A DNA stretch of 64,000 bases from Gordonia westfalica (lineage in GTDB: Bacteria > Actinomycetota > Actinomycetes > Mycobacteriales > Mycobacteriaceae): positions 1,178,001 through 1,242,000 of the forward strand of contig NZ_FNLM01000034.1 of assembly GCF_900105725.1 (NCBI RefSeq), in the 5' to 3' direction. The notes below the pieces were generated by a model, which saw nothing but the letters and a program-made list of their open reading frames with translations, had not been told where the DNA came from and did no database searches. The number at the start of each line of letters is the position of its first letter. Position 1 is the first letter of the stretch. Both the position numbers and the translations under genes were made by a program. Shown piece after piece: positions 1-64,000 of the stretch.

Positions 1-414
1 CTCCGCCGCCTCGGCCGGCGTGGCTTCGAGGAAGTGGAAAGTGGTCTCACCCAAAGTGAACGACGGTCTGATGTGGTGGGTCAGGACGAAGACCGGGGTG
101 TGGAACGGCGGCTCGTCGCCCCACCACCCCTGCCATTCGTGGTCGGTCCACGGACCGCGCTGGTGTCCGAACTTGTTGCGGCCCATGATCTCCGCGCCGA
201 TGCTGTGCGTGAAGTCGCGGGTGAAGTAGTCGTCGAGTCCCCGCGAGCCGCCGGGGTCGGTGCGGTTGGGCCAGCTCGCGGTGGCGCCGGCCCACGACAT
301 CAGCTCCCAGGGTTCGACGGTGTCGCCGAAGGGCCTCTCGAAGGTCTGATTCTCACCGGCACCGATCCCGTCCTGCGAGACCCCGAAGTTCTGCACTCTG
401 AGTAGCTGCGGCAT
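1..414 (-). CDS. Dihydrofolate reductase family protein (RibD C-terminal-like), 3' end outside window
   Basis: The frame is open from the ATG at 414 to the edge of the window, so only the first 138 residues are seen. The N-terminus reads MPQLLRVQNFGVSQDG, the usual opening strand of DHFR-like (YwjB/YyaP, RibD C-terminal) proteins. Near the edge VLTHHIRPSFTLGETTFHF matches the family's conserved VLTHH...TTFHF segment. These proteins are NADPH-dependent reductases of unknown substrate. A second in-frame ATG at 420 is possible; neither start has a strong Shine-Dalgarno. A second, unrelated-in-position member of the family lies at 15727-16260. Confidence 0.8.
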   Translation of the reverse strand, partial: MPQLLRVQNFGVSQDGIGAGENQTFERPFGDTVEPWELMSWAGATASWPNRTDPGGSRGLDDYFTRDFTHSIGAEIMGRNKFGHQRGPWTDHEWQGWWGDEPPFHTPVFVLTHHIRPSFTLGETTFHFLEATPAEAAE

Positions 415-496
415 GGCCATCCATTTCTGTCGTCGTCGGGCAATCCAACCAGGACAGACTCGTCAATCGCAGCAGAACTCATCGGTGCAGTGCTCC

Positions 497-1357
497 TCAG
501 GAGATGGCGGCCCTGACGATCTCGGCGACCGGCGTCGACGACCGCCCGATCAGCGCCTGCAGATCTCCGGACGTGGTGTCGAGTTCGCCGCGGGCGATAC
601 CGGCGTCGGAGCCGGCCAGCACGGCGGCGAACTGCTCGGGGATGCCGTTGTCGGCGAGCACCTTGGCGTAGTCGGCTTCCGGCAGATCCCGGTATTCGAC
701 GGTCTTGCCGGCGACGTCACCGATCACCTTCGCGAGTTCGGCGTAGGTGAGACGTTCGTCGCCGCCGAGTTCGTAGATCTTGCCGCCCTGGTCGGCGTCG
801 GAGGTCAGGACCGCGGCGGCCGCGGCGGCATAGTCGACTCGGGCCGCACCTGCGACCTTGCCGTCACCCGCAGCACCGAGCAGCGTGCCGGTGGCGACCG
901 CCTGCCCGATGGACTGGAGGTAGTTCTCCCAGTACCAGCCGTTGCGGAGGAACACCGCCGGGATCGACGACTCCGCCAGCCTCTTCTCGGTGGCGACGTG
1001 TTCGGGCGCCAATGCGAGGCCGCTCGTGGAGGCATTGAGAAGGCTGGTGTAGGCGATCAGCCCGACTCCGTTCGCCTCCGCCGCCTCGATCACGTTGGTG
1101 TGCTGGGGAACTCGACGCCCGACCTCCGAACCCGAGACCAGGAGCAGCTTGTCGACACCGTCGAGTGCGCGTCGGAGCGCGGCCGGATCGTCGTAGGTGG
1201 CGACGCGAATCCGGACGCCCTTCGACGCGAGGTCGGCGGCCTTCGCCTCGTCGCGCACGACGGCCACGATGTCCGCGGCGGGAACACCCCGCGCGAGGAG
1301 TTCACCGATCGCCAGCCCGCCGAGCTGCCCGGTTGCGCCTGTCACTGCTGTGGTCAT
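497..1357 (-). CDS. NmrA/QorB-like NAD(P)-dependent oxidoreductase
   Basis: A 286-residue Rossmann protein of the atypical short-chain dehydrogenase (NmrA/QorB) group. The nucleotide-binding loop GATGQLG is at residues 7-13, and NGWYWENYLQ in mid-protein is typical of QorB-type NAD(P)H:quinone oxidoreductases and relatives. It lacks the Tyr-x3-Lys pair of classical SDRs, as usual for this group. The start at 1357 is chosen because AAGGAGA lies just upstream; the frame is open 21 codons further. It is divergent from an HxlR regulator at 1464, a standard arrangement in which the regulator controls an electrophile- or quinone-responsive reductase. Substrate cannot be read from sequence. Confidence 0.85.
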   Translation of the reverse strand: MTTAVTGATGQLGGLAIGELLARGVPAADIVAVVRDEAKAADLASKGVRIRVATYDDPAALRRALDGVDKLLLVSGSEVGRRVPQHTNVIEAAEANGVGLIAYTSLLNASTSGLALAPEHVATEKRLAESSIPAVFLRNGWYWENYLQSIGQAVATGTLLGAAGDGKVAGAARVDYAAAAAAVLTSDADQGGKIYELGGDERLTYAELAKVIGDVAGKTVEYRDLPEADYAKVLADNGIPEQFAAVLAGSDAGIARGELDTTSGDLQALIGRSSTPVAEIVRAAIS

Positions 1358-1395
1358 GTCGTTCTCCTTGTCGTTGCGGTCGGCGCCCACACTGC

Positions 1396-1455
1396 CACTT
1401 ACTTTTCGTAAGTGCAACACCGATGGTTAGCGTATCGGTGTGACCTTCGCTAACC
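1396..1455. promoter_or_regulatory. Divergent promoter region with two inverted repeats
   Basis: Between the oxidoreductase and the HxlR gene are two perfect inverted repeats. CACTTAC-N5-GTAAGTG occupies 1396-1414. GGTTAGCG-N15-CGCTAACC occupies 1425-1455 and ends 9 bp before the regulator's ATG. HxlR proteins are dimeric and usually bind such sites in the divergent spacer, so these are candidate operators. Binding itself is inferred. Confidence 0.5.
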
Positions 1456-1463
1456 TGGGGTCC

Positions 1464-1853
1464 ATGTCCGACCACGACCCGACCCTCGAAGCCGACGTCT
1501 TCGCACGCGACTGCTCCTCGAGGTCGACGCTGCAGACGGTCACCGGCCGCTGGGGCACACTGGTTCTGATCGCGTTGAGAGAGAGCAACTATCGCTTCAG
1601 CGCCCTACGACGCCGCGTCGACGGCGTGAGTGAACGGATGCTGTCGCAGACGCTCCAGAACCTCGAGCGCGACGGCATGATCGTGCGGACCGTCCTGGAG
1701 GCGATCCCGCCGAAGGTCGAGTACCACCTCACCCCGCTCGGGCGGCAGGTCGCCGACCAGCTGCAAGGGTTGATCGATCTGGTGCAGGGCAGCATGCCGA
1801 CGGTTCTGGAAGCGCAGGCGGAGTACGACGCACGACGTCCAGACGCAGTCTGA
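1464..1853 (+). CDS. HxlR-family winged-helix transcriptional regulator
   Basis: A 129-residue protein with the HxlR signature: an N-terminal Cys (DCSSRSTLQ), then VTGRWGTLVLIALRES, FSALRRRVDGVSERMLSQTL for the recognition helix region, and VEYHLTPLGR at the wing. A single Cys near the N-terminus is the redox/electrophile sensor in several characterised HxlR proteins (YodB, HypR, QorR); that is family knowledge. The ATG at 1464 is preferred over the in-frame GTG at 1440, which lies inside the second inverted repeat. It probably regulates itself and the divergent oxidoreductase. Confidence 0.88.
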   Translation: MSDHDPTLEADVFARDCSSRSTLQTVTGRWGTLVLIALRESNYRFSALRRRVDGVSERMLSQTLQNLERDGMIVRTVLEAIPPKVEYHLTPLGRQVADQLQGLIDLVQGSMPTVLEAQAEYDARRPDAV

Positions 1854-1864
1854 CGCCCTCGCCA

Positions 1865-1930
1865 AACCCACCCTTTTTCGGCAAACCCGCCCCGTCGCAG
1901 GGTGGTGATTCTGCCGAAAAAGGGTGGGTT
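1865..1930. repeat. Palindromic dispersed repeat, copy 1 (A/C-rich arms)
   Basis: Perfect 19-bp inverted arms: AACCCACCCTTTTTCGGCA at 1865-1883 and its reverse complement at 1912-1930, with a 28-base loop. It directly follows the HxlR stop codon and could act as a terminator. A closely related but fully symmetric copy is at 44526-44595. Confidence 0.8.
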
Positions 1931-1945
1931 CACGGGCCGACGAAA

Positions 1946-1978
1946 AAGCCCGCCGCCTGCTTTCGCAGGGGCGGGCTT
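1946..1978 (-). terminator. Displaced intrinsic terminator of tRNA-Asn
   Basis: Read on the minus strand this is AAGCCCGCCCCTGC, a GAAA loop, GCAGGCGGCGGGCTT (one bulged base), then a T5 run: a classical rho-independent terminator. It lies just outside the left attachment repeat, where the 3' end of the minus-strand tRNA-Asn gene would be without the insertion. I infer it was the original terminator of that tRNA. Confidence 0.65.
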
Positions 1979-1983
1979 CTCGT

Positions 1984-2014
1984 TCTGCTCCCCCAACTGG
2001 ACTCGAACCAGTAA
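1984..2014 (-). repeat. attL: 3' fragment of tRNA-Asn
   Basis: Thirty-one bases identical to 9956-9986. On the minus strand it contains the T-arm half and acceptor 3' strand of tRNA-Asn (CTGGTTCGAGTCCAG followed by TTGGGGGAGC). It diverges from the tRNA right after this segment, marking the left crossover. Confidence 0.9.
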
Positions 2015-2128
2015 ACGGAGCGAAGTGTCGATCGGGCCGCTGGTCAGCATGTTCACGTCTGTGACCTGCCAACACGCCTGACAGTAACTTGTGCACGTTG
2101 CGGAAGCAAGCGGAAGTTTCTGTAAGCT

Positions 2129-2150
2129 GATTCTGCACGTATTCTGCACG
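2129..2150. promoter_or_regulatory. Left arm-type repeat (candidate integrase binding site)
   Basis: ATTCTGCACG occurs twice at 11-bp spacing, 16 bp before the integrase start. The right end of the element (9890-9911) carries the same 22-bp arrangement with C instead of T at two positions. One-helical-turn direct repeats on both sides of an att core are typical of arm sites for tyrosine integrases; binding is inferred. Confidence 0.5.
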
Positions 2151-2165
2151 CCGAGGGGACATCGC

Positions 2166-3295
2166 ATGGCACAGAGACGGACCCGGCGCGCGTTCGGCGG
2201 ACTCCGAAAGCTTCCGAGTGGCCGATATCAGGCGAACTACACCGGCCCCGACGGTGCGCTTCATAAGGCCCCTCCACTTTCGAGACCAAGCTCGACGCCG
2301 AGGCGTGGCTCGCCGACCGACGGCGCGAGATCGACCGCAATCTGTGGAACCCGGTCGACGCCGACCGTCCCGCCGTTCCCCTGTTCGGCGACTACGCCGA
2401 CGAGTGGCTCGAGACCCGCACCGTGCGTGGCCGACCTCTCAAGACCAGGACGCGTGACCACTACCGCGAACTCCTCGACCGGCACCTGGTGCCCGAGTTC
2501 GGAGACTCAACCCTCGACGGGATCACTCCCGCGATGGTCCGCCAGTGGCACGCGCATCTCCTGCCGACCAAGGCCACGATGCGAGCCCATGCATACTCCC
2601 TGATGCGGACGATCATGAGTTCGGCTGTGAGCGCCGAGTACATCGACGCGAACCCCTGCCGCGTGGAGGGAGCCGGATCGGCCCAACGCAAGTCACGCAC
2701 GACACCTGCGACCGTCGAAGAACTGATGACGATTGTCGAGAACATGCCCGAACGACTGCGCCTCATGGTGCAGCTCGCCGCCTGGTGCGCGCTACGCTAC
2801 GGCGAGCTGATCGAGTTGCGACGCAAGGACATTGACGTCGCGAACGGTACGGTGTCGATCACCCGAGCAGCAATCCGTCGCGCCGATGGGCAGTACGTCG
2901 TGACGACTCCCAAGTCTGAGGCCGGCGTCCGTGTCGTCCACATTCCGCCGCACCTGATTCCGCTCGCGACCGACCACCTAGAGCAACACGTCGGGCGAGG
3001 CCGCGACGCACTGCTATTCGAGGCCGGCAACGGCGGCTACCTCACCCCTACCTCGCTGTACCGCTGGTACTACCCCGCTCGTCGGGCTGCTGGCCGCGAC
3101 GACCTCCGGTTTCATGACCTCCGCCATACCGGCGCTGTCCTGGCAGCTCTCACGGGCGCCACTCTCGCTGAACTTCAACAGCGCCTTGGTCATTCGACGG
3201 TATCGGCGGCGATGAAGTACCAGCACGCGGCGAAGGGTCGCGACAAGAAGATTGCCGAGGCGCTGTCGAAACTCGTCGGTGGCGACACGCAATAG
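2166..3295 (+). pseudogene. int: Tyrosine recombinase/integrase, frame-disrupted
   Basis: The N-terminal arm-binding segment begins at ATG 2166 (MAQRRTRRAFGGLRKLPSG) and runs to ALHKAP. The rest (TFETKLDAEAWLADRRREI and onward) is in the -1 frame, with the switch at the C4 run 2269-2272; one extra C would restore one frame of about 376 residues. The catalytic domain is complete: Arg in ALRYGEL, Lys in TPKSEAG, HDLRH, LGHST, and the nucleophile Tyr in AAMKYQHA. No canonical slippery heptamer is present, so this is a mutation or sequencing error rather than obvious programmed frameshifting. An internal GTG at 2423 would give only a catalytic-domain fragment. Confidence 0.85.
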
Positions 3296-3339
3296 CTGTT
3301 GTGCGGCACCACGCGGAAATAGTTTGCTACAGTCGGAGT

Positions 3340-3417
3340 TACGTGAACGTCAGCGGTTAAGTGACGGCCCGGAGAGTCACCTTCTCCGGATACGTGTACG
3401 TCAACGGTAATGACGGG
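3340..3417 (+). promoter_or_regulatory. Promoter region of the element's operon with direct repeats
   Basis: Two imperfect direct repeats precede the HTH gene. TACGTGAACGTCAGCGGT begins at 3340 and continues to a TGACGG; TACGTGTACGTCAACGGT begins at 3391 and also continues to a TGACGG. Spacing is about 51 bp. This is a plausible binding region for the small HTH protein or an unseen repressor, or an iteron-like origin region for the ATPase-encoding operon. The choice between these cannot be made by eye. Confidence 0.45.
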
Positions 3418-3451
3418 TCCCCCGCAAAGATCCTTGCCTTTGGAGTACCAC

Positions 3452-3664
3452 GTGTCCAAACCCAAACCCTCTGTATCGAATTCGCCTCAGCGCCGATGGG
3501 CCAATCCGAACGAAGCCGCCGAGTACCTCGGAGTAAGCACGCGCACTGTTCGTCAGATGATCGCTGACGGCAGGTTACGCGGCTACCGTAACGGCCCCAG
3601 AATGATCCGCCTCGATCTCAACGAGATCGACGCTTCCATGACCCCGTTCGGGGGTGCAGCATGA
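3452..3664 (+). CDS. Excisionase-type helix-turn-helix protein
   Basis: A 70-residue protein with the MerR-like HTH of excisionase/DNA-binding-17 proteins: WANPNEAAEYLGVSTRTVRQ then MIADGRLRGYR and RLDLNEIDA. It probably acts as recombination directionality factor or operon regulator for the element. The GTG at 3452 is chosen because TTGGAG lies about 7 bases upstream; an ATG at 3410 lacks one. It opens a run of genes joined by ATGA overlaps, so they are probably co-transcribed and translationally coupled. Confidence 0.8.
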   Translation: MSKPKPSVSNSPQRRWANPNEAAEYLGVSTRTVRQMIADGRLRGYRNGPRMIRLDLNEIDASMTPFGGAA

Positions 3665-3753
3665 GCGGTCCCGACTACGCGCAGTTCGCCGAACTCGAAG
3701 ATCTCGGCGTCATCGATCACCAGGCCGATGAGATCGGCGGTGACATCGAATGA
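3661..3753 (+). CDS. Very small hypothetical protein (30 aa)
   Basis: The ATG at 3661 overlaps the previous stop (ATGA) and the stop at 3751-3753 overlaps the next start in the same way. The product is acidic, rich in Asp/Glu (AELEDLGVIDHQADEIGGDIE). The only support is the coupling geometry on both sides; no domain is recognised. Confidence 0.5.
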   Translation: MSGPDYAQFAELEDLGVIDHQADEIGGDIE

Positions 3754-4016
3754 GCCCCGGAAATGCCGCCGCCCCCGGCCGGGCAACCGAGGGCGAGCGT
3801 GAGAGTTCAGCAGGCGGGCGGAATCTCGAGGTCGATTCTATCAACCTTGACGCGTACTTGGAGCCTGCCGACCGACTCATGTTAGCGGCGTTGCGCGACG
3901 GCCACTATGTCCTCGCCGTGGTGTGCCGTGTGTGCGGAAAGCCTCTGACTGCTAAACGATCCCGCGTCCTAGGCGTTGGTCCCGACTGCCGTAAGCGGGT
4001 GGTCGCTGATGCCTGA
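3750..4016 (+). CDS. DUF6011-like zinc-ribbon protein
   Basis: An 88-residue protein. The C-terminal half has CRVCGKPLTAKRSRVLGVGP followed by a further Cys (DCRKR), the C-x2-C ... G-x-G-P-x-C pattern of the DUF6011 zinc-binding domain common in actinophage accessory genes. The N-terminal 30 residues are low complexity. It starts in an ATGA overlap and ends overlapping the next gene. Function unknown; nucleic-acid binding is a guess from the ribbon. Confidence 0.65.
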   Translation: MSPGNAAAPGRATEGERESSAGGRNLEVDSINLDAYLEPADRLMLAALRDGHYVLAVVCRVCGKPLTAKRSRVLGVGPDCRKRVVADA

Positions 4017-4329
4017 CCGTTACACAGAAGTTCGCGAGTACGTGCAACGGCTCGTCGGTCGTGCTGGCGGACCGACCCCCGACGCAGGCTCACCCGCATG
4101 GTGTGCGCTCGCAGACGGCGACCAGGCCAAGCTCATTGCCGTCCTCACCGCAGGCACACGCGCCGTCCTCGAGGACGAACTCGCAGCGCTCGATGCCCGC
4201 CGATGTGCCGCCAAGGCAACCGCTATCGAGGTGGCCCAGGCTGCGAACTGGTCAGACGTTGCCCGCCGAGTCCGGGACCGCGATCAAGCACTGCGATCTG
4301 GTGCCTACATTGGGCGGGTGAGCGCATGA
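4009..4329 (+). CDS. DUF2742-like phage protein
   Basis: A 106-residue protein. GSPAWCALADGDQAKLIAVL near residue 24, and a downstream AANWSDVARRVRDRDQ, match the layout I recall for DUF2742 proteins of phiRv1 and mycobacteriophages (WCALADDDPRK...AADWSAVA). The ATG at 4009 lies inside the end of the previous gene and is preferred to the in-frame GTG at 3976 because it fits the overlap pattern of this operon. Function unknown. Confidence 0.6.
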   Translation: MPDRYTEVREYVQRLVGRAGGPTPDAGSPAWCALADGDQAKLIAVLTAGTRAVLEDELAALDARRCAAKATAIEVAQAANWSDVARRVRDRDQALRSGAYIGRVSA

Positions 4330-5531
4330 CTGTTCACGGTACCTATGCCGACATCGCTGGACTGTTCTCCGGCACTCTGCCCGCGTCTCCCGAACCGGAC
4401 TTTCTGACCCGACTCGACGGCCACGGGCTGCTGTACGGAGAGGCTGTGAACTCCGTCTTCGGCGAACCCGAAGGAGGCAAGACGTGGCTCAGTCTCGCCG
4501 CTATCGCCGAAGAACTGCGCAGCCCAGTTGGACGTGGGCTCTTCCTCGATCTCGACCACAACGGGGTCCGATCCGTGGCCAACCGTCTCGTCGGACTCGG
4601 GGCACCGCGCCAGGTGCTCGCCGATCCTCAACGGTTCCGGTACGCCGAACCCGAAGGGGCAAACGAGGTGATGGCCGTCGTCGCTGACTGCGAAGAGTGG
4701 CGGCCCACCATTGTGGTGATCGACTCCGTAGGCGAACTGGTGCCCTTGTTCCGCGGCGACTCGAACTCGTCGGACGATTACACCCGCGTTCACCGTCAGG
4801 TTGCCACTCGCCTGGCCAAGCTAGGCGCGTGTGTCGTACTCATCGACCACGTTTCCAAGTCGACTGAGTCGCAGCGGTACGGGGCGACTGGCACGGGCGC
4901 GAAACGACGCGCTATCGACGGTGCCGCGCTTCGGGTCCGTATCCGAAGCGCGTTCACCCCAGGACGTGGTGGGTCGGCGGTCATCACCGTCAACAAAGAC
5001 CGCCATGGAGGTGTCCGTGAACATGCGCACCTCGACGAGGGCTCAAAAGAACCGACCGCCGGAATCTTTGAGATGGGAGTCGGTGACGGTTCCTCCATCG
5101 CGTGGAAGCTACGAGCGCCACTCGCGGGGGAACGACTATCCGAGTCGGCCCCACTCGCAGACGTGACTGCTCTGGCTGCGCTTGATCCGCAGCCCGAGAC
5201 TGTTCGCGACGTGAAGGAGCGAATGGGTTGGGGCAGCAATCGCGCGAACGCCGCTCTCAAAGGTTTGCGGGCCGGCGAACACCTCACGATCCCTGTTCCC
5301 GAGGAACAGGAACGGAACACGGAACGAGCGGCTGACACCTCATGTTCCCCGTTCCCCGACCCCTATACCCAGGAACAGAGGAACACGCCTGACCAGCACG
5401 AACAGGAGACTGTTCCCCACGCGTTCCCCGCAGCTACAACCGAAACCCAAGTTCCCGGTGACGTCACCGAAAACACCCCCGGACTCACCCCACGCGTCCT
5501 CGAAATCCTCGGAAAGGGACACCAGCGATGA
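4326..5531 (+). CDS. RecA/RepA-like AAA ATPase (phage replication)
   Basis: A 401-residue protein starting in an ATGA overlap. The Walker A loop is GEPEGGKTW (about residue 44) and Walker B is TIVVIDSVGEL. A downstream VVLIDHVSK and GATGTGAKRRAIDGA match the RepA/DnaB-like single-ring ATPases of plasmids and phages. The C-terminal 130 residues include a winged-helix-like segment (ETVRDVKERMGWGSNRANAA) and then a low-complexity tail. It probably drives replication of the excised element. Homologous-position genes exist in phiRv1-type elements (family knowledge). Confidence 0.75.
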   Translation: MTVHGTYADIAGLFSGTLPASPEPDFLTRLDGHGLLYGEAVNSVFGEPEGGKTWLSLAAIAEELRSPVGRGLFLDLDHNGVRSVANRLVGLGAPRQVLADPQRFRYAEPEGANEVMAVVADCEEWRPTIVVIDSVGELVPLFRGDSNSSDDYTRVHRQVATRLAKLGACVVLIDHVSKSTESQRYGATGTGAKRRAIDGAALRVRIRSAFTPGRGGSAVITVNKDRHGGVREHAHLDEGSKEPTAGIFEMGVGDGSSIAWKLRAPLAGERLSESAPLADVTALAALDPQPETVRDVKERMGWGSNRANAALKGLRAGEHLTIPVPEEQERNTERAADTSCSPFPDPYTQEQRNTPDQHEQETVPHAFPAATTETQVPGDVTENTPGLTPRVLEILGKGHQR

Positions 5532-5830
5532 ACCCCGAACACCTCGACAACCTGATCCGCCATTGCGAGGAATACACAGGCCGACCGTGGGACGGAAGCG
5601 TGGAGCATGCCACCGCCGCAGCCGACATGGCCGCCGAAATCGTCGACATCCTCCACGCCCACGTCGACTGGCTCAGCGGCTGCAAGGAACGGGTGGAGCG
5701 GGCGGGATTGCCCTGGAACACCCGAACGTGCCGAGATCAATCACGCCGTGACGGCGACCTCGCAGCCCCGCCGCAATGGATAGGCAATTACAGCGAGAAC
5801 TGTACGCCCGCACATCTGCTCAACCGATGA
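5528..5830 (+). CDS. Hypothetical protein (100 aa) of the element
   Basis: Starts at ATG 5528 overlapping the stop of the ATPase (ATGA). The first 60 residues look helical and globular (LDNLIRHCEEYTGRPWDGS, AADMAAEIVDILHAHVDWL); the tail is irregular and may not be conserved. No family is recognised. It is the last gene of the coupled early cluster. Confidence 0.55.
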   Translation: MNPEHLDNLIRHCEEYTGRPWDGSVEHATAAADMAAEIVDILHAHVDWLSGCKERVERAGLPWNTRTCRDQSRRDGDLAAPPQWIGNYSENCTPAHLLNR

Positions 5831-5892
5831 CACGCTACTGGCGCTCCCCGCTCTTCTACGCCACAGCAGCCGTCCCCAACACAGGAGAACCA

Positions 5893-6369
5893 ATGAGTAC
5901 TGAAATCAACGACAGCACAACCGAATCTGACCAGACCGCAGACGGGTCCCCGCAGGACCCGGCAACCGAGGTTCAGCCAGAGCCTGACTCCCAGCCGGAG
6001 GGCACCGAACCGCAGAGCAAACGCGAAGCGCGCTACCGCGTCCAACTCCGCGAAACCGAAGCCGAACGCGACACCCTCGCCGGCCTGCTCGAAACACTGC
6101 AACGCACCGAAGCCGAACGCCTCGCCGCCGACGTGATCCACAAGCCTGACGCGCTCTGGGCAGCCGACATCAACCTCACCGACCTCCTCGACGACACCGG
6201 ACTCGTCAGCCCCGACAAAGTGAAAGCCGCCGCCCACGCCGCCAAGGAGAAGCTCGGCCTCGAACTCGGTGCGGGAGAACGCAAAAAGCGCGGACCCGTC
6301 GTACCCCGCGAAGGCACCGGCGCAGACCGGTCAACACACAACGCGTGGAAAGACGCCTTCAACAAGTAG
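5893..6369 (+). CDS. Scaffold-like acidic coiled-coil protein upstream of capsid
   Basis: A 158-residue protein with AGGAGAA 3 bases before ATG 5893. The first 45 residues are acidic and low complexity. A predicted coiled coil follows (KREARYRVQLRETEAERDTL, then LLETLQRTEAERLAADVI), and the C-terminus is basic (ERKKRGP...WKDAFNK). This layout, directly 5' of a capsid gene, is that of capsid assembly scaffolding proteins. No protease motif is visible. The function is inferred from architecture and position. Confidence 0.6.
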   Translation: MSTEINDSTTESDQTADGSPQDPATEVQPEPDSQPEGTEPQSKREARYRVQLRETEAERDTLAGLLETLQRTEAERLAADVIHKPDALWAADINLTDLLDDTGLVSPDKVKAAAHAAKEKLGLELGAGERKKRGPVVPREGTGADRSTHNAWKDAFNK

Positions 6370-6512
6370 TACAATCACCACCAGAACCGCGGTGAGACAC
6401 CAGGTTCGACGACATACCGCCCACGCGGGCAACGGATCGACGCGAGCCGCGCACCGAGAACCACTCACAGGTGCGCGGCTCGCCGCGTTCCCACACCCCG
6501 TAAGGAACAACA

Positions 6513-7358
6513 ATGGCTGTCGAAACCACAATCACCAGCGCCAAAGCCTGGAGCCCCGACCTCACCGCCGTTCCCCCGGCCGACGCCGTCCCCGACGCGC
6601 TCATCCTCGAGACCTCCACCGTCTCAGGCACCATCGAAGGCGACGCCCCCGCCGTCCGCGTCCAGTACGTCGACGACGCCACGGCCTCGTTCACCGCAGA
6701 AGGTGTGACCATCGACGAGGCCAACCCCGGCCTGAGTGAAGCCCTGGTGCACACCGGCAAGGTCGCACAGATCATCCGGCTCAGCCGGGAACAGTTCGCC
6801 CAGCCCAACGCATCCGAGCTGCTGTCGGCGTCCGTCGCCCGAGCCGTCACCAAGGCCGGCAACACCGCCTACATCGCGCAGGCCGCACCGACCAGTCCCG
6901 CCGTCACACCACCCGCCGGGCTGCTCAACATCCCCGGCATCGTCAACGGGGGAGCCGTAGCCGATAGCCTCGACGGCCTCGTCGACCTCCTCGCAACCCT
7001 CGCGGGCAACGGCGCCGACCCATCGCACATCGTCCTGTCACCCACCGCATGGGCATCACTGCGCAAGTTCAAGACCGCCGCCGACTACAACACCAGCCTG
7101 CTCGGCACCGGCGCGACCGACGCCCAGAAGTTCCTCCTCGACCTTCCCGTCCTCGTCACCCCCGCAGCACCAAGCGGAAGCGGCCTCGTCATCGACAAAA
7201 CCGCCGTCGTCAGCGCCGTCGGCAACGTCGAAGTCTCCATCAGCGAACACGCCTACTTCGCCGCCGACAGCATCGCCGTCCGCTGCATCTGGCGCTTCGG
7301 AGCCAACGTCGTCAAACCCAACCGCATCGGCAAGTTCACCGTCACCGCACCCGAATAG
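6513..7358 (+). CDS. HK97-fold phage major capsid protein
   Basis: A 281-residue protein with TAAGGA 7 bases before ATG 6513. Features of HK97-fold capsids of actinophages: an N-terminal strand-rich segment (VRVQYVDDATASFTAEGVTI), KVAQIIRLSREQ, a small GLLN insertion (PAGLLNIPGI), SHIVLSPTAWASLRKFKTA, LLDLPVLVTPAAPSG, and the C-terminal VEVSISEHAYFAADSIAVRC...FGANVVKPNRI, typical of these capsids. It forms the icosahedral shell. At 281 residues it is at the small end of the family and lacks the long N-terminal delta domain, consistent with the separate scaffold-like gene upstream. Confidence 0.88.
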   Translation: MAVETTITSAKAWSPDLTAVPPADAVPDALILETSTVSGTIEGDAPAVRVQYVDDATASFTAEGVTIDEANPGLSEALVHTGKVAQIIRLSREQFAQPNASELLSASVARAVTKAGNTAYIAQAAPTSPAVTPPAGLLNIPGIVNGGAVADSLDGLVDLLATLAGNGADPSHIVLSPTAWASLRKFKTAADYNTSLLGTGATDAQKFLLDLPVLVTPAAPSGSGLVIDKTAVVSAVGNVEVSISEHAYFAADSIAVRCIWRFGANVVKPNRIGKFTVTAPE

Positions 7359-7637
7359 CCCGCACAAACCGCGCAGCCGCAGGCGTCAAACCGCGACACA
7401 TGAGACACGGCAAGGACATCCCACGACGAGGCTATTTCGGGCCTCAAGGATGCACCTGCGCCCCGGCTGCGCACCCACAAACCCCAGGGGACAGGGACCC
7501 CTGACCAGCACAAACCGGCCCCTCGTGGTCATAGGCCTCCGTGTGTGTGACCCCCTCCCCCCTGGGTTCAAGGGCACCTGTAGTACTTGAAAACCTGCGC
7601 GACCCGCCATGGGTTCCGCCAACGAAATGGAGGCTCG

Positions 7638-7997
7638 ATGCCGTTCGCTTCGACCACTATCCGTAACCGTCGTCGCGCCGAGGTTCGCAGGCGCGACGGT
7701 AATGCACCTTGCGCCCTCCAGATCACGGCGGACTGCCAGTCCGCCAATGGGCAGATCGATTACGACGCGCCCCCTCTTGATCCGCGGTCGTTTCAGGTCG
7801 ACCACATCGTTTCGTCTGAGGAGGCTCGGCATATGGGTTGGTCAGTGCTCGAGGCCGACGCGTTGGACAACTGTGCCGGCGTGTGTCGGCAGTGCAACCG
7901 CGAGAAGTCGGCGGGCCGTGCTCCTACAGGGCCGACCGTCCGTCCGACGTATGTGAATCCTCGATTCGATTGGGAGCCCGAGAGTCATGGCGCGTAA
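7638..7997 (+). CDS. HNH endonuclease
   Basis: A 119-residue protein with GGAGG 5 bases before ATG 7638 (an in-frame upstream start at 7587 has none). Zinc Cys pairs and the HNH core are visible: CALQITADC near residue 23, VDHIVSSEEARHMGW, DNCAGVCRQCNREKS. In HK97-like phages an HNH nuclease near the terminase assists DNA packaging; here no large terminase gene follows. It may instead act on helper-phage DNA during packaging or be a free-standing nuclease. A 280-bp gap separates it from the capsid gene. Confidence 0.85.
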   Translation: MPFASTTIRNRRRAEVRRRDGNAPCALQITADCQSANGQIDYDAPPLDPRSFQVDHIVSSEEARHMGWSVLEADALDNCAGVCRQCNREKSAGRAPTGPTVRPTYVNPRFDWEPESHGA

Positions 7998-8241
7998 GTA
8001 CGACACGTTGAGCGCGGCGATGGCCGCTGGCGATGAGCTGGCTGAGGCTGAGATTCGGTACCGGCTGCTGGCCGAGACGTTCACGGACATGCCCCAGCTG
8101 CGCGGCAACATGAATGGTCAGTTGGAGCGCGTGAAGGCCGAGATTCTGCGGTTGCGGGCGGCCAGGAAGTCGAAGCCTGCGACCTCTTCGGGCCGGCTGG
8201 TGCCGGTCGATACGGCGAGGTTTCGGAAGTCGGGGGCGTAG
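7987..8241 (+). CDS. Small helical hypothetical protein (84 aa)
   Basis: Starts at ATG 7987, 11 bp inside the end of the HNH gene. It is mostly helical (MARKYDTLSAAMAAGDELAE; ERVKAEILRLRAARK), with a basic C-terminus. Size and position next to an HNH gene resemble small terminase or head-completion proteins, but no diagnostic motif is present, so function is left open. Confidence 0.6.
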   Translation: MARKYDTLSAAMAAGDELAEAEIRYRLLAETFTDMPQLRGNMNGQLERVKAEILRLRAARKSKPATSSGRLVPVDTARFRKSGA

Positions 8242-8423
8242 AGGGCGGCCTACTGGGCCGCAACGAACTCCCGGATGACACTCGGGTCTGACCAGAGGAA
8301 CGGGACTGACACCCTACGGGTGGCAGAAGCTGTACCCCATCCCGAACGTCCCACGAACCTTGCCTACCTATCGCGTCAGGCCACGACTGCTAGCACCGTG
8401 TCCGATGGACAGGTGTTCTCGTC

Positions 8424-8567
8424 ATGGCACCAGCTCGTGTTTCGCGACGACACGAGCGGTGGCGTACGTCCCCGGCGTACGACTGGGCTACGGGGAGCCT
8501 GCTGGTTTTCGTCGGGCGAGGCGATGACGACGGGCGCACGCGGTCAGGGTGGTTGGTGCGCGCTTAG
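8424..8567 (+). CDS. Possible small ORF (47 aa), weak support
   Basis: ATG 8424 to TAG 8567 encodes a basic peptide (MAPARVSRRHERWRTSPAYD...). GACAGG lies about 9 bases upstream. It ends exactly where the tRNA-like segment begins. No family is recognised and overlapping frames are also open, so this may be spurious. Confidence 0.2.
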   Translation: MAPARVSRRHERWRTSPAYDWATGSLLVFVGRGDDDGRTRSGWLVRA

Positions 8568-8630
8568 TGCCCCGCCGGGAGTCGAACCCGGCAACCACTG
8601 CTGTTACGGCGGTGGTCGACCGTCAGGGCT
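8567..8630 (-). ncRNA. tRNA-like fold without a D-arm
   Basis: On the minus strand: acceptor-like AGCCCTG (8630-8624) pairs with CGGGGCA (8574-8568) in 6 of 7 positions including one G-T. There is an anticodon-arm-like hairpin CCACCGC-CGTAACA-GCAGTGG (one mismatch), then a perfect T-arm CCGGG-TTCGACT-CCCGG. Only about 8 bases sit where a D-arm should be, the 7-base loop lacks T33, and the acceptor has an A-A first pair. It is therefore a tRNA relic, a phage tRNA-like element or a chance structure, not a canonical tRNA. Confidence 0.4.
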
Positions 8631-8632
8631 AG

Positions 8633-8668
8633 CTTCCCGGTGCCGGGAAGTGGTCAGATTGACCACTT
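8633..8668 (+). terminator. Back-to-back perfect hairpins, terminator-like
   Basis: CTTCCCGG-TG-CCGGGAAG (8633-8650) overlaps AAGTGGTCA-GAT-TGACCACTT (8648-8668), whose run of four Ts ends at 8670 before CGAG. The second hairpin with its T-run resembles an intrinsic terminator on the plus strand, downstream of the capsid-HNH genes. Confidence 0.45.
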
Positions 8669-8862
8669 TTCGAGATGGACTTCTCGCCTGCGCCCGCGAA
8701 GTCCGTTGGGCGGGGCTTCGATACGGTCTTGCTCTCGTCAAGACCCTGCCGAACGGGGAAGTGCATCTCGGGCGATGCCCGGCAATTTCGCCGAGCGGGG
8801 TATGGGGCGGCGAATTGCCCGGGCGGCCTGACGAGAACGTCTACCGTAGACTTTCTCGATTA

Positions 8863-8886
8863 GGGGTACTCGCTGTCGAGTACCCC
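8863..8886. terminator. Hairpin between converging transcripts
   Basis: Perfect 10-bp stem GGGGTACTCG-CTGT-CGAGTACCCC, 9 bases beyond the stop of the antisense cassette (8895). No T-run on either strand, as is common for actinobacterial stem-only terminators. Confidence 0.45.
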
Positions 8887-8894
8887 CCAATCCA

Positions 8895-9437
8895 TTAGCA
8901 GCGGTGCAGTCGGCACCACGGGCCATTGCGGCATGGCTTGCCCGAGCGGGTCATGCGGCCACACTTCGCGCGCAACACGTTGATCGTGTACTTGGCGGGG
9001 AGCTTGCCGAGATGTTCGTGGTCCGGGACTGGAAGGCCTTTGCAGGGTGCATTCTTGTCATCGCCATCAACGACGTAGAGCAGTTCGCCGCCCTCGGACC
9101 CGATGAGTGTGTGAATGAAGTAGCCGTCGACCATCTCGAATATGCGGTGGTCGTCAAGAATCGTGTATCCCTCCCCATCGGCGTATTCGATGGGCAGACA
9201 CTCGGGGCACGTCCGCCAATAGTTGGGGACGTCGAACACCCGCCGACAGTGCTTGCACCACCGGTTAAGCACGTCCGCGAGCTTGTCGCGGTAGCCCTGT
9301 TCGAAATCGTCGTCGTCTCGCAACGTCATTGTCGCCAGCATCTGCTCGGCGACGTGCTGCTCGTCATCGCCTGACGTGGCTGCACGCTCTGCGAGTTCCT
9401 CGCGGGCGGCACGCACCCCGGCGTTGTACACGCTCAC
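8895..9437 (-). CDS. Cys-rich hypothetical protein of the antisense cargo cassette
   Basis: A 180-residue protein, unknown family. A zinc-ribbon-like CKHCRRVF...CPEC lies near residue 62, followed by an acidic globular part (GYFIHTLIGSEGGELLYVVD). A second Cys/His cluster is at the C-terminus (CGRMTRSGKPCRNGPWC...HRC), like small treble-clef fingers. The GTG at 9437 overlaps the upstream stop (GTGA) and is preferred; an ATG at 9455 in the same frame is the alternative. It is the last gene of a three-gene minus-strand unit next to attR, where such elements usually carry cargo. Confidence 0.6.
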   Translation of the reverse strand: MSVYNAGVRAAREELAERAATSGDDEQHVAEQMLATMTLRDDDDFEQGYRDKLADVLNRWCKHCRRVFDVPNYWRTCPECLPIEYADGEGYTILDDHRIFEMVDGYFIHTLIGSEGGELLYVVDGDDKNAPCKGLPVPDHEHLGKLPAKYTINVLRAKCGRMTRSGKPCRNGPWCRLHRC

Positions 9438-9697
9438 TGGTCCAGCCCCAACCATGCGGCGACGTCACCAATTGGTGACAGGATGTCGTCGACCTCTTCC
9501 CCGGTCGCTGTAGAGAGGGCCTGCACGACCCGGCGGGCAAGCCGCGTCACGTCGTCGTGGTCGTAGTCGACGGCCTCCTCGAGCTGCCAGACGGCGTGAC
9601 GCAGTTCGGCCGCGTGGTCGCACTCGGTGTCTTGCTCGTAGAGGTCCCAGGCGTGGCGAATCAGGAGTTCGGCCGGCTCGGTGGTCGGCACGATCAT
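9434..9697 (-). CDS. Hypothetical acidic helical protein (87 aa), cargo cassette
   Basis: ATG 9697 overlaps the stop of the upstream 38-residue gene (ATGA), and its own stop overlaps the next start. The product is acidic and helical (ELRHAVWQLEEAVDYDHDD; LARRVVQALSTATGEEVDDI). The frame is open much further upstream, but the coupling geometry argues for 9697. No family recognised. Confidence 0.55.
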   Translation of the reverse strand: MIVPTTEPAELLIRHAWDLYEQDTECDHAAELRHAVWQLEEAVDYDHDDVTRLARRVVQALSTATGEEVDDILSPIGDVAAWLGLDQ

Positions 9698-9810
9698 GCG
9701 TGCCACCCGAGCTCGATGCAGACGGCCATGACCGTCAGCGGAACGAAGTACATCGCGAGTAGAAATGTCGCCACGCGGGCAACGAGGGATAGAGTGCGGG
9801 GACGGTTCAC
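9694..9810 (-). CDS. Small single-pass membrane peptide (38 aa), cargo cassette
   Basis: GTG at 9810 follows GGAGGTAACC, the best ribosome binding site of the cassette. The product has a basic N-terminus (MNRPRTLSLVARVA) and one hydrophobic segment (TFLLAMYFVPLTVMAVCI), so it should insert in the membrane. Its stop overlaps the next ATG. Small membrane proteins leading a cargo operon can be holin-like or superinfection-exclusion factors; that is speculation. Confidence 0.5.
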   Translation of the reverse strand: MNRPRTLSLVARVATFLLAMYFVPLTVMAVCIELGWHA

Positions 9811-9889
9811 GGTTACCTCCGTGGATCGAGGCCCCGGCGGTGCTACGAACACCGAGCGGGGCCGACTTGTATGCCGGGCGACCCGCTCG

Positions 9890-9911
9890 GATTCCGCACG
9901 TATTCCGCACG
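9890..9911. promoter_or_regulatory. Right arm-type repeat (candidate integrase binding site)
   Basis: ATTCCGCACG twice at 11-bp spacing, the counterpart of 2129-2150 (two differences in 22 bp), in the same orientation and 45 bp from the right att core. Confidence 0.5.
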
Positions 9912-9920
9912 AAACAGAAA

Positions 9921-9942
9921 AGGCCCGGTGGATACCGGGCCT
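9921..9942 (-). terminator. Element-borne replacement terminator for tRNA-Asn
   Basis: On the minus strand AGGCCCGGT-ATCC-ACCGGGCCT followed by TTTTCTG: an intrinsic terminator immediately downstream of the reconstituted tRNA-Asn but inside the element. The tRNA's original terminator was left on the far side at 1946-1978. Confidence 0.65.
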
Positions 9943-9955
9943 GACCTGCTACTTC

Positions 9956-9986
9956 TCTGCTCCCCCAACTGGACTCGAACCAGTAA
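9956..9986 (-). repeat. attR: 3' part of the intact tRNA-Asn
   Basis: Perfect 31-bp copy of attL (1984-2014). Integration at this end keeps the tRNA sequence whole. Confidence 0.9.
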
Positions 9987-10032
9987 CCGTTCGATTAACA
10001 GTCGAATGCTCTGCCAATTGAGCTATGGGGGA
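9960..10032 (-). tRNA. tRNA-Asn (GTT)
   Basis: A 73-nt cloverleaf: acceptor TCCCCCA pairs with TGGGGGA, D-arm around AGCTCAATTGGCAGAGC, anticodon loop CTGTTAA giving GTT (9997-9999), and T-arm CTGGTTCGAGTCCAG. Discriminator G; CCA is not encoded. Its 3' half is the integration target of the element. Confidence 0.95.
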
Positions 10033-10157
10033 TTGCTCTGGCCCTCATCATGCGCCGTGAGCGCATCACTCGAACCGAGGACAGACTCTAGCGCATGCCG
10101 CCGTCGGACAACAAAACGGCAGGTCACCGCTCCAGGGAGTTGAGGCATCTCACCCGA

Positions 10158-11665
10158 TCAGTGACCGGCCACGACGTCGGATTCGTCGACCTCCACCGGG
10201 GTGCGCGCTCCGGGCAGGAACCAGTAGGCCAGGCACACGACGCCGAAGAACAGGTAGCCGAGCGAGACCTCCGGAGCGGCCGCCCAGGACACCTCCGGCG
10301 CGGGATGAGGCCGATGAACGACAGCACCGCGCCCTCGCCGAGGGTCTTGAGTCCCTCGTAGATCACGCCGGCACCGTTCATCGCCTCCATACCCACTTCG
10401 TCGACCGTCGTGCCCGCCGCCGACAACGCGTTGTCGATGAGCCCACGTCCCCACTCGGCGAGGTTCGGCAGCAGCGCCGCGACCACCGCGACCGCGTGCA
10501 GGCGCGGCACCGCCTGGAACGCCTGTGCGCCGATCAGCAAGCCGATGAACAGCAGGATCGGCGCGATCGCGGACACCGGTAGCAGGTAGTTCAGCACCCC
10601 GAATAGCCCGAGGAAACACAGCAGACCGATCGCGACGCCGCTGGCCAGCGAGTAACTCGCACGACCACCGGCGTCCTTCCAGCCGGGATGCCCGATGTAG
10701 ATCGCCGGGGGGAACGGCGACCCGAACGCCGCGCCGATGCACGCGCCGGCACCATCGGCGAGCAGGACGCTGCGCAGGTTGTAGTTGTCCCCCGCCGCCG
10801 CGGCGGACTCCACGTTGCTCATCGCCTCGGTGAAGTTGTAGACGCCCAGCGGTATCGCGGTGCCGAGCAGTGGCGCAAGATCACCGAGGCCGTTGAACAA
10901 CAGGTCGATTCGTTGATCCGGGATGCCGACGGCGATGTCCTCGACGGCCGCGGTCAGGTCGGGCACCGACATGTACCCGCCGGCCCAGCCGATCGCGGTA
11001 CCGACGAGCAGTGCGGCGAGTCCGACGGGGACGTTGCCGGGCAGCTTCACATCGGTGGAGAAGCCGATGAGGATGATCGCGAGCACCGGCAGACCGATCC
11101 ACGCGGCCTCCCAGATCTGCCCTGCCGGACGCATCGAGATGAACGTGATCGAGATACCGGCCAGGGTGCCGAGCATCGCTGCGCGGGGCGTCAGCTTCCG
11201 CACATACGGTCCGACGAAGGCGCCGATCATGACGATGACGCCGATCATGAATGCCCATGCCAGACCGGCCTGCCAGGCCTAAATGGCGTCCTTGGTGTTC
11301 AGATACACCGGCAGCATGACGACGAACACCACGATGAACATGTGCGGCACGCTCGGCCCGTAGGGCAGGGCGGTCACATCGTCGCGTCCCTCCCGCGCGG
11401 CGAGGCGTCGGGCCAGGAACGTGTAGTAGAGGTTGCCCAGGATCAGCGCGACGCCCAGCGCCGGCAGCACCGTGCCGAGGACGTTGTCTGGGCTGAGGCC
11501 GATGACGCCGTTCATCAGGCCCGTCAACGTCAGGACGTTGACCAGGATGTTGAAGCCGAGACCCGAAAAGGCGTTGGTGTCTCCGCGCGTCCACCACGCG
11601 ACCTTCGTGGCCGGGGTCGGTGACGGCGGGTCGGTGGTCGGGGCTGGATCGGTTGCGGCGCTCAT
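10158..11665 (-). pseudogene. NCS2/AGZA-type permease, broken by an amber codon and a 3' frameshift
   Basis: The coding sequence begins at ATG 11665 after GGAGGAATTC. The N-terminal part has the substrate-binding and helix patterns of xanthine/uracil-type permeases (GLGFNILVNVLTLTGLM, DVTALPYGPSVPHMFIV). An in-frame TAG at 11279-11281 follows ...NTKDAI; reading continues in frame as AWQAGLAWAFMIGVIVMIGA. Near 10290-10310 the frame shifts again and the expected end (GYLFFGVVCLAYWFLPG...VVAGH) finishes at 10158. About 12 membrane segments remain recognisable. Next to the cysteine hydrolase and allophanate hydrolase it was probably an importer for biuret or a related amide, now inactive. Confidence 0.75.
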
Positions 11666-11736
11666 GAATTCCTCCGGAATGCTGGGGGTTGTCGGGGAAG
11701 CGAGACGCCGATGTCTCGACTGGGTGGGCGGTGAGG

Positions 11737-12435
11737 TCAGACAGCGGGTTCGGCCGGCGCACTCTCCTTCAGGAGCGGGATGATCGCGGTGCCGGGGGCG
11801 GTCCAGCCGAAGATGCCGCCCTGCGCGGCGACCATCTCCAGTCCCACACGCTGGAACTCGGGGAAATACGAACCGACGCAATCGGATACGACGACGCACT
11901 CGAATCCGCGGTCGTTGGCCTCGCGCGTGGTGGTGTGGACGCACACCTCGGTGGTCACGCCGGCCACGAGTAGCTGAGTGATCTCGTTGTCGGCCAGCAC
12001 CTTCGACAGTCCGGTCGCATAGAACGCACCCTTGCCGGGTTTGTCGATGACGACCTCGGTGTCGAGCGGCGCGAGTTCGTCGATGATGTCGTGCCCGTAC
12101 TCGCCGCGGATCAGGATCCGCCCGAACGCGCCCGGGTCCCCGATCCGCTTCGACGGCTCGCCGCGATTGAGCTTGGCCGGCGGGCAATCCGACAGGTCGG
12201 GCAGGTGCCCTTTCCGAGGGTGGATGACGAGCATCCCGGACGCCCGTGCCGCGTCGAGCAGCGCCGCGAGCGGTTCGACGACGCGCTGCAACTGCGAGAC
12301 GTCGTTGCCGAGGGTTTCGCCGAAACCGCCCGGCAACAGGAAGCCCCGCTGCATGTCGATGATGATCAGTGCGGTGCGGTCCAGGTCGAGTTCGATCGGA
12401 CCGGGTAGTGCCTCGAGGGTGACGGTCTCGGACAT
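11737..12435 (-). CDS. Cysteine hydrolase (isochorismatase family), probable biuret amidohydrolase
   Basis: A 232-residue protein with the full catalytic triad of the family: Asp in IIIDMQRGF, Lys in VIDKPGKGAF, Cys in VTTEVCVHTTTREANDRGF. The VIDKPGKGAFYAT block and the VCVHTTxREANDRGFE block are as in biuret hydrolases (BiuH), which convert biuret to allophanate. The adjacent allophanate hydrolase remnant fits that pathway. RutB-like ureidoacrylate amidohydrolase or another carbamoyl amidohydrolase are the main alternatives. This is the only intact enzyme of the cluster. Confidence 0.75.
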   Translation of the reverse strand: MSETVTLEALPGPIELDLDRTALIIIDMQRGFLLPGGFGETLGNDVSQLQRVVEPLAALLDAARASGMLVIHPRKGHLPDLSDCPPAKLNRGEPSKRIGDPGAFGRILIRGEYGHDIIDELAPLDTEVVIDKPGKGAFYATGLSKVLADNEITQLLVAGVTTEVCVHTTTREANDRGFECVVVSDCVGSYFPEFQRVGLEMVAAQGGIFGWTAPGTAIIPLLKESAPAEPAV

Positions 12436-12466
12436 CGGATGGCCTTCCGTTATGGATGTTCGGATT

Positions 12467-13886
12467 TCAGGACGCGGGAAGCGTTGTCGAGGTGTGGGCA
12501 GCGCTGGTCGACGACGTCCGGTCGCGCGGCTCGTCGAGCAGCGCGGCCGCCAGCTGGAGCACGGTGTCGTCGGTGAGCGCCGCCCCGGGGAGCATCGCGC
12601 TGTGAGGACGGCCGTCGGATGTCACACCTTACGGAACCGCGATCCCGATGAGGTCGAGGAGGTTTCCGAAATGCGTGTAGTGACCGAGCATGGTGTTGGT
12701 CGCGATCGGTTGCGCCAGCACCTCGTCGACGGTGAAGGTCCGCCCGATCGTGGGGACCACGAGGACATCGATCCCCTGCCACACCCGCCCGATCTCGGCC
12801 TTGCGCTCCTGCAATCTCTGCAGCGCGGCGAAAGCGTCGACTGCGGTGTACTTCTCACCACTGCGGAGGATGTCGCGGACCACGGGGTGGATCTCGTCGG
12901 GCTTCTCCGCGAGGAAGTCGCCGAACACGACGAGCCGCTCGGCGACCCACGGCCCCGAGTACAGCAACTCGCCCGCGGCAAGGAACGGAGCCAGGGATAC
13001 GTCGACGATCTCGACCCCACCCGGTAAGGCCAGGTGCGCCAGTCGGTTTCGGAACGCCAGATGCGCCTCCCGCATGGCGTCGTCGCCGAAGAACTCCAGT
13101 TCCTCGACCGGCGGGAGACCGATCGTGATCGTCGACCCGTCGAAACCGGGCCCGCGATCGCGCGACCAGGGATCGGCGTCGTCCCGGCCCATCATCACGC
13201 TCATGACGCGGTCCATGTCGTCGACGGTCGCGGTCATCGCCGTGATGCAGTCCAGGGATTTACACGCCGGTACCAGTCCCACGGTGCTGATCAGGCCGCG
13301 CGACGGCTTGTATCCGATGATGCCGTTGAGCGCGGCGGGCACGCGCCCCGAGCCGGCGGTGACGGCGGCGACGGCGAAGGGCACGTTGCCGAGCGCGACC
13401 GCGAGCGCCGAGCCGGAACTCGAACCGCCGGAGATCATCTCGTTTCCGTACACCCCGCGCGGCATCGCGTACGGGGTTCGTGTGCCGTTGAGGCCGGTCG
13501 CGAATTGATCGAGGTTGGTCTTGCCGATGTAGAGCGCCCCGGCATCGAGCAGACGCTGCACGACGGGCGCGGTGGCGTCGGGAAGTACGCGTAGCCGGGG
13601 CAGGAGAGGGTCGTCGGGACGCCGGCCACATCGATGGAGTCCTTGACGCCGATGGGACTCCGTACAGCGGCAGGTCGCGCGCGCCGGGTCGGCTCTCGAG
13701 TTCGGCCGCCGCACCGAGGACCTCGTCGCGCGGCACCGTCGACAGCCAGGTCCCGTCGTCGCCCCACGCCTCGATGGCGTCGAGGACCATGCGTGCGGTC
13801 CGGGTCGGGGACCCGCTGCCGTGCAGGTGCGAGTCGAGGACCTCGGCAACCGTGGGACCCGTGGTGGGCCCGCCCGAAAGTGTCAT
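12467..13886 (-). pseudogene. Allophanate hydrolase/amidase (AtzF-like), several frameshifts
   Basis: The N-terminus (MTLSGGPTTGPTVAEVLDSH) is read from 13886, then one base is missing near 13655-13659 (GVP to IGVKDSIDVAG) and another near 13580-13582 (GYAYFP to DATAPVVQRL). The middle contains the amidase signature: Lys in VKDSIDVAG and the Ser pair in ISGGSSSGSALAVALG. The frame stops at 12629 after LLDLIGIAVP. A C-terminal remnant (LPGAALTDDTVLQLAAALLD) follows after an apparent deletion and ends at 12467. The C-terminal allophanate-decarboxylating domain of full-length AtzF is absent. Allophanate hydrolase releases ammonia and CO2 from allophanate. Confidence 0.8.
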
Positions 13887-13888
13887 AC

Positions 13889-13902
13889 CGTCGATTGTCG
13901 AC
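13889..13902. promoter_or_regulatory. Operator-like motif upstream of the amidase operon
   Basis: CGTCGATTGTCGAC, 2 bp upstream of the amidase ATG. The same 14-bp motif with one change lies upstream of the GntR gene at 14696-14709. A weaker match (TGTCGATTGTGTTA) is at 13931-13944, near the end of the regulator gene. Confidence 0.5.
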
Positions 13903-13950
13903 AGAATAATGGCGCCTGCGGAACGGCTGTGTGTCGATTGTGTTAGCTGG

Positions 13951-14646
13951 TCAGCGCGGGTGTTCGTCCCCGGCCGTCGCCGACACCAGGTCCAGATAGT
14001 GGAGGTGACCGTGGTCGTGGAGCGCTGCGATGGCGGCCGCGGGGTCGTTGCGTTCGAGCGCGTCGAGGATCGCCTGATGCCGGTTGAAGCCGTCGTCGGG
14101 TCCGTGGTGGTCGGCGGTCTCGGTCCGCAGGTTGACCGCCATCGGCAACTGGAGCTTCAGCAGAATCGGCTCGAGGGTGATGTCGAGCTGCCGGTTCCCG
14201 GCGAGTCCGACGACGGCTGCATGGAATCGACGGTGCGCATCGTCGCGCGCGAGATCGTCTGTGGCACGGCGCATCGCATCGATCGCTGCACGCAGAGGTG
14301 CGAGCTGTGACTCCGGGTCCGTCAACGGCAGGGCGGCCTCGACGGCGTACCGCTCGAGCACCTGACGCAGCTCGAACAGCTGCAGGATGTCCCGAGGCGA
14401 CCACTCCGCGACGCGGACCCCACGACGCGGCTGATGCTCGACGAGCCCCTGCTGCGCGAGCAGCCGCAACGCCTCGCGTACGGGAGCCCGGCTGATGCCG
14501 AGGTCGGCGCACAGCGTCTCCTCGACGATCTTCTGCCCCGGGGCCAGGGCGCCGCTCATGATGGCGTCCCGGATGCGGCGGCCGGCCACGTCGACAAGGC
14601 TCTCCGGCAGCTCGCCGCCGCCGTGGGAACCCTCCCCGACCGTCAT
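13951..14646 (-). CDS. GntR-family (FadR/FCD subfamily) regulator
   Basis: A 231-residue protein. The N-terminal wHTH contains RIRDAIMSGALAPGQKIVEE, LGISRAPVREALRLLAQQGL and VEHQPRRGVRV; the C-terminal helical FCD domain carries Asp/His metal-site positions (ARDDAHRRFHAAVVGLAGN, NRHQAILDALERND). ATG 14646 has GGGAGA about 8 bases upstream. It is the first gene of the decayed amide-degradation cluster, 64 bp before the amidase, and likely represses it in the absence of a small carboxylate-like effector. Confidence 0.85.
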   Translation of the reverse strand: MTVGEGSHGGGELPESLVDVAGRRIRDAIMSGALAPGQKIVEETLCADLGISRAPVREALRLLAQQGLVEHQPRRGVRVAEWSPRDILQLFELRQVLERYAVEAALPLTDPESQLAPLRAAIDAMRRATDDLARDDAHRRFHAAVVGLAGNRQLDITLEPILLKLQLPMAVNLRTETADHHGPDDGFNRHQAILDALERNDPAAAIAALHDHGHLHYLDLVSATAGDEHPR

Positions 14647-14695
14647 CCGCACACTCTCCCATCGCACCGTGTCCGATTTTCGGCCAGTGTAGCGC

Positions 14696-14709
14696 CGTCG
14701 ACTGTCGAC
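14696..14709. promoter_or_regulatory. Operator-like motif upstream of the GntR gene
   Basis: CGTCGACTGTCGAC, 50 bp upstream of the regulator's start, matching 13889-13902 in 13 of 14 positions. Suggests autoregulation. Confidence 0.5.
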
Positions 14710-14785
14710 CGTTTTCCACCACACTTGGCTGCAGTCCCCGATGTCGGGTGCGGTAATCTCCTCCCCGCGGGCCGGGTGCCCGCAC

Positions 14786-14862
14786 GGGGAGTTAGCTCAG
14801 TTGGTTAGAGCCGTCGACTCATAATCGATTGGTCGCGGGTTCAAGTCCCGCACTCCCCACCA
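14786..14862 (+). tRNA. tRNA-Met (CAT)
   Basis: A 77-nt cloverleaf with acceptor GGGGAGT/ACTCCCC, D-arm TTAGCTCAGTTGGTTAGAGC, anticodon loop CTCATAA giving CAT (14820-14822), T-arm GCGGGTTCAAGTCCCGC and an encoded CCA. The first acceptor base pair is G-C and the D-loop is elongator-like, so it is elongator Met. A lysidine-modified Ile tRNA with CAT cannot be fully excluded. Confidence 0.93.
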
Positions 14863-14874
14863 CGGGCGGCGACG

Positions 14875-15675
14875 CTACTCGCCGCTGATCGCGGCCTTCA
14901 ACGCCGCCGTGACCGCGTCGGGGTTGTCGACGTTCATCAGGTGCCCGGCGTCCGGGATCACGCGATAGGTCACGTCCGTCAGTCCGTCGACGATCATGCG
15001 CGCGGCCTTCTCCGGACACAGCTTGTCGCCCTGCGCGGCGATGACGTCGACGTGCTGACGGATCTCGGAAAGCCGTGGGGTGAGGGGTTGCTCGCGCACT
15101 CCGGCCATCGCGCGGGCCGCGTTCGCATAGCCGGCGCCGTCCCCGACCGCTGCCAGCCTGAGCTCGGTCAGCTCGTCGACGCGATCATGAGCGGACACCA
15201 GTCCTGCGACCGTGTCCTCGCGCATCGCCGAGCGGAACTCATCACTGGAGGTGTCGGCGGCCAGACCGGCGCGCTGCGTGTAGAACTCGGCGGCCGCTCG
15301 CCCCACCACCGACGACGTGCCGAGGACGATGGCTCCGCTCACCAGATCGGGCCGTTCGGCAGCTGCCCACAGCACGACGGTCCCGCCGGCGGAGAAACCG
15401 ACGACGATCGCGGGGCCCGACACGGCCTCGAGGAAACCGACGAGATCCCGGCCGAGCTGTTCCAGCGTTCCCTCGGCCTCCCCGACCGTCGTCGAGCCGT
15501 GTCCGCGAAGATCGTAGGCGTAGGTGTGATGGTCGGCGAGGTCGTGCTGCGTGTGCGCCCAGCTACCACCGTCCTGCCCCAGACCGTGCACCAGAACAAT
15601 TGGTACGGAAGCTGATTCGCTGCTCCCCTGCTCCGTGTAGTTCACCGTGAGATCGCCGATCGACACCGTTGTCAT
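14875..15675 (-). CDS. Alpha/beta-fold hydrolase
   Basis: A 266-residue protein with the canonical order: oxyanion motif LVHGLGQDGGSW near residue 28, DLRGHG, nucleophile Ser in VVGFSAGG near residue 95, and the catalytic His in IPDAGHLMN close to the C-terminus. A short cap domain follows the nucleophile strand. It belongs to the broad esterase/haloperoxidase-like group; the substrate is not predictable. Monocistronic and convergent with the tRNA-Met gene. Confidence 0.85.
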   Translation of the reverse strand: MTTVSIGDLTVNYTEQGSSESASVPIVLVHGLGQDGGSWAHTQHDLADHHTYAYDLRGHGSTTVGEAEGTLEQLGRDLVGFLEAVSGPAIVVGFSAGGTVVLWAAAERPDLVSGAIVLGTSSVVGRAAAEFYTQRAGLAADTSSDEFRSAMREDTVAGLVSAHDRVDELTELRLAAVGDGAGYANAARAMAGVREQPLTPRLSEIRQHVDVIAAQGDKLCPEKAARMIVDGLTDVTYRVIPDAGHLMNVDNPDAVTAALKAAISGE

Positions 15676-15726
15676 GTATTCAGGCTCTCACACCGTGGGC
15701 TGCCGGTCCTCGACGCCCGGCGGGTT

Positions 15727-16260
15727 TCACTTCTCGACCCGACACCAGAACTCGGTCTCGCCGGGGATGCGCGTCAGTCGCACCTCTCCGCCGCCGGGAC
15801 GGTCGAAGAGCCGGACCCCGTCGCCCAGGAACACCGGGACGTAGAAGACGAGAACCTCGTCGAGCAGCCCTTCGTCGATCATCTGCCGCGCGACGTCGGC
15901 CCCGATGACGGTGGCGTAGCCGTCTCCCGCGAGTCGCGTGGCCTCCTCGACGGCGCCCCGCAGGTCGGTGACGAAGGTGACGCCCTCCACCGCGTCGGCG
16001 GGCGGGTTGTGCGTGAGAACCACTGTCGGTCCCTGATATTCACCCTCGAAGGCACCTTCCCGATCGGTGCCCTTGTTCGGGTCGTCGCCCCCGAAACTGC
16101 GGTTGCCCACCAGCAGGGAGCCGACCCCCTCCATGAGCCGCCGGGCGGCCTGGTTGTCGTCGTCCTCGCCGAAGAATCGCGTCAGCAAGGACATGTCGCC
16201 GCCCGGACCGGCGATGAACCCGTCGAGAGATGCGGTCGCCGAGTAGATCGCGGTCGCCAT
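15727..16260 (-). CDS. Dihydrofolate reductase family protein (RibD C-terminal-like)
   Basis: A 177-residue protein. MATAIYSATASLDGFIAGPG at the N-terminus, GNRSFGGDDP, VVLTHNPP, and a C-terminal DEVLVFYVPVFLGDGVRLFD are the conserved blocks of DHFR-like RibD C-domain proteins. These bind NADPH; physiological substrates of this stand-alone group are unknown. ATG 16260 begins the characteristic first strand, so the start is secure. Confidence 0.88.
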   Translation of the reverse strand: MATAIYSATASLDGFIAGPGGDMSLLTRFFGEDDDNQAARRLMEGVGSLLVGNRSFGGDDPNKGTDREGAFEGEYQGPTVVLTHNPPADAVEGVTFVTDLRGAVEEATRLAGDGYATVIGADVARQMIDEGLLDEVLVFYVPVFLGDGVRLFDRPGGGEVRLTRIPGETEFWCRVEK

Positions 16261-16352
16261 GAAGTTCTCCGTTCAGTCGTGGTCGATGTACAGACCACCC
16301 GAACCGTTAGGACTCATCGCGTCGGCGGAGATCCTCTCAGCGGGAAACCGGC

Positions 16353-18278
16353 TCAGCCGACGCCGGCGGACGGATCCAGGGCCTGCTCCAGCAGGCTACG
16401 GCGATAGGACTCCAGCGCGACGAGGTCGCCGAAGACGGCGTTGTAGCCGTCCGGGTCGTCGCTCGGCGCCATCCGGCGCAGGCGCGATTTGATGTCGGCG
16501 ATCTGCGAACCGACCCACACCTCCTGCAGCCGCGCGAGGACGCTGGAGATGTAGCGGGCGATGTTGTCCTCGTCGACGCGCATCGTCTCGACCGCCAGTT
16601 CGGTGACCAGCGGGTCGATGACCGGGTCGTCGACGGCGTTGCGCACGGAGTCGACCCAGGCCGCTCCGCCCAGCCCCGACGACGTGCCGCCGACACTGAT
16701 CATCGCCTGCCGCACAATGGCATACGCGGGTTCGTTGAAGCATTCGACGGGCAGCGAGTCGAAGACGGTCCCGGCGATCGCGGGGTACTGCAGCGCAGCC
16801 TTGAGCGCTTCACGCTGGGGCCACAGCCGGGGATCGTTGGGCTGCGGGCGTGCGGAGGTCGGCGCCGTCTCCGCCTCCGGACGGTTGCGCGCGGGACTGC
16901 CACGACGGCCGCCCCGCCCGGAATCGGCACCACCCTGCGCCTTCCGAATCCGCGCGCCTTCTTCGCGCACCCGACCGAGGACCTGGGCGACCTCTTCCCA
17001 GCCGACCCAGCCGGCGAGCTGCCGCGCGTACTCGTCGCGCAGCGCGATGTCCTTGATCCGCGCGACCACCGGGACCGTGTCACGCAAGGCGTGCACGCGC
17101 CCCTCGGCGGTGTCCAGGTCGTGTCCGGCCAGCAGGGTCTTGATGGCGAACTCGTACATCGGCACCCGGCGCGCGATGAGGTCGCGCACGGCGGAGTCGC
17201 CCTTGCTCTGGCGGAGTTCACACGGGTCCATGCCGTCGGGCGCGATCGCCACGAAGGTCTGGCCCGAGATCGACTGTTCACCCTCGAAAGCCTTGAGCGC
17301 GGCGGCCTTTCCGGCGTCGTCACCGTCGAAGGTGTAGATGACCTCGCCGCGGAAGTAGGAGTCGTCCATCATCAGACGCCGGATCAGCGAGAGGTGGTCC
17401 TCGCCGAAGGCGGTGCCACACGACGCGACAGCGGTGGTCACGCCGGCCAGGTGCATGGCCATGACGTCGGTGTAGCCCTCGACCACCACCACCTGATGCC
17501 CCTTGGCGATGCTCTTCTTCGCGTGATCCAGACCGAACAGCACCTGAGACTTCTTGTACAGCATGGTCTCCGGCGTGTTCATGTACTTGCCGAGGTTGTC
17601 GTCGTCGTAGAGCTTGCGCGCACCGAACCCGATGATGTCGCCACCGAGGTTGCGGATCGGCCACAGGAGTCGGCGGTGGAATCGGTCGATGGGGCCCTTG
17701 CGTCCCTGCTTGGAGAGGCCGGCCGCCTCGAGCTCGCTGAACTCGAAACCCTGCGACAGCAGCGCCTTGGTCATCGTGTCCCAGCCGGCGGGTGCGTACC
17801 CACATCCGAACTGGATGGCGGCCGCGGCGTCGAAATCGCGCTCGGACAGATAATCCCGGGCCGCCTGCGCCTCCGGGGACTGCAGCGCGGCCTGATAGAA
17901 CTTCGCGGCGGCGGCGTTGGCGGCCACGAGCCGGGCTCGAGTGCCGCGATCCCGTTTGATCGCGGTGCCGCCGCCCTCGTAGTTGATCTGGTAGCCGAGC
18001 CGGTCGGCGAGCTGCTCCACGGCCTCGACGAAGCTGATGTGCTCCTGCTTCTGCAGGAAGCTGTAGACGTCGCCGCCCTCCCCGCAGCCGAAGCAGTGGA
18101 AGTGACCGTGGTTGGGGCGGACGTGGAACGACGGCGACTTCTCGTCGTGGAACGGGCACAATCCCTTGAGGCTGTCGGCCCCCGCGCGCCGCAGTGCGAC
18201 GTAGTCGCCGACGATGTCCTCGATCCTCGTCTGCTCACGGATCGCCGTGATGTCACGATCGGGAATTCGGCCTGCCAC
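16353..18278 (-). CDS. dnaG: DNA primase DnaG
   Basis: A 641-residue protein that synthesises RNA primers for replication. The CHC2 zinc finger uses C41, H44, C62 and C65 (CPFHDEK...HCFGC). The primase catalytic core follows, with the TOPRIM motifs VVVVEGYTDVMAMH and YTFDGDDAGKAA. A low-complexity basic linker at about 430-470 joins to a C-terminal DnaB-binding helical domain. The GTG at 18278 (VAGRIPDRDI) is the usual actinobacterial start; upstream frame extension lacks conservation. It is followed downstream on the same strand only by a 90-bp gap to the DHFR-like gene. Confidence 0.97.
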   Translation of the reverse strand: MAGRIPDRDITAIREQTRIEDIVGDYVALRRAGADSLKGLCPFHDEKSPSFHVRPNHGHFHCFGCGEGGDVYSFLQKQEHISFVEAVEQLADRLGYQINYEGGGTAIKRDRGTRARLVAANAAAAKFYQAALQSPEAQAARDYLSERDFDAAAAIQFGCGYAPAGWDTMTKALLSQGFEFSELEAAGLSKQGRKGPIDRFHRRLLWPIRNLGGDIIGFGARKLYDDDNLGKYMNTPETMLYKKSQVLFGLDHAKKSIAKGHQVVVVEGYTDVMAMHLAGVTTAVASCGTAFGEDHLSLIRRLMMDDSYFRGEVIYTFDGDDAGKAAALKAFEGEQSISGQTFVAIAPDGMDPCELRQSKGDSAVRDLIARRVPMYEFAIKTLLAGHDLDTAEGRVHALRDTVPVVARIKDIALRDEYARQLAGWVGWEEVAQVLGRVREEGARIRKAQGGADSGRGGRRGSPARNRPEAETAPTSARPQPNDPRLWPQREALKAALQYPAIAGTVFDSLPVECFNEPAYAIVRQAMISVGGTSSGLGGAAWVDSVRNAVDDPVIDPLVTELAVETMRVDEDNIARYISSVLARLQEVWVGSQIADIKSRLRRMAPSDDPDGYNAVFGDLVALESYRRSLLEQALDPSAGVG

Positions 18279-18372
18279 GCGTCCAGTGTAGTGACAGGCG
18301 CAGCCGGTCCGCCCAGGCACTCAACACGCGCCGACAACGAGCGTTCCGGTAGGCCTCACCGGGTCCCCTGCG

Positions 18373-18409
18373 CTGAAAACCAGGGGCGGTTCCCAGGGGC
18401 GGTTTTCAG
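18373..18409. repeat. Dispersed palindromic repeat B, copy 1
   Basis: CTGAAAACC at 18373 and GGTTTTCAG ending at 18409 flank two copies of CAGGGGCGGTT. A second copy of the family is at 54095-54187. It lies between dnaG and dgt. Confidence 0.6.
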
Positions 18410-18420
18410 TGCGGGACAGA

Positions 18421-19737
18421 TCACCCCAGGTGCGCCTGAGCTCCCGAGTTCTGCTTGTCGGTGCGCTCCAGACGACCCTCGGTCATCGACGCGATCTGGT
18501 CGACGACGACCCGCATCCGGGCCGCGTCGTCGGCCGCGGCGTTCCACCACGGCACGAAGATCGGGTCGAGTCCCCCGGGCGCGGCTTCGACGAACCAGTT
18601 GGCGACGCGGTGAATCCGCTCGCGCTGCCGCTGCTGGGTCGCCTTGTGCCGTTCGTTGGAGAAGATGAACCGCAGCGCCATCGTCTTGAGCATCGGGACC
18701 TCGGCCGCGATGAGCGGGGGCACCTCGAGATCGGCGTCGTACCGTGACACCGGCCGGTCCCCGACCACCGCACGGGTACCGGTGATCGCGGCCGAGGCGA
18801 ATCGCCCGATGAGCTCACTGGTCAGTCGCTTGAGGGCGACGTAGGAGTCGAGCGTGCCGTCGAAGACCCCGACCGCCCGAACGATGTCCATCTCGTAGAG
18901 TCGCTGCGCGGCGTCTACGAGGGCCTCGGGATCGAGCCCCGGAAACTCCTTGGCGCCGATCTCCGCCATCTCCCGCCGGTCCTGCGGGTCGCCGAGGCTG
19001 CGCAGGTCGATGCGGCCGCCGATGACGCCGTCCTCGAGGTCGTGCACGGAGTAGGCGACGTCGTCGGACCAGTCCATTATCTGCGCCTCGATGCACTGCC
19101 GGGTCCCGGGAGCGTCCCGGCGAACCCACTCGAGCGTCGCCGCGTCGTCGTCATACGCGCCGAACTTGCCCCCGGGGGTACGTCGTGTCCACGGGTACTT
19201 CAGCGTCGAGTCGAGCGAGGCGCGCGTGAGATTCAGTCCCGCACTGGCGCCGTCGGCGTCGAGCAGCTTCGGTTCCAGGCGCGTGAGGATGCGCAGGTTC
19301 TGCGCGTTGCCCTCGAAACCGCCACAGTCGGCGGCCACCTCGTCGAGCGCCCGTTCACCGTTGTGCCCGTAGGGCGGGTGCCCGATGTCGTGGGCCAGGC
19401 CGGCGAGTTCGACGAGATCGGGATCGGCGCCCAGACCGATGGCGATACCCCGCCCGATCTGTCCCACCTCGAGCGAGTGGGTCAGGCGGGTACGTGGGGT
19501 GTCGCCCTCGCGGGGCCCGACGACCTGCGTCTTGTCGGCGAGGCGCCGCAATGCCGCGGAGTGGAGGACGCGCGCACGATCGCGCGCGAAGTCACTGCGG
19601 TGATCCGTTCGGGTGCCCGGCAGGCTCGCGACCTTGGCACCTTCGGGAACAAACCGTTCGACGGCCTCGTCGCCGTAACCGGCCACGGCCGGAAGCACAT
19701 GGCCCGCGGCGCCGGAACCGGAATGGGTGCTAGTCAA
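18421..19737 (-). CDS. dgt: Deoxyguanosinetriphosphate triphosphohydrolase-like protein
   Basis: A 438-residue HD-domain dNTPase that removes triphosphate from dNTPs. Conserved metal-binding motifs: [30 protein letters not shown] (the HD pair), and [18 protein letters not shown]. The apparent start is TTG at 19737, overlapping the last 8 bases of the cold-shock gene, which would couple their translation; a GTG at residue 14 is the alternative. Gene order with dnaG is that of M. tuberculosis Rv2343c-Rv2344c. Confidence 0.92.
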
Positions 19738-20236
19738 GCACCCAGCCCCGGCCGACCGCGAAGTCGGTGACCCGCTGACGGATGGCCACGATCTGACGCG
19801 CGGTCAGATCGTCGTCGGCGTCGAGAAGGAGTTCGGTGAGCTCCTCGGTGAACGCGCCGGCGTCGAGCGAACCGCTGCCGCCGCGCGGACGACGCCCGCC
19901 GCGATCCTCCCGATCGTCACGACGATGACCCCGGTCGCCGCGATCGCCGCGATCGCTGCGTCCGTGGTGGTCGTCGCGGCGATGGGCACGCGCCCCCGCC
20001 GAATCGTCGGCCGGAGCCGCCTCGGTCACGGCGACGTTGATCGCCTTGGAACCGCGGTCGGTCTCCTCGATGTCGAAGGACACCTTGGCACCCGGTTTCA
20101 GCGAGTTCTCGTCGATGTCGATGTCGTTGATGTGGAGGAACACATCGGCACCGCCCGACTCCGGCGCCAAGAACCCGAATCCCCGATTCGCGTCGTAATG
20201 AACGACTTTCCCGCTGACAGACACGACTCCACTCAC
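19730..20236 (-). CDS. Cold-shock-domain protein with Arg/Asp-Gly-rich linker and C-terminal helix
   Basis: A 168-residue protein. Residues 1-70 form a CSD with both RNA-binding motifs ([11 protein letters not shown] = RNP1; VFLHINDI = RNP2). Residues 75-125 are a run of RGDRGD/HRRDD-type low complexity. The last 40 residues form a helix ([20 protein letters not shown]). This extended architecture is common in Mycobacteriales and differs from 67-residue Csp proteins. Start GTG 20236 follows GAGAGA; a second GTG four codons later is possible. Translationally coupled to dgt. Confidence 0.85.
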
Positions 20237-20340
20237 TCTCTCGTCGCGCGCATGACGGACCCCATGTCCTCCTCCACGCGACAACTCGCCATCAATTGTG
20301 ACAGACAACCGCAGGTCAGGCGGAATCGTGACCGTTCCGC

Positions 20341-20361
20341 CACACCTGGATGCCAGGTGTG
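20341..20361 (-). terminator. Hairpin downstream of glyS
   Basis: Perfect 9-bp stem CACACCTGG-ATG-CCAGGTGTG, 12 bases past the glyS stop codon. There is no T-run, as often seen for terminators in high-GC actinobacteria. Confidence 0.5.
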
Positions 20362-20373
20362 ACGGAGGTGAGG

Positions 20374-21759
20374 TCAGGCGCCGAGCAGCTTGCCGCCGAG
20401 GTATTCGGCGACCTTGTCGAGGGCGACGCGCTCCTGGCTCATGGTGTCGCGCTCACGCACGGTCACGGCCTGGTCGTCGAGGGTGTCGAAGTCGACGGTG
20501 ACGCAGAACGGCGTACCGATCTCGTCCTGACGGCGGTAGCGCTTGCCGATGCCCTGCGCGTCGTCGAACTCGACGTTCCAGTGCTTGCGCAGTTCCGCGG
20601 CGAGGTCGCGCGCCTTCGGCGACAGCTTCTCGTTGCGCGAGAGCGGCAGCACCGCGACCTTGATCGGCGCGAGACGACGGTCGAGGCGCAGCACGGTACG
20701 AGTGTCGGTGCCGCCCTTGGCGTTCGGCACCTCTTCCTCGGTGTACGCGTCGCACAGGAATGCCATCAGCGAACGGGTCAGGCCCGCGGCCGGCTCGATG
20801 ACGTATGGCGTGTAACGCTCGCCGGTGGCCTGGTCGAAGAACGACAGGTCCTCGCCGGAGTGCTTGCTGTGGGTCGACAGGTCGTAGTCGGTGCGGTTGG
20901 CCACGCCCTCGAGCTCACCCCACGGGTTGCCGGCGAAACCGAACTTGTACTCGACGTCGACGGTCCGCTTGGAGTAGTGCGACAGCTTCTCCTTGGGGTG
21001 GTCGTAGAGTCGCAGGTTCTCCGGATCGATGCCCAGGTTGACGTACCAGTCGAAGCGCTGGTCGATCCAGTACTGGTGCCACTCTTCGTCCTCGCCCGGC
21101 TTGACGAAGAACTCCATCTCCATCTGCTCGAACTCGCGGGTGCGGAAGATGAAGTTGCCCGGCGTGATCTCGTTGCGGAAGCTCTTGCCGATCTGTGCGA
21201 TACCGAACGGCGGCTTCTTGCGCGCGGTGGTCATCACGTTCTTGAAGTTCACGAAGATGCCCTGCGCGGTCTCCGGGCGGAGGTAGTGCAGGCCCTCTTC
21301 GTCGTCGACCGGACCGAGGAAGGTCTTCATCAGACCGCTGAACGCCTTGGGCTCGGTCCAGCTGCCGGGCTGACCGGTCTCGGGGTCGTTGATGTCGGCG
21401 AGGCCGTTCTCCGGCGGGTGACCGTGCTTGGCCTCGTAGGCCTCGATCAGGTGATCGGCGCGGTAGCGCTTGTGGGTGTGCAGCGATTCGACGAGCGGAT
21501 CGGAGAACACCTCGACGTGGCCCGACGCCTCCCAGACCTGGCGCGGCAGGATGACCGACGAGTCGAGACCGACGACGTCCTCACGGCTGATGACCATGTT
21601 GCGCCACCACTGCCGCTTGATGTTGTCCTTGAGCTCGACGCCGAGCGGCCCGTAATCCCAGGCCGACTTGGTGCCGCCGTAGATCTCACCGCACTGGTAG
21701 ACCAGACCCCGGCGCTTGGCGAGGTTGACGACGGATTCCACATTGGACTGGGCGGCCAC
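20374..21759 (-). CDS. glyS: Glycyl-tRNA synthetase (alpha2 type)
   Basis: A 461-residue class II synthetase charging tRNA-Gly. Motif 2 is [19 protein letters not shown] and motif 3 is around [34 protein letters not shown] is the GlyRS signature. The C-terminal anticodon-binding domain ends [16 protein letters not shown]. Start GTG 21759 ([19 protein letters not shown]) has GGAGAG about 9 bases upstream. Monocistronic; a 257-bp spacer separates it from the divergent regulator gene, with no other feature seen there. Confidence 0.97.
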
Positions 21760-22016
21760 GGTTAACTGCTCTCCACGGGTTGAGGTATTCGGCTTCGAAC
21801 TGTCCTGCTGATGCGCGGTGCGACCGGATGGGGTCAGGCGCGCGCACGGCAACCCCTACAGACTACCGAGCGGGGCCTGTGTTCCCGAATGCAGTGGCAC
21901 CTCGACGGGCCCGTGACCAAGGGGCTTGACGTCTCCGGCACCAAAATCGGGCCGACGTGCCGCTCACAGTCCGCATGAAGTGAGATGCCGTTCACACGTA
22001 GTGCAATACCGGCCCC

Positions 22017-23962
22017 GTGACTGCGCGCCCGACCGCCGGCGACCTGCCGGTGGAACTGACGAGCTTTGTCGGTCGGCGTGACGATCTGACCCGAGCCCGA
22101 GCCCTGCTCGGCACCACTCATCTGTTGACGCTGACCGGGGTCGGCGGCGTCGGGAAGACCCGCCTGGCGCTCGCGGTCGCCGCCGGTGTGCGTCGGGACT
22201 TCCCCGACGGCGTCTGGGTCGTCGAACTCGCGGATCTACGTCAGGGCGGCCTCCTGGTACAGACCCTCTGCCGCCACTTCGGCCTGCCCAGCGATTCCTC
22301 CGACGCATTCGCCCCGCTCGCCGAGCACCTTCGGACGAAGAAGCTGCTCCTGGTACTCGACAACTGTGAGCACCTGATCGACGCATGCTCCGAGGTCATC
22401 GCGCGGATGCTGTCGGTCGCCCCCGCCCTCAGGATCCTCGCGACCAGCCGCCAGATACTGGGCGTCGAAGGTGAGCAGCTGTTCCCGGTCAGCCCCCTGA
22501 CCGTCGAATCCTCCGGCGCCCTGGGCGAGGCGATGCTCCTGTTCGAAGAGCGGGCGTCGGCTGCACAACCCGGCTTCCGGATCACCGACGACAACCGCGC
22601 CGCGGTCGAGGCGATCTGCCTGCGACTCGAGGGTCTGCCGCTGGCGATCGAACTGGCGGCCGCCAGCATCCGGATCTTCGGCCCCGTCGAGATCGCCGCA
22701 CGACTCGAGGACAACACGCTGGTGATGGCGGGCGGACGCACCCGGGCGGCACGTCATCGAACCCTCGAGTCCGTGGTGGACTGGGGTTACCGCCTGTGTT
22801 CGCCGCGCGAACGTCAGGTGTGGGAACAGCTCTCGGTGTTCGCCGGCGGCTTCACGGCCGAAACCGCGGACGGCGTCTGCCTCCCGTCCGCCACCGGCGA
22901 AGGGGTACTACACGAGCTCATCGGATTGCTCGACAAATCGATGATCGTCCGCGTCGAAGACAACCATGCACAACAGGGCCGCTATCGCCTGCTCGAACCG
23001 ATGCGCCAATACGCACTCGAGAAGCTCGAATCGTCGACGGAGGCTGCGACCGTCCGGTTGCGCCATCGCGACTATTTCCGGCGTCTGGCGAAGCGCTCGG
23101 ACGCCGACTACTGCAGTCCGAACGATGTCGAGTGGTTCAGACGTACGCGGTCCGAGCACGCGAACATCCGCGAGGCCCTGGCATTCAGCCTGACCACACC
23201 GGGCGAAGCCGGAGCCGCGGTCGAGATGGTGCACGCCCTGCTCCCGTACTGGACGCAGTCGGGCACCCTGCTGGAGGGTTTCCAGTGGTCTCGCCGCGCG
23301 GTCGACGAGGTCGCCGAGCCTACCTGGAGTACGCCGAGCGTCACGGTGCGCATCTGGTGAAGGCCATCGCACTGGGCCCGATGGGAATCGTGTGCTGGAA
23401 CCGAGGCGACACGGGCGAAGCGGAGTCGCTCATCTCCACGGCGATCGAGTTGTACGCAGAGTTCGACCATCCCGGCATGGTCGCCGTGTGCATCGAGGTG
23501 ATCGGGTGGTGCCAGGCGCAGAGCGCCCCCGATCGGGCGGCCACCCTGCTCGGCGCGGCCCGCACCGTGTGGCAGCGCCACAGCCAGTTGAAACTCGCTC
23601 AGTCCGCGCTCGCCACCGTCACGAGACGAGTCGAGACCAGACTGCGCCAGAAGCTGGGGAACGAGACCTTCGACGTGGCCTTCGACAAGGGGCAGGCCCT
23701 GACCCTCGACGACGCGCTTCGGCTCGCGGGCGCCACCATCGAGCCCCGTCCGGAGGCACCGGCGCCGCGCACCACCCTCACCCGCCGGGAGAACCAGGTG
23801 GCAGCGCTCGTGGCGGAAGGCCTGACCAACAAGGAGATCGCCACCAAGCTCACGATCTCGCCTCGCACCGTCGACGCCCACGTCGACCACATCCTGACGA
23901 AACTGGGTTTCCGTTCACGAACCCAGATCGCCCGGTGGGTCAGCGCGGGCGACGACGGCTGA
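22017..23962 (+). pseudogene. LuxR-type ATPase regulator (NB-ARC/TPR/HTH), internal out-of-frame deletion
   Basis: The N-terminal NTPase is intact: Walker A LTGVGGVGKTRLAL near residue 40, LLLVLDNCEHLID (Walker B), and LEGLPLAIELAAA, as in AfsR/LAL-type regulators. The frame ends at 23360, shortly after ...RRAVDEVAEP. In another frame from about 23320 the C-terminal TPR end and a complete LuxR HTH follow (LTRRENQVAALVAEGLTNKE, ISPRTVDAHVDHILTKLGF), ending at 23962. Intact relatives have roughly 200 more residues of TPR at the junction. The gene is therefore deleted and frame-shifted at about 23318-23322. GTG 22017 is the start. Confidence 0.8.
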
Positions 23963-23968
23963 TCTTTG

Positions 23969-24205
23969 TCAGGCCACCGACGCCAGGTATGCCAGCGCTT
24001 CGACTCCGGCCGGCGTGATCCGGACGCGGGGCCCGAACGGCGAGTCGTCGGCATCGGTGATCAAGCCCATCTCGACGAGTCTCCGCACGGCCACGGCGTC
24101 GACATCGACGGACATCGACGACCTCGCGTTGCGCGACCCTCCGACCTGTGCGGCCAATTGGTCGACGGCCACCCGCTCCAGAACATCCAGCTGCATAGCA
24201 TTCAT
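23969..24205 (-). CDS. Small winged-helix-like hypothetical protein (78 aa)
   Basis: ATG 24205 follows GGAGG at 9 bases spacing. DVLERVAVDQLAAQVGGS and VAVRRLVEMGLITDADDSPF...VRITPAGVEALAYL read like a minimal winged helix (recognition helix, wing, last helix). No family name can be given. It converges on the broken LuxR-type gene. Confidence 0.6.
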   Translation of the reverse strand: MNAMQLDVLERVAVDQLAAQVGGSRNARSSMSVDVDAVAVRRLVEMGLITDADDSPFGPRVRITPAGVEALAYLASVA

Positions 24206-24531
24206 GTGTCAGGGCCTCCTTTTGCCACCTCCCACCTTGGTCGGCGCGGAAGCCCGCTTCTATTCGCAAAAGTACCTAGGTTCCTACCTATGACCTAGAT
24301 CACAGGTGCCGGAGAGAATGTTTTGGGCCACATATACGACCCTGGTTTCGGGTACTCCGACCCGGCCTACCGGAACCGGTCAGTCGTGCGACGTACCATT
24401 TTTCAAAGGTCGGGGACCAGAGGATGTCGCCTCGCCTGCGAACACAGCGACGCAGTCCGCTGTCCTGTGTCGACACTCAAGGCACAACCAACTCGGCCGA
24501 CAGCAGAGGCCACGCCACGAGAGGCACATCA
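24206..24531. other. Intergenic region with repeated ACCTA motifs
   Basis: A 326-bp spacer between divergent genes. ACCTA occurs at 24274, 24286 and 24293, the first inside the palindrome ACCTAGGT. This may be an operator cluster for the MarR-type regulator. Short open frames here lack ribosome binding sites and conserved composition; no gene is supported. Confidence 0.35.
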
Positions 24532-25047
24532 GTGACGAGCAAGCAGAAGACGCCGGACACGCTCAGCGACCCTGTGGACTGGGCACGCCACTATTGGGAG
24601 CAGCAGGAACTCGACGGCGACGAACAGCGTTTCCTGGCGTTGACGTCCCTGCTGCGCTATCAGCGCATCGTGGCCGACGAGGTGGAGACCGAGCTGAAGA
24701 AGCACGGACTCAACATGACCGATTACCTCCTGCTCATGACCCTGCAGCTCTCGGAGCACGGCACCCGCCTGATCTCCAGCCTCGCCCGCAACCTGATGGT
24801 GCACGCGACCACCGCGACACTGGCGACCGATCGGCTGGAAGCCCGAAAGCTCCTGGAGCGCAGCCCTCACCCGACCGACCGTCGGGCCACGTGCGTGACG
24901 ATCACATCCCAGGGACGGAAGGTCGTGGCCGGTGCGACACGTGGCCTGACCGACGTCGGATTCGGGATGCAGGGCAGCACCCCGAAAGACGTCAAGCGAC
25001 TCCGCGACGCGTTGACCGCCATGCGACAGAGCGCCGGGGACGCCTGA
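24532..25047 (+). CDS. MarR-family transcriptional regulator
   Basis: A 171-residue wHTH protein: LNMTDYLLLMTLQLSEHGTR, LARNLMVHATTATLATDRLE (recognition helix) and the wing KLLERSPHPTDRRATCVTIT with the invariant D-R-R. Start GTG 24532 after GAGAGG; the frame is open further upstream but without a ribosome site. The insertions match MarR proteins that follow a long N-terminal helix (DWARHYWEQQEL). It is 20 bp upstream of the M28 peptidase gene and could co-regulate it. Confidence 0.85.
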   Translation: MTSKQKTPDTLSDPVDWARHYWEQQELDGDEQRFLALTSLLRYQRIVADEVETELKKHGLNMTDYLLLMTLQLSEHGTRLISSLARNLMVHATTATLATDRLEARKLLERSPHPTDRRATCVTITSQGRKVVAGATRGLTDVGFGMQGSTPKDVKRLRDALTAMRQSAGDA

Positions 25048-25067
25048 CCACCCCGAGCACGCAGCTG

Positions 25068-26558
25068 ATGGTGACTCGTGCCCCGATGAAGATGTTGGCG
25101 ATGACCGCTGTGGTCTTCGCCATCGCCGGCTGCTCCGGTGAAGTGCCCCCGGGCGCACCATCCCGACCCCCGGCTCCGGTGTCGACCCCGGTCGTCGCCC
25201 CGCCGGTCGGCGAGGTCACCCCTGCCGGACTCGCAGGCGCGGTCACCCTCGACCGCGTCATGGGTCATGTCCGGGCCTTGCAGCAGATCGCGGACAACCA
25301 CCGCGGGACCCGGGCATCGGGCACACCCGGATACGACGCCTCGGTCGACTACGTCGCCGGACTCCTGCGCACCGCCGGATTCGAGGTCACGACCCCTGAG
25401 TTCGGCTACCAGCGGTTCGACGCCGGACCGGTCGAGCTGACCGCAGGCGGGGACAAGATCGACGCGAACGTCCTCGAGTACTCGGCGGGGACCGGCGACA
25501 AGCCGGTCACCGCGAAACCTGTCGAGGTGGGCGGCCTCGGATGCACCCCGGGCGACTACCCGCCCACCGTGCGCGACTCCGTCGCCGTGGTCACCCGCGG
25601 CGAATGCACCTTCGTCGACAAGGCCCGCACCGCCCAGGCGGCCGGCGCGGTGGGGGTCATCGTGGTCAACACCGAACCGCAGGCGATGCTGGGCTCGACC
25701 CTCGGCCCCGACGACCGGCCGACCATCCCGGTGGTCGGGATCAGCTCCGACGACCGGCAGCGGGTGCGGTCGGCACCGGAGGTACGCCTGTCGGTCGACG
25801 CGGAGACCACCCCGATCACGACCCGCAACGTCATCGCCGAGACCCGCACCGGGTCGGCCGACGACGTCGTGGTGACCGGCGCCCACCTCGACAGCGTCGT
25901 GGAAGGCCCCGGTATGAACGACAACGCGAGCGGCAGCGCGGCGGTCCTCGAGACCGCGTTGCGGCTCGGATCGTCACCGCAGGTCCCCCATCGGCTGCGA
26001 TTCGCCTTCTGGGGCGGCGAGGAGGACGGACTGGTCGGATCGACGGAGTACGTTCGCGGCCTCGACACCGCCGGACGACGCGCCGTCGCGCTGTATCTGA
26101 ACTTCGACATGCTCGCCTCCCCCAACGGCGGGTACTTCACCTACGACGGTGACGACTCCGAACGCAAGGGTGCCGGGGCGGGTCCCGCCGGCTCCGACGG
26201 CATCGAACGCGTCTTCGCGAAGTTCTACGCCGATCGCGGAATCCCCCTCGGTTCGACGGACTTCGACGGCCGATCCGACTACGGCCCGTTCATCGAGGTC
26301 GGTATCCCCTCCGGCGGCGTGCTGACCGGCGCGGAACGGAAGAAGAGCGAGAAGCAGGTGGAGATGTGGGGCGGCAAGGCGGGCGAGCCCTTCGATCCCG
26401 ACTACCACAGCCCGCGCGACACCATCGACAACGTCAACACCGAACTGCTGGCCGTCAACTCCGCAGCCGTCGCCCATGCGGTGGCCACCTATGCTCTCTC
26501 GACGAACGGCCCCGACGGCGTTCCGGCGGTCGGAACGCGGCAGCGAGCCGAAGGCTGA
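25068..26558 (+). CDS. M28 family aminopeptidase, secreted lipoprotein with PA domain
   Basis: A 496-residue protein. Residues 1-22 are a lipoprotein signal peptide with lipobox IAGC. A protease-associated insert lies at about 150-240 (GGLGCTPGDYP, RGECTFVDKARTAQAAGAVG). The di-zinc peptidase residues are all present: GAHLDSV, MNDNASG, GGEEDGLVGS, LNFDML and DYHSPRDT. It resembles LpqL-type mycobacterial aminopeptidases that act in the cell envelope. ATG 25068 begins right before the signal peptide; the frame is open far upstream but that part overlaps the MarR gene. Confidence 0.92.
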   Translation: MVTRAPMKMLAMTAVVFAIAGCSGEVPPGAPSRPPAPVSTPVVAPPVGEVTPAGLAGAVTLDRVMGHVRALQQIADNHRGTRASGTPGYDASVDYVAGLLRTAGFEVTTPEFGYQRFDAGPVELTAGGDKIDANVLEYSAGTGDKPVTAKPVEVGGLGCTPGDYPPTVRDSVAVVTRGECTFVDKARTAQAAGAVGVIVVNTEPQAMLGSTLGPDDRPTIPVVGISSDDRQRVRSAPEVRLSVDAETTPITTRNVIAETRTGSADDVVVTGAHLDSVVEGPGMNDNASGSAAVLETALRLGSSPQVPHRLRFAFWGGEEDGLVGSTEYVRGLDTAGRRAVALYLNFDMLASPNGGYFTYDGDDSERKGAGAGPAGSDGIERVFAKFYADRGIPLGSTDFDGRSDYGPFIEVGIPSGGVLTGAERKKSEKQVEMWGGKAGEPFDPDYHSPRDTIDNVNTELLAVNSAAVAHAVATYALSTNGPDGVPAVGTRQRAEG

Positions 26559-26591
26559 ATCCACCATCGCCGTTCATCCACCGTCGCTGTT

Positions 26592-26605
26592 TGAAAACCA
26601 TTTCC
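26592..26605 (+). promoter_or_regulatory. Candidate Zur/SmtB box
   Basis: TGAAAACCATTTCC, 48 bp upstream of the ArsR start, resembles the half-palindromic TGAAAA-N2-3-TTTTCA boxes of actinobacterial Zur as I recall them. The location fits the zinc-dependent autoregulation of this pair in mycobacteria. Only by-eye similarity. Confidence 0.4.
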
Positions 26606-26652
26606 GTTAGAATGGCCACGTTGCTGACGCGAGCAGCCCGGAAGGAGTGAAG

Positions 26653-27024
26653 ATGTCGACTGAACCGATCGAGGGGTCCGGCCGGCTCGGCGCGTCCGGG
26701 CCGGTCGCGGACTCCGACGCGGCCGCACGGGAGGCGGCTGCCGATCTCCTGCGGGCCCTCGCCTCCCCCACCCGGGTCGCGATCGTCCTGTCGCTGCGCG
26801 AGCGCGTGCAGTGCGTACACGAACTCGTCGGCCACCTCGGCCTGAGCCAGCCCCTCGTCAGCCAGCACCTGCGCGTCCTCAAGGACGCCGGCGTGGTCCG
26901 CGGTCAGCGCAACGGCCGCGAGATCACCTACGAACTGCTCGACGACCACGTCGCCCACATCGTCGTCGACGCACTGGTCCACGCGAACGAGACCCACCCC
27001 GGCCCGTCGGCGGTGTCCGAATGA
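26653..27024 (+). CDS. ArsR/SmtB-family metal-responsive repressor
   Basis: A 123-residue wHTH protein: LASPTRVAIVLSLRERVQCV, the recognition helix LSQPLVSQHLRVLKDAGVV, wing RNGREITYELLDDHVAHIVV. The C-terminal DDHVAHIVVDALVHANE contains the Asp/His spacing of the alpha5 zinc site of SmtB. ATG 26653 follows GAAGGAG. It overlaps the fur-family gene by ATGA, the smtB-zur arrangement of Rv2358-Rv2359, where the product releases DNA on zinc binding. Confidence 0.9.
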   Translation: MSTEPIEGSGRLGASGPVADSDAAAREAAADLLRALASPTRVAIVLSLRERVQCVHELVGHLGLSQPLVSQHLRVLKDAGVVRGQRNGREITYELLDDHVAHIVVDALVHANETHPGPSAVSE

Positions 27025-27452
27025 CCGGCGTCGAGGCGCCCGGCCCGCAGCCGGTCACCGGAGTCCGTTCGACGCGTCAGCGTGCCGCCATCGCCGACGC
27101 CCTCGCCGGCACCGACGACTTCTGCTCCGCGCAGGAACTCCACGAGATCCTCAAGGGCCGTGGCGAATCCATCGGTCTGACCACTGTGTATCGAAACCTC
27201 CAGGCGTTGAGCCAGGCCGGTCAGATCGACGTGCTGTGGGACGGTTCCGGCGAGACCCGTTATCGCCACTGCTCCTCCGGGCACCACCATCACCTGGTGT
27301 GCCGCAGCTGCGGCACCACCGTCGAGGTGCAGGCCGATCCGGTCGAGAAGTGGGCCGCCACCATCGCCGCCGAACACGGCTTCACCGACATCAACCACAC
27401 GGTCGAGGTCTTCGGGCTCTGCTCGGATTGCCAAGGGTGCCAGCGCAACTGA
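27021..27452 (+). CDS. zur: Zinc uptake regulator (Fur family)
   Basis: A 143-residue Fur protein. DNA-binding helix GLTTVYRNLQALSQAGQIDV; metal and dimer region RYRHCSSGHHHHLVCRSCGT; structural zinc Cys pairs CRSCG and CSDCQGC. The HHHH cluster plus two CxxC pairs fits Zur. It represses zinc-uptake and alternative ribosomal protein genes when zinc is replete (family knowledge). Start ATG 27021 in an ATGA overlap with the ArsR gene, hence co-expressed. Confidence 0.92.
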   Translation: MTGVEAPGPQPVTGVRSTRQRAAIADALAGTDDFCSAQELHEILKGRGESIGLTTVYRNLQALSQAGQIDVLWDGSGETRYRHCSSGHHHHLVCRSCGTTVEVQADPVEKWAATIAAEHGFTDINHTVEVFGLCSDCQGCQRN

Positions 27453-27495
27453 CTCCCGCCTGATCGACGTCGCGTGCGACGTCAGGGCGGGACGG

Positions 27496-27897
27496 CTACT
27501 TGGCCACCAGTCGCTCGGCGGCGTCGACCCCGGCGGCGAGCACGATGTGCAGGACCGTCAGCAGCGGCAGGTCGTCGAGCTTTCCGGCGGGAAAGGTGTA
27601 GTACTGCAGGACATCTGTGGTGACGCCGTCCGGATCGGAACGTCGCAGGCTGCCGAAACTCAGCTGTGCGCCGAAGGTCTCCACGTCGTCACGCAGGGTC
27701 GGGGTGTTCGGCAGGTCCATCGCCACCATCTGGGTCAGGGCCAGCACGTCGAGACCGTCCGACAGGGTGAGCACGCGGATCGACGCACGCGTCGGACCCA
27801 CCTGCACCACAACGGATTCCGCGTCGGGACGGTCGGTGGGACCCAACTCGGCCACGATGGCGGCGGCGCGCTCGAGCAGCGCGGCGGCATCGGTCAC
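27496..27897 (-). CDS. YbjN-like/peptide-binding chaperone-fold conserved protein
   Basis: A 133-residue protein occupying the position of Rv2360c. The pattern [40 protein letters not shown] and the following helix resemble the T3SS-chaperone/YbjN fold. It begins in an ATGA overlap with uppS, so it is translated from the recO-uppS transcript. Function is not established; conserved position in Mycobacteriales is the main information. Confidence 0.65.
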
Positions 27898-28715
27898 GAC
27901 GGCTTCACCCCACCGAAGCGACGGTCACGGGATGCGTACTCCAGGCAGGCATCCCACAGATCCCGCCGATCGAAGTCGGGGAACAGCTTCTCCTGATAGA
28001 CCATCTCGGCGTAGGCGGACTGCCACAGCAGGAAATTCGAGATCCGCTGCTCACCCGACGGACGCAGGAACAGGTCGACGTCGGGCATGTCGGGTTCGTC
28101 GAGGTAGCGGGCGAAGGTCGACTCGGAGATGCGCTCGGGATCGATCTCTCCGCGTGCCGCGCGCCGGGCGATCTCGCGGGCCGCGTCGGCGATCTCGGCA
28201 CGCCCACCGTAGTTGACGCACATCGTCAGCGTCATCACGGTGTTGTCCTTCGTCAGCTCCTCGGCGATCTCGAGCTCACGAATGACGCTGCGCCACAGGC
28301 GGGGTCGGCGGCCGGCCCAGCGGACCCGCACACCCATCTCGTGCATCTCGTCGCGTCGACGACGAATGACGTCGCGGTTGAAGCCCATCAGGAAGCGCAC
28401 CTCGTCGGGGCTCCGCGACCAGTTCTCGGTCGAGAAGGCATACGCCGACAGCCAACCCACGCCCAATTCGATGCAGCCGCACACGGTGTCCATCAGAACG
28501 GCTTCGCCGCGCTTGTGTCCCTCGGTGCGGGGCAGGCCGCGATCGGTGGCCCAGCGCCCGTTGCCGTCCATCACCAAAGCCACGTGCTTCGGCACGAACT
28601 GGGCGGGGATGGCCGGGGGCCGCGCTCCGCTGGGATGAGGATCCGGCGGACGAACCTCCGTGCGTGGGCTCGTCGGCTTGCGACCCTTCGACGAACTACC
28701 CGGCCGCAACGCCAT
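27894..28715 (-). CDS. uppS: Isoprenyl diphosphate synthase (decaprenyl diphosphate synthase, UppS family)
   Basis: A 273-residue cis-prenyltransferase that makes the long-chain lipid carrier for peptidoglycan, arabinogalactan and mycolate export. The catalytic motif is [46 protein letters not shown] and the C-terminal [19 protein letters not shown] with [15 protein letters not shown] are the other UPPS blocks. The 40-residue basic N-terminal tail matches Rv2361c-type enzymes. It starts 20 bp inside the end of recO. Confidence 0.95.
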
Positions 28716-29511
28716 CGTCGACTCTCCTCACCCCGTGATCCGCACCTGGTTCGACACCCGTTTCCATCAGCCTATGAGGCGCCGTGCGCTCGATGAGCGG
28801 CAGGGTTCGCAGCTGACGTTCGAGATGCCATTGCAGATGCGCGGCGGTGAGGCCGCTGGCCTGGCGGCGCAGGGAGTTCGACGACTCCTCCACGTGTTCC
28901 CACTGACCGCGGAACAACGCGTCCATCAGGTCGAGGACGCCGGGCGACGGCGTGGCCGAGCCGGGCGGCCGGCAGTGCAGGCACACTGCCCCACCCGCGG
29001 CGACGTGGAAGGCACGGTGCGGGCCGGGCGTGGCACATCGCGCGCACTCCTCCAGCGCGGGCATCCACCCGGCGCTGTACATCGCGCGCAACAGGTAGGC
29101 GTCGAGGATCAGTTCCCGCGCCCGACGGTCCTCGGCCAGCGCCTGCAACGCACCCACGGTGAGACGGTGGAGCTGGCGCGTCGGGGCCCGCTCCTCGCCC
29201 GCGAGCCGCTCGGCGGTCTCGAGAACCGCACAGGCCGTCGTGTAGCGGCCGTAGTCGGCGACGATCGCGTCGGCGAAGGCGTGCAGGCTGTGCACCTGGG
29301 TGACGACGTCGAGGCTGCGACCCGGATACAGGTGCACGTCGATGTGGGCGAACGGTTCGAGACGGGCGCCGAACTTCGACCGGGTCCGGCGCACCCCCTT
29401 GGCGACCGCGCGCACGAGCCCGTGCTCCGCGGTCAGCAGGGTGATGATGCGGTCGGCCTCGCCCAGCTTGTGCTGGCGGAGCACGACGGCCTCATCCCGG
29501 TAGAACCTCAC
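28696..29511 (-). CDS. recO: DNA repair protein RecO
   Basis: A 271-residue protein of recombinational repair (RecFOR). The N-terminal OB fold reads [20 protein letters not shown]...[17 protein letters not shown]. The helical domain carries the four-Cys zinc finger [14 protein letters not shown]...AVCLHC. It overlaps uppS by 20 bp. Start ATG 29511 opens the first OB strand, so it is secure. Confidence 0.95.
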
Positions 29512-29565
29512 CCGCCGATTGTCCCACCGTCTACCGACACCGCCGACCCCGACATGCCAGCGTAG

Positions 29566-31419
29566 TCAGCGTGGGCTGATGTCGAACGAGGTCAGGGGGC
29601 GCAACAGCGACCGCTTCTTCTCGACGTGACCACCCATCCGGTCGAGGATCGAGGTCAGCGCCTCGATGGCCTCGACGATGTACGGACCCTTGTTGAGCAT
29701 GACCCCCTCGGCACGACGACCCATCGCGGCGTCGGTGACCTCCGCGCGCGACGGCACACCCTTTTTCGCCAGACCGTCGAGAACCTGTGTGGCCCAGATG
29801 ACCGGGATGTGGGCTGCCTCGCACAACCAGAGGATCTCCTCCTGGACCTCCGCGAGCCGACCGAACCCGACCTCCACGGCGAGGTCCCCGCGCGCGATCA
29901 TCACACCGACCGCGTCCCACCGCATCGCCTCGAGCAGCATCTGCGGCAGCGATTCGAACGCGGCGCGGGTCTCGACCTTGAGCACGATCCCGACGTTCCC
30001 GGCATCGAGGCGTTCGAGTTCGGCGATCAGGTCGGCGACGTCCTCCGGCGACCGGACGAACGAGAAGTTGACCATGTCCGCGTGCGTCGCCACGAACTCG
30101 AGAGCCGCGCGGTCGTCCGCTGTCAGCGCAGGGATGTGCAGCGTCGTATCCGGGAGGTTGATGCCCTTCTCCGCGCGCAGTTTCGAACCCTTCGGGCCGG
30201 CACGTTCGACGTCGACGACGATCTCGTCGTCGAGCCTCTCCAGCACCCGGCCGGCGATCTTGCCGTCGTCGAAGAGCACCCGATGTCCGGGTTGCACATC
30301 GTCGAAGGCCTCACCGAGTTCACATCCGATCCGATGAGGTCCGACCCTGGTCGCCGGCATCGGCGACAGGTTGCGCTGGAGCCGGATCTCGTCGCCGGTG
30401 CGGATCAGCAGATGCTGACGCTTCTCGGGCAGATCTCCGACGACGACCATGTCACCGGACCGTGTGATCGAGATCGACGCCCCCGACCGGTAGTAGACGG
30501 TGCGGTCGCACTCGGCGTCGATCCCGGCCTCGGACACCCCGACGACGTCGAGACGGCGATGCCGACCACGCGCGTCGCGCAGTTCGAGTGCATCACCGTC
30601 GAACACGGTGTCGACGCCGGCGACCGGGATGATCGCGTCGAGGCCTTCGGGCAGTTCGTGGTCAGGCGCCGGTGGCGTCGTGCTGAACCGCACCCGGGAT
30701 CGCCGTTCGACGGTCCCGTCGTCGGCGCGCACCGGTTTGACCTTCACGACCTTCGGGCCCGGTTCGAGCGGTCCGGTACGGAGTTTGGGTCCGGCCAGGT
30801 CCATCGCCACGCGCACGTGTCCGGGTAGCGCACGCACCGACTCGATCATCCGCGCCCATTCCGCGGGTCCGTCGTGGGCGCAGTTCACCCGTGCCACGTC
30901 CATGCCGGCCGCGCCCATGCGCCGCACCAGGTCGGGTTCGTCGGCGGCCTGCGTCGGCATCGTGACCATCACCCGGCTCGACCGCTCACCGTGCTCGTCG
31001 CCGGGTCGATCGGCGCTGGCGTCGTCGCTTCCGCCGGGGTGCACACTTCCCAGCAACTGATCCCGGTTGGCGCTGAGGACCCGCACACCGTCGGCGAGAT
31101 CACCCCAGATCGGTTGCCGCCGTCGACCTTCGACGAGCGCATCGACGGTTTCGATGACCGTCTCGATCCATGAGTGGACGATTGACTCCATCCGGCCGAG
31201 GCTCGAGAGTCCGTGGGCGGCCATCGACGCCTGCAGCGGCCGCAGGTCGCGACGGCGCACCGTCACGTAGTGCACGAGATTGCGTGCACTCTGCCGGTGC
31301 TGCTCGGCGACTGCTGAGATCAGCGGCCCGGCCATCTCCTCGGCACGGTCGAGCTCGTCTCGCAGGTCATGCAGAGCAGCCGACACCTCCTCGATCGACA
31401 TCTCCACCGGGGTACCCAT
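29566..31419 (-). CDS. Pyruvate kinase-like protein with N-terminal helical extension
   Basis: A 617-residue protein. Residues 1-140 are a helical domain absent from canonical pyruvate kinase (ALHDLRDELDRAEEMAGPLI; ARNLVHYVTVRRRDLRPLQA). From about 148 the TIM-barrel/B-domain pattern follows: VTMPTQAADEPDLVRRMGAA, MDVARVNCAHD, AMDLAGPKLRTG. The second half has GIVLKVETRAAFESLPQ, GVMIARGDLAVEV, IPVIWATQVLDGLAKKGVPS and AEGVMLNKGPYI. The C-terminal allosteric domain is missing. The usual KIEN active-site segment reads KVET. Such proteins form a separate pyruvate-kinase-like family in actinobacteria and some plants; activity is unproven. Confidence 0.75.
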   Translation of the reverse strand: MGTPVEMSIEEVSAALHDLRDELDRAEEMAGPLISAVAEQHRQSARNLVHYVTVRRRDLRPLQASMAAHGLSSLGRMESIVHSWIETVIETVDALVEGRRRQPIWGDLADGVRVLSANRDQLLGSVHPGGSDDASADRPGDEHGERSSRVMVTMPTQAADEPDLVRRMGAAGMDVARVNCAHDGPAEWARMIESVRALPGHVRVAMDLAGPKLRTGPLEPGPKVVKVKPVRADDGTVERRSRVRFSTTPPAPDHELPEGLDAIIPVAGVDTVFDGDALELRDARGRHRRLDVVGVSEAGIDAECDRTVYYRSGASISITRSGDMVVVGDLPEKRQHLLIRTGDEIRLQRNLSPMPATRVGPHRIGCELGEAFDDVQPGHRVLFDDGKIAGRVLERLDDEIVVDVERAGPKGSKLRAEKGINLPDTTLHIPALTADDRAALEFVATHADMVNFSFVRSPEDVADLIAELERLDAGNVGIVLKVETRAAFESLPQMLLEAMRWDAVGVMIARGDLAVEVGFGRLAEVQEEILWLCEAAHIPVIWATQVLDGLAKKGVPSRAEVTDAAMGRRAEGVMLNKGPYIVEAIEALTSILDRMGGHVEKKRSLLRPLTSFDISPR

Positions 31420-31470
31420 ACGTCCACCGTGCCAGGTTTCCCCGAAACGGGGGCGGCCCGAACTGCCTTT

Positions 31471-32877
31471 TCAGCCGGCGTTCACGATCTTGTCGAGCTT
31501 CGGCGGCAGCGTCATGCCACCCGGGTACCGGTGCCAGCCCTTGCGGTCGTAATACTTGGTGCCGAGCAGACCCAGCAGCACACCGACGAGCAGACCGATC
31601 AGGCACTGGATGATCGAGCGGGCCAGGCCAGCGGACAGGTCGGCGTCGAAGTACAGGATCGACCGCACCCCGAGGTAGATGACGTGCATCGGCTCGATCG
31701 CCGCGATCCATTCGAAGAACCGCGGACTGGCCTCCAGCGGCAGGGTCCCGCCCGAGGACGGCAGGCCGAACACCACGAAGAAGACGAGGTTGAACAGCAG
31801 GCCGGCATTGCCGAAAACGGCCATCATCGCGCTTGCGCTCACCCCGACCGCGAAGATCGCGAGGATCGAGATCAGCCACAGCACGAAGGCGTTCGGCAGG
31901 GACGTGCCCACCCACGAGCCCACCGCGATGAACAGGGTCGAGAGGACCACCGCGACGAGGAACATGATGGTCCACTTGGCGGCGAGCGTCGCCCAGCGGC
32001 TGATCGCGAGACGTTCGCGGAGTTGGTAGAACGGGCCGTACTCGATGGGCGTCTGGCCCAGCATGCCGTCGACGACGATGCTCACCATCATCGCGCCGGT
32101 GAAACCGGCCAGCACCAGGAGCAGCGTGAGGTAGAACGCCGACAATCCATTTCCGGCGCCCTGTGGCAGCGGCGTCGGCTCCGACACCGAGACCGCAACC
32201 GGACTGGCGAGCGCGAGCTGGGCGGCGCCGGTGAACGTGACGTCGTTGCGGTCGAGCTGATCGCGCACCTGCGCGGTCAGCTGCTGCCCGACCTCGGCGT
32301 TGACCCGGGTGGTCACCTGCTCGGCGAAGGTCGAGGTGATCGACGACGCGAAGGCGCCGGACCCGCGGTTGATGAAGATGTCGATGGCGGGGCGCGTCGG
32401 CTGCGCCGGGAGCACCGTCGAACGGCCCAGCGCGACCGCACGATTGGTGAAGTTCGAACCGATGACGACGACGCCGTACACCTTGCCGCTGTTCAGTTCG
32501 CCGAGAGCGGTCGACCGATCGGTGCGTCGGACGACGATGCCGTTGTCGGCGGCCGAGGAGATGATGCCGTCGGCGACCTGATCGCCGATGTTCTGCTCGG
32601 TGGCCTTGCCGTCGGCGCCGGTCACCTCGCCGCCGGAGTCCTCGTTGACGAGGGCGATCGGGAAGTCGTGGAGGTGGCGCTGCGGGTCGACGACGGCCGA
32701 CATGTACAACGCGGCCATGAGCGAGAACAGCACCGCGACGAGGATCAGCGGTGCCAGCCAGAACCGTGGTGATCCGAGAACCCCGGCGATGGTCCGTCCA
32801 GTCGGTTCCTCGACCTCCGGCACCTCGTGCGCCCCGCGACCGGTGTCGGCGGCCTCCTGCGACGCGTGCGTTCCCAT
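31471..32877 (-). CDS. DUF3533/YhgE-type ABC-2-like membrane protein
   Basis: A 468-residue membrane protein. One TM helix near residue 40-62 (FWLAPLILVAVLFSLMAALY), a large extracytoplasmic loop of about 180 residues beginning PIALVNEDSGG, then five TM helices in the C-terminal half. The NEDSGG motif and layout match the YhgE/Pip and DUF3533 family, ABC-2 permease-like proteins sometimes used as phage receptors or for lipid/T7SS-linked export. ATG 32877 has GGGGGAGG 6 bases upstream; an in-frame TTG 2 codons earlier overlaps that site. Confidence 0.8.
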   Translation of the reverse strand: MGTHASQEAADTGRGAHEVPEVEEPTGRTIAGVLGSPRFWLAPLILVAVLFSLMAALYMSAVVDPQRHLHDFPIALVNEDSGGEVTGADGKATEQNIGDQVADGIISSAADNGIVVRRTDRSTALGELNSGKVYGVVVIGSNFTNRAVALGRSTVLPAQPTRPAIDIFINRGSGAFASSITSTFAEQVTTRVNAEVGQQLTAQVRDQLDRNDVTFTGAAQLALASPVAVSVSEPTPLPQGAGNGLSAFYLTLLLVLAGFTGAMMVSIVVDGMLGQTPIEYGPFYQLRERLAISRWATLAAKWTIMFLVAVVLSTLFIAVGSWVGTSLPNAFVLWLISILAIFAVGVSASAMMAVFGNAGLLFNLVFFVVFGLPSSGGTLPLEASPRFFEWIAAIEPMHVIYLGVRSILYFDADLSAGLARSIIQCLIGLLVGVLLGLLGTKYYDRKGWHRYPGGMTLPPKLDKIVNAG

Positions 32878-32932
32878 CGACAACCTCCCCCGCGGCCCGT
32901 GTCCGCGAGGACGGTGCCGCCAATCTGCTCGT

Positions 32933-33856
32933 CTAAAAGCCCAGTCGGCGTAGCTGCTTGGGGTCGCGTTGCCAGTCCTTGGCGACCTTCACGTGCAGAT
33001 CCAGGTAGACCTTGGTCCCCAGCAGACGCTCGATCTGTGCGCGGGCAACTGTACCGACCTCTTTCAGGCGCGCACCCTTCCGCCCGATGATGATGCCCTT
33101 CTGGCTGTCCCGCTCGACGAAGAGCACCGCGTGGACGTCGACCATCGGCGGCTGGTCCGGACGCCGGTCCTCACGATCGATGACCTCCTCGATGACGACG
33201 GCGAGCGAATGCGGCAGCTCGTCGTGGACGCCTTCGAGCGCGGCCTCGCGGATGAACTCGGCCATCAGGACCTGTTCGGGTTCGTCGGTGAGCTCACCGT
33301 CGGGATAGAACGCCGGGCCCTCTTCCATCAGGCTGACGAGTACATCGCCGAGGACGTCGACCTGCTTGCCCGACTTCGCCGACACGGGGACGACCTCGGA
33401 GTCCGGGCCGAGGAGTTCGGAGAGCGCCATGAGCTGCTTGGCGACCTGTTCGGGGCCGACCCGGTCGATCTTGGTGACGATGCCGAGAAGCGTGGTGCGC
33501 GGAGCCATCTCGCGCACCTGCGAGATGATCCACCGGTCACCTGGGCCGATCGCCTCGTCGGCCGGGATACAGACGCCGATCACATCGACCTCGGAGTAGG
33601 TGTCGCGGACCAGTTCGTTGAGCCGCTTGCCGAGCAGCGTGCGCGGCCGGTGCAGTCCGGGCGTGTCGACGAGGATGAGCTGGGCGTCCGGCCGGTTGAC
33701 GATCCCGCGGATCGTGTGGCGCGTGGTCTGCGGCCGGTTGGAGGTGATCGCGATCTTCTCCCCCACCAGCGCGTTGGTGAGTGTCGACTTGCCGGTGTTG
33801 GGGCGGCCGACGAAACAGACGAAACCGGAACGGAACTCGGGGCCGGACTCAGACAT
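32933..33856 (-). CDS. era: GTPase Era
   Basis: A 307-residue KH-domain GTPase for 30S ribosome assembly. G-motifs: GRPNTGKSTL (G1), TRHTIRG (G2), VDTPGLHRP (G3), TKID (G4). The C-terminal KH domain contains the GXXG-type loop in SQKGIIIGRKGARLKEVG. ATG 33856 overlaps the stop of the upstream gene by 8 bp; an in-frame start 13 codons upstream is less conserved-looking. Part of phoH-ybeY-corC-cdd-era, all linked by short overlaps or gaps. Confidence 0.96.
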   Translation of the reverse strand: MSESGPEFRSGFVCFVGRPNTGKSTLTNALVGEKIAITSNRPQTTRHTIRGIVNRPDAQLILVDTPGLHRPRTLLGKRLNELVRDTYSEVDVIGVCIPADEAIGPGDRWIISQVREMAPRTTLLGIVTKIDRVGPEQVAKQLMALSELLGPDSEVVPVSAKSGKQVDVLGDVLVSLMEEGPAFYPDGELTDEPEQVLMAEFIREAALEGVHDELPHSLAVVIEEVIDREDRRPDQPPMVDVHAVLFVERDSQKGIIIGRKGARLKEVGTVARAQIERLLGTKVYLDLHVKVAKDWQRDPKQLRRLGF

Positions 33857-34193
33857 CGGCGCCGCCCAGTCGCTGCTGCGGCCGGCCGGCGGCATCGGTG
33901 ACGTACGCGTAGGCCAGCGGGCTCAGTTCGTGCAGGGTCGCCAGGCCGGGATCATCGGCGTCGCCGTTGACGAGCACCGCCGCCTCGAAGGAACTGGCCC
34001 CACTCGAGATCGCCGAGGCGACCGCCACCTGGAGGCCGCTGAGTGTGAGGGTCTCGGTACGGACGTCGGCGCCCGCATAGGTACGGCCGTCGCCGTCACG
34101 AACGGCCGCTCCCGAACGCGCTTCGGCACGCGCGAGCGCGCCACGGGCGAGCACCACGAGCTTCTGATCCTCGTCTGCGAGGGTCTCGGTCAC
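33849..34193 (-). CDS. Cytidine deaminase-like protein
   Basis: A 114-residue protein in the position of Rv2365c. [19 protein letters not shown] and [20 protein letters not shown] resemble the fold of cytidine deaminase (Cys/His/Glu zinc motifs), but no PCxxC or HAE motif is present. It is therefore probably catalytically inert or different in function. GTG 34193 overlaps the stop of the CorC-like gene (GTGA). Confidence 0.7.
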
Positions 34194-35617
34194 TGATTCA
34201 TCCTTGCTGTCGATTGCTCGTGCGTACTGCGACGGGCGTCGTCCTCGTGTTCCCGGCCCGCGGTGCGGTCGTGACGTCCGTGACGGCCGGAATGCCCGCG
34301 ACCGCCGGAGGATTCGTGTCGCTGCTGGTCCTGCATGTCGGCGTCGTCCCCCGGGACACGGGTGACGAGCACCGTGATGATGCGCTGGCGCCCCTTTCGG
34401 GTGGGACCTCCCTCGGCCACCAGTTGCAGACCGTGGGACTTGACCCGGGCCCCGGGCAGCGGGACGCGTCCGAGTTCGAGGGCGACGAGTCCGCCGACCG
34501 TCTCGACCTCTTCCTCCTCGATCTCGACGTCGAACAGCTCGCCGAGATCCTCGACGGGGAGCCGGGCCGACACCCGGTACGACCCGTCGCCGAGATCCTC
34601 GACCGGCGCGAGTTCGTCGGTGTCGTATTCGTCGGTGATCTCGCCGACGATCTCCTCGAGCACGTCCTCGATCGTGACGAGACCGGCGATGCCGCCGTAT
34701 TCGTCGACGAGGATCGCCATGTGGTTGCGCGTGAGCTGCATGTCGGCGAGGACTTTGTCGAGCGGCTTGGAATCCGGGATGAACTCCGCGTCGCGCATGA
34801 TGTCGGCGACCCGCAGCGTCGTCGGGTCGGTGCGTTTGGCGACCGTCCGCGCGACCATGTCCTTCAGGTACACGATGCCCAGCACGTCGTCGGTGTTCTC
34901 GCCGATGACCGGGATTCGCGAATGTCCCGACCGTGTCGCGAGATTGGTGGCCTGCAGGACGTTCTTGTCGGCCTCGATCCACACCATCTCCGGACGCGGC
35001 ACCATGACCTCACGCGCACTGGTGTCGCCGAGGTCGAACACCGAATGGATCATGCGGCGCTCGTCGGCGGCGACCACCCCGCGTGCCTCGGCGAGGTCGA
35101 CGACCTCGCGCAGCTCGATCTCGGTGGCGAACGGGCCGTTTCGGAAGCCGCGGCCCGGGGTGAGGGCGTTACCGATGAGGATCAGCAGGCGGGTCACCGG
35201 CTTGAGCAGCACGCCCAGCGCCGACAACAGGTACGACGTCGACAGCGCGATCGTGTACGCATGCTGCCGGCCGAGGGTGCGCGGCCCGACGCCCATGGCG
35301 ACATAGGAGATGACCGTCATCGCGGTGATAGCGACGACGAGTCCCCAACCGACGCCGAGCCATCGGGTCGCCGACACGGCGATCAGTGCGGCGGCCGCGG
35401 CCTCGCAGGCCACTCGTAGCAGGACCACGAGTCCCAGGTAGGTGGCGCGGGAGTCGAGGATGATCGCGAGGCGGCGAGCCCCGGCCCGACCCTCCCGGAC
35501 CATGTCGTCGACGCGGGCGTTGGAGACAGTCGAGACCGCGGTGTCGACGGCGGCGAACAACCCGCCGAGCCCGATCAGTACGACTGCGGCCACGATGAAC
35601 CAATAGTCGGAGGACAC
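34190..35617 (-). CDS. CorC/HlyC-family CNNM transporter-associated protein
   Basis: A 475-residue protein. An N-terminal CNNM membrane domain (about four TM helices within residues 5-150) precedes a CBS pair ([40 protein letters not shown]) and a C-terminal CorC/HlyC domain ([20 protein letters not shown]). A His/Arg-rich tail of about 50 residues ends the protein. Family members take part in Mg/Co homeostasis. GTG 35617 lies 2 bp after ybeY's stop codon. Orthologous in place to Rv2366c. Confidence 0.9.
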
Positions 35618-35619
35618 GC

Positions 35620-36201
35620 TCAGTCCTCCTCGGACCGTCCGGTCGTTCCCGTCTCCCCGGACCCCTCTTCGGTTCCGGTGAATCCGATGTTGGACAACAG
35701 CCGCGAGTCACGGTCGGTCTGCCGCTGATCCTGCGCGCGTCGATGCCGGTCGGCGTAGAAGGAGTCGAGGATCTCGTTCTGCAGCCCGAACATCTCGCGC
35801 TCTTCCTCGGGTTCGGCATGGTCGTAGCCGAGGAGATGGAGCACACCGTGGATGGTGAGCATCGCGAGTTCGTGATCGAAGGAGCGGCGCGCTTCGCGGG
35901 CCTGCTTCCGTGCGAACTCGGGGCACAGGACGATGTCGCCCAGGATCGCCGGACCCAGGTCCGTGGCGTCGGGACGGCCGCCGGGGACGAGCTCGTCCAT
36001 CGGGAAGCTCATCACGTCGGTGGGCCCGGGCAGATCCATCCACTGCACGTGCATGTCGGCCATGGTGTCCTCGTCGACGCAGAGGACCGACAGCAGCGCG
36101 CCGGGGTTCACGTCCATCGCGTTCACGGCGAAACGCGCGGCGTCGATGATCAGCTCGGCCGGGATCTCGACCCCGGACTCGTTGGCCAGCTCGATGCTCA
36201 T
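35620..36201 (-). CDS. ybeY: Endoribonuclease YbeY
   Basis: A 193-residue metal-dependent rRNA maturation RNase. The zinc motif [11 protein letters not shown] (H-x3-H-x5-H) is intact and [14 protein letters not shown] precedes it as usual. A 35-residue acidic tail extends beyond the family core. ATG 36201 overlaps the phoH stop by ATGA. Confidence 0.96.
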
Positions 36202-37286
36202 GAGCGACGCCGGTGGCCGGCCGCACGACGCGAGGCGCGGTTGCCGCCGATCGCGGCGTCGAGGCGCTCGTTGGTGCGCTGGGATTCCTCCGCACGCCCG
36301 TAGGCGTCGACGATGTCGGCGACCAGACGGTGCCGCACGACGTCGGCGCTGGTGAGGCGGGAGAAGTGGATGTCGTCGATGCCCTCGAGGATCGCGGTCG
36401 CCGCCATCAGGCCGCTCTTCGCGCCGCCCGGGAGGTCCACCTGGGTCACGTCACCGGTGACGACCACCTTGGAGCCGAAGCCCAGGCGCGTCAGGAACAT
36501 CTTCATCTGCTCACTCGTCGTGTTCTGCGCCTCGTCGAGAATGATGAAGGCGTCGTTGAGGGTGCGGCCTCGCATGTAGGCCAGCGGAGCGACCTCGATG
36601 ACCCCGGCAGCCATGAGCTTCGGGATCGCTTCGGGGTCCATCATGTCGTGCAACGCGTCGTACAGCGGACGCAGATAGGGATCGATCTTCTCGCTCAGCG
36701 TGCCCGGCAGGAAGCCGAGGCGTTCGCCGGCCTCGACGGCGGGACGGGTGAGGATGATGCGGTTGACCGACTTCGACTGCAACGCCTGCACGGCCTTGGC
36801 CATCGCGAGGTAGGTCTTACCCGTACCGGCCGGACCCAGGCCGAACACGATGGTGTGGTTGTCGATGGCGTCGACGTAATGCTTCTGGTTCAGCGTCTTG
36901 GGCCGGATCGTCTTGCCGCGGCGCGAGAGGATGTCCAGCGACAGCACCTCGGCGGGCGATTCCTGGCTGCCGTCGGACAGCATCGACACGCTGTGCCGGA
37001 CCAGGTCCGGGGTCAGCGGGGTGCCACGTCCGACGAGGTCGGTGAGTTCGGCGATGACGCGCTCGGAGGCCGCGACATCGGCGGGCTCGCCGGTCAGCGT
37101 CACCTGGTTGCCACGGACATGGATGTCGGCGGGCAGCAGCTGTTCGAGCGTCCGTAGGTTGACGTCACTGGCGCCGAGCAGCCCGAACACCACTCCGGGA
37201 GAGACTTCGACGGTGGATGTGACCCCAGACCGGCGCGGCTGCGTACGGCTGGATTGCCCGCTCGGGTCGGGGTTGTCGTCACTCAC
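36198..37286 (-). CDS. phoH: PhoH-like ATPase
   Basis: A 362-residue protein. N-terminal KH-like region ([20 protein letters not shown]), then the PhoH helicase-like ATPase: Walker [30 protein letters not shown], Walker [25 protein letters not shown]. It probably works with YbeY in RNA metabolism (conserved pairing). The GTG at 37286 has AGGAG 9 bases upstream and is preferred over the GTG at 37298. Confidence 0.93.
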
Positions 37287-37430
37287 GTATGAAATCACTC
37301 CTGGTGGTCTGCGATTGTGGGCTGCGCGTCCGTCACCTCACAGTGAGGATTCACGGAAGGAAACGTGCAGTTGTGTGGTCAGTGTATCGCTATGCAACAG
37401 CCGATCAGCAGGCAATATTTCTCAGCCGCC

Positions 37431-38285
37431 TCACCGGTCGAGTGTCGGTTGACCCATCGAAGCCAACCGTCGGAGTGCACGCCCATCAGCCAGCTCGGCT
37501 CGATCGTCGGGGCTGAACGCGTAGTAGTCGATGAAGTCGAGGAGCGGCACGGCTCCGACGGCGAAGAGATCGGCCGTGATGCGCACGGAGCGCTGAGCCT
37601 GCATATATGCCGGAGCAAAGGGGCCCCGGTAGAAGATATCCACACCGGCTCGTGCCCGATCCTTCAGGACGATGTCGATCTCCGGGTTCTTGCCGTCCGC
37701 AAGCGGAACGATGTCTGCAACGTCGTCCCATCTGACCGTTTGCTTCGACCGAAACCCGGTGATGTCCAGACCGGCAGGGGAAACATCGACACAGGGAAAG
37801 CGCAGGAACCCCACCGCGAACCAGGCGAGGGCACCAGCCGAGTACCCGGCGATCGCGACCGCGACCCAGGGAAAGATCAACGCCTGTCCAGGGCTCATCG
37901 GAAAATTGGACTGTCCCAGCCACATACCGACCGCGAACAAGCCGGACGAGAGGGCGATCAGCGTGAGAGCCCCTCGATACGCCACCCGCAGTCGACGCGA
38001 GGTCACGAATCGAATCCCGCCCGGTACCGAATCAGCCGTCCCTGGTACCGCGGTGTACCGCACACGGTTCCTCAGCACGAGCCCAGACGCCCAGAGCACC
38101 GATGCGCAAGCCGCCGACGCACACGCGTAGAACGCGGCATCCAAATAGCGACCGTCAGCCAGCGATCGCACCAGGTGCCACAGCCAGAAGAGACCGAGAG
38201 AGCCGAAGAGGATCAGGGCAACATACGTCCATCGGGCTTGTACGCGGAGCCTGTCCCATTCCGGAACCGTCTGATCATCAGTCAT
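37431..38285 (-). CDS. Membrane protein with C-terminal PH-like domain; candidate immunity protein
   Basis: A 284-residue protein with four hydrophobic segments between about 15 and 165 (VALILFGSLGLFWLWHLV; AAFYACASAACASVLWASGL; GALTLIALSSGLFAVGMWL; IFPWVAVAIAGYSAGALAWF). A soluble tail follows, with VDVSPAGLDITGFRSKQTVR and WDDVADIV reading like a bacterial PH-type domain. ATG 38285 overlaps the end of the putative type VII effector by 8 bp. Position directly after the effector and membrane location suggest immunity; this is inference. Base composition is less GC-rich than its neighbours. Confidence 0.6.
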   Translation of the reverse strand: MTDDQTVPEWDRLRVQARWTYVALILFGSLGLFWLWHLVRSLADGRYLDAAFYACASAACASVLWASGLVLRNRVRYTAVPGTADSVPGGIRFVTSRRLRVAYRGALTLIALSSGLFAVGMWLGQSNFPMSPGQALIFPWVAVAIAGYSAGALAWFAVGFLRFPCVDVSPAGLDITGFRSKQTVRWDDVADIVPLADGKNPEIDIVLKDRARAGVDIFYRGPFAPAYMQAQRSVRITADLFAVGAVPLLDFIDYYAFSPDDRAELADGRALRRLASMGQPTLDR

Positions 38286-39627
38286 AGCAGACAGCCCTTC
38301 CCAGCTCCGAGCCCAGAAATCCGAACAACCATGACCCTGCAACCGTGCCGGCTCCAGCAGCTGCGACGTCGACGACGGGAATGGGCACCAGGCCGCCGGC
38401 AGTTCCTAGGGCAGTACCACCGACAACGCTCGCCAACCCCGAAATCGCTGCCTGGCACTTCTCCTCGGGTTCATCCGCGGTCGCCACGTCATAGAGAGCA
38501 ATGCCCACCCCCAAGCCATACCCCCCGAATTTCGCACCCGCTTTGACGTTCTGGAACTGATTCTTCGTCAGGGTGGGGAGCTCCTTCTTGAGCGCGTTAT
38601 CGCTGTGTTCCTCGGCCCCGGCCAAGACCCCGCCGACCGTTGCCAACGCAGGATGCGAGAAGAAGGTACTGTCCAGCGGTTGCCCATCATCGGATTCTCC
38701 GTTCGGCAAGACCTCGCCACTGATGGCCCGTCCGTCTTCGTCGTAGAGCACCGAGACCAACGTTCTGTCTGCATATCTCGTTGACACCATCGTCCGACCA
38801 TCGAGCCAATCCGTCGCACTGGTACTCCAAACGAGCTCACCTCTCGGGTCGTACCGTTCCTCCGTCCACAGCACCCCGCGGGACTGACCGATCTCGGCCC
38901 TGACCACCCTGCTTCCGTCCTGCATGATCAGCGTCGTGAATTCTTGGCCGTCCGAGTTGATACCCGTAATTTTCTCTGCCACCGTGACCGATGCGTCTGC
39001 TTCCGATATCGAACGCTGATAAAGCTTGCCGGGCAGCGTGGCTGGGTCAGGGACGTCGTCTTCCGGCTTCATAAGCCAGGGTGTCACTTGGGGTATCGAC
39101 GACGACCGCATCTCGAAACCCGCAGCGCTAACAGCGTTCTGCAGACTTTCGGACACCGAATCGTCCGCCTGCCCCATCGCCGTCACCAGCGGGTTCAATT
39201 GCTCCTGCAGACTGTCGCGTTGTGCGAAGAGTTCCTGTGCGCGTGCGCGAGTCATCGGCATCGGACGAAGAGTGACGGCCCAATGGTCATGGACCATAAA
39301 TAGTCTGCCGCCCTCTATTTCTGCGACCTTTCCCATCAGCTTGTCCTTCGCAGAGGTCAACGTCCAATACCCCTGTGACAGAGAATCGACGAGACGGTCA
39401 CCCAGTTTCCCGATGTCACCGGTGCGGCGTCGTGCACGACCGAAAGCGGATGTCGCTGCAGCGTGGCCAGGACCGTCCCACGCCCTAATGGCAGGTAGAG
39501 CCTCACACGAGCTCTCGATGTCACGGCCTGTCTTCTCGATGGCAGCCGCCCTGGTCCTGACTATGTCTGCCGCAGCCGAGATGGACCCGAATCTCCAACT
39601 CGTCAACCGAGTGCGCGAAGGGATCAT
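38278..39627 (-). CDS. WXG-domain protein, putative type VII secreted effector
   Basis: A 449-residue protein. Residues 20-110 form a helical WXG100/ESX-like domain with the turn AWDGPGHAAATSAF between two long helices. The middle (about 120-330) has no recognised fold. The last 85 residues contain glycine-zipper hydrophobic stretches (GLASVVGGTALGTAGGLVPI; AAAGAGTVAGSWLFGFLG), which could insert into membranes. ATG 39627 overlaps the stop of the upstream small gene (ATGA); a TTG four codons earlier also exists. With the EspC-like partner and the downstream membrane protein it looks like an effector-immunity locus. Confidence 0.6.
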   Translation of the reverse strand: MIPSRTRLTSWRFGSISAAADIVRTRAAAIEKTGRDIESSCEALPAIRAWDGPGHAAATSAFGRARRRTGDIGKLGDRLVDSLSQGYWTLTSAKDKLMGKVAEIEGGRLFMVHDHWAVTLRPMPMTRARAQELFAQRDSLQEQLNPLVTAMGQADDSVSESLQNAVSAAGFEMRSSSIPQVTPWLMKPEDDVPDPATLPGKLYQRSISEADASVTVAEKITGINSDGQEFTTLIMQDGSRVVRAEIGQSRGVLWTEERYDPRGELVWSTSATDWLDGRTMVSTRYADRTLVSVLYDEDGRAISGEVLPNGESDDGQPLDSTFFSHPALATVGGVLAGAEEHSDNALKKELPTLTKNQFQNVKAGAKFGGYGLGVGIALYDVATADEPEEKCQAAISGLASVVGGTALGTAGGLVPIPVVDVAAAGAGTVAGSWLFGFLGSELGRAVCYD

Positions 39628-39932
39628 CGTTCGAAGCAAGCCTCGATCTTCGACTTCGCATACTCATCGGTCGCCTCGTAATTGCCTGCAGCACCTTTGG
39701 CTGCGCGCGATAGCTCGTCGAAGCCCTGGGACAAAGCCTTGACGAGTGGAGTCACGAATTCGTCAACCGCCCGAGCACTCCACTCAGAGGTTGAACCCTG
39801 CATCTCAGAGAATGCCCCCAGGACGACCCCGGCCAGTGTGTTGGCTTCGATAACATCTGCTGCATTCGACGTTCTATCGGACAGTCCACGCAACGCATCT
39901 GGATCTACTAGCACGGGCCCCCACCACTTCAT
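39624..39932 (-). CDS. EspC/WXG100-like type VII secretion substrate
   Basis: A 102-residue all-helical protein. VLVDPDALRGLSDRTSNAAD at the start, a polar turn at SEWSARAVDEF, and the second helix FDELSRAAKGAAGNYEATDE resemble EspC-type and WXG100 substrates. The segment YEATD fits the YxxxD/E secretion signal of type VII substrates. It overlaps the downstream effector by ATGA, as expected for a substrate pair. No clear Shine-Dalgarno precedes ATG 39932. Confidence 0.65.
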   Translation of the reverse strand: MKWWGPVLVDPDALRGLSDRTSNAADVIEANTLAGVVLGAFSEMQGSTSEWSARAVDEFVTPLVKALSQGFDELSRAAKGAAGNYEATDEYAKSKIEACFER

Positions 39933-39989
39933 GTGCGTAAGTCAATCGTCAGCGTCTCAGTATGCCTGCCAATCGAGTATTCCGGTCGA

Positions 39990-40793
39990 TCAGATCCCCA
40001 GGACCCGGATCGTCTGCCGCGCACAGCCGGTGCGCGGATCGACGAACGCCTCGTGACCCTCCCCCGGTACGACGATCAGTTCGGCCGACTGCCCGCGGGA
40101 GATCGCGTCGTCGACGTAGCGGCGGCTCACGATGTCGGGCACCAGATCGTCGTCGTCACCGGTGATCGCGACGACGTGCGCGTCGAAGACCGGCGCGAGC
40201 ATGGGCGAGGCCTCCTCGTAGCGGCGCGGCGACTCGCTGTAGGGCCGTCCCATGAGGGCGCGCAAGGATTGTTTGTCGGCCGCGGCGACCGTGTCGAGTA
40301 CCGCAGCCTGGGCGACGACGGTGGTGATGGTGGTCGTGGCGGTACGCGCGCCGAGCTTGCCGACGGCCCACACCGCGAGCTGGCCACCGGCCGAATGCCC
40401 GACGACGCCGACCGAGGAGAAGTCGATCGCGGTGAGATCGACCTCCTGCTCCTGAAGCGTCTCGCGCACCGGGCCGTCGAGGGCACGGATCGCGTCGAGG
40501 ACGTCGCGTCCGGTGTTCGGCCAGCCGCCGCCGGGCTCCCCCACGCGGCGGTACTCGATGTTCCACACCACCGCGCCGCGTTCGGACATCGTGCGCGCGA
40601 CCGCGGTCTGGATCGTCGAGCCGTACTCCACCGACCACGAGCCGCCGTGGATCAGCACGACCACCCGGGCAGGGGCCGCGGCGTCGATGCCGTCGCGGGG
40701 GACGTAGAGGTGGCCGAATTGTGAAGGCTCGGTGCCGTATTCGATCTTGGCGCGCCGCACGGCGCAGCGCCGGACAGCACTCAACGCGACCAC
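39990..40793 (-). CDS. Alpha/beta hydrolase (BD-FAE/kynurenine formamidase-like)
   Basis: A 267-residue protein with the HGGSW oxyanion motif (VVVLIHGGSWSVEYG), the nucleophile Ser in GVVGHSAGGQLAVW, Asp in ITGDDDDLVPD, and catalytic His in VPGEGHEAFVDP. This is the layout of BD-FAE/arylformamidase-type esterases. It begins 13 bp inside the end of rsmE, so the two are coupled. Substrate not predictable. Confidence 0.85.
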   Translation of the reverse strand: MVALSAVRRCAVRRAKIEYGTEPSQFGHLYVPRDGIDAAAPARVVVLIHGGSWSVEYGSTIQTAVARTMSERGAVVWNIEYRRVGEPGGGWPNTGRDVLDAIRALDGPVRETLQEQEVDLTAIDFSSVGVVGHSAGGQLAVWAVGKLGARTATTTITTVVAQAAVLDTVAAADKQSLRALMGRPYSESPRRYEEASPMLAPVFDAHVVAITGDDDDLVPDIVSRRYVDDAISRGQSAELIVVPGEGHEAFVDPRTGCARQTIRVLGI

Positions 40794-41530
40794 CTGCCGG
40801 TCAGCACGCCGATCGCACCGAGTGCGACCGCGGCCGCCGTCGAAGTACGCAGCACCTCCGGACCGAGCACCACCGAATGGGCGCCGAGCGCGGTGAGATC
40901 GGCGACCTCGGTGTCGTCGAGCCCGCCTTCGGGACCCACGACCAGCACGATCTCGGTCGCATCGGCGAGAGGCAGTTCGGCGAGAGGGCGGGCGGCCTCC
41001 TCGTGGAGCACTGCGACCACACCGCCGGCGGCGACGGCGTCAGCGCACCGCGCACGGACGTCGATCGTCGAGGCGAGGTCGGTGACCTCGGGAATCCAGG
41101 GTCGGCGGCTCTGCTTCGCGGCGGCCGACGCCGCGGCCCGCCACTTGGCAACACCCTTGTCCGCCTTGCCCGTCCAGCGGGCGACACAGCGCATGGCCTG
41201 CCAGGGCACGATGACGTCGACCCCCGCCTCGGTCGCGAGGTCGACGGAGAGCTCTGACCGTTCGGACTTCGGCAGCGCCTGGACGACGGTCACCTGCGGG
41301 GTGGGCCGCGCCTGGAAGTGCAGCTCACGCACCGACGCGACGAGGGTGTCCTTCGCGGTGATCTCCCGGATCTCGCAGCCCGCGACGGAACCTGCCCCGT
41401 CGCCGACGAAAATGCGCTCCCCCACCCCGAGGCGGGCGACCGTCACCGCATGCCGGCCTTCCGGCCCGCTGAGGATGAGGTCGGCACCCGGGGCGGGAAC
41501 GGAGTCCGCCCAGAAAAGCGGTGGGCTCAC
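40781..41530 (-). CDS. rsmE: 16S rRNA m3U1498 methyltransferase RsmE
   Basis: A 249-residue SPOUT methyltransferase. The N-terminal PUA-like domain contains [20 protein letters not shown]; the C-terminal trefoil knot has [19 protein letters not shown] and [19 protein letters not shown], both diagnostic. GTG 41530 overlaps the dnaJ stop (GTGA). Follows dnaJ as in M. tuberculosis Rv2372c. Confidence 0.95.
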
Positions 41531-42693
41531 TTGCCTGCGAACGCGTTGCGCAGTCGTGAGAAGAGTCCGCCCGGAGCTGCCGCGGCCGAGGTGTTGACCA
41601 CCTCGATCTCGTCCTGCGCCACCTTCTTGAGCTTCTTGAGCGCGTCGGTCTGGGCACTGTCGAGTTTGGTCGGCACCACCACGTCGAGATGGACGTGCAG
41701 GTTGCCGCGGACACCCGAACTGACATGCGGCATGCCCTGGCCGCGCAGCTTGACCACCTGGCCGGGCTGCGTGCCCGGTGCGATCGTGACCGTGACCGGG
41801 TCACCGAGGATGGTCTCGACGTCGAACTCGGCGCCCAGCGCGGCGTCGACCATCGGGACCTTCACGGTGCAGTGCAGGTCGTCCTTGTCGCGCAGGAAGA
41901 CGTCGTGCGGACGTTCGGTGACCTCGACGTAGAGGTCGCCGGCGGGACCGCCGCCGGGCCCGACCTCGCCCTGGCCGCTGAGCCGGACCCGCATACCGCT
42001 CTCGATGCCGGCCGGGATGCGGACGGTCATGGTGCGACGCGAGCGCACCCGGCCGTCGCCGCCACACTTGTGGCAGGGGTCGGGGATGACCTCGCCGACG
42101 CCGTGACAGGTGGGGCACTCGCGGACGGTCATCACCTGACCGAGGAACGACCGCTGCACCGACTGGATCTCGCCAGCGCCATGACAGGTGTCGCAGGCGA
42201 CCGGCTTGCTGTCGCCGTTGGTTCCCGACCCGGTGCACGCGTCACACAGGATCGCGGTGTCGACGGTGATCTCCTTGTTGACGCCCTTGGCGCACTCGGC
42301 GAGATCGAGCTTGATGTTGACCAGCGCGGGCTCACCCGGCTGGACGCGCGAGCGGGGACCGCGCCCCGACCCGAATCCGCCGCCTCCGCCGAAGGCGCCG
42401 CCGTTGCCGAAGAAGGCCTCGAAGACGTCGCCGAAGCCGCCGCCCCCGCCACCGAAACCGCCGAAGCCACCGGCGCCCGCGCCCGCGAGGGGGTCGCCAC
42501 CGGCATCGACGATGCGACGCTTCTCCGGATCGGTCAGCACCTCGTAGGCGGTGCTGACCTCTTTGAACTCGTCTTCCTTGCCGGGGTTGACGTCGGGGTG
42601 CAGTTCGCGTGCCTTCTTGCGGTAGGCGCGCTTGAGCTCCTGGTCACTGGCACCCTTTGCCACACCCAGGATTGCGTAATAGTCACGTGCCAC
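41527..42693 (-). CDS. dnaJ: Chaperone DnaJ (DnaJ2 type)
   Basis: A 388-residue Hsp40. J-domain with the HPD motif (ELHPDVNPG) at about residue 32, a Gly/Phe-rich stretch at 70-115, and four zinc repeats [32 protein letters not shown], then the C-terminal substrate-binding domains. Start GTG 42693 ([19 protein letters not shown]). It forms hrcA-dnaJ-rsmE with the upstream repressor gene, the second DnaJ of Mycobacteriales. Confidence 0.96.
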
Positions 42694-42709
42694 GGTTGTA
42701 GTGATCCTT

Positions 42710-42751
42710 CGGTCTCAATCGGTACCCAAGCGGTCTCAGTTGGTGCCCACG
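42710..42751. repeat. Two tandem 21-bp imperfect repeats upstream of dnaJ
   Basis: Units begin CGGTCTCAATCGG (42710) and CGGTCTCAGTTGG (42731) and match in 17 of 21 positions. A weak third unit may follow. They lie 17-58 bp upstream of the dnaJ start in the hrcA-dnaJ gap and could be a regulatory site; no CIRCE sequence is seen here. Confidence 0.45.
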
Positions 42752-42863
42752 CGGTGCGTGCCTCATCGGTGTGGACGCACGACCGCGCGGTACGCAGTGG
42801 AACCATCCAATTCTGCCGACAACCGGTTCCGGCTCTCGCCCGACCTCCGCCACAGGGCGGCGG

Positions 42864-43898
42864 TCATCGCTCGGCGAGCACCTCACCGATGTACTTGGCA
42901 ACGGCTGCGACCGAGGCGATGGTTCCCGGATAGTCCATCCGTGTGGGGCCGAGCACACCGACGCCGCCGAACACGGTTCCCGATGCACCGTACCCTGTCG
43001 ACACCACCGAGGTCCCACGCAGGTTCTCGGTCTGCGTCTCCTCCCCGATCTGCACTGTGACCTGGCCCATGTCCTGCGTCGTGGCGAGGATCTTGAGCAC
43101 GACGACCTGCTCCTCGAGCGCCTCCAGGACGGTGTCCATGCCGCCGACGACGGGCGTGAAGTCGGCTGCCGACCGCGCCAGGTTGGACGTGCCGCCGAGT
43201 ACCAGACGGTCGTCGCCCCGTTCCACGAGGGTCTCGACGAGAACCGTCGCGATGCTCAGCACCGCCCCGCGGATGTCGTCGGCCGCGGAGTTGGCGAGTT
43301 CGGCCACGGCCGCCGACGCCTCCGCGAGCCGCTTGCCGTGCAGCGCGACCGAGAACATGTCGCGCAGGCGTGCGATGTCCTCCTCGTCGTGATCCTCGCT
43401 CAGCGCGACCATCCGCTGCTCGACGCGGCCGTTGTCGACGATCACCACCAGCAGCAGCCGCGACGGCGACAGCGACACGACCTCGAGATGTCGGACCCGG
43501 GCCGCCGACAGCACCGGATACTGGATCACGGCCACCTGTCGGGTCAGCTGGGCCAGCAGCTTCACCGAACGTCGCAGCACGTCGTCGAGGTCGACACCGG
43601 AGTCGAGGACCGACAGGATCGCGCGTCGTTCCGCGGAGGACAGCGGCTTGATCTCGCTGATGCGATCCACGAACATCCGGTAGCCCTTGTCCGTGGGGAC
43701 ACGGCCCGAGCTGGTGTGCGGCTGCGTGATGTAGCCCTCGGCCTCGAGCACCGCCATGTCGTTGCGGACCGTTGCGCTCGACACCCCGAGTTGGTGCCGG
43801 TCGACGAGAGCCTTCGATCCGATGGGTTCCTGCGATTCGACGTAGTCGGTCACGATCGCGCGGAGGATCTCGAATCGACGGTCGTCCGTTGTGGACAC
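42864..43898 (-). CDS. hrcA: Heat-inducible transcription repressor HrcA
   Basis: A 344-residue repressor. N-terminal w[42 protein letters not shown]; then [20 protein letters not shown], the HrcA signature, and the GAF-like dimerisation domain. Start GTG 43898 after AGGAGG at 8 bases spacing; the frame is open to 43943. It normally represses groE/dnaK-type operons through CIRCE, which is not visible in this window. Confidence 0.95.
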
Positions 43899-43949
43899 GC
43901 GGTACACCTCCTGATCCGAGTCCCGTCCATGGAGTTGGGCCATAGAGTT

Positions 43950-43981
43950 GGGTACGTCCCATACTGGGTACGGCCCATACT
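43950..43981. repeat. Tandem 16-bp repeat in the hrcA divergent promoter
   Basis: GGGTACGTCCCATACT (43950-43965) is followed immediately by GGGTACGGCCCATACT (43966-43981), 15 of 16 identical. Each unit has a GGG...CCC dyad. It sits midway between hrcA and the divergent gene at 44003, so it is a candidate operator for either. Confidence 0.55.
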
Positions 43982-44002
43982 ACGAAACCGGCGCGGAGTC
44001 AC

Positions 44003-44509
44003 ATGATCTTCAAGGGGGTGCGGGAGGGCAAGCCCTATCCCGACCACAAGTTGTCGACGCGGGGCTGGGCCAAGATCCCGCCGCGCCAGCTGCGGCTCGA
44101 CCAGCTGACCACGCTCACCAAGGTGCTGGCGCTGGACAAATTGCTCAGCGAGGACTCGACGTTCTACGGCGACCTCTTCGCGCATGTCGTGCGCTGGGAG
44201 GGCGAGCTCTACCTCGAGGACGGACTGCACCGCGCCGTGCGGTCGGCGCTGCGGAACCGGAACATCATCCACGCACGCACCCTCGACCTCGACTCCCTGG
44301 ACCTGTCCGAGGGAGCCAAGCCGCTCGAAGAACAACTCGACGTCACCGCGGAGATCCCCACTCGACGAGCGCCGGATGTCCTCGAGACGCCCCGGCCGCC
44401 CCACCCCGGCAGTGTTCCGCCCGGCAATGTCCCTCCCGGCGGCGGAGCACATCGTCGACCCCGGTCGACCGGATGGACCAGCCCGACGCGCCCCGACCGG
44501 CCCTGGTAG
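44003..44509 (+). CDS. Conserved hypothetical protein (Rv2375 family)
   Basis: A 168-residue protein. Residues 1-100 (MIFKGVREGKPYPDHKLS, LDQLTTLTKVLALDKLLSED, STFYGDLFAHVVRWEGELYL, EDGLHRAVRSALRNRNIIHA) match the Mycobacteriales family at this locus divergent from hrcA. Databases often label it VapB-family antitoxin, but no toxin gene is adjacent here, so I do not adopt that. The Pro/Arg-rich C-terminal 50 residues are probably species-specific. ATG 44003 lies 22 bp from the promoter repeats. Confidence 0.8.
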   Translation: MIFKGVREGKPYPDHKLSTRGWAKIPPRQLRLDQLTTLTKVLALDKLLSEDSTFYGDLFAHVVRWEGELYLEDGLHRAVRSALRNRNIIHARTLDLDSLDLSEGAKPLEEQLDVTAEIPTRRAPDVLETPRPPHPGSVPPGNVPPGGGAHRRPRSTGWTSPTRPDRPW

Positions 44510-44525
44510 TCCGCGAATCCGCCGG

Positions 44526-44595
44526 CAAACCCACCCCTTTTCGGCAAACCCACCACCCGCGCGGGTGGTGGGTTTGCCGAAAAGGGGTGGGTTTG
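44526..44595. repeat. Perfect 70-bp palindrome (dispersed repeat A, copy 2)
   Basis: Bases 44526-44560 and 44561-44595 are exact reverse complements with no spacer (outer ends CAAACCCACCCCTTTTCGGC and its complement; centre CACCCGC|GCGGGTG). It lies between converging genes and shares the AACCCACCC-TTTT-CGGC arm with 1865-1930. It may terminate both transcripts or be a mobile REP-like sequence. Confidence 0.9.
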
Positions 44596-44605
44596 TGGAG
44601 CGGGT

Positions 44606-45817
44606 CTAACCCCAGAGCACGCGGCGGATCACTCCGTCGGCGAGCAACCGGCCGGCGTCGGTGAGGACGTAGGCGTCCCCGGTCGCGGTGAGCAGGCCAT
44701 CGGCGCAGAGCTTCTCGGCGTTCACGCGCTCGGCGTCGTCGAGCAACCCGTGCGGAAGCCCGCTGCGGCATCGCGTGGTGAGCATGACCGACTCCATGTG
44801 GCGGTCCTCGGCGGTGAGTTCCTCCGACGACGCGGCGGGCAGAGCGCCGTCGACGAGGGCCTGCGCATAGCGCGCCGGATGCTTCACGTTCCACCAACGC
44901 ACTCCGTTGACGTGCGAGTGCGCACCGGGGCCGATCCCCCACCAGTCGGAACTGTGCCAGTAGGCGAGGTTGTGCCGACAGGCACCGGCGTCGTCGAGGG
45001 CCCAGTTCGACACCTCGTACCAGTCGAAACCCTTGGCGCTCAACCGATCGTCGAGGATCTTGTATCGGTCGGCGAGCACATCGTCGTCGGGGGCGGGCAT
45101 CTCGCCGCGCCGGATTCGACGCGCCAGCGCCGTACCGTCCTCGACGATGAGCGCATAGGCGGACACGTGGTCGACGCCCGCCGACAACACGGCGTCGAGG
45201 GTGGTGTGCAGATCGGCGTCGGTCTCGCCGGGGGTGCCGTAGATCAGATCGAGGTTGACGTGCTCGAAACCCGCCGCCCGGGCCTCGCGGGCGGCGGCGA
45301 CCGCCCGACCCGGCGTGTGCACCCGGTCGAGGATCTTGAGCACGTGCTGGGCCGCCGATTGCATGCCGAGGGAGATCCTGGTGAACCCCGCGGCGCGCAG
45401 CTTCTCGAAGAACTCCGGCGACGTCGACTCCGGGTTCGATTCGGTGGTGACCTCCGCGTCGGGGGCGAGGTCGAAGTTCGCGCGCACCGCGTCGAGCAGA
45501 CGCGTCAGGCCGTCCGCGCCGAGCAGCGACGGCGTGCCGCCGCCGACGAAGATCGTCGACACCTCCCGCTTCGGCTGCAGCAGACGCGCCGCCGACTCGA
45601 GTTCGGCGGCCACCGCTTCCTGCCAGGACTCCGGCGACGAAGAGGATCCCAACTCCCCGGCGGTGTAGGTGTTGAAGTCGCAGTAGCCGCACCTGGTCGC
45701 ACAGAACGGGACGTGCAGGTAGAGGCCGAACGGCACCTCGGGGTCGACGTCACGGCACGCCCCTTCGATGAGCTGCGCGGTGAGCTCCGGGGTGGGTGCT
45801 TCGACGTCGACCTTCAC
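44606..45817 (-). CDS. hemW: Radical SAM heme chaperone HemW (coproporphyrinogen III oxidase-like)
   Basis: A 403-residue radical SAM protein. The 4Fe-4S motif C39-x3-C43-x2-C46 reads CATRCGYC, followed by FVGGGTPSLLG, TTESNPES and the GMQSAAQHVL segment. The extra N-terminal Cys of true HemN is absent and the length is that of HemW, which inserts heme into target proteins. It occupies the place annotated hemN (Rv2388c) in M. tuberculosis. Confidence 0.92.
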   Translation of the reverse strand: MKVDVEAPTPELTAQLIEGACRDVDPEVPFGLYLHVPFCATRCGYCDFNTYTAGELGSSSSPESWQEAVAAELESAARLLQPKREVSTIFVGGGTPSLLGADGLTRLLDAVRANFDLAPDAEVTTESNPESTSPEFFEKLRAAGFTRISLGMQSAAQHVLKILDRVHTPGRAVAAAREARAAGFEHVNLDLIYGTPGETDADLHTTLDAVLSAGVDHVSAYALIVEDGTALARRIRRGEMPAPDDDVLADRYKILDDRLSAKGFDWYEVSNWALDDAGACRHNLAYWHSSDWWGIGPGAHSHVNGVRWWNVKHPARYAQALVDGALPAASSEELTAEDRHMESVMLTTRCRSGLPHGLLDDAERVNAEKLCADGLLTATGDAYVLTDAGRLLADGVIRRVLWG

Positions 45818-45904
45818 CGTTCCATCATGCCGCGCGGGAATAACCCGGCCACCTGTGGCCTTGTCCGACGCAGGCGGGAACCGAGCCCCGTCAGGGTCAG
45901 CGCG

Positions 45905-45925
45905 TTTCCATCATCATGATGGAAA
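45905..45925. promoter_or_regulatory. 21-bp palindromic operator candidate
   Basis: TTTCCATCAT-C-ATGATGGAAA: ten perfect base pairs around one central base, 39 bp upstream of the leader ORF. The symmetry and position fit a dimeric sulfur- or cysteine-responsive regulator. Which one is unknown. Confidence 0.55.
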
Positions 45926-45964
45926 ATAACCCCAAGTAGACGAGGCGATGATGGTCGTGGCACT

Positions 45965-46054
45965 ATGGACCCCGTGATTTTCCCCGGGGTGTGGCTCGCA
46001 GCTCGACGCCACATTGATCTCAAGCGCGTCAACAGCGCTTTCTGTCGCGTCTAG
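45965..46054 (+). CDS. Cys-containing putative leader peptide (29 aa)
   Basis: ATG 45965 to TAG 46054. The C-terminal part RRHIDLKRVNSAFCRV matches the actinobacterial 'putative leader peptide' pattern (RRHVDLxRVxSAxC) found upstream of sulfur and cysteine genes, as I recall it. The Cys codon near the stop would let ribosome stalling report cysteinyl-tRNA supply. In-frame GTGs at 45974 and 45989 are alternative starts. It lies 108 bp upstream of sulfite reductase. Confidence 0.65.
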   Translation: MDPVIFPGVWLAARRHIDLKRVNSAFCRV

Positions 46055-46162
46055 CGACGTCTCGGCCCCGAATTCGTCCCTGTCTCAGGGATGCCGGCAC
46101 GTTTCAGCCCACCTTTTCGTGCGATTGAAGCCGGCCCTGTGCGCCGGCACAGGAGATTCTTC

Positions 46163-47938
46163 ATGACGTCTACCACCGACGCCCCTGCTGCCCCCGGCAC
46201 GGGCTCCGAGCCGGATGCCGCCAGGCCTGCCGCCGCAGCAGAACCCGGCACCGAGAAGCGCGCTCGTCCCGCCCGCAAGGCACGCCCGGTCAAGCGCCGC
46301 GCCGAAGGCCAGTGGAAGCTCGGCTACCGCGAGCCGCTGAACCCGAACGAGCAGGTCAAGAAGGACGACAACCCGCTCAACGTGCGTGCGCGCATCGAGA
46401 ACATCTACTCGAAGCAGGGCTTCGACTCGATCGACAAGCAGGACCTGCGTGGCCGCATGCGCTGGTGGGGCCTCTACACCCAGCGCGCCGAGGGTTACGA
46501 CGGAACCTGGACCGGCGACGAGAACATCGACATCCTCGAGGACAGCCACTTCATGATGCGGGTGCGCTGCGACGCGGGTGCACTCAACGTCGCGCAGCTG
46601 CGCACGCTCGGTGAACTCTCCACCGAGTTCGCCCGCGACACCGCCGACCTCTCCGACCGTGAGAACGTCCAGTACCACTGGATCCGGATCGAGGACGTCC
46701 CGACGATCTGGGAGCGCCTCGAAGGCGTCGGACTCAAGACCACCGAGGCCTGCGGCGACTGCCCGCGCGTCGTGCTCGGCTCGCCGCTCGCCGGCGAGTC
46801 CTTCGACGAGGTCCTCGACCCCACCCCGGCCATCGACGAGATCGTCCGCCGCTACATCGGCGACCCGAAGTACTCGAACCTGCCGCGCAAGTTCAAGACC
46901 GCGATCTCGGGCCAGCAGGACGTGGTGCACGAGATCAACGACGTCGCCTTCGTGGGTGTGGTCCATCCCGAGCACGGCCCCGGCCTCGACCTCTGGGTCG
47001 GCGGCGGCCTGTCCACCAACCCGATGCTCGCCCAGCGCGTCGGCGCGTGGGTCCCGCTCGACGAGGTGCCCGATGTCTGGGAGGCCGTGGTCTCGATCTT
47101 CCGCGACTACGGATACCGACGTCTCCGCGCCAAGGCCCGTCTCAAGTTCCTCATCAAGGACTGGGGCATCGAGAAGTTCCGTCAGGTGCTCGAGGACGAG
47201 TACCTCGGCCGCAAGCTGATCGACGGCCCGGCTCCGGAACAGCCCCAACGCCCGATCGACCACATCGGCGTGCAGAGGCTCCGCAACGGACTCAACGCGA
47301 TCGGCTTCTCCCCCATCGCCGGACGCGTCTCGGGCACCATCCTGACCAAGACCGCCGAGGCGGTCGCCGCCGTCGGTTCCGACCGGGTCCGTTTCACGCC
47401 GTACCAGAAGCTGATCGTCCTCGACGTCCCCGACGACAAGGTGGAGTGGCTGATCGACGAGCTCAAGCCGCTCGGCCTGCACGGCCGGCCGACGCAGTGG
47501 CGCCGGAACCTCTTGGCGTGCAGCGGCATCGAGTTCTGCAAGCTCTCGTTCACCGAGACCCGCAAGCGTTCGCAGGTCCTCGCCCCCGAGCTCGACGAGC
47601 GTCTCGCCGACATCAACTCGAAGCTCGACGTGCCGATCACGGTGAACATCAACGGCTGCCCCAACTCCTGCGGCCGGTCGCAGATCGCCGACATCGGTTT
47701 CAAGGGACAGCTCGTCGAGGACGCCGACGGCAACCAGACCGACGGCTTCCAGGTCCACCTGGGCGGCAGCCTCGGCCTCGACTCGGGTTTCGGTCGCAAG
47801 CTGCGTCAGCACAAGGTGATGGGCACCGAGCTCGGCGACTACATCGAGCGTGTGGTCCGCAACTTCGTCGACCAGCGTGAAGAAGGTGAACGGTTCGCGC
47901 AGTGGGCCGTTCGTGCCGATGAGGAGGCTCTCCGATGA
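46163..47938 (+). CDS. sirA: Ferredoxin-dependent assimilatory sulfite reductase (nitrite/sulfite reductase family)
   Basis: A 591-residue siroheme/4Fe-4S enzyme that reduces sulfite to sulfide. The cluster Cys residues are in CSGIEFCKLSFTETRKR and NGCPNSCGRSQ; the N-terminal 75 residues are a low-complexity basic extension. AGGAGA lies 6 bases before ATG 46163; an in-frame ATG at 46091 would run through the leader hairpin. It opens the operon sirA-cysH-cysD-cysN-chelatase, with ATGA/GTGA overlaps throughout, and the siroheme pathway gene at its end fits sulfite rather than nitrite as substrate. Confidence 0.92.
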   Translation: MTSTTDAPAAPGTGSEPDAARPAAAAEPGTEKRARPARKARPVKRRAEGQWKLGYREPLNPNEQVKKDDNPLNVRARIENIYSKQGFDSIDKQDLRGRMRWWGLYTQRAEGYDGTWTGDENIDILEDSHFMMRVRCDAGALNVAQLRTLGELSTEFARDTADLSDRENVQYHWIRIEDVPTIWERLEGVGLKTTEACGDCPRVVLGSPLAGESFDEVLDPTPAIDEIVRRYIGDPKYSNLPRKFKTAISGQQDVVHEINDVAFVGVVHPEHGPGLDLWVGGGLSTNPMLAQRVGAWVPLDEVPDVWEAVVSIFRDYGYRRLRAKARLKFLIKDWGIEKFRQVLEDEYLGRKLIDGPAPEQPQRPIDHIGVQRLRNGLNAIGFSPIAGRVSGTILTKTAEAVAAVGSDRVRFTPYQKLIVLDVPDDKVEWLIDELKPLGLHGRPTQWRRNLLACSGIEFCKLSFTETRKRSQVLAPELDERLADINSKLDVPITVNINGCPNSCGRSQIADIGFKGQLVEDADGNQTDGFQVHLGGSLGLDSGFGRKLRQHKVMGTELGDYIERVVRNFVDQREEGERFAQWAVRADEEALR

Positions 47939-48687
47939 CGATCAGCACGACGGAGTCCGCCACCGGTCGTCGTCACAGCGAGGAGGAGCTCCGGGCGATC
48001 GCGGCGAAGGGTGCCGCCGACCTCGGCACCGACGCCACCCCGGAAGAACTGATCCGGTGGACCGCGGAGACCTTCGGCACCGACTTCGTCGTCGCGTCGA
48101 ACATGCAGGACGCCGCTCTCGTCGACCTCGCGGTCAAGAACATCGACCGCGAGCTCCTGGGCGGCGACCCGGTCAAGGTGCTGTTCCTCGACACCGGTTA
48201 CCACTTCGCCGAGACCATCGGCACCCGCGACGCCGTCGAGCAGGTGTACGGCGTGCAGATGGTGAACCTGACCCCCGAGCACACCGTCGCCGAGCAGGAC
48301 GAGCTGTTGGGCCGCAACCTGTTCGCGCGCGATCCGGGTGAGTGCTGCCGGATGCGCAAGGTCGTCCCGCTCAAGGCGGGTCTGGCCGGTTACGACGCCT
48401 GGATCACCGGCATCCGCCGCGTGGAGGCGCCGACCCGCGCCAACGCACCGCTCATCTCGTTCGACGAGGGCTTCGGGCTGGTCAAGATCAACCCGATCGC
48501 AGCGTGGTCCGACGAGACGATGCAGGACTACATCGATTCCAACGGCGTGCTGGTCAACCCGTTGGTCGACGAGGGCTATCCCTCCATCGGCTGTGCACCG
48601 TGCACCGCCAAACCCGAACCCGGATCCGATCCGCGCAGTGGCCGCTGGGCCGGTCGCGCCAAGACAGAATGTGGGCTCCACGCATGA
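47935..48687 (+). CDS. cysH: Phosphoadenylyl/adenylyl-sulfate reductase CysH
   Basis: A 250-residue thioredoxin-dependent reductase giving sulfite. The PP-loop-like FVVASNMQDAAL region is followed by the 4Fe-4S Cys motif ECCRMRK...CAPCTAKP, which marks APS reductases (iron-sulfur type) rather than PAPS reductases. The catalytic Cys is in the C-terminal ECGLHA. Starts in an ATGA overlap with sirA. Confidence 0.95.
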   Translation: MTISTTESATGRRHSEEELRAIAAKGAADLGTDATPEELIRWTAETFGTDFVVASNMQDAALVDLAVKNIDRELLGGDPVKVLFLDTGYHFAETIGTRDAVEQVYGVQMVNLTPEHTVAEQDELLGRNLFARDPGECCRMRKVVPLKAGLAGYDAWITGIRRVEAPTRANAPLISFDEGFGLVKINPIAAWSDETMQDYIDSNGVLVNPLVDEGYPSIGCAPCTAKPEPGSDPRSGRWAGRAKTECGLHA

Positions 48688-49622
48688 CCGTCACCGAACC
48701 CATCCGCGATGCCGTCTCCGCCGAGGCCGACGACTTCACCACCCTCGACGCGCTCGAATCCGAGGCGATCCACGTCTTCCGTGAGGTCGCAGGCGAATTC
48801 GAGCGCCCGGTGATCCTGTTCTCCGGCGGCAAGGACTCCACCGTCCTGCTCCACGTCGCACTCAAGGCGTTCTGGCCTGCGCCGCTGCCGTTCTCGCTGC
48901 TGCACGTCGACACCGGGCACAACCTGCCCGAGGTCCTCGAGTTCCGCGACAACGTCGTCGAGCGTCACAACCTGCGCCTGCACGTCGCCAAGGTCGAGGA
49001 CTACCTCGCCGACGGCCGGCTGACCGAGCGCCCCGACGGCGTCCGCAACCCGCTGCAGACCATCCCCCTGCTCGACGCGATCACCGAGAACCGCTTCGAC
49101 GCGGTCTTCGGCGGTGGCCGCCGCGACGAGGAGCGCTCGCGCGCCAAGGAGCGGATCTTCTCGCTGCGCAACGCCTTCGGCCAGTGGGACCCGAAGCGTC
49201 AGCGGCCCGAGCTGTGGAACCTCTACAACGGCCGCCACGCACCGGGTGAGCACGTTCGCGTGTTCCCGCTGTCGAACTGGACCGAGCTCGACATCTGGCG
49301 CTACATCGCCCGCGAGCAGGTCCTGCTCCCCTCGATCTACTACGCCCACGAACGCGACGTCTTCCTGCGGGACGGCATGTGGATGACCCCCGGTGTCTGG
49401 GGCGGACCCCGCGAAGGCGAAGAGCTGCAGCGTCTCTCGGTGCGCTACCGCACCGTCGGCGACGGCTCGTCGACCGGCGCGGTGCTCTCCGACGCCGCCG
49501 ACAACGAGGCCGTGCTGGACGAGGTCGCCGCGTCCCGGCTGACCGAGCGCGGCGCCACCCGTGGCGACGACCGGGTCTCCGAGGCCGCCATGGAAGACCG
49601 CAAGCGCGAAGGATATTTCTGA
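48684..49622 (+). CDS. cysD: Sulfate adenylyltransferase subunit 2 (CysD)
   Basis: A 312-residue PP-loop ATP sulfurylase subunit. The P-loop is VILFSGGKDSTVLLH; LLHVDTGHNLPEVLEFRD and FGGGRRDEERSRAKERIFS are the CysD blocks, and the C-terminus ends ...EDRKREGYF as in the family. ATG 48684 overlaps the cysH stop; the frame is open upstream only as a shadow. Confidence 0.96.
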   Translation: MTVTEPIRDAVSAEADDFTTLDALESEAIHVFREVAGEFERPVILFSGGKDSTVLLHVALKAFWPAPLPFSLLHVDTGHNLPEVLEFRDNVVERHNLRLHVAKVEDYLADGRLTERPDGVRNPLQTIPLLDAITENRFDAVFGGGRRDEERSRAKERIFSLRNAFGQWDPKRQRPELWNLYNGRHAPGEHVRVFPLSNWTELDIWRYIAREQVLLPSIYYAHERDVFLRDGMWMTPGVWGGPREGEELQRLSVRYRTVGDGSSTGAVLSDAADNEAVLDEVAASRLTERGATRGDDRVSEAAMEDRKREGYF

Positions 49623-50917
49623 TGAGGCACGCTCCCGACCTTCTCCGCATCGCCACCGCCGGCAGTGTGGACGACGGCAAGTCGACGCTCGTCGGCCGTC
49701 TGCTGTACGACACGAAATCCGTTCTGGCCGACCAGATCGACGCCGTCACCAAAGCCTCGGTCGACCGCGGCCTCGAGGGCCCCGACCTCTCGCTGCTCGT
49801 CGACGGCCTGCGCGCCGAGCGCGAACAGGGCATCACCATCGACGTGGCGTACCGCTACTTCGCAACGCCCGCACGCTCTTTCGTGCTCGCCGACACCCCG
49901 GGACACGTGCAGTACACCCGGAACACGGTGTCCGGTGCCTCCACCGCCCAGCTGGTGATCCTGCTGGTCGACGCCCGCAACGGCGTCGTCTCGCAGACCC
50001 GTCGCCACGCCGCGGTGATGGCGCTACTCGGTGTCCCGCAGCTCGTGCTGGCGGTCAACAAGATCGACCTCGTCGACGACCAGGCCTCGGTGTTCGCCGA
50101 GATCTCCGCCGAATTCGCCGAACTCACCCGTTCCCTCGGCTGGTCGGCGGAGCAGGTCACCGCGATCCCGGTGTCGGCACTGCACGGCGACAACATCGCC
50201 AACCGCTCGGAGACCACCCCGTTCTACGACGGCCCGACTCTCATCGAGCATCTCGAGACGGTCCCGAACCTGACCGAGCGCGCCCCCGTGGGTCTGCGTT
50301 TCCCGGTGCAGTACGTGATCCGTCCCCGCACACCCGACTACCCCGACTACCGCGGCTACGCGGGTCAGATCGCGGCCGGCCGGGTGTCGGTGGGTGACGA
50401 GGTCGTCGTCCTGCCGTCCGGCCGGCGGTCCACCGTCAGCCAGATCGACACCGCCGACGGACCGCTCGAGACCGCGCACACCGGACGCAGTGTCACGATC
50501 CTGCTCGCCGACGACGTCGACATCTCGCGTGGCGATCTGATCGCCGCCGCGGCCGACGCCCCGGAGTCGGTGCAGCAGTTCACCGCGACCGTGTGCTGGC
50601 TCGCCGAGAAGCCGCTGCGCCCCGGCGCCCGGCTGCTGCTCAAGCACGGCACCAAGACCACGCAGGCCATCGTCGGCGGGCTCGACGCCCTCTTCGACGA
50701 GCAGAACCTGGCTCTCGTGGACGCCCCGGAATCGGTGGAGCTCAACCAGATCGTGCGGATCTCGGTGCAGACCGCCGAGCCGATCCCGGCCGACGACTAC
50801 CAGGTGAACCGCGAGTCCGGCAGCTTCCTGCTGATCGACCCGCAGGGTGGCAACACCCTCGCAGCCGGACTGGTGGGCGACGCACTGGCGCCGCTGCACC
50901 TCAAAGAGCTGGTGTGA
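49622..50917 (+). CDS. cysN: Sulfate adenylyltransferase subunit 1, GTPase (CysN)
   Basis: A 431-residue EF-Tu-like GTPase that activates CysD. G1 GSVDDGKSTL, G3 ADTPGHVQY, G4 NKIDL; EREQGITIDVAYRYF is the switch region. There is no C-terminal APS kinase (CysC) domain, consistent with the direct APS route by the iron-sulfur CysH. ATG 49622 shares its first base with the cysD stop. Confidence 0.96.
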   Translation: MRHAPDLLRIATAGSVDDGKSTLVGRLLYDTKSVLADQIDAVTKASVDRGLEGPDLSLLVDGLRAEREQGITIDVAYRYFATPARSFVLADTPGHVQYTRNTVSGASTAQLVILLVDARNGVVSQTRRHAAVMALLGVPQLVLAVNKIDLVDDQASVFAEISAEFAELTRSLGWSAEQVTAIPVSALHGDNIANRSETTPFYDGPTLIEHLETVPNLTERAPVGLRFPVQYVIRPRTPDYPDYRGYAGQIAAGRVSVGDEVVVLPSGRRSTVSQIDTADGPLETAHTGRSVTILLADDVDISRGDLIAAAADAPESVQQFTATVCWLAEKPLRPGARLLLKHGTKTTQAIVGGLDALFDEQNLALVDAPESVELNQIVRISVQTAEPIPADDYQVNRESGSFLLIDPQGGNTLAAGLVGDALAPLHLKELV

Positions 50918-51660
50918 GTCCGGCTCTCGTCCTCGTCGCACACGGCAGTCGCGATCCGCGCTTCGGCGCGACCGCGCGCCGTGTGCGCGACGCCGTCGCG
51001 GCGACTCTCCCGGGCGTCGAGGTGGTTCTCTCCTACCTCGATCTCGACGAGCCGCTCGTCGGCGATGCTCTCGACGCGACCGAGGGCGAGACCGGCCGTG
51101 CCGGGGCGGGCGGGGATCCTGTTGTGGTCCCGTTGCTCCTCTCGGCGGGGTATCACCACAAGGTCGACCTGCCGGCGATCATCGCCGCGCACCGTCCGTT
51201 CGCGCACCAGACCGACGTCATCGGTACGCGGTCGTTCACTGCCGCCCTCGCCGACCGACTGCTCGAGGCCGGCCTCGACGAGCGCGACGGTGTGGTCCTG
51301 TCCGCGGTGGGTTCCTCCGACGAATCCGCCGACGGTCACGTCCGGCGGCGGGCCATCGAACTGTCGACGTACCTGCATCGCCCGGTCGAGGTGGTCTTCG
51401 CGACCAAGCTCGGTCCGGGCAACCGTGCGGTCGCCGCGGCGGTCCGACGACTCCGCGCGGCCGGTGCGCAGCGCATCGCGCTGAGTCCGTACTTCCTGTC
51501 GGCGGGTCTGCTGATCGAGCGGGTCGAAACCGCTCTGGACGCACTGGCCGAGGAGACACTCGTGGCCGGACCGCTCGGCGCGCACCCCGATGTCATCGAG
51601 GGGATCTGCGGCCTCTATCGCACGGCCGCACAGCGTCGCACGGTGATCGCCGGACGCTGA
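50914..51660 (+). CDS. Sirohydrochlorin chelatase (CbiX/SirB family)
   Basis: A 248-residue class II chelatase inserting iron into sirohydrochlorin to make siroheme, the cofactor of the first enzyme of this operon. Metal-binding His in LVAHGSRDPRFG and in LLSAGYHHKVDLPA; the second half repeats the fold (LSAVGSSDESADGH; ALSPYFLSAGLLIE). GTG 50914 overlaps the cysN stop (GTGA). In the place of Rv2393. Confidence 0.9.
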   Translation: MSPALVLVAHGSRDPRFGATARRVRDAVAATLPGVEVVLSYLDLDEPLVGDALDATEGETGRAGAGGDPVVVPLLLSAGYHHKVDLPAIIAAHRPFAHQTDVIGTRSFTAALADRLLEAGLDERDGVVLSAVGSSDESADGHVRRRAIELSTYLHRPVEVVFATKLGPGNRAVAAAVRRLRAAGAQRIALSPYFLSAGLLIERVETALDALAEETLVAGPLGAHPDVIEGICGLYRTAAQRRTVIAGR

Positions 51661-51684
51661 CGCCCGGGCCGGTTCGACGCCCGG

Positions 51685-51768
51685 TCAGATCGTGACGAGC
51701 CAGGCGATCACGACGAGGACGAGCAGGGCGAGCAACGCCAGGGTGACCGGCGAGCGCAGAATCTTCAC
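51685..51768 (-). CDS. Very small membrane peptide (27 aa)
   Basis: GTG 51768 overlaps the stop of the 66-residue gene upstream (GTGA). The product is a single hydrophobic helix (VTLALLALLVLVVIAWLVTI) after a short basic start. It is convergent with the chelatase gene. Support is the coupling and composition only. Confidence 0.45.
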   Translation of the reverse strand: MKILRSPVTLALLALLVLVVIAWLVTI

Positions 51769-51965
51769 AGTCCGGTCCCGTCGTCGTCGGCGAAGCGGCG
51801 GCGGTCGATCAGATTCGCCGCCAGGTCCACGAGGAGATTCAACACATAGGCGATGAGGATCGCGACGGGGTTCACCACGGCGACGGTGACCAAGAGCTGC
51901 GGCACGAAGGAAAGACCGGTCAGCCACTCCTCCACCCCGTCCCACCAGGCGAAGAACGCCGTCAC
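51765..51965 (-). CDS. Small membrane protein (66 aa)
   Basis: One long hydrophobic segment (FVPQLLVTVAVVNPVAILIA, then YVLNLLVDLAAN), and a charged C-terminus (DRRRFADDDGTGL). It starts at ATG 51965 with GAGGTGA upstream and is coupled to the 27-residue peptide. No family is recognised. Confidence 0.55.
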   Translation of the reverse strand: MTAFFAWWDGVEEWLTGLSFVPQLLVTVAVVNPVAILIAYVLNLLVDLAANLIDRRRFADDDGTGL

Positions 51966-52060
51966 CTCATCACCTCGTCCATCCGATGCGGATCATCCGT
52001 CTGCCCGGCCTCGTCGAGGCCGACTGGCGTCGGACAGCGCCCGTCGCAATGATAGATCCC

Positions 52061-54081
52061 ATGTCTGTTGCAGATGACTCCACCGTAACGTCCCTGCCGA
52101 CCGCGACTCCCGCTCAGGGTGCCGGCACCGACGCCGCACGAGTCAGTGTCCCGGGGCCGGCGCCGATCGCCCCGACCAACCCGGCGCACCGGAGCGCCTT
52201 CCCGCCCATCGGCGACTACGCGTTCCTCTCCGACACCGAGACCAACTGCCTCATCGCGCGGAACGGTTCGGTCGAGTGGATGTGCGTGCCACGACCTGAT
52301 TCGCCGAGCGTCTTCGGGGCGGTGCTCGATCGGAGCGCCGGCCACTTCCGCCTCGCGCCGTACGGCGTCAGCGTGCCCGTCGACCGCCGGTACCTGCCGG
52401 GAAGTCTGATGGTCGAGACGACGTGGCAGACCGACACCGGCTGGATCATCGTGCGCGACGCCCTGGTGATGGGTCCGTGGCACGACAACGAGCGACGCTC
52501 CCGTACGCATCGCCGCACCCCCACCGACTGGGATGCCGAACACATCCTGCTCCGCCCCGTGCGCTGTGTCTCGGGTACCGTCGAGCTGCACATGAGCTGC
52601 GAGCCGGCGTTCGATTACCACCGCGGGACCACCAAGTGGGAGTACTCGGGTCCGGCCTACGGCGAGGCGATCGCCACCGCCCGCGACACCGAGGCCGACA
52701 CCCCGACCCTCAAGCTCACCACCGACCTCCGCCTCGGACTCGAGGGCCGGGAGGCACGAGCCCGAACCCGTCTCGTCGAGGGCGACAACCGGTTCGTCGC
52801 GTTGAGCTGGTCTCGATTCCCCGCACCGCAGAACTGGGACGAGGCGGCCCAGAAGATGTGGTCCACGGCCGAATCGTGGCGGCAGTGGATCAACATCGGC
52901 ACCTTCCCCGACCATCCCTGGCGCTCGCATCTGCAACGCTCCGCGCTGACCCTCAAGGGACTCACCTACTCCCCGACCGGCGCACTACTGGCCGCCGCGA
53001 CCACCTCGTTGCCGGAAACGCCTCAGGGCGAACGCAACTGGGACTACCGCTATGCCTGGGTGCGCGACTCGACATTCGCTCTGTGGGGTCTGTACACGCT
53101 GGGCCTCGATCGTGAGGCCGACGACTTCTTCTCCTTCATCGCCGATGTCTCCGGCATCACCGACGGCGAACGCCATCCGCTGCAGGTGATGTACGGCGTC
53201 GGCGGCGAGCGGACGCTCGAGGAGGAGGAACTCACCCACCTCTCCGGCTACGACGGCGCACGGCCCGTCCGTATCGGCAACGGCGCGTACAACCAAGCGC
53301 AGCACGACATCTGGGGCACGATGCTGGACTCGGTGTACCTCAACATCAAGTCCCACGAGGCCGTTCCCGAGACCCTGTGGCCCGTCCTCAAGGCGCAGGT
53401 CGAGGAGGCGATCAAGCACTGGCGCGACCCCGACCGGGGCATCTGGGAGGTCCGCGGCGAACCGCAGCACTTCACCTCGTCGAAGGTGATGTGCTGGGTG
53501 GCGCTGGATCGCGGTTCCCGACTCGCGACGATGCACGGCGAGGAAACCCACGCGCGGGAATGGGCGGCGATCGCCGACGAGATCAAGGCCGACATCCTGG
53601 AACACGGCGTCAACGAGCGCGGGGTCTTCACCCAGCGCTACGGCGACGACGCCCTCGACGCCTCACTGCTCCTCGTGCCGCTGCTGCGGTTCCTCCCGCC
53701 CGACGACCACCGCGTCCGCGCAACGGTTCTCGCGATCGCCGACGAGCTCACCGACAACGGTCTCGTCCTGCGCTACAAGGTCGAGGAGACCGACGACGGC
53801 CTCACCGGCGAGGAGGGCACCTTCACGATCTGTTCGTTCTGGCTGGTGTCGGCGCTGGTCGAGATCGGTGAGCTGGAGCGCGCCAAGGCGTTGTGCGAGC
53901 GGCTGCTCAATTACTCGAGCCCGCTCAAGCTGTACGCGGAGGAGATCGACGCGAAGACCGGTCAGCACCTCGGAACTTCCCGCAGGCCTTCACCCATCTG
54001 GCGCTGATCAACGCCGTCATGCACGTGATCCGCGCCGAGGAGGCCGAGCACCTGCACACGTTCCAGCCGGCCAACCACTGA
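52061..54081 (+). pseudogene. Glycoside hydrolase family 15 protein (trehalase/glucoamylase-like), 3' frameshift
   Basis: The protein matches the Rv2402-type GH15 family: N-terminal beta-sandwich (FPPIGDYAFLSDTETNCLIA, RNGSVEWMCVPRPDSPSVFG) and the (alpha/alpha)6 barrel with the catalytic-Glu segments (WDYRYAWVRDSTF; YKVEETDDGLTGEEGTFTIC). After TGQHLG the frame is lost at 53971-53974 (CGGAAC where CGGCAAC is expected). The normal ending NFPQAFTHLALINAVMHVI runs on in another frame to 54081. One missing base would explain it, as mutation or sequencing error. Without it the frame stops at 54007, losing the last 25 residues. The start is uncertain (52049 or 52061). Confidence 0.8.
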
Positions 54082-54094
54082 CGCCTGCCGGCAA

Positions 54095-54187
54095 CTGAAA
54101 TCCGCCCCTGCAGAACACCCTTCAGGCCGAGGCCGACGACCTATATCGGCCCCGCTGTGGAGGGCCGTCTCCAGGGGCGGTTTTCAG
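54095..54187. repeat. Dispersed palindromic repeat B, copy 2
   Basis: CTGAAATCCGCCCCTG (54095-54110) and CAGGGGCGGTTTTCAG (54172-54187) are inverted arms matching 15 of 16. The right arm also occurs at 18394-18409. It lies between the converging GH15 and cysA genes. Confidence 0.65.
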
Positions 54188-54226
54188 TGGCGGTCGTCAG
54201 CCGGAGTGCTTGTACCGGGCCGGTTG

Positions 54227-55219
54227 TCAGCCCTCGGTCAGCGCCGCGACCTTGGTGGCGCGCGCGTACACGGTCTCGCCCGCCTGAAGGTTGAGCGCGT
54301 TCTGGTCACCGCGGGTGATCTGGGCCGCGAACTCGTCGCCCGTCGTCGCGGCGACGAGCTCCACCCGGGTCTCGAAGCCGAGGTTCACCACGCGCAGCAC
54401 GGTCGCCTTGATCACGCCGGTGTCGAGCGACGCGTCGACGGGCGACGCCATCTCCGGGGTGCGTCCGATCCGGATGTCGTGGGGGCGGACGAGTTCGCCG
54501 TTCAGGCGGACCGTGGAGCCGAGGAACGACGCGACGAACTCGTTGGCCGGACGGTCGTAGAGATCGTCAGGCGTGCCGACCTGCTCGATCCGTCCCTTGT
54601 TGAGGACCGCGATCCGGTCGCTCACGTCGAGTGCCTCCTGCTGGTCGTGGGTGACCAGCACGGTGGTGACGTGCACCTCCTCGTGCAGGCGACGCAGCCA
54701 GCGGCGCAGGTCATCTCGCACCTTGGCGTCGAGCGCGCCGAACGGTTCGTCGAGGAGCAGCACCTTCGGGTCGACGGCGAGGGCACGGGCCAGCGCCATA
54801 CGCTGCCGCTGACCGCCCGACAGCTGCGCCGGGAACCGCTTCTGGAAGACGGTCAGCCCGACGACCTCGAGGAGCTGGTCGACCTTGGCGTCGACCTCCT
54901 TCTTGGGCCGCTTGCGGATCTTGAGGCCGAAGGCGATGTTCTCGCGCACGGTGAGATGTTTGAACGCGGCGTAGTGCTGGAACACGAACCCGATGTCGCG
55001 CTTCTGCGGCGACTTCTGCGACACGTCGTTGTCGTTGATCCGGACGATGCCGGAGTCCAGTGTGTCCAGACCGGCGATCGCGCGCAGCAGCGTCGACTTG
55101 CCGGAACCCGACGGACCCAGCAGCGAGGTCAGCTGCCCGTCGGGGATGTCGATGGAGACATTGTCGAGGGCGGCGAAGTCGCCGTAGCGCTTGTTCGCGC
55201 CGATCACCTGGATGGACAT
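54227..55219 (-). CDS. cysA: Sulfate/thiosulfate ABC transporter ATP-binding protein
   Basis: A 330-residue ABC ATPase. Walker [11 protein letters not shown]-loop VFQHYAAF, signature [16 protein letters not shown], Walker [13 protein letters not shown], switch His in [10 protein letters not shown]. The C-terminal TOBE-like domain spans about 240-330. Last gene of subI-cysT-cysW-cysA, one base from cysW. It powers sulfate import. Confidence 0.95.
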
Positions 55220-55220
55220 G

Positions 55221-56159
55221 TCAGACGCCTTCCTTGTTCTGGGCGTACTCGTGGATTACCTGCTTGGCGTCGACGGACTCGGGCCCGTGCGGCGGGGTGA
55301 GTTCGACCTCGGTGTTCTCGACACTGCCCGAGGTGGATTCGCTGGCGTCGACGAGACGGGACTTGGCGCGCCGCTCGATGAGGGACATCAGCACGAGCAC
55401 CAGGATCGCGACGAACATCAGCAGGGTCGCTGCCGCGTAGGCGCCGAACTCGTTGTAGTCGTCGGTGTAGCGAGAGTGGACCAGCAGCGTCAGGGTTTGG
55501 GAGACACCGGGATAGTTCGACGAGACCATCACCACCGCACCGTATTCACCGAGCGCTCGGGCGACGGTCAGGACGATTCCGTAGGTCAGGCCCCACCGGA
55601 TCGCCGGCAGGGTGACCCGCCAGAAGACCTGCCACGAGTTCGCGCCCAGCGTCGCGGCCGCTTCCTCTTGTTCGGTACCGATCTCACGCAACACCGGTTC
55701 GACCTCGCGTGCGACGAACGGCAGGGTGACGAACAGCGTGGCCAGCACCAGGCCCGGGAAGCCGAAGATGACCCGGAATCCGAGGCTCTCGACTCCGCCG
55801 AACCAGCCCCCGTATCCCCACAACAGGATCAGCGCGACGCCGGCGACCACCGGTGACACCGCGAACGGCAGGTCGACGACCGATTGCAGCAGGCCCTTGC
55901 CGGGGAACCGGCCGCGGGCCAGGGCCAGCGCCGTGATCACGCCGAAGATCACGTTGAGCGGCACCACGATCGCGACGATCAGCAGGCTGAGCTGCAGCGC
56001 CGAGATGGCCGCCGGGGTGGTGATCCACTCCCAGAACTGGACGATGCCGTGTTCGAAGGAGCGGTAGAAGATCGTGCCGACCGGGACGACCAGCAGGATC
56101 AACAGGTAGACGAGCGCGACGGTGCGCAACCCGTACTTGGTCAGCGGTGCAACCTTCAT
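55221..56159 (-). CDS. cysW: Sulfate ABC transporter permease CysW
   Basis: A 312-residue permease with six TM helices. The cytoplasmic EAA loop reads [20 protein letters not shown], and [15 protein letters not shown] follows as in CysW. A charged C-terminal tail of about 45 residues extends beyond the family core. ATG 56159 overlaps the cysT stop by ATGA. Confidence 0.94.
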
Positions 56160-57040
56160 CGGTCTGCGTCCTCCCGCTTGGACTGCCAGCGGCCCGCGAC
56201 GCGCAGGACGAGCAGGGTGACGAAGGCGATCAGCAGCAGCACCACCGAGATCGCCGCGGCGTCGACCGGCGCGTCGATCTCGATCTGCTGCTGGATGTAC
56301 TGCGATGCGACCTGGGTGTCGCCGGGGATGTTGCCGCCGATGAGCACCACCGAGCCGAATTCGCCGATGGCGCGGGTGAACGCAAGACCGGCGCCGGTCA
56401 GGATCGCCGGGAGCAGGGCCGGCAGGACGATCTTGCGGAAGATCGTGGCGTTGTTGGCGCCGAGTACCGCCGCGGCCTCCTCGACGTCGACGTCGAGTTC
56501 GATCAGGACCGGCTGCACCTGACGCACCACAAACGGCAGGGTGACGAAGGTCAGCGCGATCACCAGGGCGGGCTTGGTGGCGTTGAGCTGGATGTCGATG
56601 GGACTGTTCGGCCCGTACAGCGACAGCAGCACGAGGCTGGCGACGATCGTCGGCAGCGCGAACGGCAGGTCGATGATCGCGTTGACGAACGCCTTGCCGC
56701 GGAACTCATCACGGACCAGCACCCACGCGATCAGCGTGCCGAACACGACGTTGATCAGAGCCGCGACCACGGACACGAGGACCGTGATCCAGATGGTGTC
56801 CACCGCCGCGGGCGCCGAGATCGCATCCCAGAAGCCGCTCCAGCCGTCCTCGAAGGACTGCACCGTGATCGCGGCCAGCGGCAGCAGGACGATGACGCTG
56901 AGCCAGAGCCAGGCTACACCGATGGTCATCGGGCTCACGCCGGCGAAGGTCCGCGAGCGTCCGAGGAATCCGCCCGGCGGCCGGGAGTCGGGAACCGGCG
57001 AACCGGTTGCCGCCGACGCCGTCGAGTCAACCGAGGTCAC
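56156..57040 (-). CDS. cysT: Sulfate ABC transporter permease CysT
   Basis: A 294-residue permease with six TM helices after a 30-residue polar N-terminus. EAA loop AAAVLGANNATIFRKIVLPA; TRAIGEFGSVVLIGGNIPGD is the CysT/CysU signature. GTG 57040 overlaps the subI stop (GTGA). Confidence 0.94.
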   Translation of the reverse strand: MTSVDSTASAATGSPVPDSRPPGGFLGRSRTFAGVSPMTIGVAWLWLSVIVLLPLAAITVQSFEDGWSGFWDAISAPAAVDTIWITVLVSVVAALINVVFGTLIAWVLVRDEFRGKAFVNAIIDLPFALPTIVASLVLLSLYGPNSPIDIQLNATKPALVIALTFVTLPFVVRQVQPVLIELDVDVEEAAAVLGANNATIFRKIVLPALLPAILTGAGLAFTRAIGEFGSVVLIGGNIPGDTQVASQYIQQQIEIDAPVDAAAISVVLLLIAFVTLLVLRVAGRWQSKREDADR

Positions 57041-58167
57041 TGCTTACCCCCTGAGTCGTAGATCTTCGTGATGGCGCCCTTCTTGCCGAAGAGCGCTTCG
57101 TCCACGGCCTTCCAGCCCTTCAGATCCTTGCCGTCGTTCTCCTCGGCGGTGCCCTCGCCGAGCACCTTGCCGAGCTCGGAGATCGTCCACAGCTTGGCGA
57201 TGTCTCCGGGGAAGAGTTCCCGGGTCGCCTCGATGACGGCGGGATCGACCGGCCGGAATCCTTGTTCCGCCCAGATCAGTTGCGCCTCGGGCGTGAAGAG
57301 GAAGTCCACGAAGGATTTCGCGCCGGCGAGGTCGTCGGAGGTGTTCACGACGGCCACCGGGTTCTCGATCTTGAACGTCTGCGGCGGGATCACATACTCG
57401 ACCTGGCCGTTCTCCCCCGCCGTGGCGTTGGCCTTGTCGAGCATGATCGCCTCGTTCTCGTAGCTGATCAAGACGTCGCCCTGCCCCTGCTCGAACGCCG
57501 TGGTGGCCTCGCGGCCCGACTTCGGGACGACCTTGATGTGGTCACGCACCAGTTCGGCCACGTAGTCGAGGCCGGCCTGCGAGTTGCGTCCGCCGTCGCT
57601 CATCGCAGCGTAGGGAGCCAGCAGATTCCATTTCGCCGAGCCGGAGCTGCCCGGGTTCGGGGTCACCACCTGGACGCCGGGCTTCAGCAGATCATCCCAG
57701 TCGCGGATGTTCTTCGGGTTGCCCTTGCGCACCACCAGCGCGACGACCGAGCCGAACGGGGTGCTGTTGTTGGGCGCCTGTTCCTTCCAGTCCTCGTCGA
57801 CCAGGCCGGCCTTCACCAGACGGGTGATGTCGGGTTCGACGGAGAAGTTCACCACGTCGGCCGGAACACGCCGGGCCACCTTGCGGGACTGGTCGCCCGA
57901 GGCGCCGTACGACGCCGAGAAGCCGATGTCGTGGCCTTCTGGGGTGTCGCGGAACGCCGGGATGATCTCGTCGAAACCGATCTTGGGAACGGCATAGGCA
58001 ACCAGATCGAGGTGCCGACTACCGCTGGAGATGTCCACTCCGCCGGGTTCGTCGGTCGATCCGCCACCACAACCTGCGACGAACACCATCACCAGCGCCA
58101 GAACGCTCACCAGCAGCCGGGTGCTCGCCCGGCGGATCGTGGGCCGCGTGACTGCGCCAGCGCTCAC
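57037..58167 (-). CDS. subI: Sulfate-binding lipoprotein (SubI type)
   Basis: A 376-residue periplasmic-type binding protein. Signal peptide with lipobox VAGC near residue 35, then LVAYAVPKIGFDEIIPAF, SYGASGDQSRKV (sulfate-binding Ser/Gly loop), VRKGNPKNIRDWDDL and VISYENEAI-like DVLISYENEAIMLDK. GTG 58167 has GGAGGAAGA directly upstream and is preferred over the frame's first start at 58185. First gene of the sulfate transporter operon; a long palindrome lies 88 bp upstream. Confidence 0.94.
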   Translation of the reverse strand: MSAGAVTRPTIRRASTRLLVSVLALVMVFVAGCGGGSTDEPGGVDISSGSRHLDLVAYAVPKIGFDEIIPAFRDTPEGHDIGFSASYGASGDQSRKVARRVPADVVNFSVEPDITRLVKAGLVDEDWKEQAPNNSTPFGSVVALVVRKGNPKNIRDWDDLLKPGVQVVTPNPGSSGSAKWNLLAPYAAMSDGGRNSQAGLDYVAELVRDHIKVVPKSGREATTAFEQGQGDVLISYENEAIMLDKANATAGENGQVEYVIPPQTFKIENPVAVVNTSDDLAGAKSFVDFLFTPEAQLIWAEQGFRPVDPAVIEATRELFPGDIAKLWTISELGKVLGEGTAEENDGKDLKGWKAVDEALFGKKGAITKIYDSGGKQ

Positions 58168-58254
58168 TCTTCCTCCAAGACTCACCGGGACCGGTCGAGA
58201 CTGGGCTGTGACCGGCGGGACCGGACTACGCTAACAACCCGCGGGGCCATCTTC

Positions 58255-58283
58255 GGAGTTCCAATCAGCGAGATTAGAACTCC
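58255..58283. promoter_or_regulatory. 29-bp near-palindrome upstream of subI
   Basis: GGAGTTC-x-AATC, five central bases, GATT-x-GAACTCC: matched arms except at one flanking position and the centre. At 88 bp upstream of subI and 41 bp from the CDF stop it is a candidate operator for sulfur-dependent control of the transporter operon. It does not match the palindrome upstream of sirA. Confidence 0.5.
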
Positions 58284-58323
58284 GCGCAGGCCAAACCGCC
58301 GATCGACGGAAACATCGTCGGCA

Positions 58324-59229
58324 TCACTCGAGTCGCCAGTCCTCGTAGGCGCGCGGATCGTTGACCGGTTCGAGGTGCGTGGTGATGTTCAGATCCGGCA
58401 CCGCATCGTGTAGTTCGTCTTCGACGACCTCGGTGAGGTCGTGCGCACGCTGCACCGACCAGTCTCCCGGGACGAGCATGTGCAGCTGCAGGAAGCGCTC
58501 GTGCCCGGCCTCGCGGGTGCGGATGTCATGGAAGACGATGCCGTCCGCGCGATGCCGATCGAGCACCGCGTCGATGGCGGTGCGCTGCTCGCCGGGCAGC
58601 GCGGAGTCCATCAGGCCGGCGCCCGACCGCCACACGAGCTGACCGCCGACGACCATGATGTTGACGGCGACCGCGATCGCGATCAGCGGGTCGAGAGGGA
58701 GCCAACCGGTCCAGGCGACCAGGAACACACCGACGACGACTCCGGCCGTGGTCCACACGTCGGTCATCAGGTGCTTGCCGTCGGCCTCGAGGGTCAGCGA
58801 CCGGTGCTTCCGGCCGGCGCGGATGAGGATCATGGCCACCGCCGCGTTCAGGACCGTTGCCCCCACGGATATGCCGAGGCCGAGGCCGACCTCCTCGAGC
58901 TCGCGCGGGTTGATGAGCCGGTCCACCGCGGTCGCGACGATGATGACCGCCGCGACGACGATGAGCACACCCTCGAAGACCGCCGAGAAGTACTCGGCTT
59001 TGGTGTGCCCGAAGTTGTGTCGGTGATCCGCCGGCTTCGCCGCGACCCTCAGGGCGACGAACGCACCAACTGCGGCGATGACGTTGACGATCGACTCGAG
59101 TGCGTCGGACAGCAACCCCACCGACCCGGTGACCCACCAGGCGAGCAGTTTGAGCCCGAAGACCGCAACGGCGGTCACGATGCTGAGCATCGCGAACCGC
59201 GACAGGTTGCGACGTTGGTTGTTCGTCAT
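58324..59229 (-). CDS. Cation diffusion facilitator (CDF) family transporter
   Basis: A 301-residue metal/proton antiporter. Six TM helices within residues 12-200; metal-site residues in LLSDALESIVNV, the DHRHNFGHTKAEYFSAVFEG loop, and LEADGKHLMTDVWTTAGVV. The C-terminal cytoplasmic domain (about 210-301) has the ferredoxin-like fold with His residues (DIRTREAGHERFLQLHMLV). Metal probably zinc, iron or manganese. Monocistronic. Confidence 0.92.
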   Translation of the reverse strand: MTNNQRRNLSRFAMLSIVTAVAVFGLKLLAWWVTGSVGLLSDALESIVNVIAAVGAFVALRVAAKPADHRHNFGHTKAEYFSAVFEGVLIVVAAVIIVATAVDRLINPRELEEVGLGLGISVGATVLNAAVAMILIRAGRKHRSLTLEADGKHLMTDVWTTAGVVVGVFLVAWTGWLPLDPLIAIAVAVNIMVVGGQLVWRSGAGLMDSALPGEQRTAIDAVLDRHRADGIVFHDIRTREAGHERFLQLHMLVPGDWSVQRAHDLTEVVEDELHDAVPDLNITTHLEPVNDPRAYEDWRLE

Positions 59230-59242
59230 GGCCGGACCCTAC

Positions 59243-61294
59243 TCAGGCCGCCAGCCCCCGACGGCGCAGCAACGGCTCTATCCGCGGCTTACGGCCGATC
59301 AGCGCCTCATGCGACACCAGCGGGTCGACACTGTCACCGCGCGACAGCGTCGCCTCGGCGAACCGTCGTCCGTTGTCCCGCTCCAGACCGCCCGAGGCGA
59401 GGAACCACTGTTCGGTCTCGGCGTCGAGGACCTCCGACCAGATGTAGCTGTAGTAGCCGGCCGAGTAACCGCCGCCGAAGATGTGGTTGAAGTACGCGCT
59501 GCGGTAGCGGGGCGGGATCAGGTCGGTCTGCAGCCCGGCCTCGCTGAGTGCCTTCGCCTCGAAGGCCTCGACGTCGGTGACCGCCGCGGCCTCCTCCACC
59601 GTCAGCCGGTGCCAGGCGAGGTCCAGCGACGAGGCCGCGAGATACTCGATGGTCCCGTGTGCGGTCTCGGCTCCTGCGGATTCCCGTGCGGCGGCGGCCA
59701 GCTCGGCCGGGATGGGTTCGCCGGTCGCGTGGTGCAGCGCATAATTGGCGAGCACCTCCGGGTGCAGCGCCCACATCTCGTTGACCTGCGAGGGGAATTC
59801 GACGAAGTCACGGGGCACCGACGTCCCCGACTGCGACGGGTACTCCACCGACGACAGCAGACCGTGCAGCGCGTGCCCGAACTCGTGGAACAGCGTCGTG
59901 AGCTGATCGATGCTCAGCAGACAGGGCTGTCCCTCATCGGGTTTCGTCAGGTTCAGCACGTTCACGATGATCGGCTGGGTCTGCAACACCGACGACTGGT
60001 CGACGATGTTGTTCATCCAGGCACCGCCGCGCTTCGACGGCCGGGCGTAGAAGTCACCGAGGAACAGGCCGATGCCGGTGCCGGTGTCATCCCGCACCTC
60101 CCAGACACGTACGTCGGGGTGATAGACGGGCAGGCCGGTCCGCTCGACGAACTGCAGGCCGTACAACTTGTTCGCGGCGTGGAAGACGCCGCGCGTCAGG
60201 ACGGTGTCGAGCTCGCAGTAGTCGGCGAAACCGTCGAGCGGCACCGACGCCTTGGCCTGCTTCTCGCGTTCGAGCCAGAAGGTCAGGTCGGCGGGACCGA
60301 TCTCGGCGTCGCCGGCGAACTCGGTGAGGCGGGTCAGTTCCCGGCCGCCGGCACGCATCGCGGACTCGTTGAGTTCGCGCAGCAGGTCGTCGACCGCGGA
60401 CGGGTCGGGTGCGGTCTGCTCGGCGATCACGAACTCGGCGTGGTCGCGGTACCCGAGGAGTTCCGCGCGACGGGCACGCAGGCGCACGATCTCGAGAACG
60501 AGATCGCGGGTGTCGTGGTCGTTGCCGCGCGAGCAGCGGTTCACCGAGGCGTCGAAGACCCGTTGACGCACAGCGGGGTTCGTCAGCTCGGTGAGCACGG
60601 ACTGACTGGTCGGCAGTTCCAGGGTGAGCAGGTGTCCGCTGTCGTGTCCGGCGTCGGCCGCCGCGCGTCGAGCGGCCGCGATCTGGCCGGACGACAGACC
60701 GTCGAGGTCGGCCGCGTCGTCGACGAGCACCGCCGACGAGTTGGTGTCGTCGAGGATCTTCTGCGAGAACGTGGTCGTGAGATACGCCAGCCGAGAGGCG
60801 ATCTGGCGCATCTCCTCTTGCTCCGCGTCGGGCAGGCCGGCGCCGGCGCGCACCGACTCGCGATACCGCTTGTCGAGGAGTCGACGCTGCGGCTCGGTCA
60901 GGTCGAGTTCGTCGGCGCGCGAGGCGAGCTCCGAGATCCGGCCGAACAGAACCGGATTCATCGCGATGGTGTTGCCGTGATCGGTGAGCAGTGTCGAGAG
61001 TTCTTGGGAGATCTCGTTGCGCTTGGGGTTGGTGTCGGGGCCTACGAGGTTGAAGAAGATCCCCGACGCGCGGGCCAGATCACGGCCCGACAATTCCAGC
61101 GCCTCGACGGTGTTGGCGAACGTCGGCTCCGCGGGGTCGGCCGCGATGGCCTCGACCTCGGCGAGGTGCGACGCCATCGCCGCGGTGAACGCGGGCAGGA
61201 AGTCGTCGTCGGAGATCGACGCGAAATCCGGTAGCTCGTAGGGCAGATCGCTCTGTGCCAGTACCGGATTGGTTGCGCTGTCCTGCCCCGTCAT
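59243..61294 (-). CDS. M3 family metallopeptidase (peptidyl-dipeptidase Dcp-like)
   Basis: A 683-residue zinc peptidase. The HExxH motif is LTTLFHEFGHALHGLLS with the third ligand Glu in the following DFVEFPSQVNEMW. The YYSYIWSEVLDAETEQWF segment and C-terminus ...HEALIGRKPRIEPLLRRRG are typical of Dcp/oligopeptidase A enzymes, which trim cytoplasmic peptides. ATG 61294 directly abuts the lepA stop codon. Confidence 0.94.
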   Translation of the reverse strand: MTGQDSATNPVLAQSDLPYELPDFASISDDDFLPAFTAAMASHLAEVEAIAADPAEPTFANTVEALELSGRDLARASGIFFNLVGPDTNPKRNEISQELSTLLTDHGNTIAMNPVLFGRISELASRADELDLTEPQRRLLDKRYRESVRAGAGLPDAEQEEMRQIASRLAYLTTTFSQKILDDTNSSAVLVDDAADLDGLSSGQIAAARRAAADAGHDSGHLLTLELPTSQSVLTELTNPAVRQRVFDASVNRCSRGNDHDTRDLVLEIVRLRARRAELLGYRDHAEFVIAEQTAPDPSAVDDLLRELNESAMRAGGRELTRLTEFAGDAEIGPADLTFWLEREKQAKASVPLDGFADYCELDTVLTRGVFHAANKLYGLQFVERTGLPVYHPDVRVWEVRDDTGTGIGLFLGDFYARPSKRGGAWMNNIVDQSSVLQTQPIIVNVLNLTKPDEGQPCLLSIDQLTTLFHEFGHALHGLLSSVEYPSQSGTSVPRDFVEFPSQVNEMWALHPEVLANYALHHATGEPIPAELAAAARESAGAETAHGTIEYLAASSLDLAWHRLTVEEAAAVTDVEAFEAKALSEAGLQTDLIPPRYRSAYFNHIFGGGYSAGYYSYIWSEVLDAETEQWFLASGGLERDNGRRFAEATLSRGDSVDPLVSHEALIGRKPRIEPLLRRRGLAA

Positions 61295-63139
61295 CTATTT
61301 CCCCTTCGGCTTGTCACCTGCTGCATCGGTGGAGAGCGCCGCGACGAACGCCTCCTGCGGGACTTCGACGCGACCGATCGTCTTCATCCGCTTCTTGCCT
61401 TCCTTCTGCTTCTCGAGCAGTTTGCGCTTACGGCTGATGTCGCCGCCGTAGCACTTCGCGAGCACGTCCTTGCGGATCGCCCGGATGTTCTCGCGCGCAA
61501 TGATCTTGGAGCCGATGGCCGCCTGGATCGGGACCTCGAACTGCTGACGCGGGATGAGTTCCCGGAGCTTGAGCGCCATCCGGTTGCCGTAGGCGTACGC
61601 GGCGTCGCGGTGGACGATCGCACTGAACGCGTCGACGGCCTCACCCTGCAGCAGGATGTCGACCTTCACCAGGTCCGCTTCCTGCTCGCCCGCCTCCTCG
61701 TAGTCGAGCGAGGCGTAACCGCGGGTCCGCGACTTCAGCGAGTCGAAGAAGTCGAAGATGATCTCTGCCATGGGCAGTGTGTACCGGAGTTCGACGCGGG
61801 TCTCGGAGAGGTAGTCCATGCCCCCGAGCTCGCCGCGGCGCGACTGGCAGAGTTCCATGATGGCGCCGATGAACTCGCTCGGCGCGATCACGGTGGTCTT
61901 CACGACCGGCTCGTAGATGTGCCGGGTCTTGCCCTCCGGCCAGTCCGACGGGTTGGTGACGACGTGCTCCGAGCCGTCCTCCATGACGACGCGGTAGACC
62001 ACGTTGGGCGCGGTCGAGATGAGGTCCAGGTTGAACTCGCGCTCGAGACGCTCGCGGGTGATCTCCATGTGGAGCAGGCCCAGGAAGCCGCAACGGAATC
62101 CGAAGCCCAGCGCCACCGACGTCTCCGGTTCGTAAGTGAGCGCGGCGTCGTTGAGCTGCAGCTTCTCCAGCGCCTCACGCAGCACCGGATAGTCCGAGCC
62201 GTCCAGTGGATACAGACCCGAGTAGACCATCGGCCGCGGTTCGCGGTAACCGGTGAGTGCCTGGGTCGCGCCGTTGCGGGCGCTGGTGACGGTGTCGCCG
62301 ACCTTCGACTGCCGCACGTCCTTCACACCGGTGATGAGGTAGCCCACCTCGCCCACGCCGAGACCCTGCGTGGCCTTCGGTTCCGGCGAGACGATGCCCA
62401 CCTCGAGCAGTTCGTGGGTGGCGCCGGTCGACATCATCTGGATCTTCTCGCGCGGCACGATCTTGCCGTCCACCACACGCACGTAGGTGACCACACCGCG
62501 GTAGGTGTCGTAGACCGAGTCGAAGATCATGGCGCGCGCCGGGGCGTCGGCGTCGCCGACGGGTGCGGGCACCTTGCGGATGACCTCGTCGAGCAGCTCG
62601 GACACGCCGACGCCGGTCTTGCCCGACACCCGCAGGACGTCCTCGGGCTCACAGCCCACGATGTGGGCGAGCTCGGCGGCGTAGCGTTCGGGGTCGGCCG
62701 CGGGCAGGTCGATCTTGTTGAGGACCGGGATGATGGTGAGGTCGTTCTCCATCGCCAGGTAGAGGTTGGCCAGGGTCTGCGCCTCGATGCCCTGCGCGGC
62801 GTCGACGAGCAGCACCGCACCTTCACACGCCTCGAGTGCGCGCGACACCTCGTAGGTGAAGTCGACGTGGCCGGGGGTGTCGATGAGGTGCACGACGTAG
62901 TCGTCGCCGTCGAGCTGCCACGGCAGACGCACGTTCTGCGCCTTGATGGTGATGCCGCGCTCGCGCTCGATGTCCATGCGGTCGAGGTACTGCGCCCGCA
63001 TCTGGCGCTCTTCCACGACACCGGTGAGCTGCAGCATCCGGTCGGCCAGCGTCGACTTTCCGTGGTCGATGTGGGCGATGATGCAGAAGTTCCGGATGCG
63101 CGCCGGGTCGGTGAAGGTCTGGTCGGCGAAGGTGGGAAT
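61295..63139 (-). CDS. lepA: Elongation factor 4 (LepA), apparent ATT start
   Basis: A ribosome back-translocation GTPase of about 614 residues. G1 [13 protein letters not shown]3 [10 protein letters not shown]4 LNKIDLP; the C-terminal LepA domain ends in [15 protein letters not shown] [20 protein letters not shown] with the conserved [14 protein letters not shown]. The first ATG in frame (63037) lies inside the G1 region and cannot be the start. The conserved N-terminus ([19 protein letters not shown]) has only an ATT at 63139, 8 bases after GAGGAG. No ATG, GTG or TTG occurs in this frame back to the upstream stop. Confidence 0.9.
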
Positions 63140-63230
63140 TGGAACTACTCCTCGAGATGGACACGGGCGTTGACCACCATGTTCTCATGAGCGCCGCGAA
63201 TGGTGCCCAAGCGGATGGCGGGGCGATACC

Positions 63231-63926
63231 GTGACAGCCGTGACAACCGAGTCCGACGAGTCGGAAAAGCCAGGGACCACCATCACCGTCGTCGAGACCG
63301 ACGACGTCGCCGCCGACGTGCACCGTCCCGACGGCACACCGCGCGCCACGATCGTCCTCGCGCACGGCGCCGGCGGCAACCGCTCCGCCGTCATCCTGCG
63401 CGCGCTGGCCGACGAGCTGTGTTCGCGCGGGTATGTCGTCGCCCGGATCGACCTCCCCTACCGGCAGCGCCGGCCCAAGGGCCCGCCGAGTCCGTCGACC
63501 TCGCCGGCCGACCGCGACGGCATCCGTGCCGCCTGCGCGATGTTCCGGGGCGAGTCCGACGGGCCGCTGTTCGTCGGCGGCCACTCCTACGGCGGACGCC
63601 AGGCGTCGATGGCCGTCGCCGAGGACGGGACAGATCTCGCCGACGGCCTCCTGCTCAGCTCCTATCCGCTGCACCCGCCGGGCAAACCCGACCGGCTGCG
63701 CACCGAACACCTGCCGTCCGTCACGGTGCCTACCCTGGTCGTCCACGGCAGCACCGACCCGTTCGGCACCACCGAGGAGATGGCCGAGGCGATCGGCCTG
63801 ATCGACGCGCCGACGCGGATCGTCGAACTCGAGAAGGTCGGCCACGACCTGAACCCGAAGAAGAAGCCGACCGCCGCTTTGACCGCCGACGCGGTGGACG
63901 AGTTCCTGATGGGAACAGCCCGGTGA
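63231..63926 (+). CDS. Alpha/beta hydrolase (dienelactone hydrolase/Tex30-like)
   Basis: A 231-residue protein with TIVLAHGAGGNRS (oxyanion loop), nucleophile Ser in FVGGHSYGGRQASM, Asp in LVVHGSTDPFG and His in EKVGHDLNPKK. This compact layout is of the KANL3/Tex30 group of small hydrolases. The GTG at 63231 or the GTG at 63240 may start it. Divergent from lepA, 91 bp apart. Confidence 0.85.
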   Translation: MTAVTTESDESEKPGTTITVVETDDVAADVHRPDGTPRATIVLAHGAGGNRSAVILRALADELCSRGYVVARIDLPYRQRRPKGPPSPSTSPADRDGIRAACAMFRGESDGPLFVGGHSYGGRQASMAVAEDGTDLADGLLLSSYPLHPPGKPDRLRTEHLPSVTVPTLVVHGSTDPFGTTEEMAEAIGLIDAPTRIVELEKVGHDLNPKKKPTAALTADAVDEFLMGTAR

Positions 63927-63939
63927 GAGAATCCGTGGC

Positions 63940-64000
63940 GTGACTCCCCGCAGCATCCGATCCCGCCTCCGGGCCACCGCCGAGGTCGCCCGCACGATCA
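63940..64000 (+). CDS. Start of an unidentified gene, cut by the window end
   Basis: GTG 63940 opens a frame (MTPRSIRSRLRATAEVARTI) that runs off the window, 14 bp after the preceding stop, with GAGAG upstream. Too short to identify. Confidence 0.4.
   Translation, partial: MTPRSIRSRLRATAEVARTI

Follow-up and report, generated by a model that had tools for sequence, protein, structure and literature searches.

A probable phage satellite in a Gordonia tRNA gene

A 7,972-bp element in the tRNA-Asn gene of a Gordonia genome is probably an integrated phage satellite, one that carries its own capsid gene and packaging cassette and would depend on a helper for the large terminase, portal, connectors, and tail. 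Positions are those of the window, the whole 64-kb stretch of DNA that was analyzed (Table 1). The sequences establish gene content, att sites, an empty site, the homology of the cos site, HNH endonuclease, and small terminase subunit (TerS), and purifying selection between two elements; we infer every step of induction, packaging, and transfer, and also the small head.

The ends of the element are formed by a perfect 31-bp repeat; after one mismatch, two further bases are identical. The first-pass annotation had reported this duplication of the tRNA-Asn 3' end, and both copies were recovered, the right-hand one overlapping the tRNA gene at 9959–10032 on the minus strand. It had also proposed looking for an unoccupied site in a related strain. 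Such a site is present in the sister genome G014, where 1942–2014 and 9956 onward align to one contiguous stretch and the two flank matches overlap by exactly 31 bp. The tRNA is the sole structured RNA in the element to pass Rfam gathering scores, and known defence genes are rejected for the seven element proteins compared with PADLOC, which gave only two weak matches (E 0.0073 and 0.0049).

Table 1. Positions of the att sites, genes, and other features of the element in the window.
Feature	Position	Strand	Basis or remark
attL, 31-bp core	1984..2014	n/a	Repeat search
Integrase N-terminal piece, about 36 aa	2166..2276	+	Three-frame translations; other frame than main piece
Tyrosine integrase, main piece	2267..3295	+	phrog_1 6e-65, PF00589
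HTH_17, excisionase/regulator-like	3410..3664	+	Pfam/PHROG matches
DUF6011 protein	3750..4016	+	Pfam
DUF2742 protein	4009..4329	+	Pfam
AAA_25/RecA-like ATPase	4326..5531	+	Pfam/PHROG matches
100-aa protein (o100)	5528..5830	+	70% identical in G047 element; no known family
Scaffold-like protein	5893..6369	+	Position before capsid; no PHROG match
HK97-fold major capsid protein	6513..7358	+	PF05065 2e-13, phrog_10 7e-18; predicted model, Foldseek
cos-like site	7521..7552	+	cos model from nine phages, 34.1 bits; 7533 would be the first base of the left end, judging from where phage records end
HNH endonuclease, packaging module	7638..7997	+	phrog_338 7e-20
Terminase small subunit (TerS)	7987..8241	+	phrog_4479, 2.1e-32
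Conserved stretch, no identified gene	8305..8630	n/a	77% identical to G047 element; no Rfam match
186-aa Cys-rich protein (m186)	8895..9455	-	90% identical in G047 element
About 94-aa protein, start not fixed	9434..9718	-	Conserved in G047 element
attR, 31-bp core	9956..9986	n/a	Repeat search; restores tRNA 3' end
tRNA-Asn (gtt), intact	9959..10032	-	tRNA and Rfam searches

Integration and replication genes

The tyrosine integrase is confirmed as to family, but not as a gene in a single frame: the first 36 or so residues are encoded in a different frame from the rest. This N-terminal piece is 53% identical to the start of the unbroken integrase at locus L033 of a related element. Either the frame change is genuine, in which case this copy of the element may be immobile, or it stems from faulty assembly. 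The HTH and RecA-like replication genes named earlier were both found again by Pfam and PHROG, as an excisionase-like protein and an AAA/RecA-like ATPase. The ATPase is a probable replication protein given its matches to 12 phage records, all below 60% identity and several annotated as primase/helicase; a single-sequence scan of viral contigs with it yielded nothing useful.

A capsid with no match among phage records

The assignment of an HK97 capsid is borne out by both PF05065 and phrog_10. An AlphaFold model of the protein is of modest quality (mean pLDDT 69.6, residues 1–35 under 50) and gave Foldseek TM-scores of about 0.5–0.65, which support the fold only. No match to the capsid was found at E ≤ 1e-5 in 50,697 phage records, and a profile comparison with the capsids of Squiddly and Phistory, which are identical and thus amount to one sequence, gave no support (probability 0.6%). 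Single-sequence scans found no relative in the viral contigs of IMG/VR and were unproductive in genome contigs; alignment-based scans found 11 loci in genome contigs and 2 in the viral contigs. Upstream of the capsid, the 100-aa protein has no phage match. The neighboring scaffold-like protein is so called because its ORF precedes the capsid gene; that position agrees with the first-pass annotation, but no Pfam or PHROG match accompanies it. Matches to it were found by tblastn in eight of the ten relative loci described below.

The capsid homologue might instead serve as a decoy, co-assembling with the helper capsid and redirecting its size, in the manner described for Ccm of cos SaPIs (PMC8569155). 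Such a role would fit an element in which searches for protease, portal, and connector genes were negative, but the comparison with the one helper-type capsid sequence speaks against it, as does the element's own scaffold-like gene. Furthermore, an adaptor-like ORF, recognized by eye, directly follows the capsid gene in five of the ten relatives, which suggests that these elements build their own heads; among the five, only the ORF of L038 was tested by HMM, along with a second connector ORF of L035. We therefore consider the decoy reading unlikely.

A cos-HNH-TerS cassette linked to one phage group

Contrary to the earlier description of an element without terminase, the ORF at 7987–8241 encodes a small terminase subunit. 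Its sequence matches 109 phage records, 82 of them at 60–80% identity and 27 below 60%. The HNH nuclease, already recognized from the sequence, is 66–76% identical to the HNH proteins of seven phages. A capsid-only element is thus rejected, given TerS and also cos and HNH.

A cos model was built from nine phages, whose own sites score 33.7–47.1 (without leave-one-out). Position 7521 reaches 34.1 bits with this model, L032 in the element of G047 reaches 30.0, and L079 in that of G058 reaches 27.8; all three sites lie just upstream of HNH-TerS. Background maxima were 7.1 elsewhere in the window and 11.4 over 266,540 control positions. In the nine other capsid relatives, L033–L041, the model found no convincing site, the best score being 13.0 (L038), slightly above the control maximum. 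Even with three mismatches allowed, the 23-mer at 7530–7552 has no second occurrence in the window. IMG/VR contains no sequence identical to the satellite-type cos, a point against the satellite reading. Downstream of the site the phages have a G-rich run whereas the satellites have a C-rich run, a difference that speaks against the model and leaves the satellite cos a putative site.

The same cos-HNH-TerS order occurs in phages infecting Mycobacterium and Gordonia. TerS and HNH match those of Job42, Squiddly, Phistory, and similar phages, whose records open with the cos end, HNH, and TerS, followed by terminase and portal. These phages are the predicted helpers, and with its cassette the element probably directs its own packaging. 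No resident helper with the same TerS was found; the family's sole copy in the source assembly is the element's own. The assembly also includes an apparent high-copy phage (ten small contigs), yet neither the capsid nor the TerS of the satellite is multiplied along with it, which counts against the satellite reading.

Missing virion genes and the right-hand end

Pfam and PHROG searches found no portal, large terminase, protease, connector, or tail gene in the element, in agreement with the earlier statement that portal and tail genes are missing. The large terminase (phrog_2, phrog_9) and portal (PF04860, phrog_104) families likewise had no match beside the capsid in the ten relatives, three of whose loci are truncated by contig ends. 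The nearest terminase-like signals are two weak hits to phrog_2 (E 4e-4 and 5e-4), one in the source genome at a distance of about 29 kb and one in G022 at 20 kb, and phrog_2 is an unspecific yardstick that has matches in 11 of 14 control genomes. The interval 8242–8894, named earlier as a place where terminase or portal genes might lie hidden, contains an ORF (8275–8895) that matches no family, and a concealed terminase there is rejected.

TerS, the cos site, and two minus-strand genes at 8895–9718 were absent from the first-pass annotation. The 186-aa Cys-rich protein encoded by one of these genes has no phage match.

Relatives in Gordonia

Ten loci in other Gordonia genomes carry relatives of the capsid (35–79% identity), with replication-type genes at nine by Pfam and at that of G022 by eye. 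The nearest relative is the G047 element, which has a serine-type integrase (by eye) and a DUF3631 primase and shares the block o100-scaffold-capsid-cos-HNH-TerS-m186-m100. For the seven compared genes common to both elements, dN/dS is 0.11–0.34 (the dS of the 100-aa protein, 1.2, is close to saturation), showing purifying selection between the two.

These data bear on a decayed prophage, the drifting remainder of a complete phage from the group with this TerS after loss of its portal, large terminase, and tail genes. The common ancestry of HNH and TerS with those phages is clear and the integrase here is spread over two frames, but the absence of a phage match or profile support for the capsid means that the two proteins, capsid and TerS, do not seem to come from one recent phage. 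Moreover, the capsid gene lies just before cos in the element, whereas nine phages with viewed ends have no annotated capsid gene at the right end, and the same gene block persists under purifying selection in G047 beside different integration and replication genes. A recent prophage remnant is very unlikely on these grounds. The satellite reading of the first-pass annotation thus stands on the capsid without phage match, the relatives without large terminase or portal match, and the dN/dS values, but not in its capsid-only form.

Of the 11 capsid elements in Gordonia, just two have the cos/TerS type, which counts against the model, and the other nine must therefore use another route. G058 carries a sister satellite with this cos-HNH-TerS, a tape measure, and a tail assembly chaperone, and no recognized capsid; weaker relatives of the tape-measure class, without this TerS, are present in G012, G054, G055, and G057. 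In a tree of HNH and TerS from three satellites and seven phages, the element and G047 branch off with support of 100. It is possible, though we hold this tentatively, that Gordonia harbors a guild of satellites sharing cos-HNH-TerS of their own lineage as a helper 'passport' and differing in virion parts, with capsid and scaffold in the element and G047 versus tape measure and tail chaperone in G058. If true, satellites would share out the making of virions, some taking over the head side and others the tail side of the same phages in an exchangeable manner.

Proposed life cycle

Infection or induction by a Cheoctovirus-, Avanivirus-, or Langleyhallvirinae-type helper would trigger excision via Int/Xis and replication by the element's own AAA ATPase. 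The element would make capsid and scaffold itself. Its TerS and HNH would act with the helper large terminase to cleave concatemers at the element's cos and to package the DNA into a small head, by estimate about T=3 for 8 kb and far smaller than that of the helper; portal, connectors, and tail would come from the helper. How does a foreign portal then fit a capsid not recognizably related by sequence to that of the helper? A cos site and TerS matching one phage group offer a direct and cheap test with existing phages such as Phistory, Squiddly, Malisha, and Job42.

Comparison with known systems

Integrase and major capsid genes characterize the candidate PICIs of Mycobacterium that, along with phiRv1 and phiRv2, have already been published at tRNA or non-tRNA sites (Abad et al., 2023; PMC10654092). 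As described there, they have replication genes, some have terminase and scaffold, and they are presumed satellites whose mobilisation was not demonstrated; whether phages induce and transduce such islands was left open. The element resembles them in its integrase, major capsid, replication genes, and presumed satellite nature. Going by those descriptions, it is set apart by its Gordonia host and by a cos-HNH-TerS cassette tied to a phage group. That link, and the sister satellite with a tape measure in place of a capsid, are the additions made here; the literature found, by title and opening of the abstract, describes no Gordonia satellite.

PICI features as outlined in PMC6092414 include an attachment site, specific packaging into phage-like particles, phage-dependent induction, phage interference, and a conserved organisation of the replication origin. 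The element has the specific attachment site, in the tRNA-Asn att and its empty counterpart in G014; as candidate determinants of specific packaging it carries the cos-like site, HNH, and TerS. It fits phage satellites generally in being integrated, with its own integration and replication genes (the integrase of two frames in this copy), while essential virion genes are absent. With the capsid-forming PICIs described in PMC10690885 it shares its own capsid and packaging genes, including HNH and TerS, but those islands encode portal, protease, connectors, and large terminase and need tails only, whereas none of these four was found here. Like cos-type and TerS-redirecting PICIs and SaPIs, in which cos or TerS redirects helper packaging (PMC6092414; PMC10690885), the element has a cos-like site and a TerS, yet those islands, as described, use or remodel the helper capsid while the element has an HK97-fold capsid gene of its own lineage. 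MulchRoom and MiniFlayer of Streptomyces are likewise actinomycete satellites with capsid and packaging genes and, according to the same account (PMC10690885), differ from the element in having both terminase subunits, a portal, and terminal repeats, and no primase.

Results

The element, 7,972 bp long, is bounded by two copies of a 31-bp repeat that overlaps the tRNA-Asn 3' end, the tRNA gene being intact. The site is empty in a sister genome (G014), where both flanks join at a single 31-bp copy; these flanks are 85–99% identical to those of the window, in pieces, and the interval from the HxlR gene to the tRNA is about 1 kb longer in G014. In another Gordonia genome, G022, a related capsid adjoins a tRNA-Asn whose terminal 29 nt are the same. 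Judging from alignment ends, a permease-like gene flanking the element seems to be about 95 bp shorter than in G014, with an apparent frame change near its C-terminus.

Gene order begins with an integrase, whose first ~36 residues lie in a different frame from the remainder (an unbroken relative in G044 is 43% identical), and continues with HTH_17, DUF6011, DUF2742 and an AAA_25/RecA-like ATPase. The genes after these encode a protein of 100 aa, a scaffold-like product and a Phage_capsid protein; HNH and an overlapping terminase small subunit (TerS; phrog_4479) come next, and two minus-strand genes make up the far end. The first-pass annotation described an element lacking portal, terminase and tail. 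For portal, large terminase (TerL) and tail this description held: hmmscan of the main ORFs, including the one at 8275–8895, recognized none of these and no protease, and in whole-genome searches none of the matches to two families each of TerL and portal fell inside the element. For terminase it needs amending, as TerS is present. One stretch downstream of the capsid has no identified gene and no Rfam match and is 77% identical to the related element in G047.

Of 50,697 phage records, 109 have a match to the element TerS, 82 of them from Mycobacterium phages and 27 from Gordonia phages. The left ends of Job42, Squiddly and Phistory are ordered HNH, TerS, terminase, portal, with a second HNH gene and an extended left arm in Squiddly; Jabbawokkie also begins with a pair of HNH genes. 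In the first 700 bases of Seagreen, Ramsey, Getalong, Malisha and Soul22, TerS and the terminase start come after a first gene that is annotated as HNH in three of these phages and as hypothetical in the other two. Juxtaposing the right and left ends of nine such phages revealed a conserved site, GGCAT|..TGTGTGTGACC, from which Jabbawokkie, Seagreen and Malisha deviate.

A cos weight matrix built from these nine end junctions scored 34.1 bits at one window position, the next best on either strand of the 64 kb being 7.1. Control positions numbered 266,540, drawn from eight other Gordonia loci of which two are phage contigs, and none scored above 11.4 bits; in 13 further loci the best score was 13.0 bits (L038). 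A cos-like site also lies directly upstream of HNH-TerS in G047 (30.0 bits) and G058 (27.8 bits). Allowing up to three mismatches, a 23-mer of the site matched once in the window and never in 100 shuffles. Measured from the predicted left end, the HNH gene of the element begins at base 106, and those of Job42, Phistory, Getalong, Malisha and Soul22 begin at bases 38–41. The sequence 3' of cos is a G-rich run (GGGGTAGGG) in the phages and, in contrast, a C-rich run in the satellites, that of G058 containing the reverse complement of GGGGTAGGG.

Among 59 Gordonia genomes, only the window, G047 and G058 carry TerS of this class. In the nearest relative, that of G047, the integrase is of the serine type (by eye) and the primase is a DUF3631 protein. 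This relative shares with the window the 100-aa protein, scaffold, capsid, cos, HNH, TerS and both minus-strand proteins (186 and ~94 aa), with dN/dS of 0.11–0.34 across seven common protein-coding genes. In an unrooted HNH+TerS tree of three satellites and seven phages, the window and G047 branch off together at a support of 100, with G058 next and the phages together at 88. This grouping is easier to reconcile with an older satellite lineage of the cos-HNH-TerS cassette than with its recent capture.

Capsid matches occurred in 27 of 101 genomes searched, its own included. Ten other Gordonia capsids are 35–79% identical to it. Replication-type genes accompany nine of them by Pfam (the L035 match lying below the curated cut-off) and the G022 copy by eye. 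Integrases resembling that of the window were found by tblastn at five loci (L033–L036 and L041) and others by eye at four (L032, L037, L038 and L040); none was seen at G022, where the contig is cut. Two families each of TerL and portal gave no match beside the capsid in any of the ten, three of which (G003, G016 and G022) end at contig ends. An adaptor-like ORF follows the capsid in five (by eye); HMM tests covered that of L038 and a second connector of L035. Alignment-based scanning found 11 loci in named genomes and two IMG/VR contigs.

No phage record among the 50,697 matched the window capsid at E≤1e-5, and profile comparison with the capsid common to Squiddly and Phistory was unsupported, though both match phrog_10. 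In the structural model the capsid has an HK97 fold, with Foldseek matches (E below 1e-9) to HK97, Gordonia phage Cozz, Mycobacterium phage Ogopogo (also TerS-bearing), SaPI1 and the cf-PICI EcCI2.

The TerS of G058 sits in a different integrated element of ~15.4 kb, flanked by copies of a 39-bp att repeat, one within tRNA-Met, where the element ends. Judged by eye, its integrase is of the tyrosine type and a regulator is present; it further encodes primases, a WhiB-like protein, a 1,637-aa tape measure (phrog_10780, 7e-201) and a tail assembly chaperone, followed by cos, HNH and TerS; no capsid ORF was recognized. A 227-aa protein adjoining the tape measure has relatives in four more of the 59 genomes (25–32% identity, E 2e-23 to 9e-5); neighboring each, judging by eye, are replication-type genes and a tape-measure-like ORF of 1,392–1,880 aa. 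Their contigs gave no match to the phrog_9 large terminase.

A contig of G003, one of the genomes of the same genus, is letter for letter the same as NZ_BAHC01000207 of Gordonia rhizosphera, and on this basis the window is treated as Gordonia. The host assembly (38 contigs, 6.4 Mb) also holds many copies of one phage, about 92–99.98% identical and several of them fold-back, with a portal (phrog_104), TerL and a tape-measure-like ORF. It looks as if this phage was at high copy during sequencing. The satellite capsid and TerS remain single copy.

Locations of the features described
Feature	Locus	Position
31-bp repeat copies	window	1984–2014; 9956–9986
cos matrix hit	window	7521
Predicted left end	window	7533
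C-rich run after cos	window	7553–7570
C-rich run after cos	L032 (G047)	about 9581
C-rich run after cos	L079 (G058)	about 9089
Conserved stretch without identified gene	window	8305–8630
Permease-like gene	window	10124–11248
Empty site (its 31-bp copy)	L080 (G014)	6420–6450
Unbroken integrase	L033 (G044)	2650–3810
Second satellite type	L109:7342 to L079:10246 (G058)	contig C1, about 279.3–294.7 kb
Relatives of 227-aa protein	L119 (G012); L120 (G055); L121 (G057); L122 (G054)	
Phage copies of host assembly	L053–L062	contigs C3, C14, C15, C16, C22, C27, C28, C32, C35, C37
Named-genome capsids (n=11)	Xylanimicrobium, Propionibacterium, Mycobacterium (four), Mycolicibacterium, Leucobacter, Bifidobacterium, Flaviflexus, G. 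rhizosphera	

Discussion

Judged by its sequence, the element is a probable capsid-bearing satellite that carries TerS and cos; its mobilization, the identity of its helper and its head size are predictions. PMC12987554 presents PLEs as the first satellites known to have their own tape measure in use, and shows putative tmp genes in PLE-like elements and some cf-PICIs. Because these precede them, the tape-measure elements of Gordonia are a further lead, not a first.
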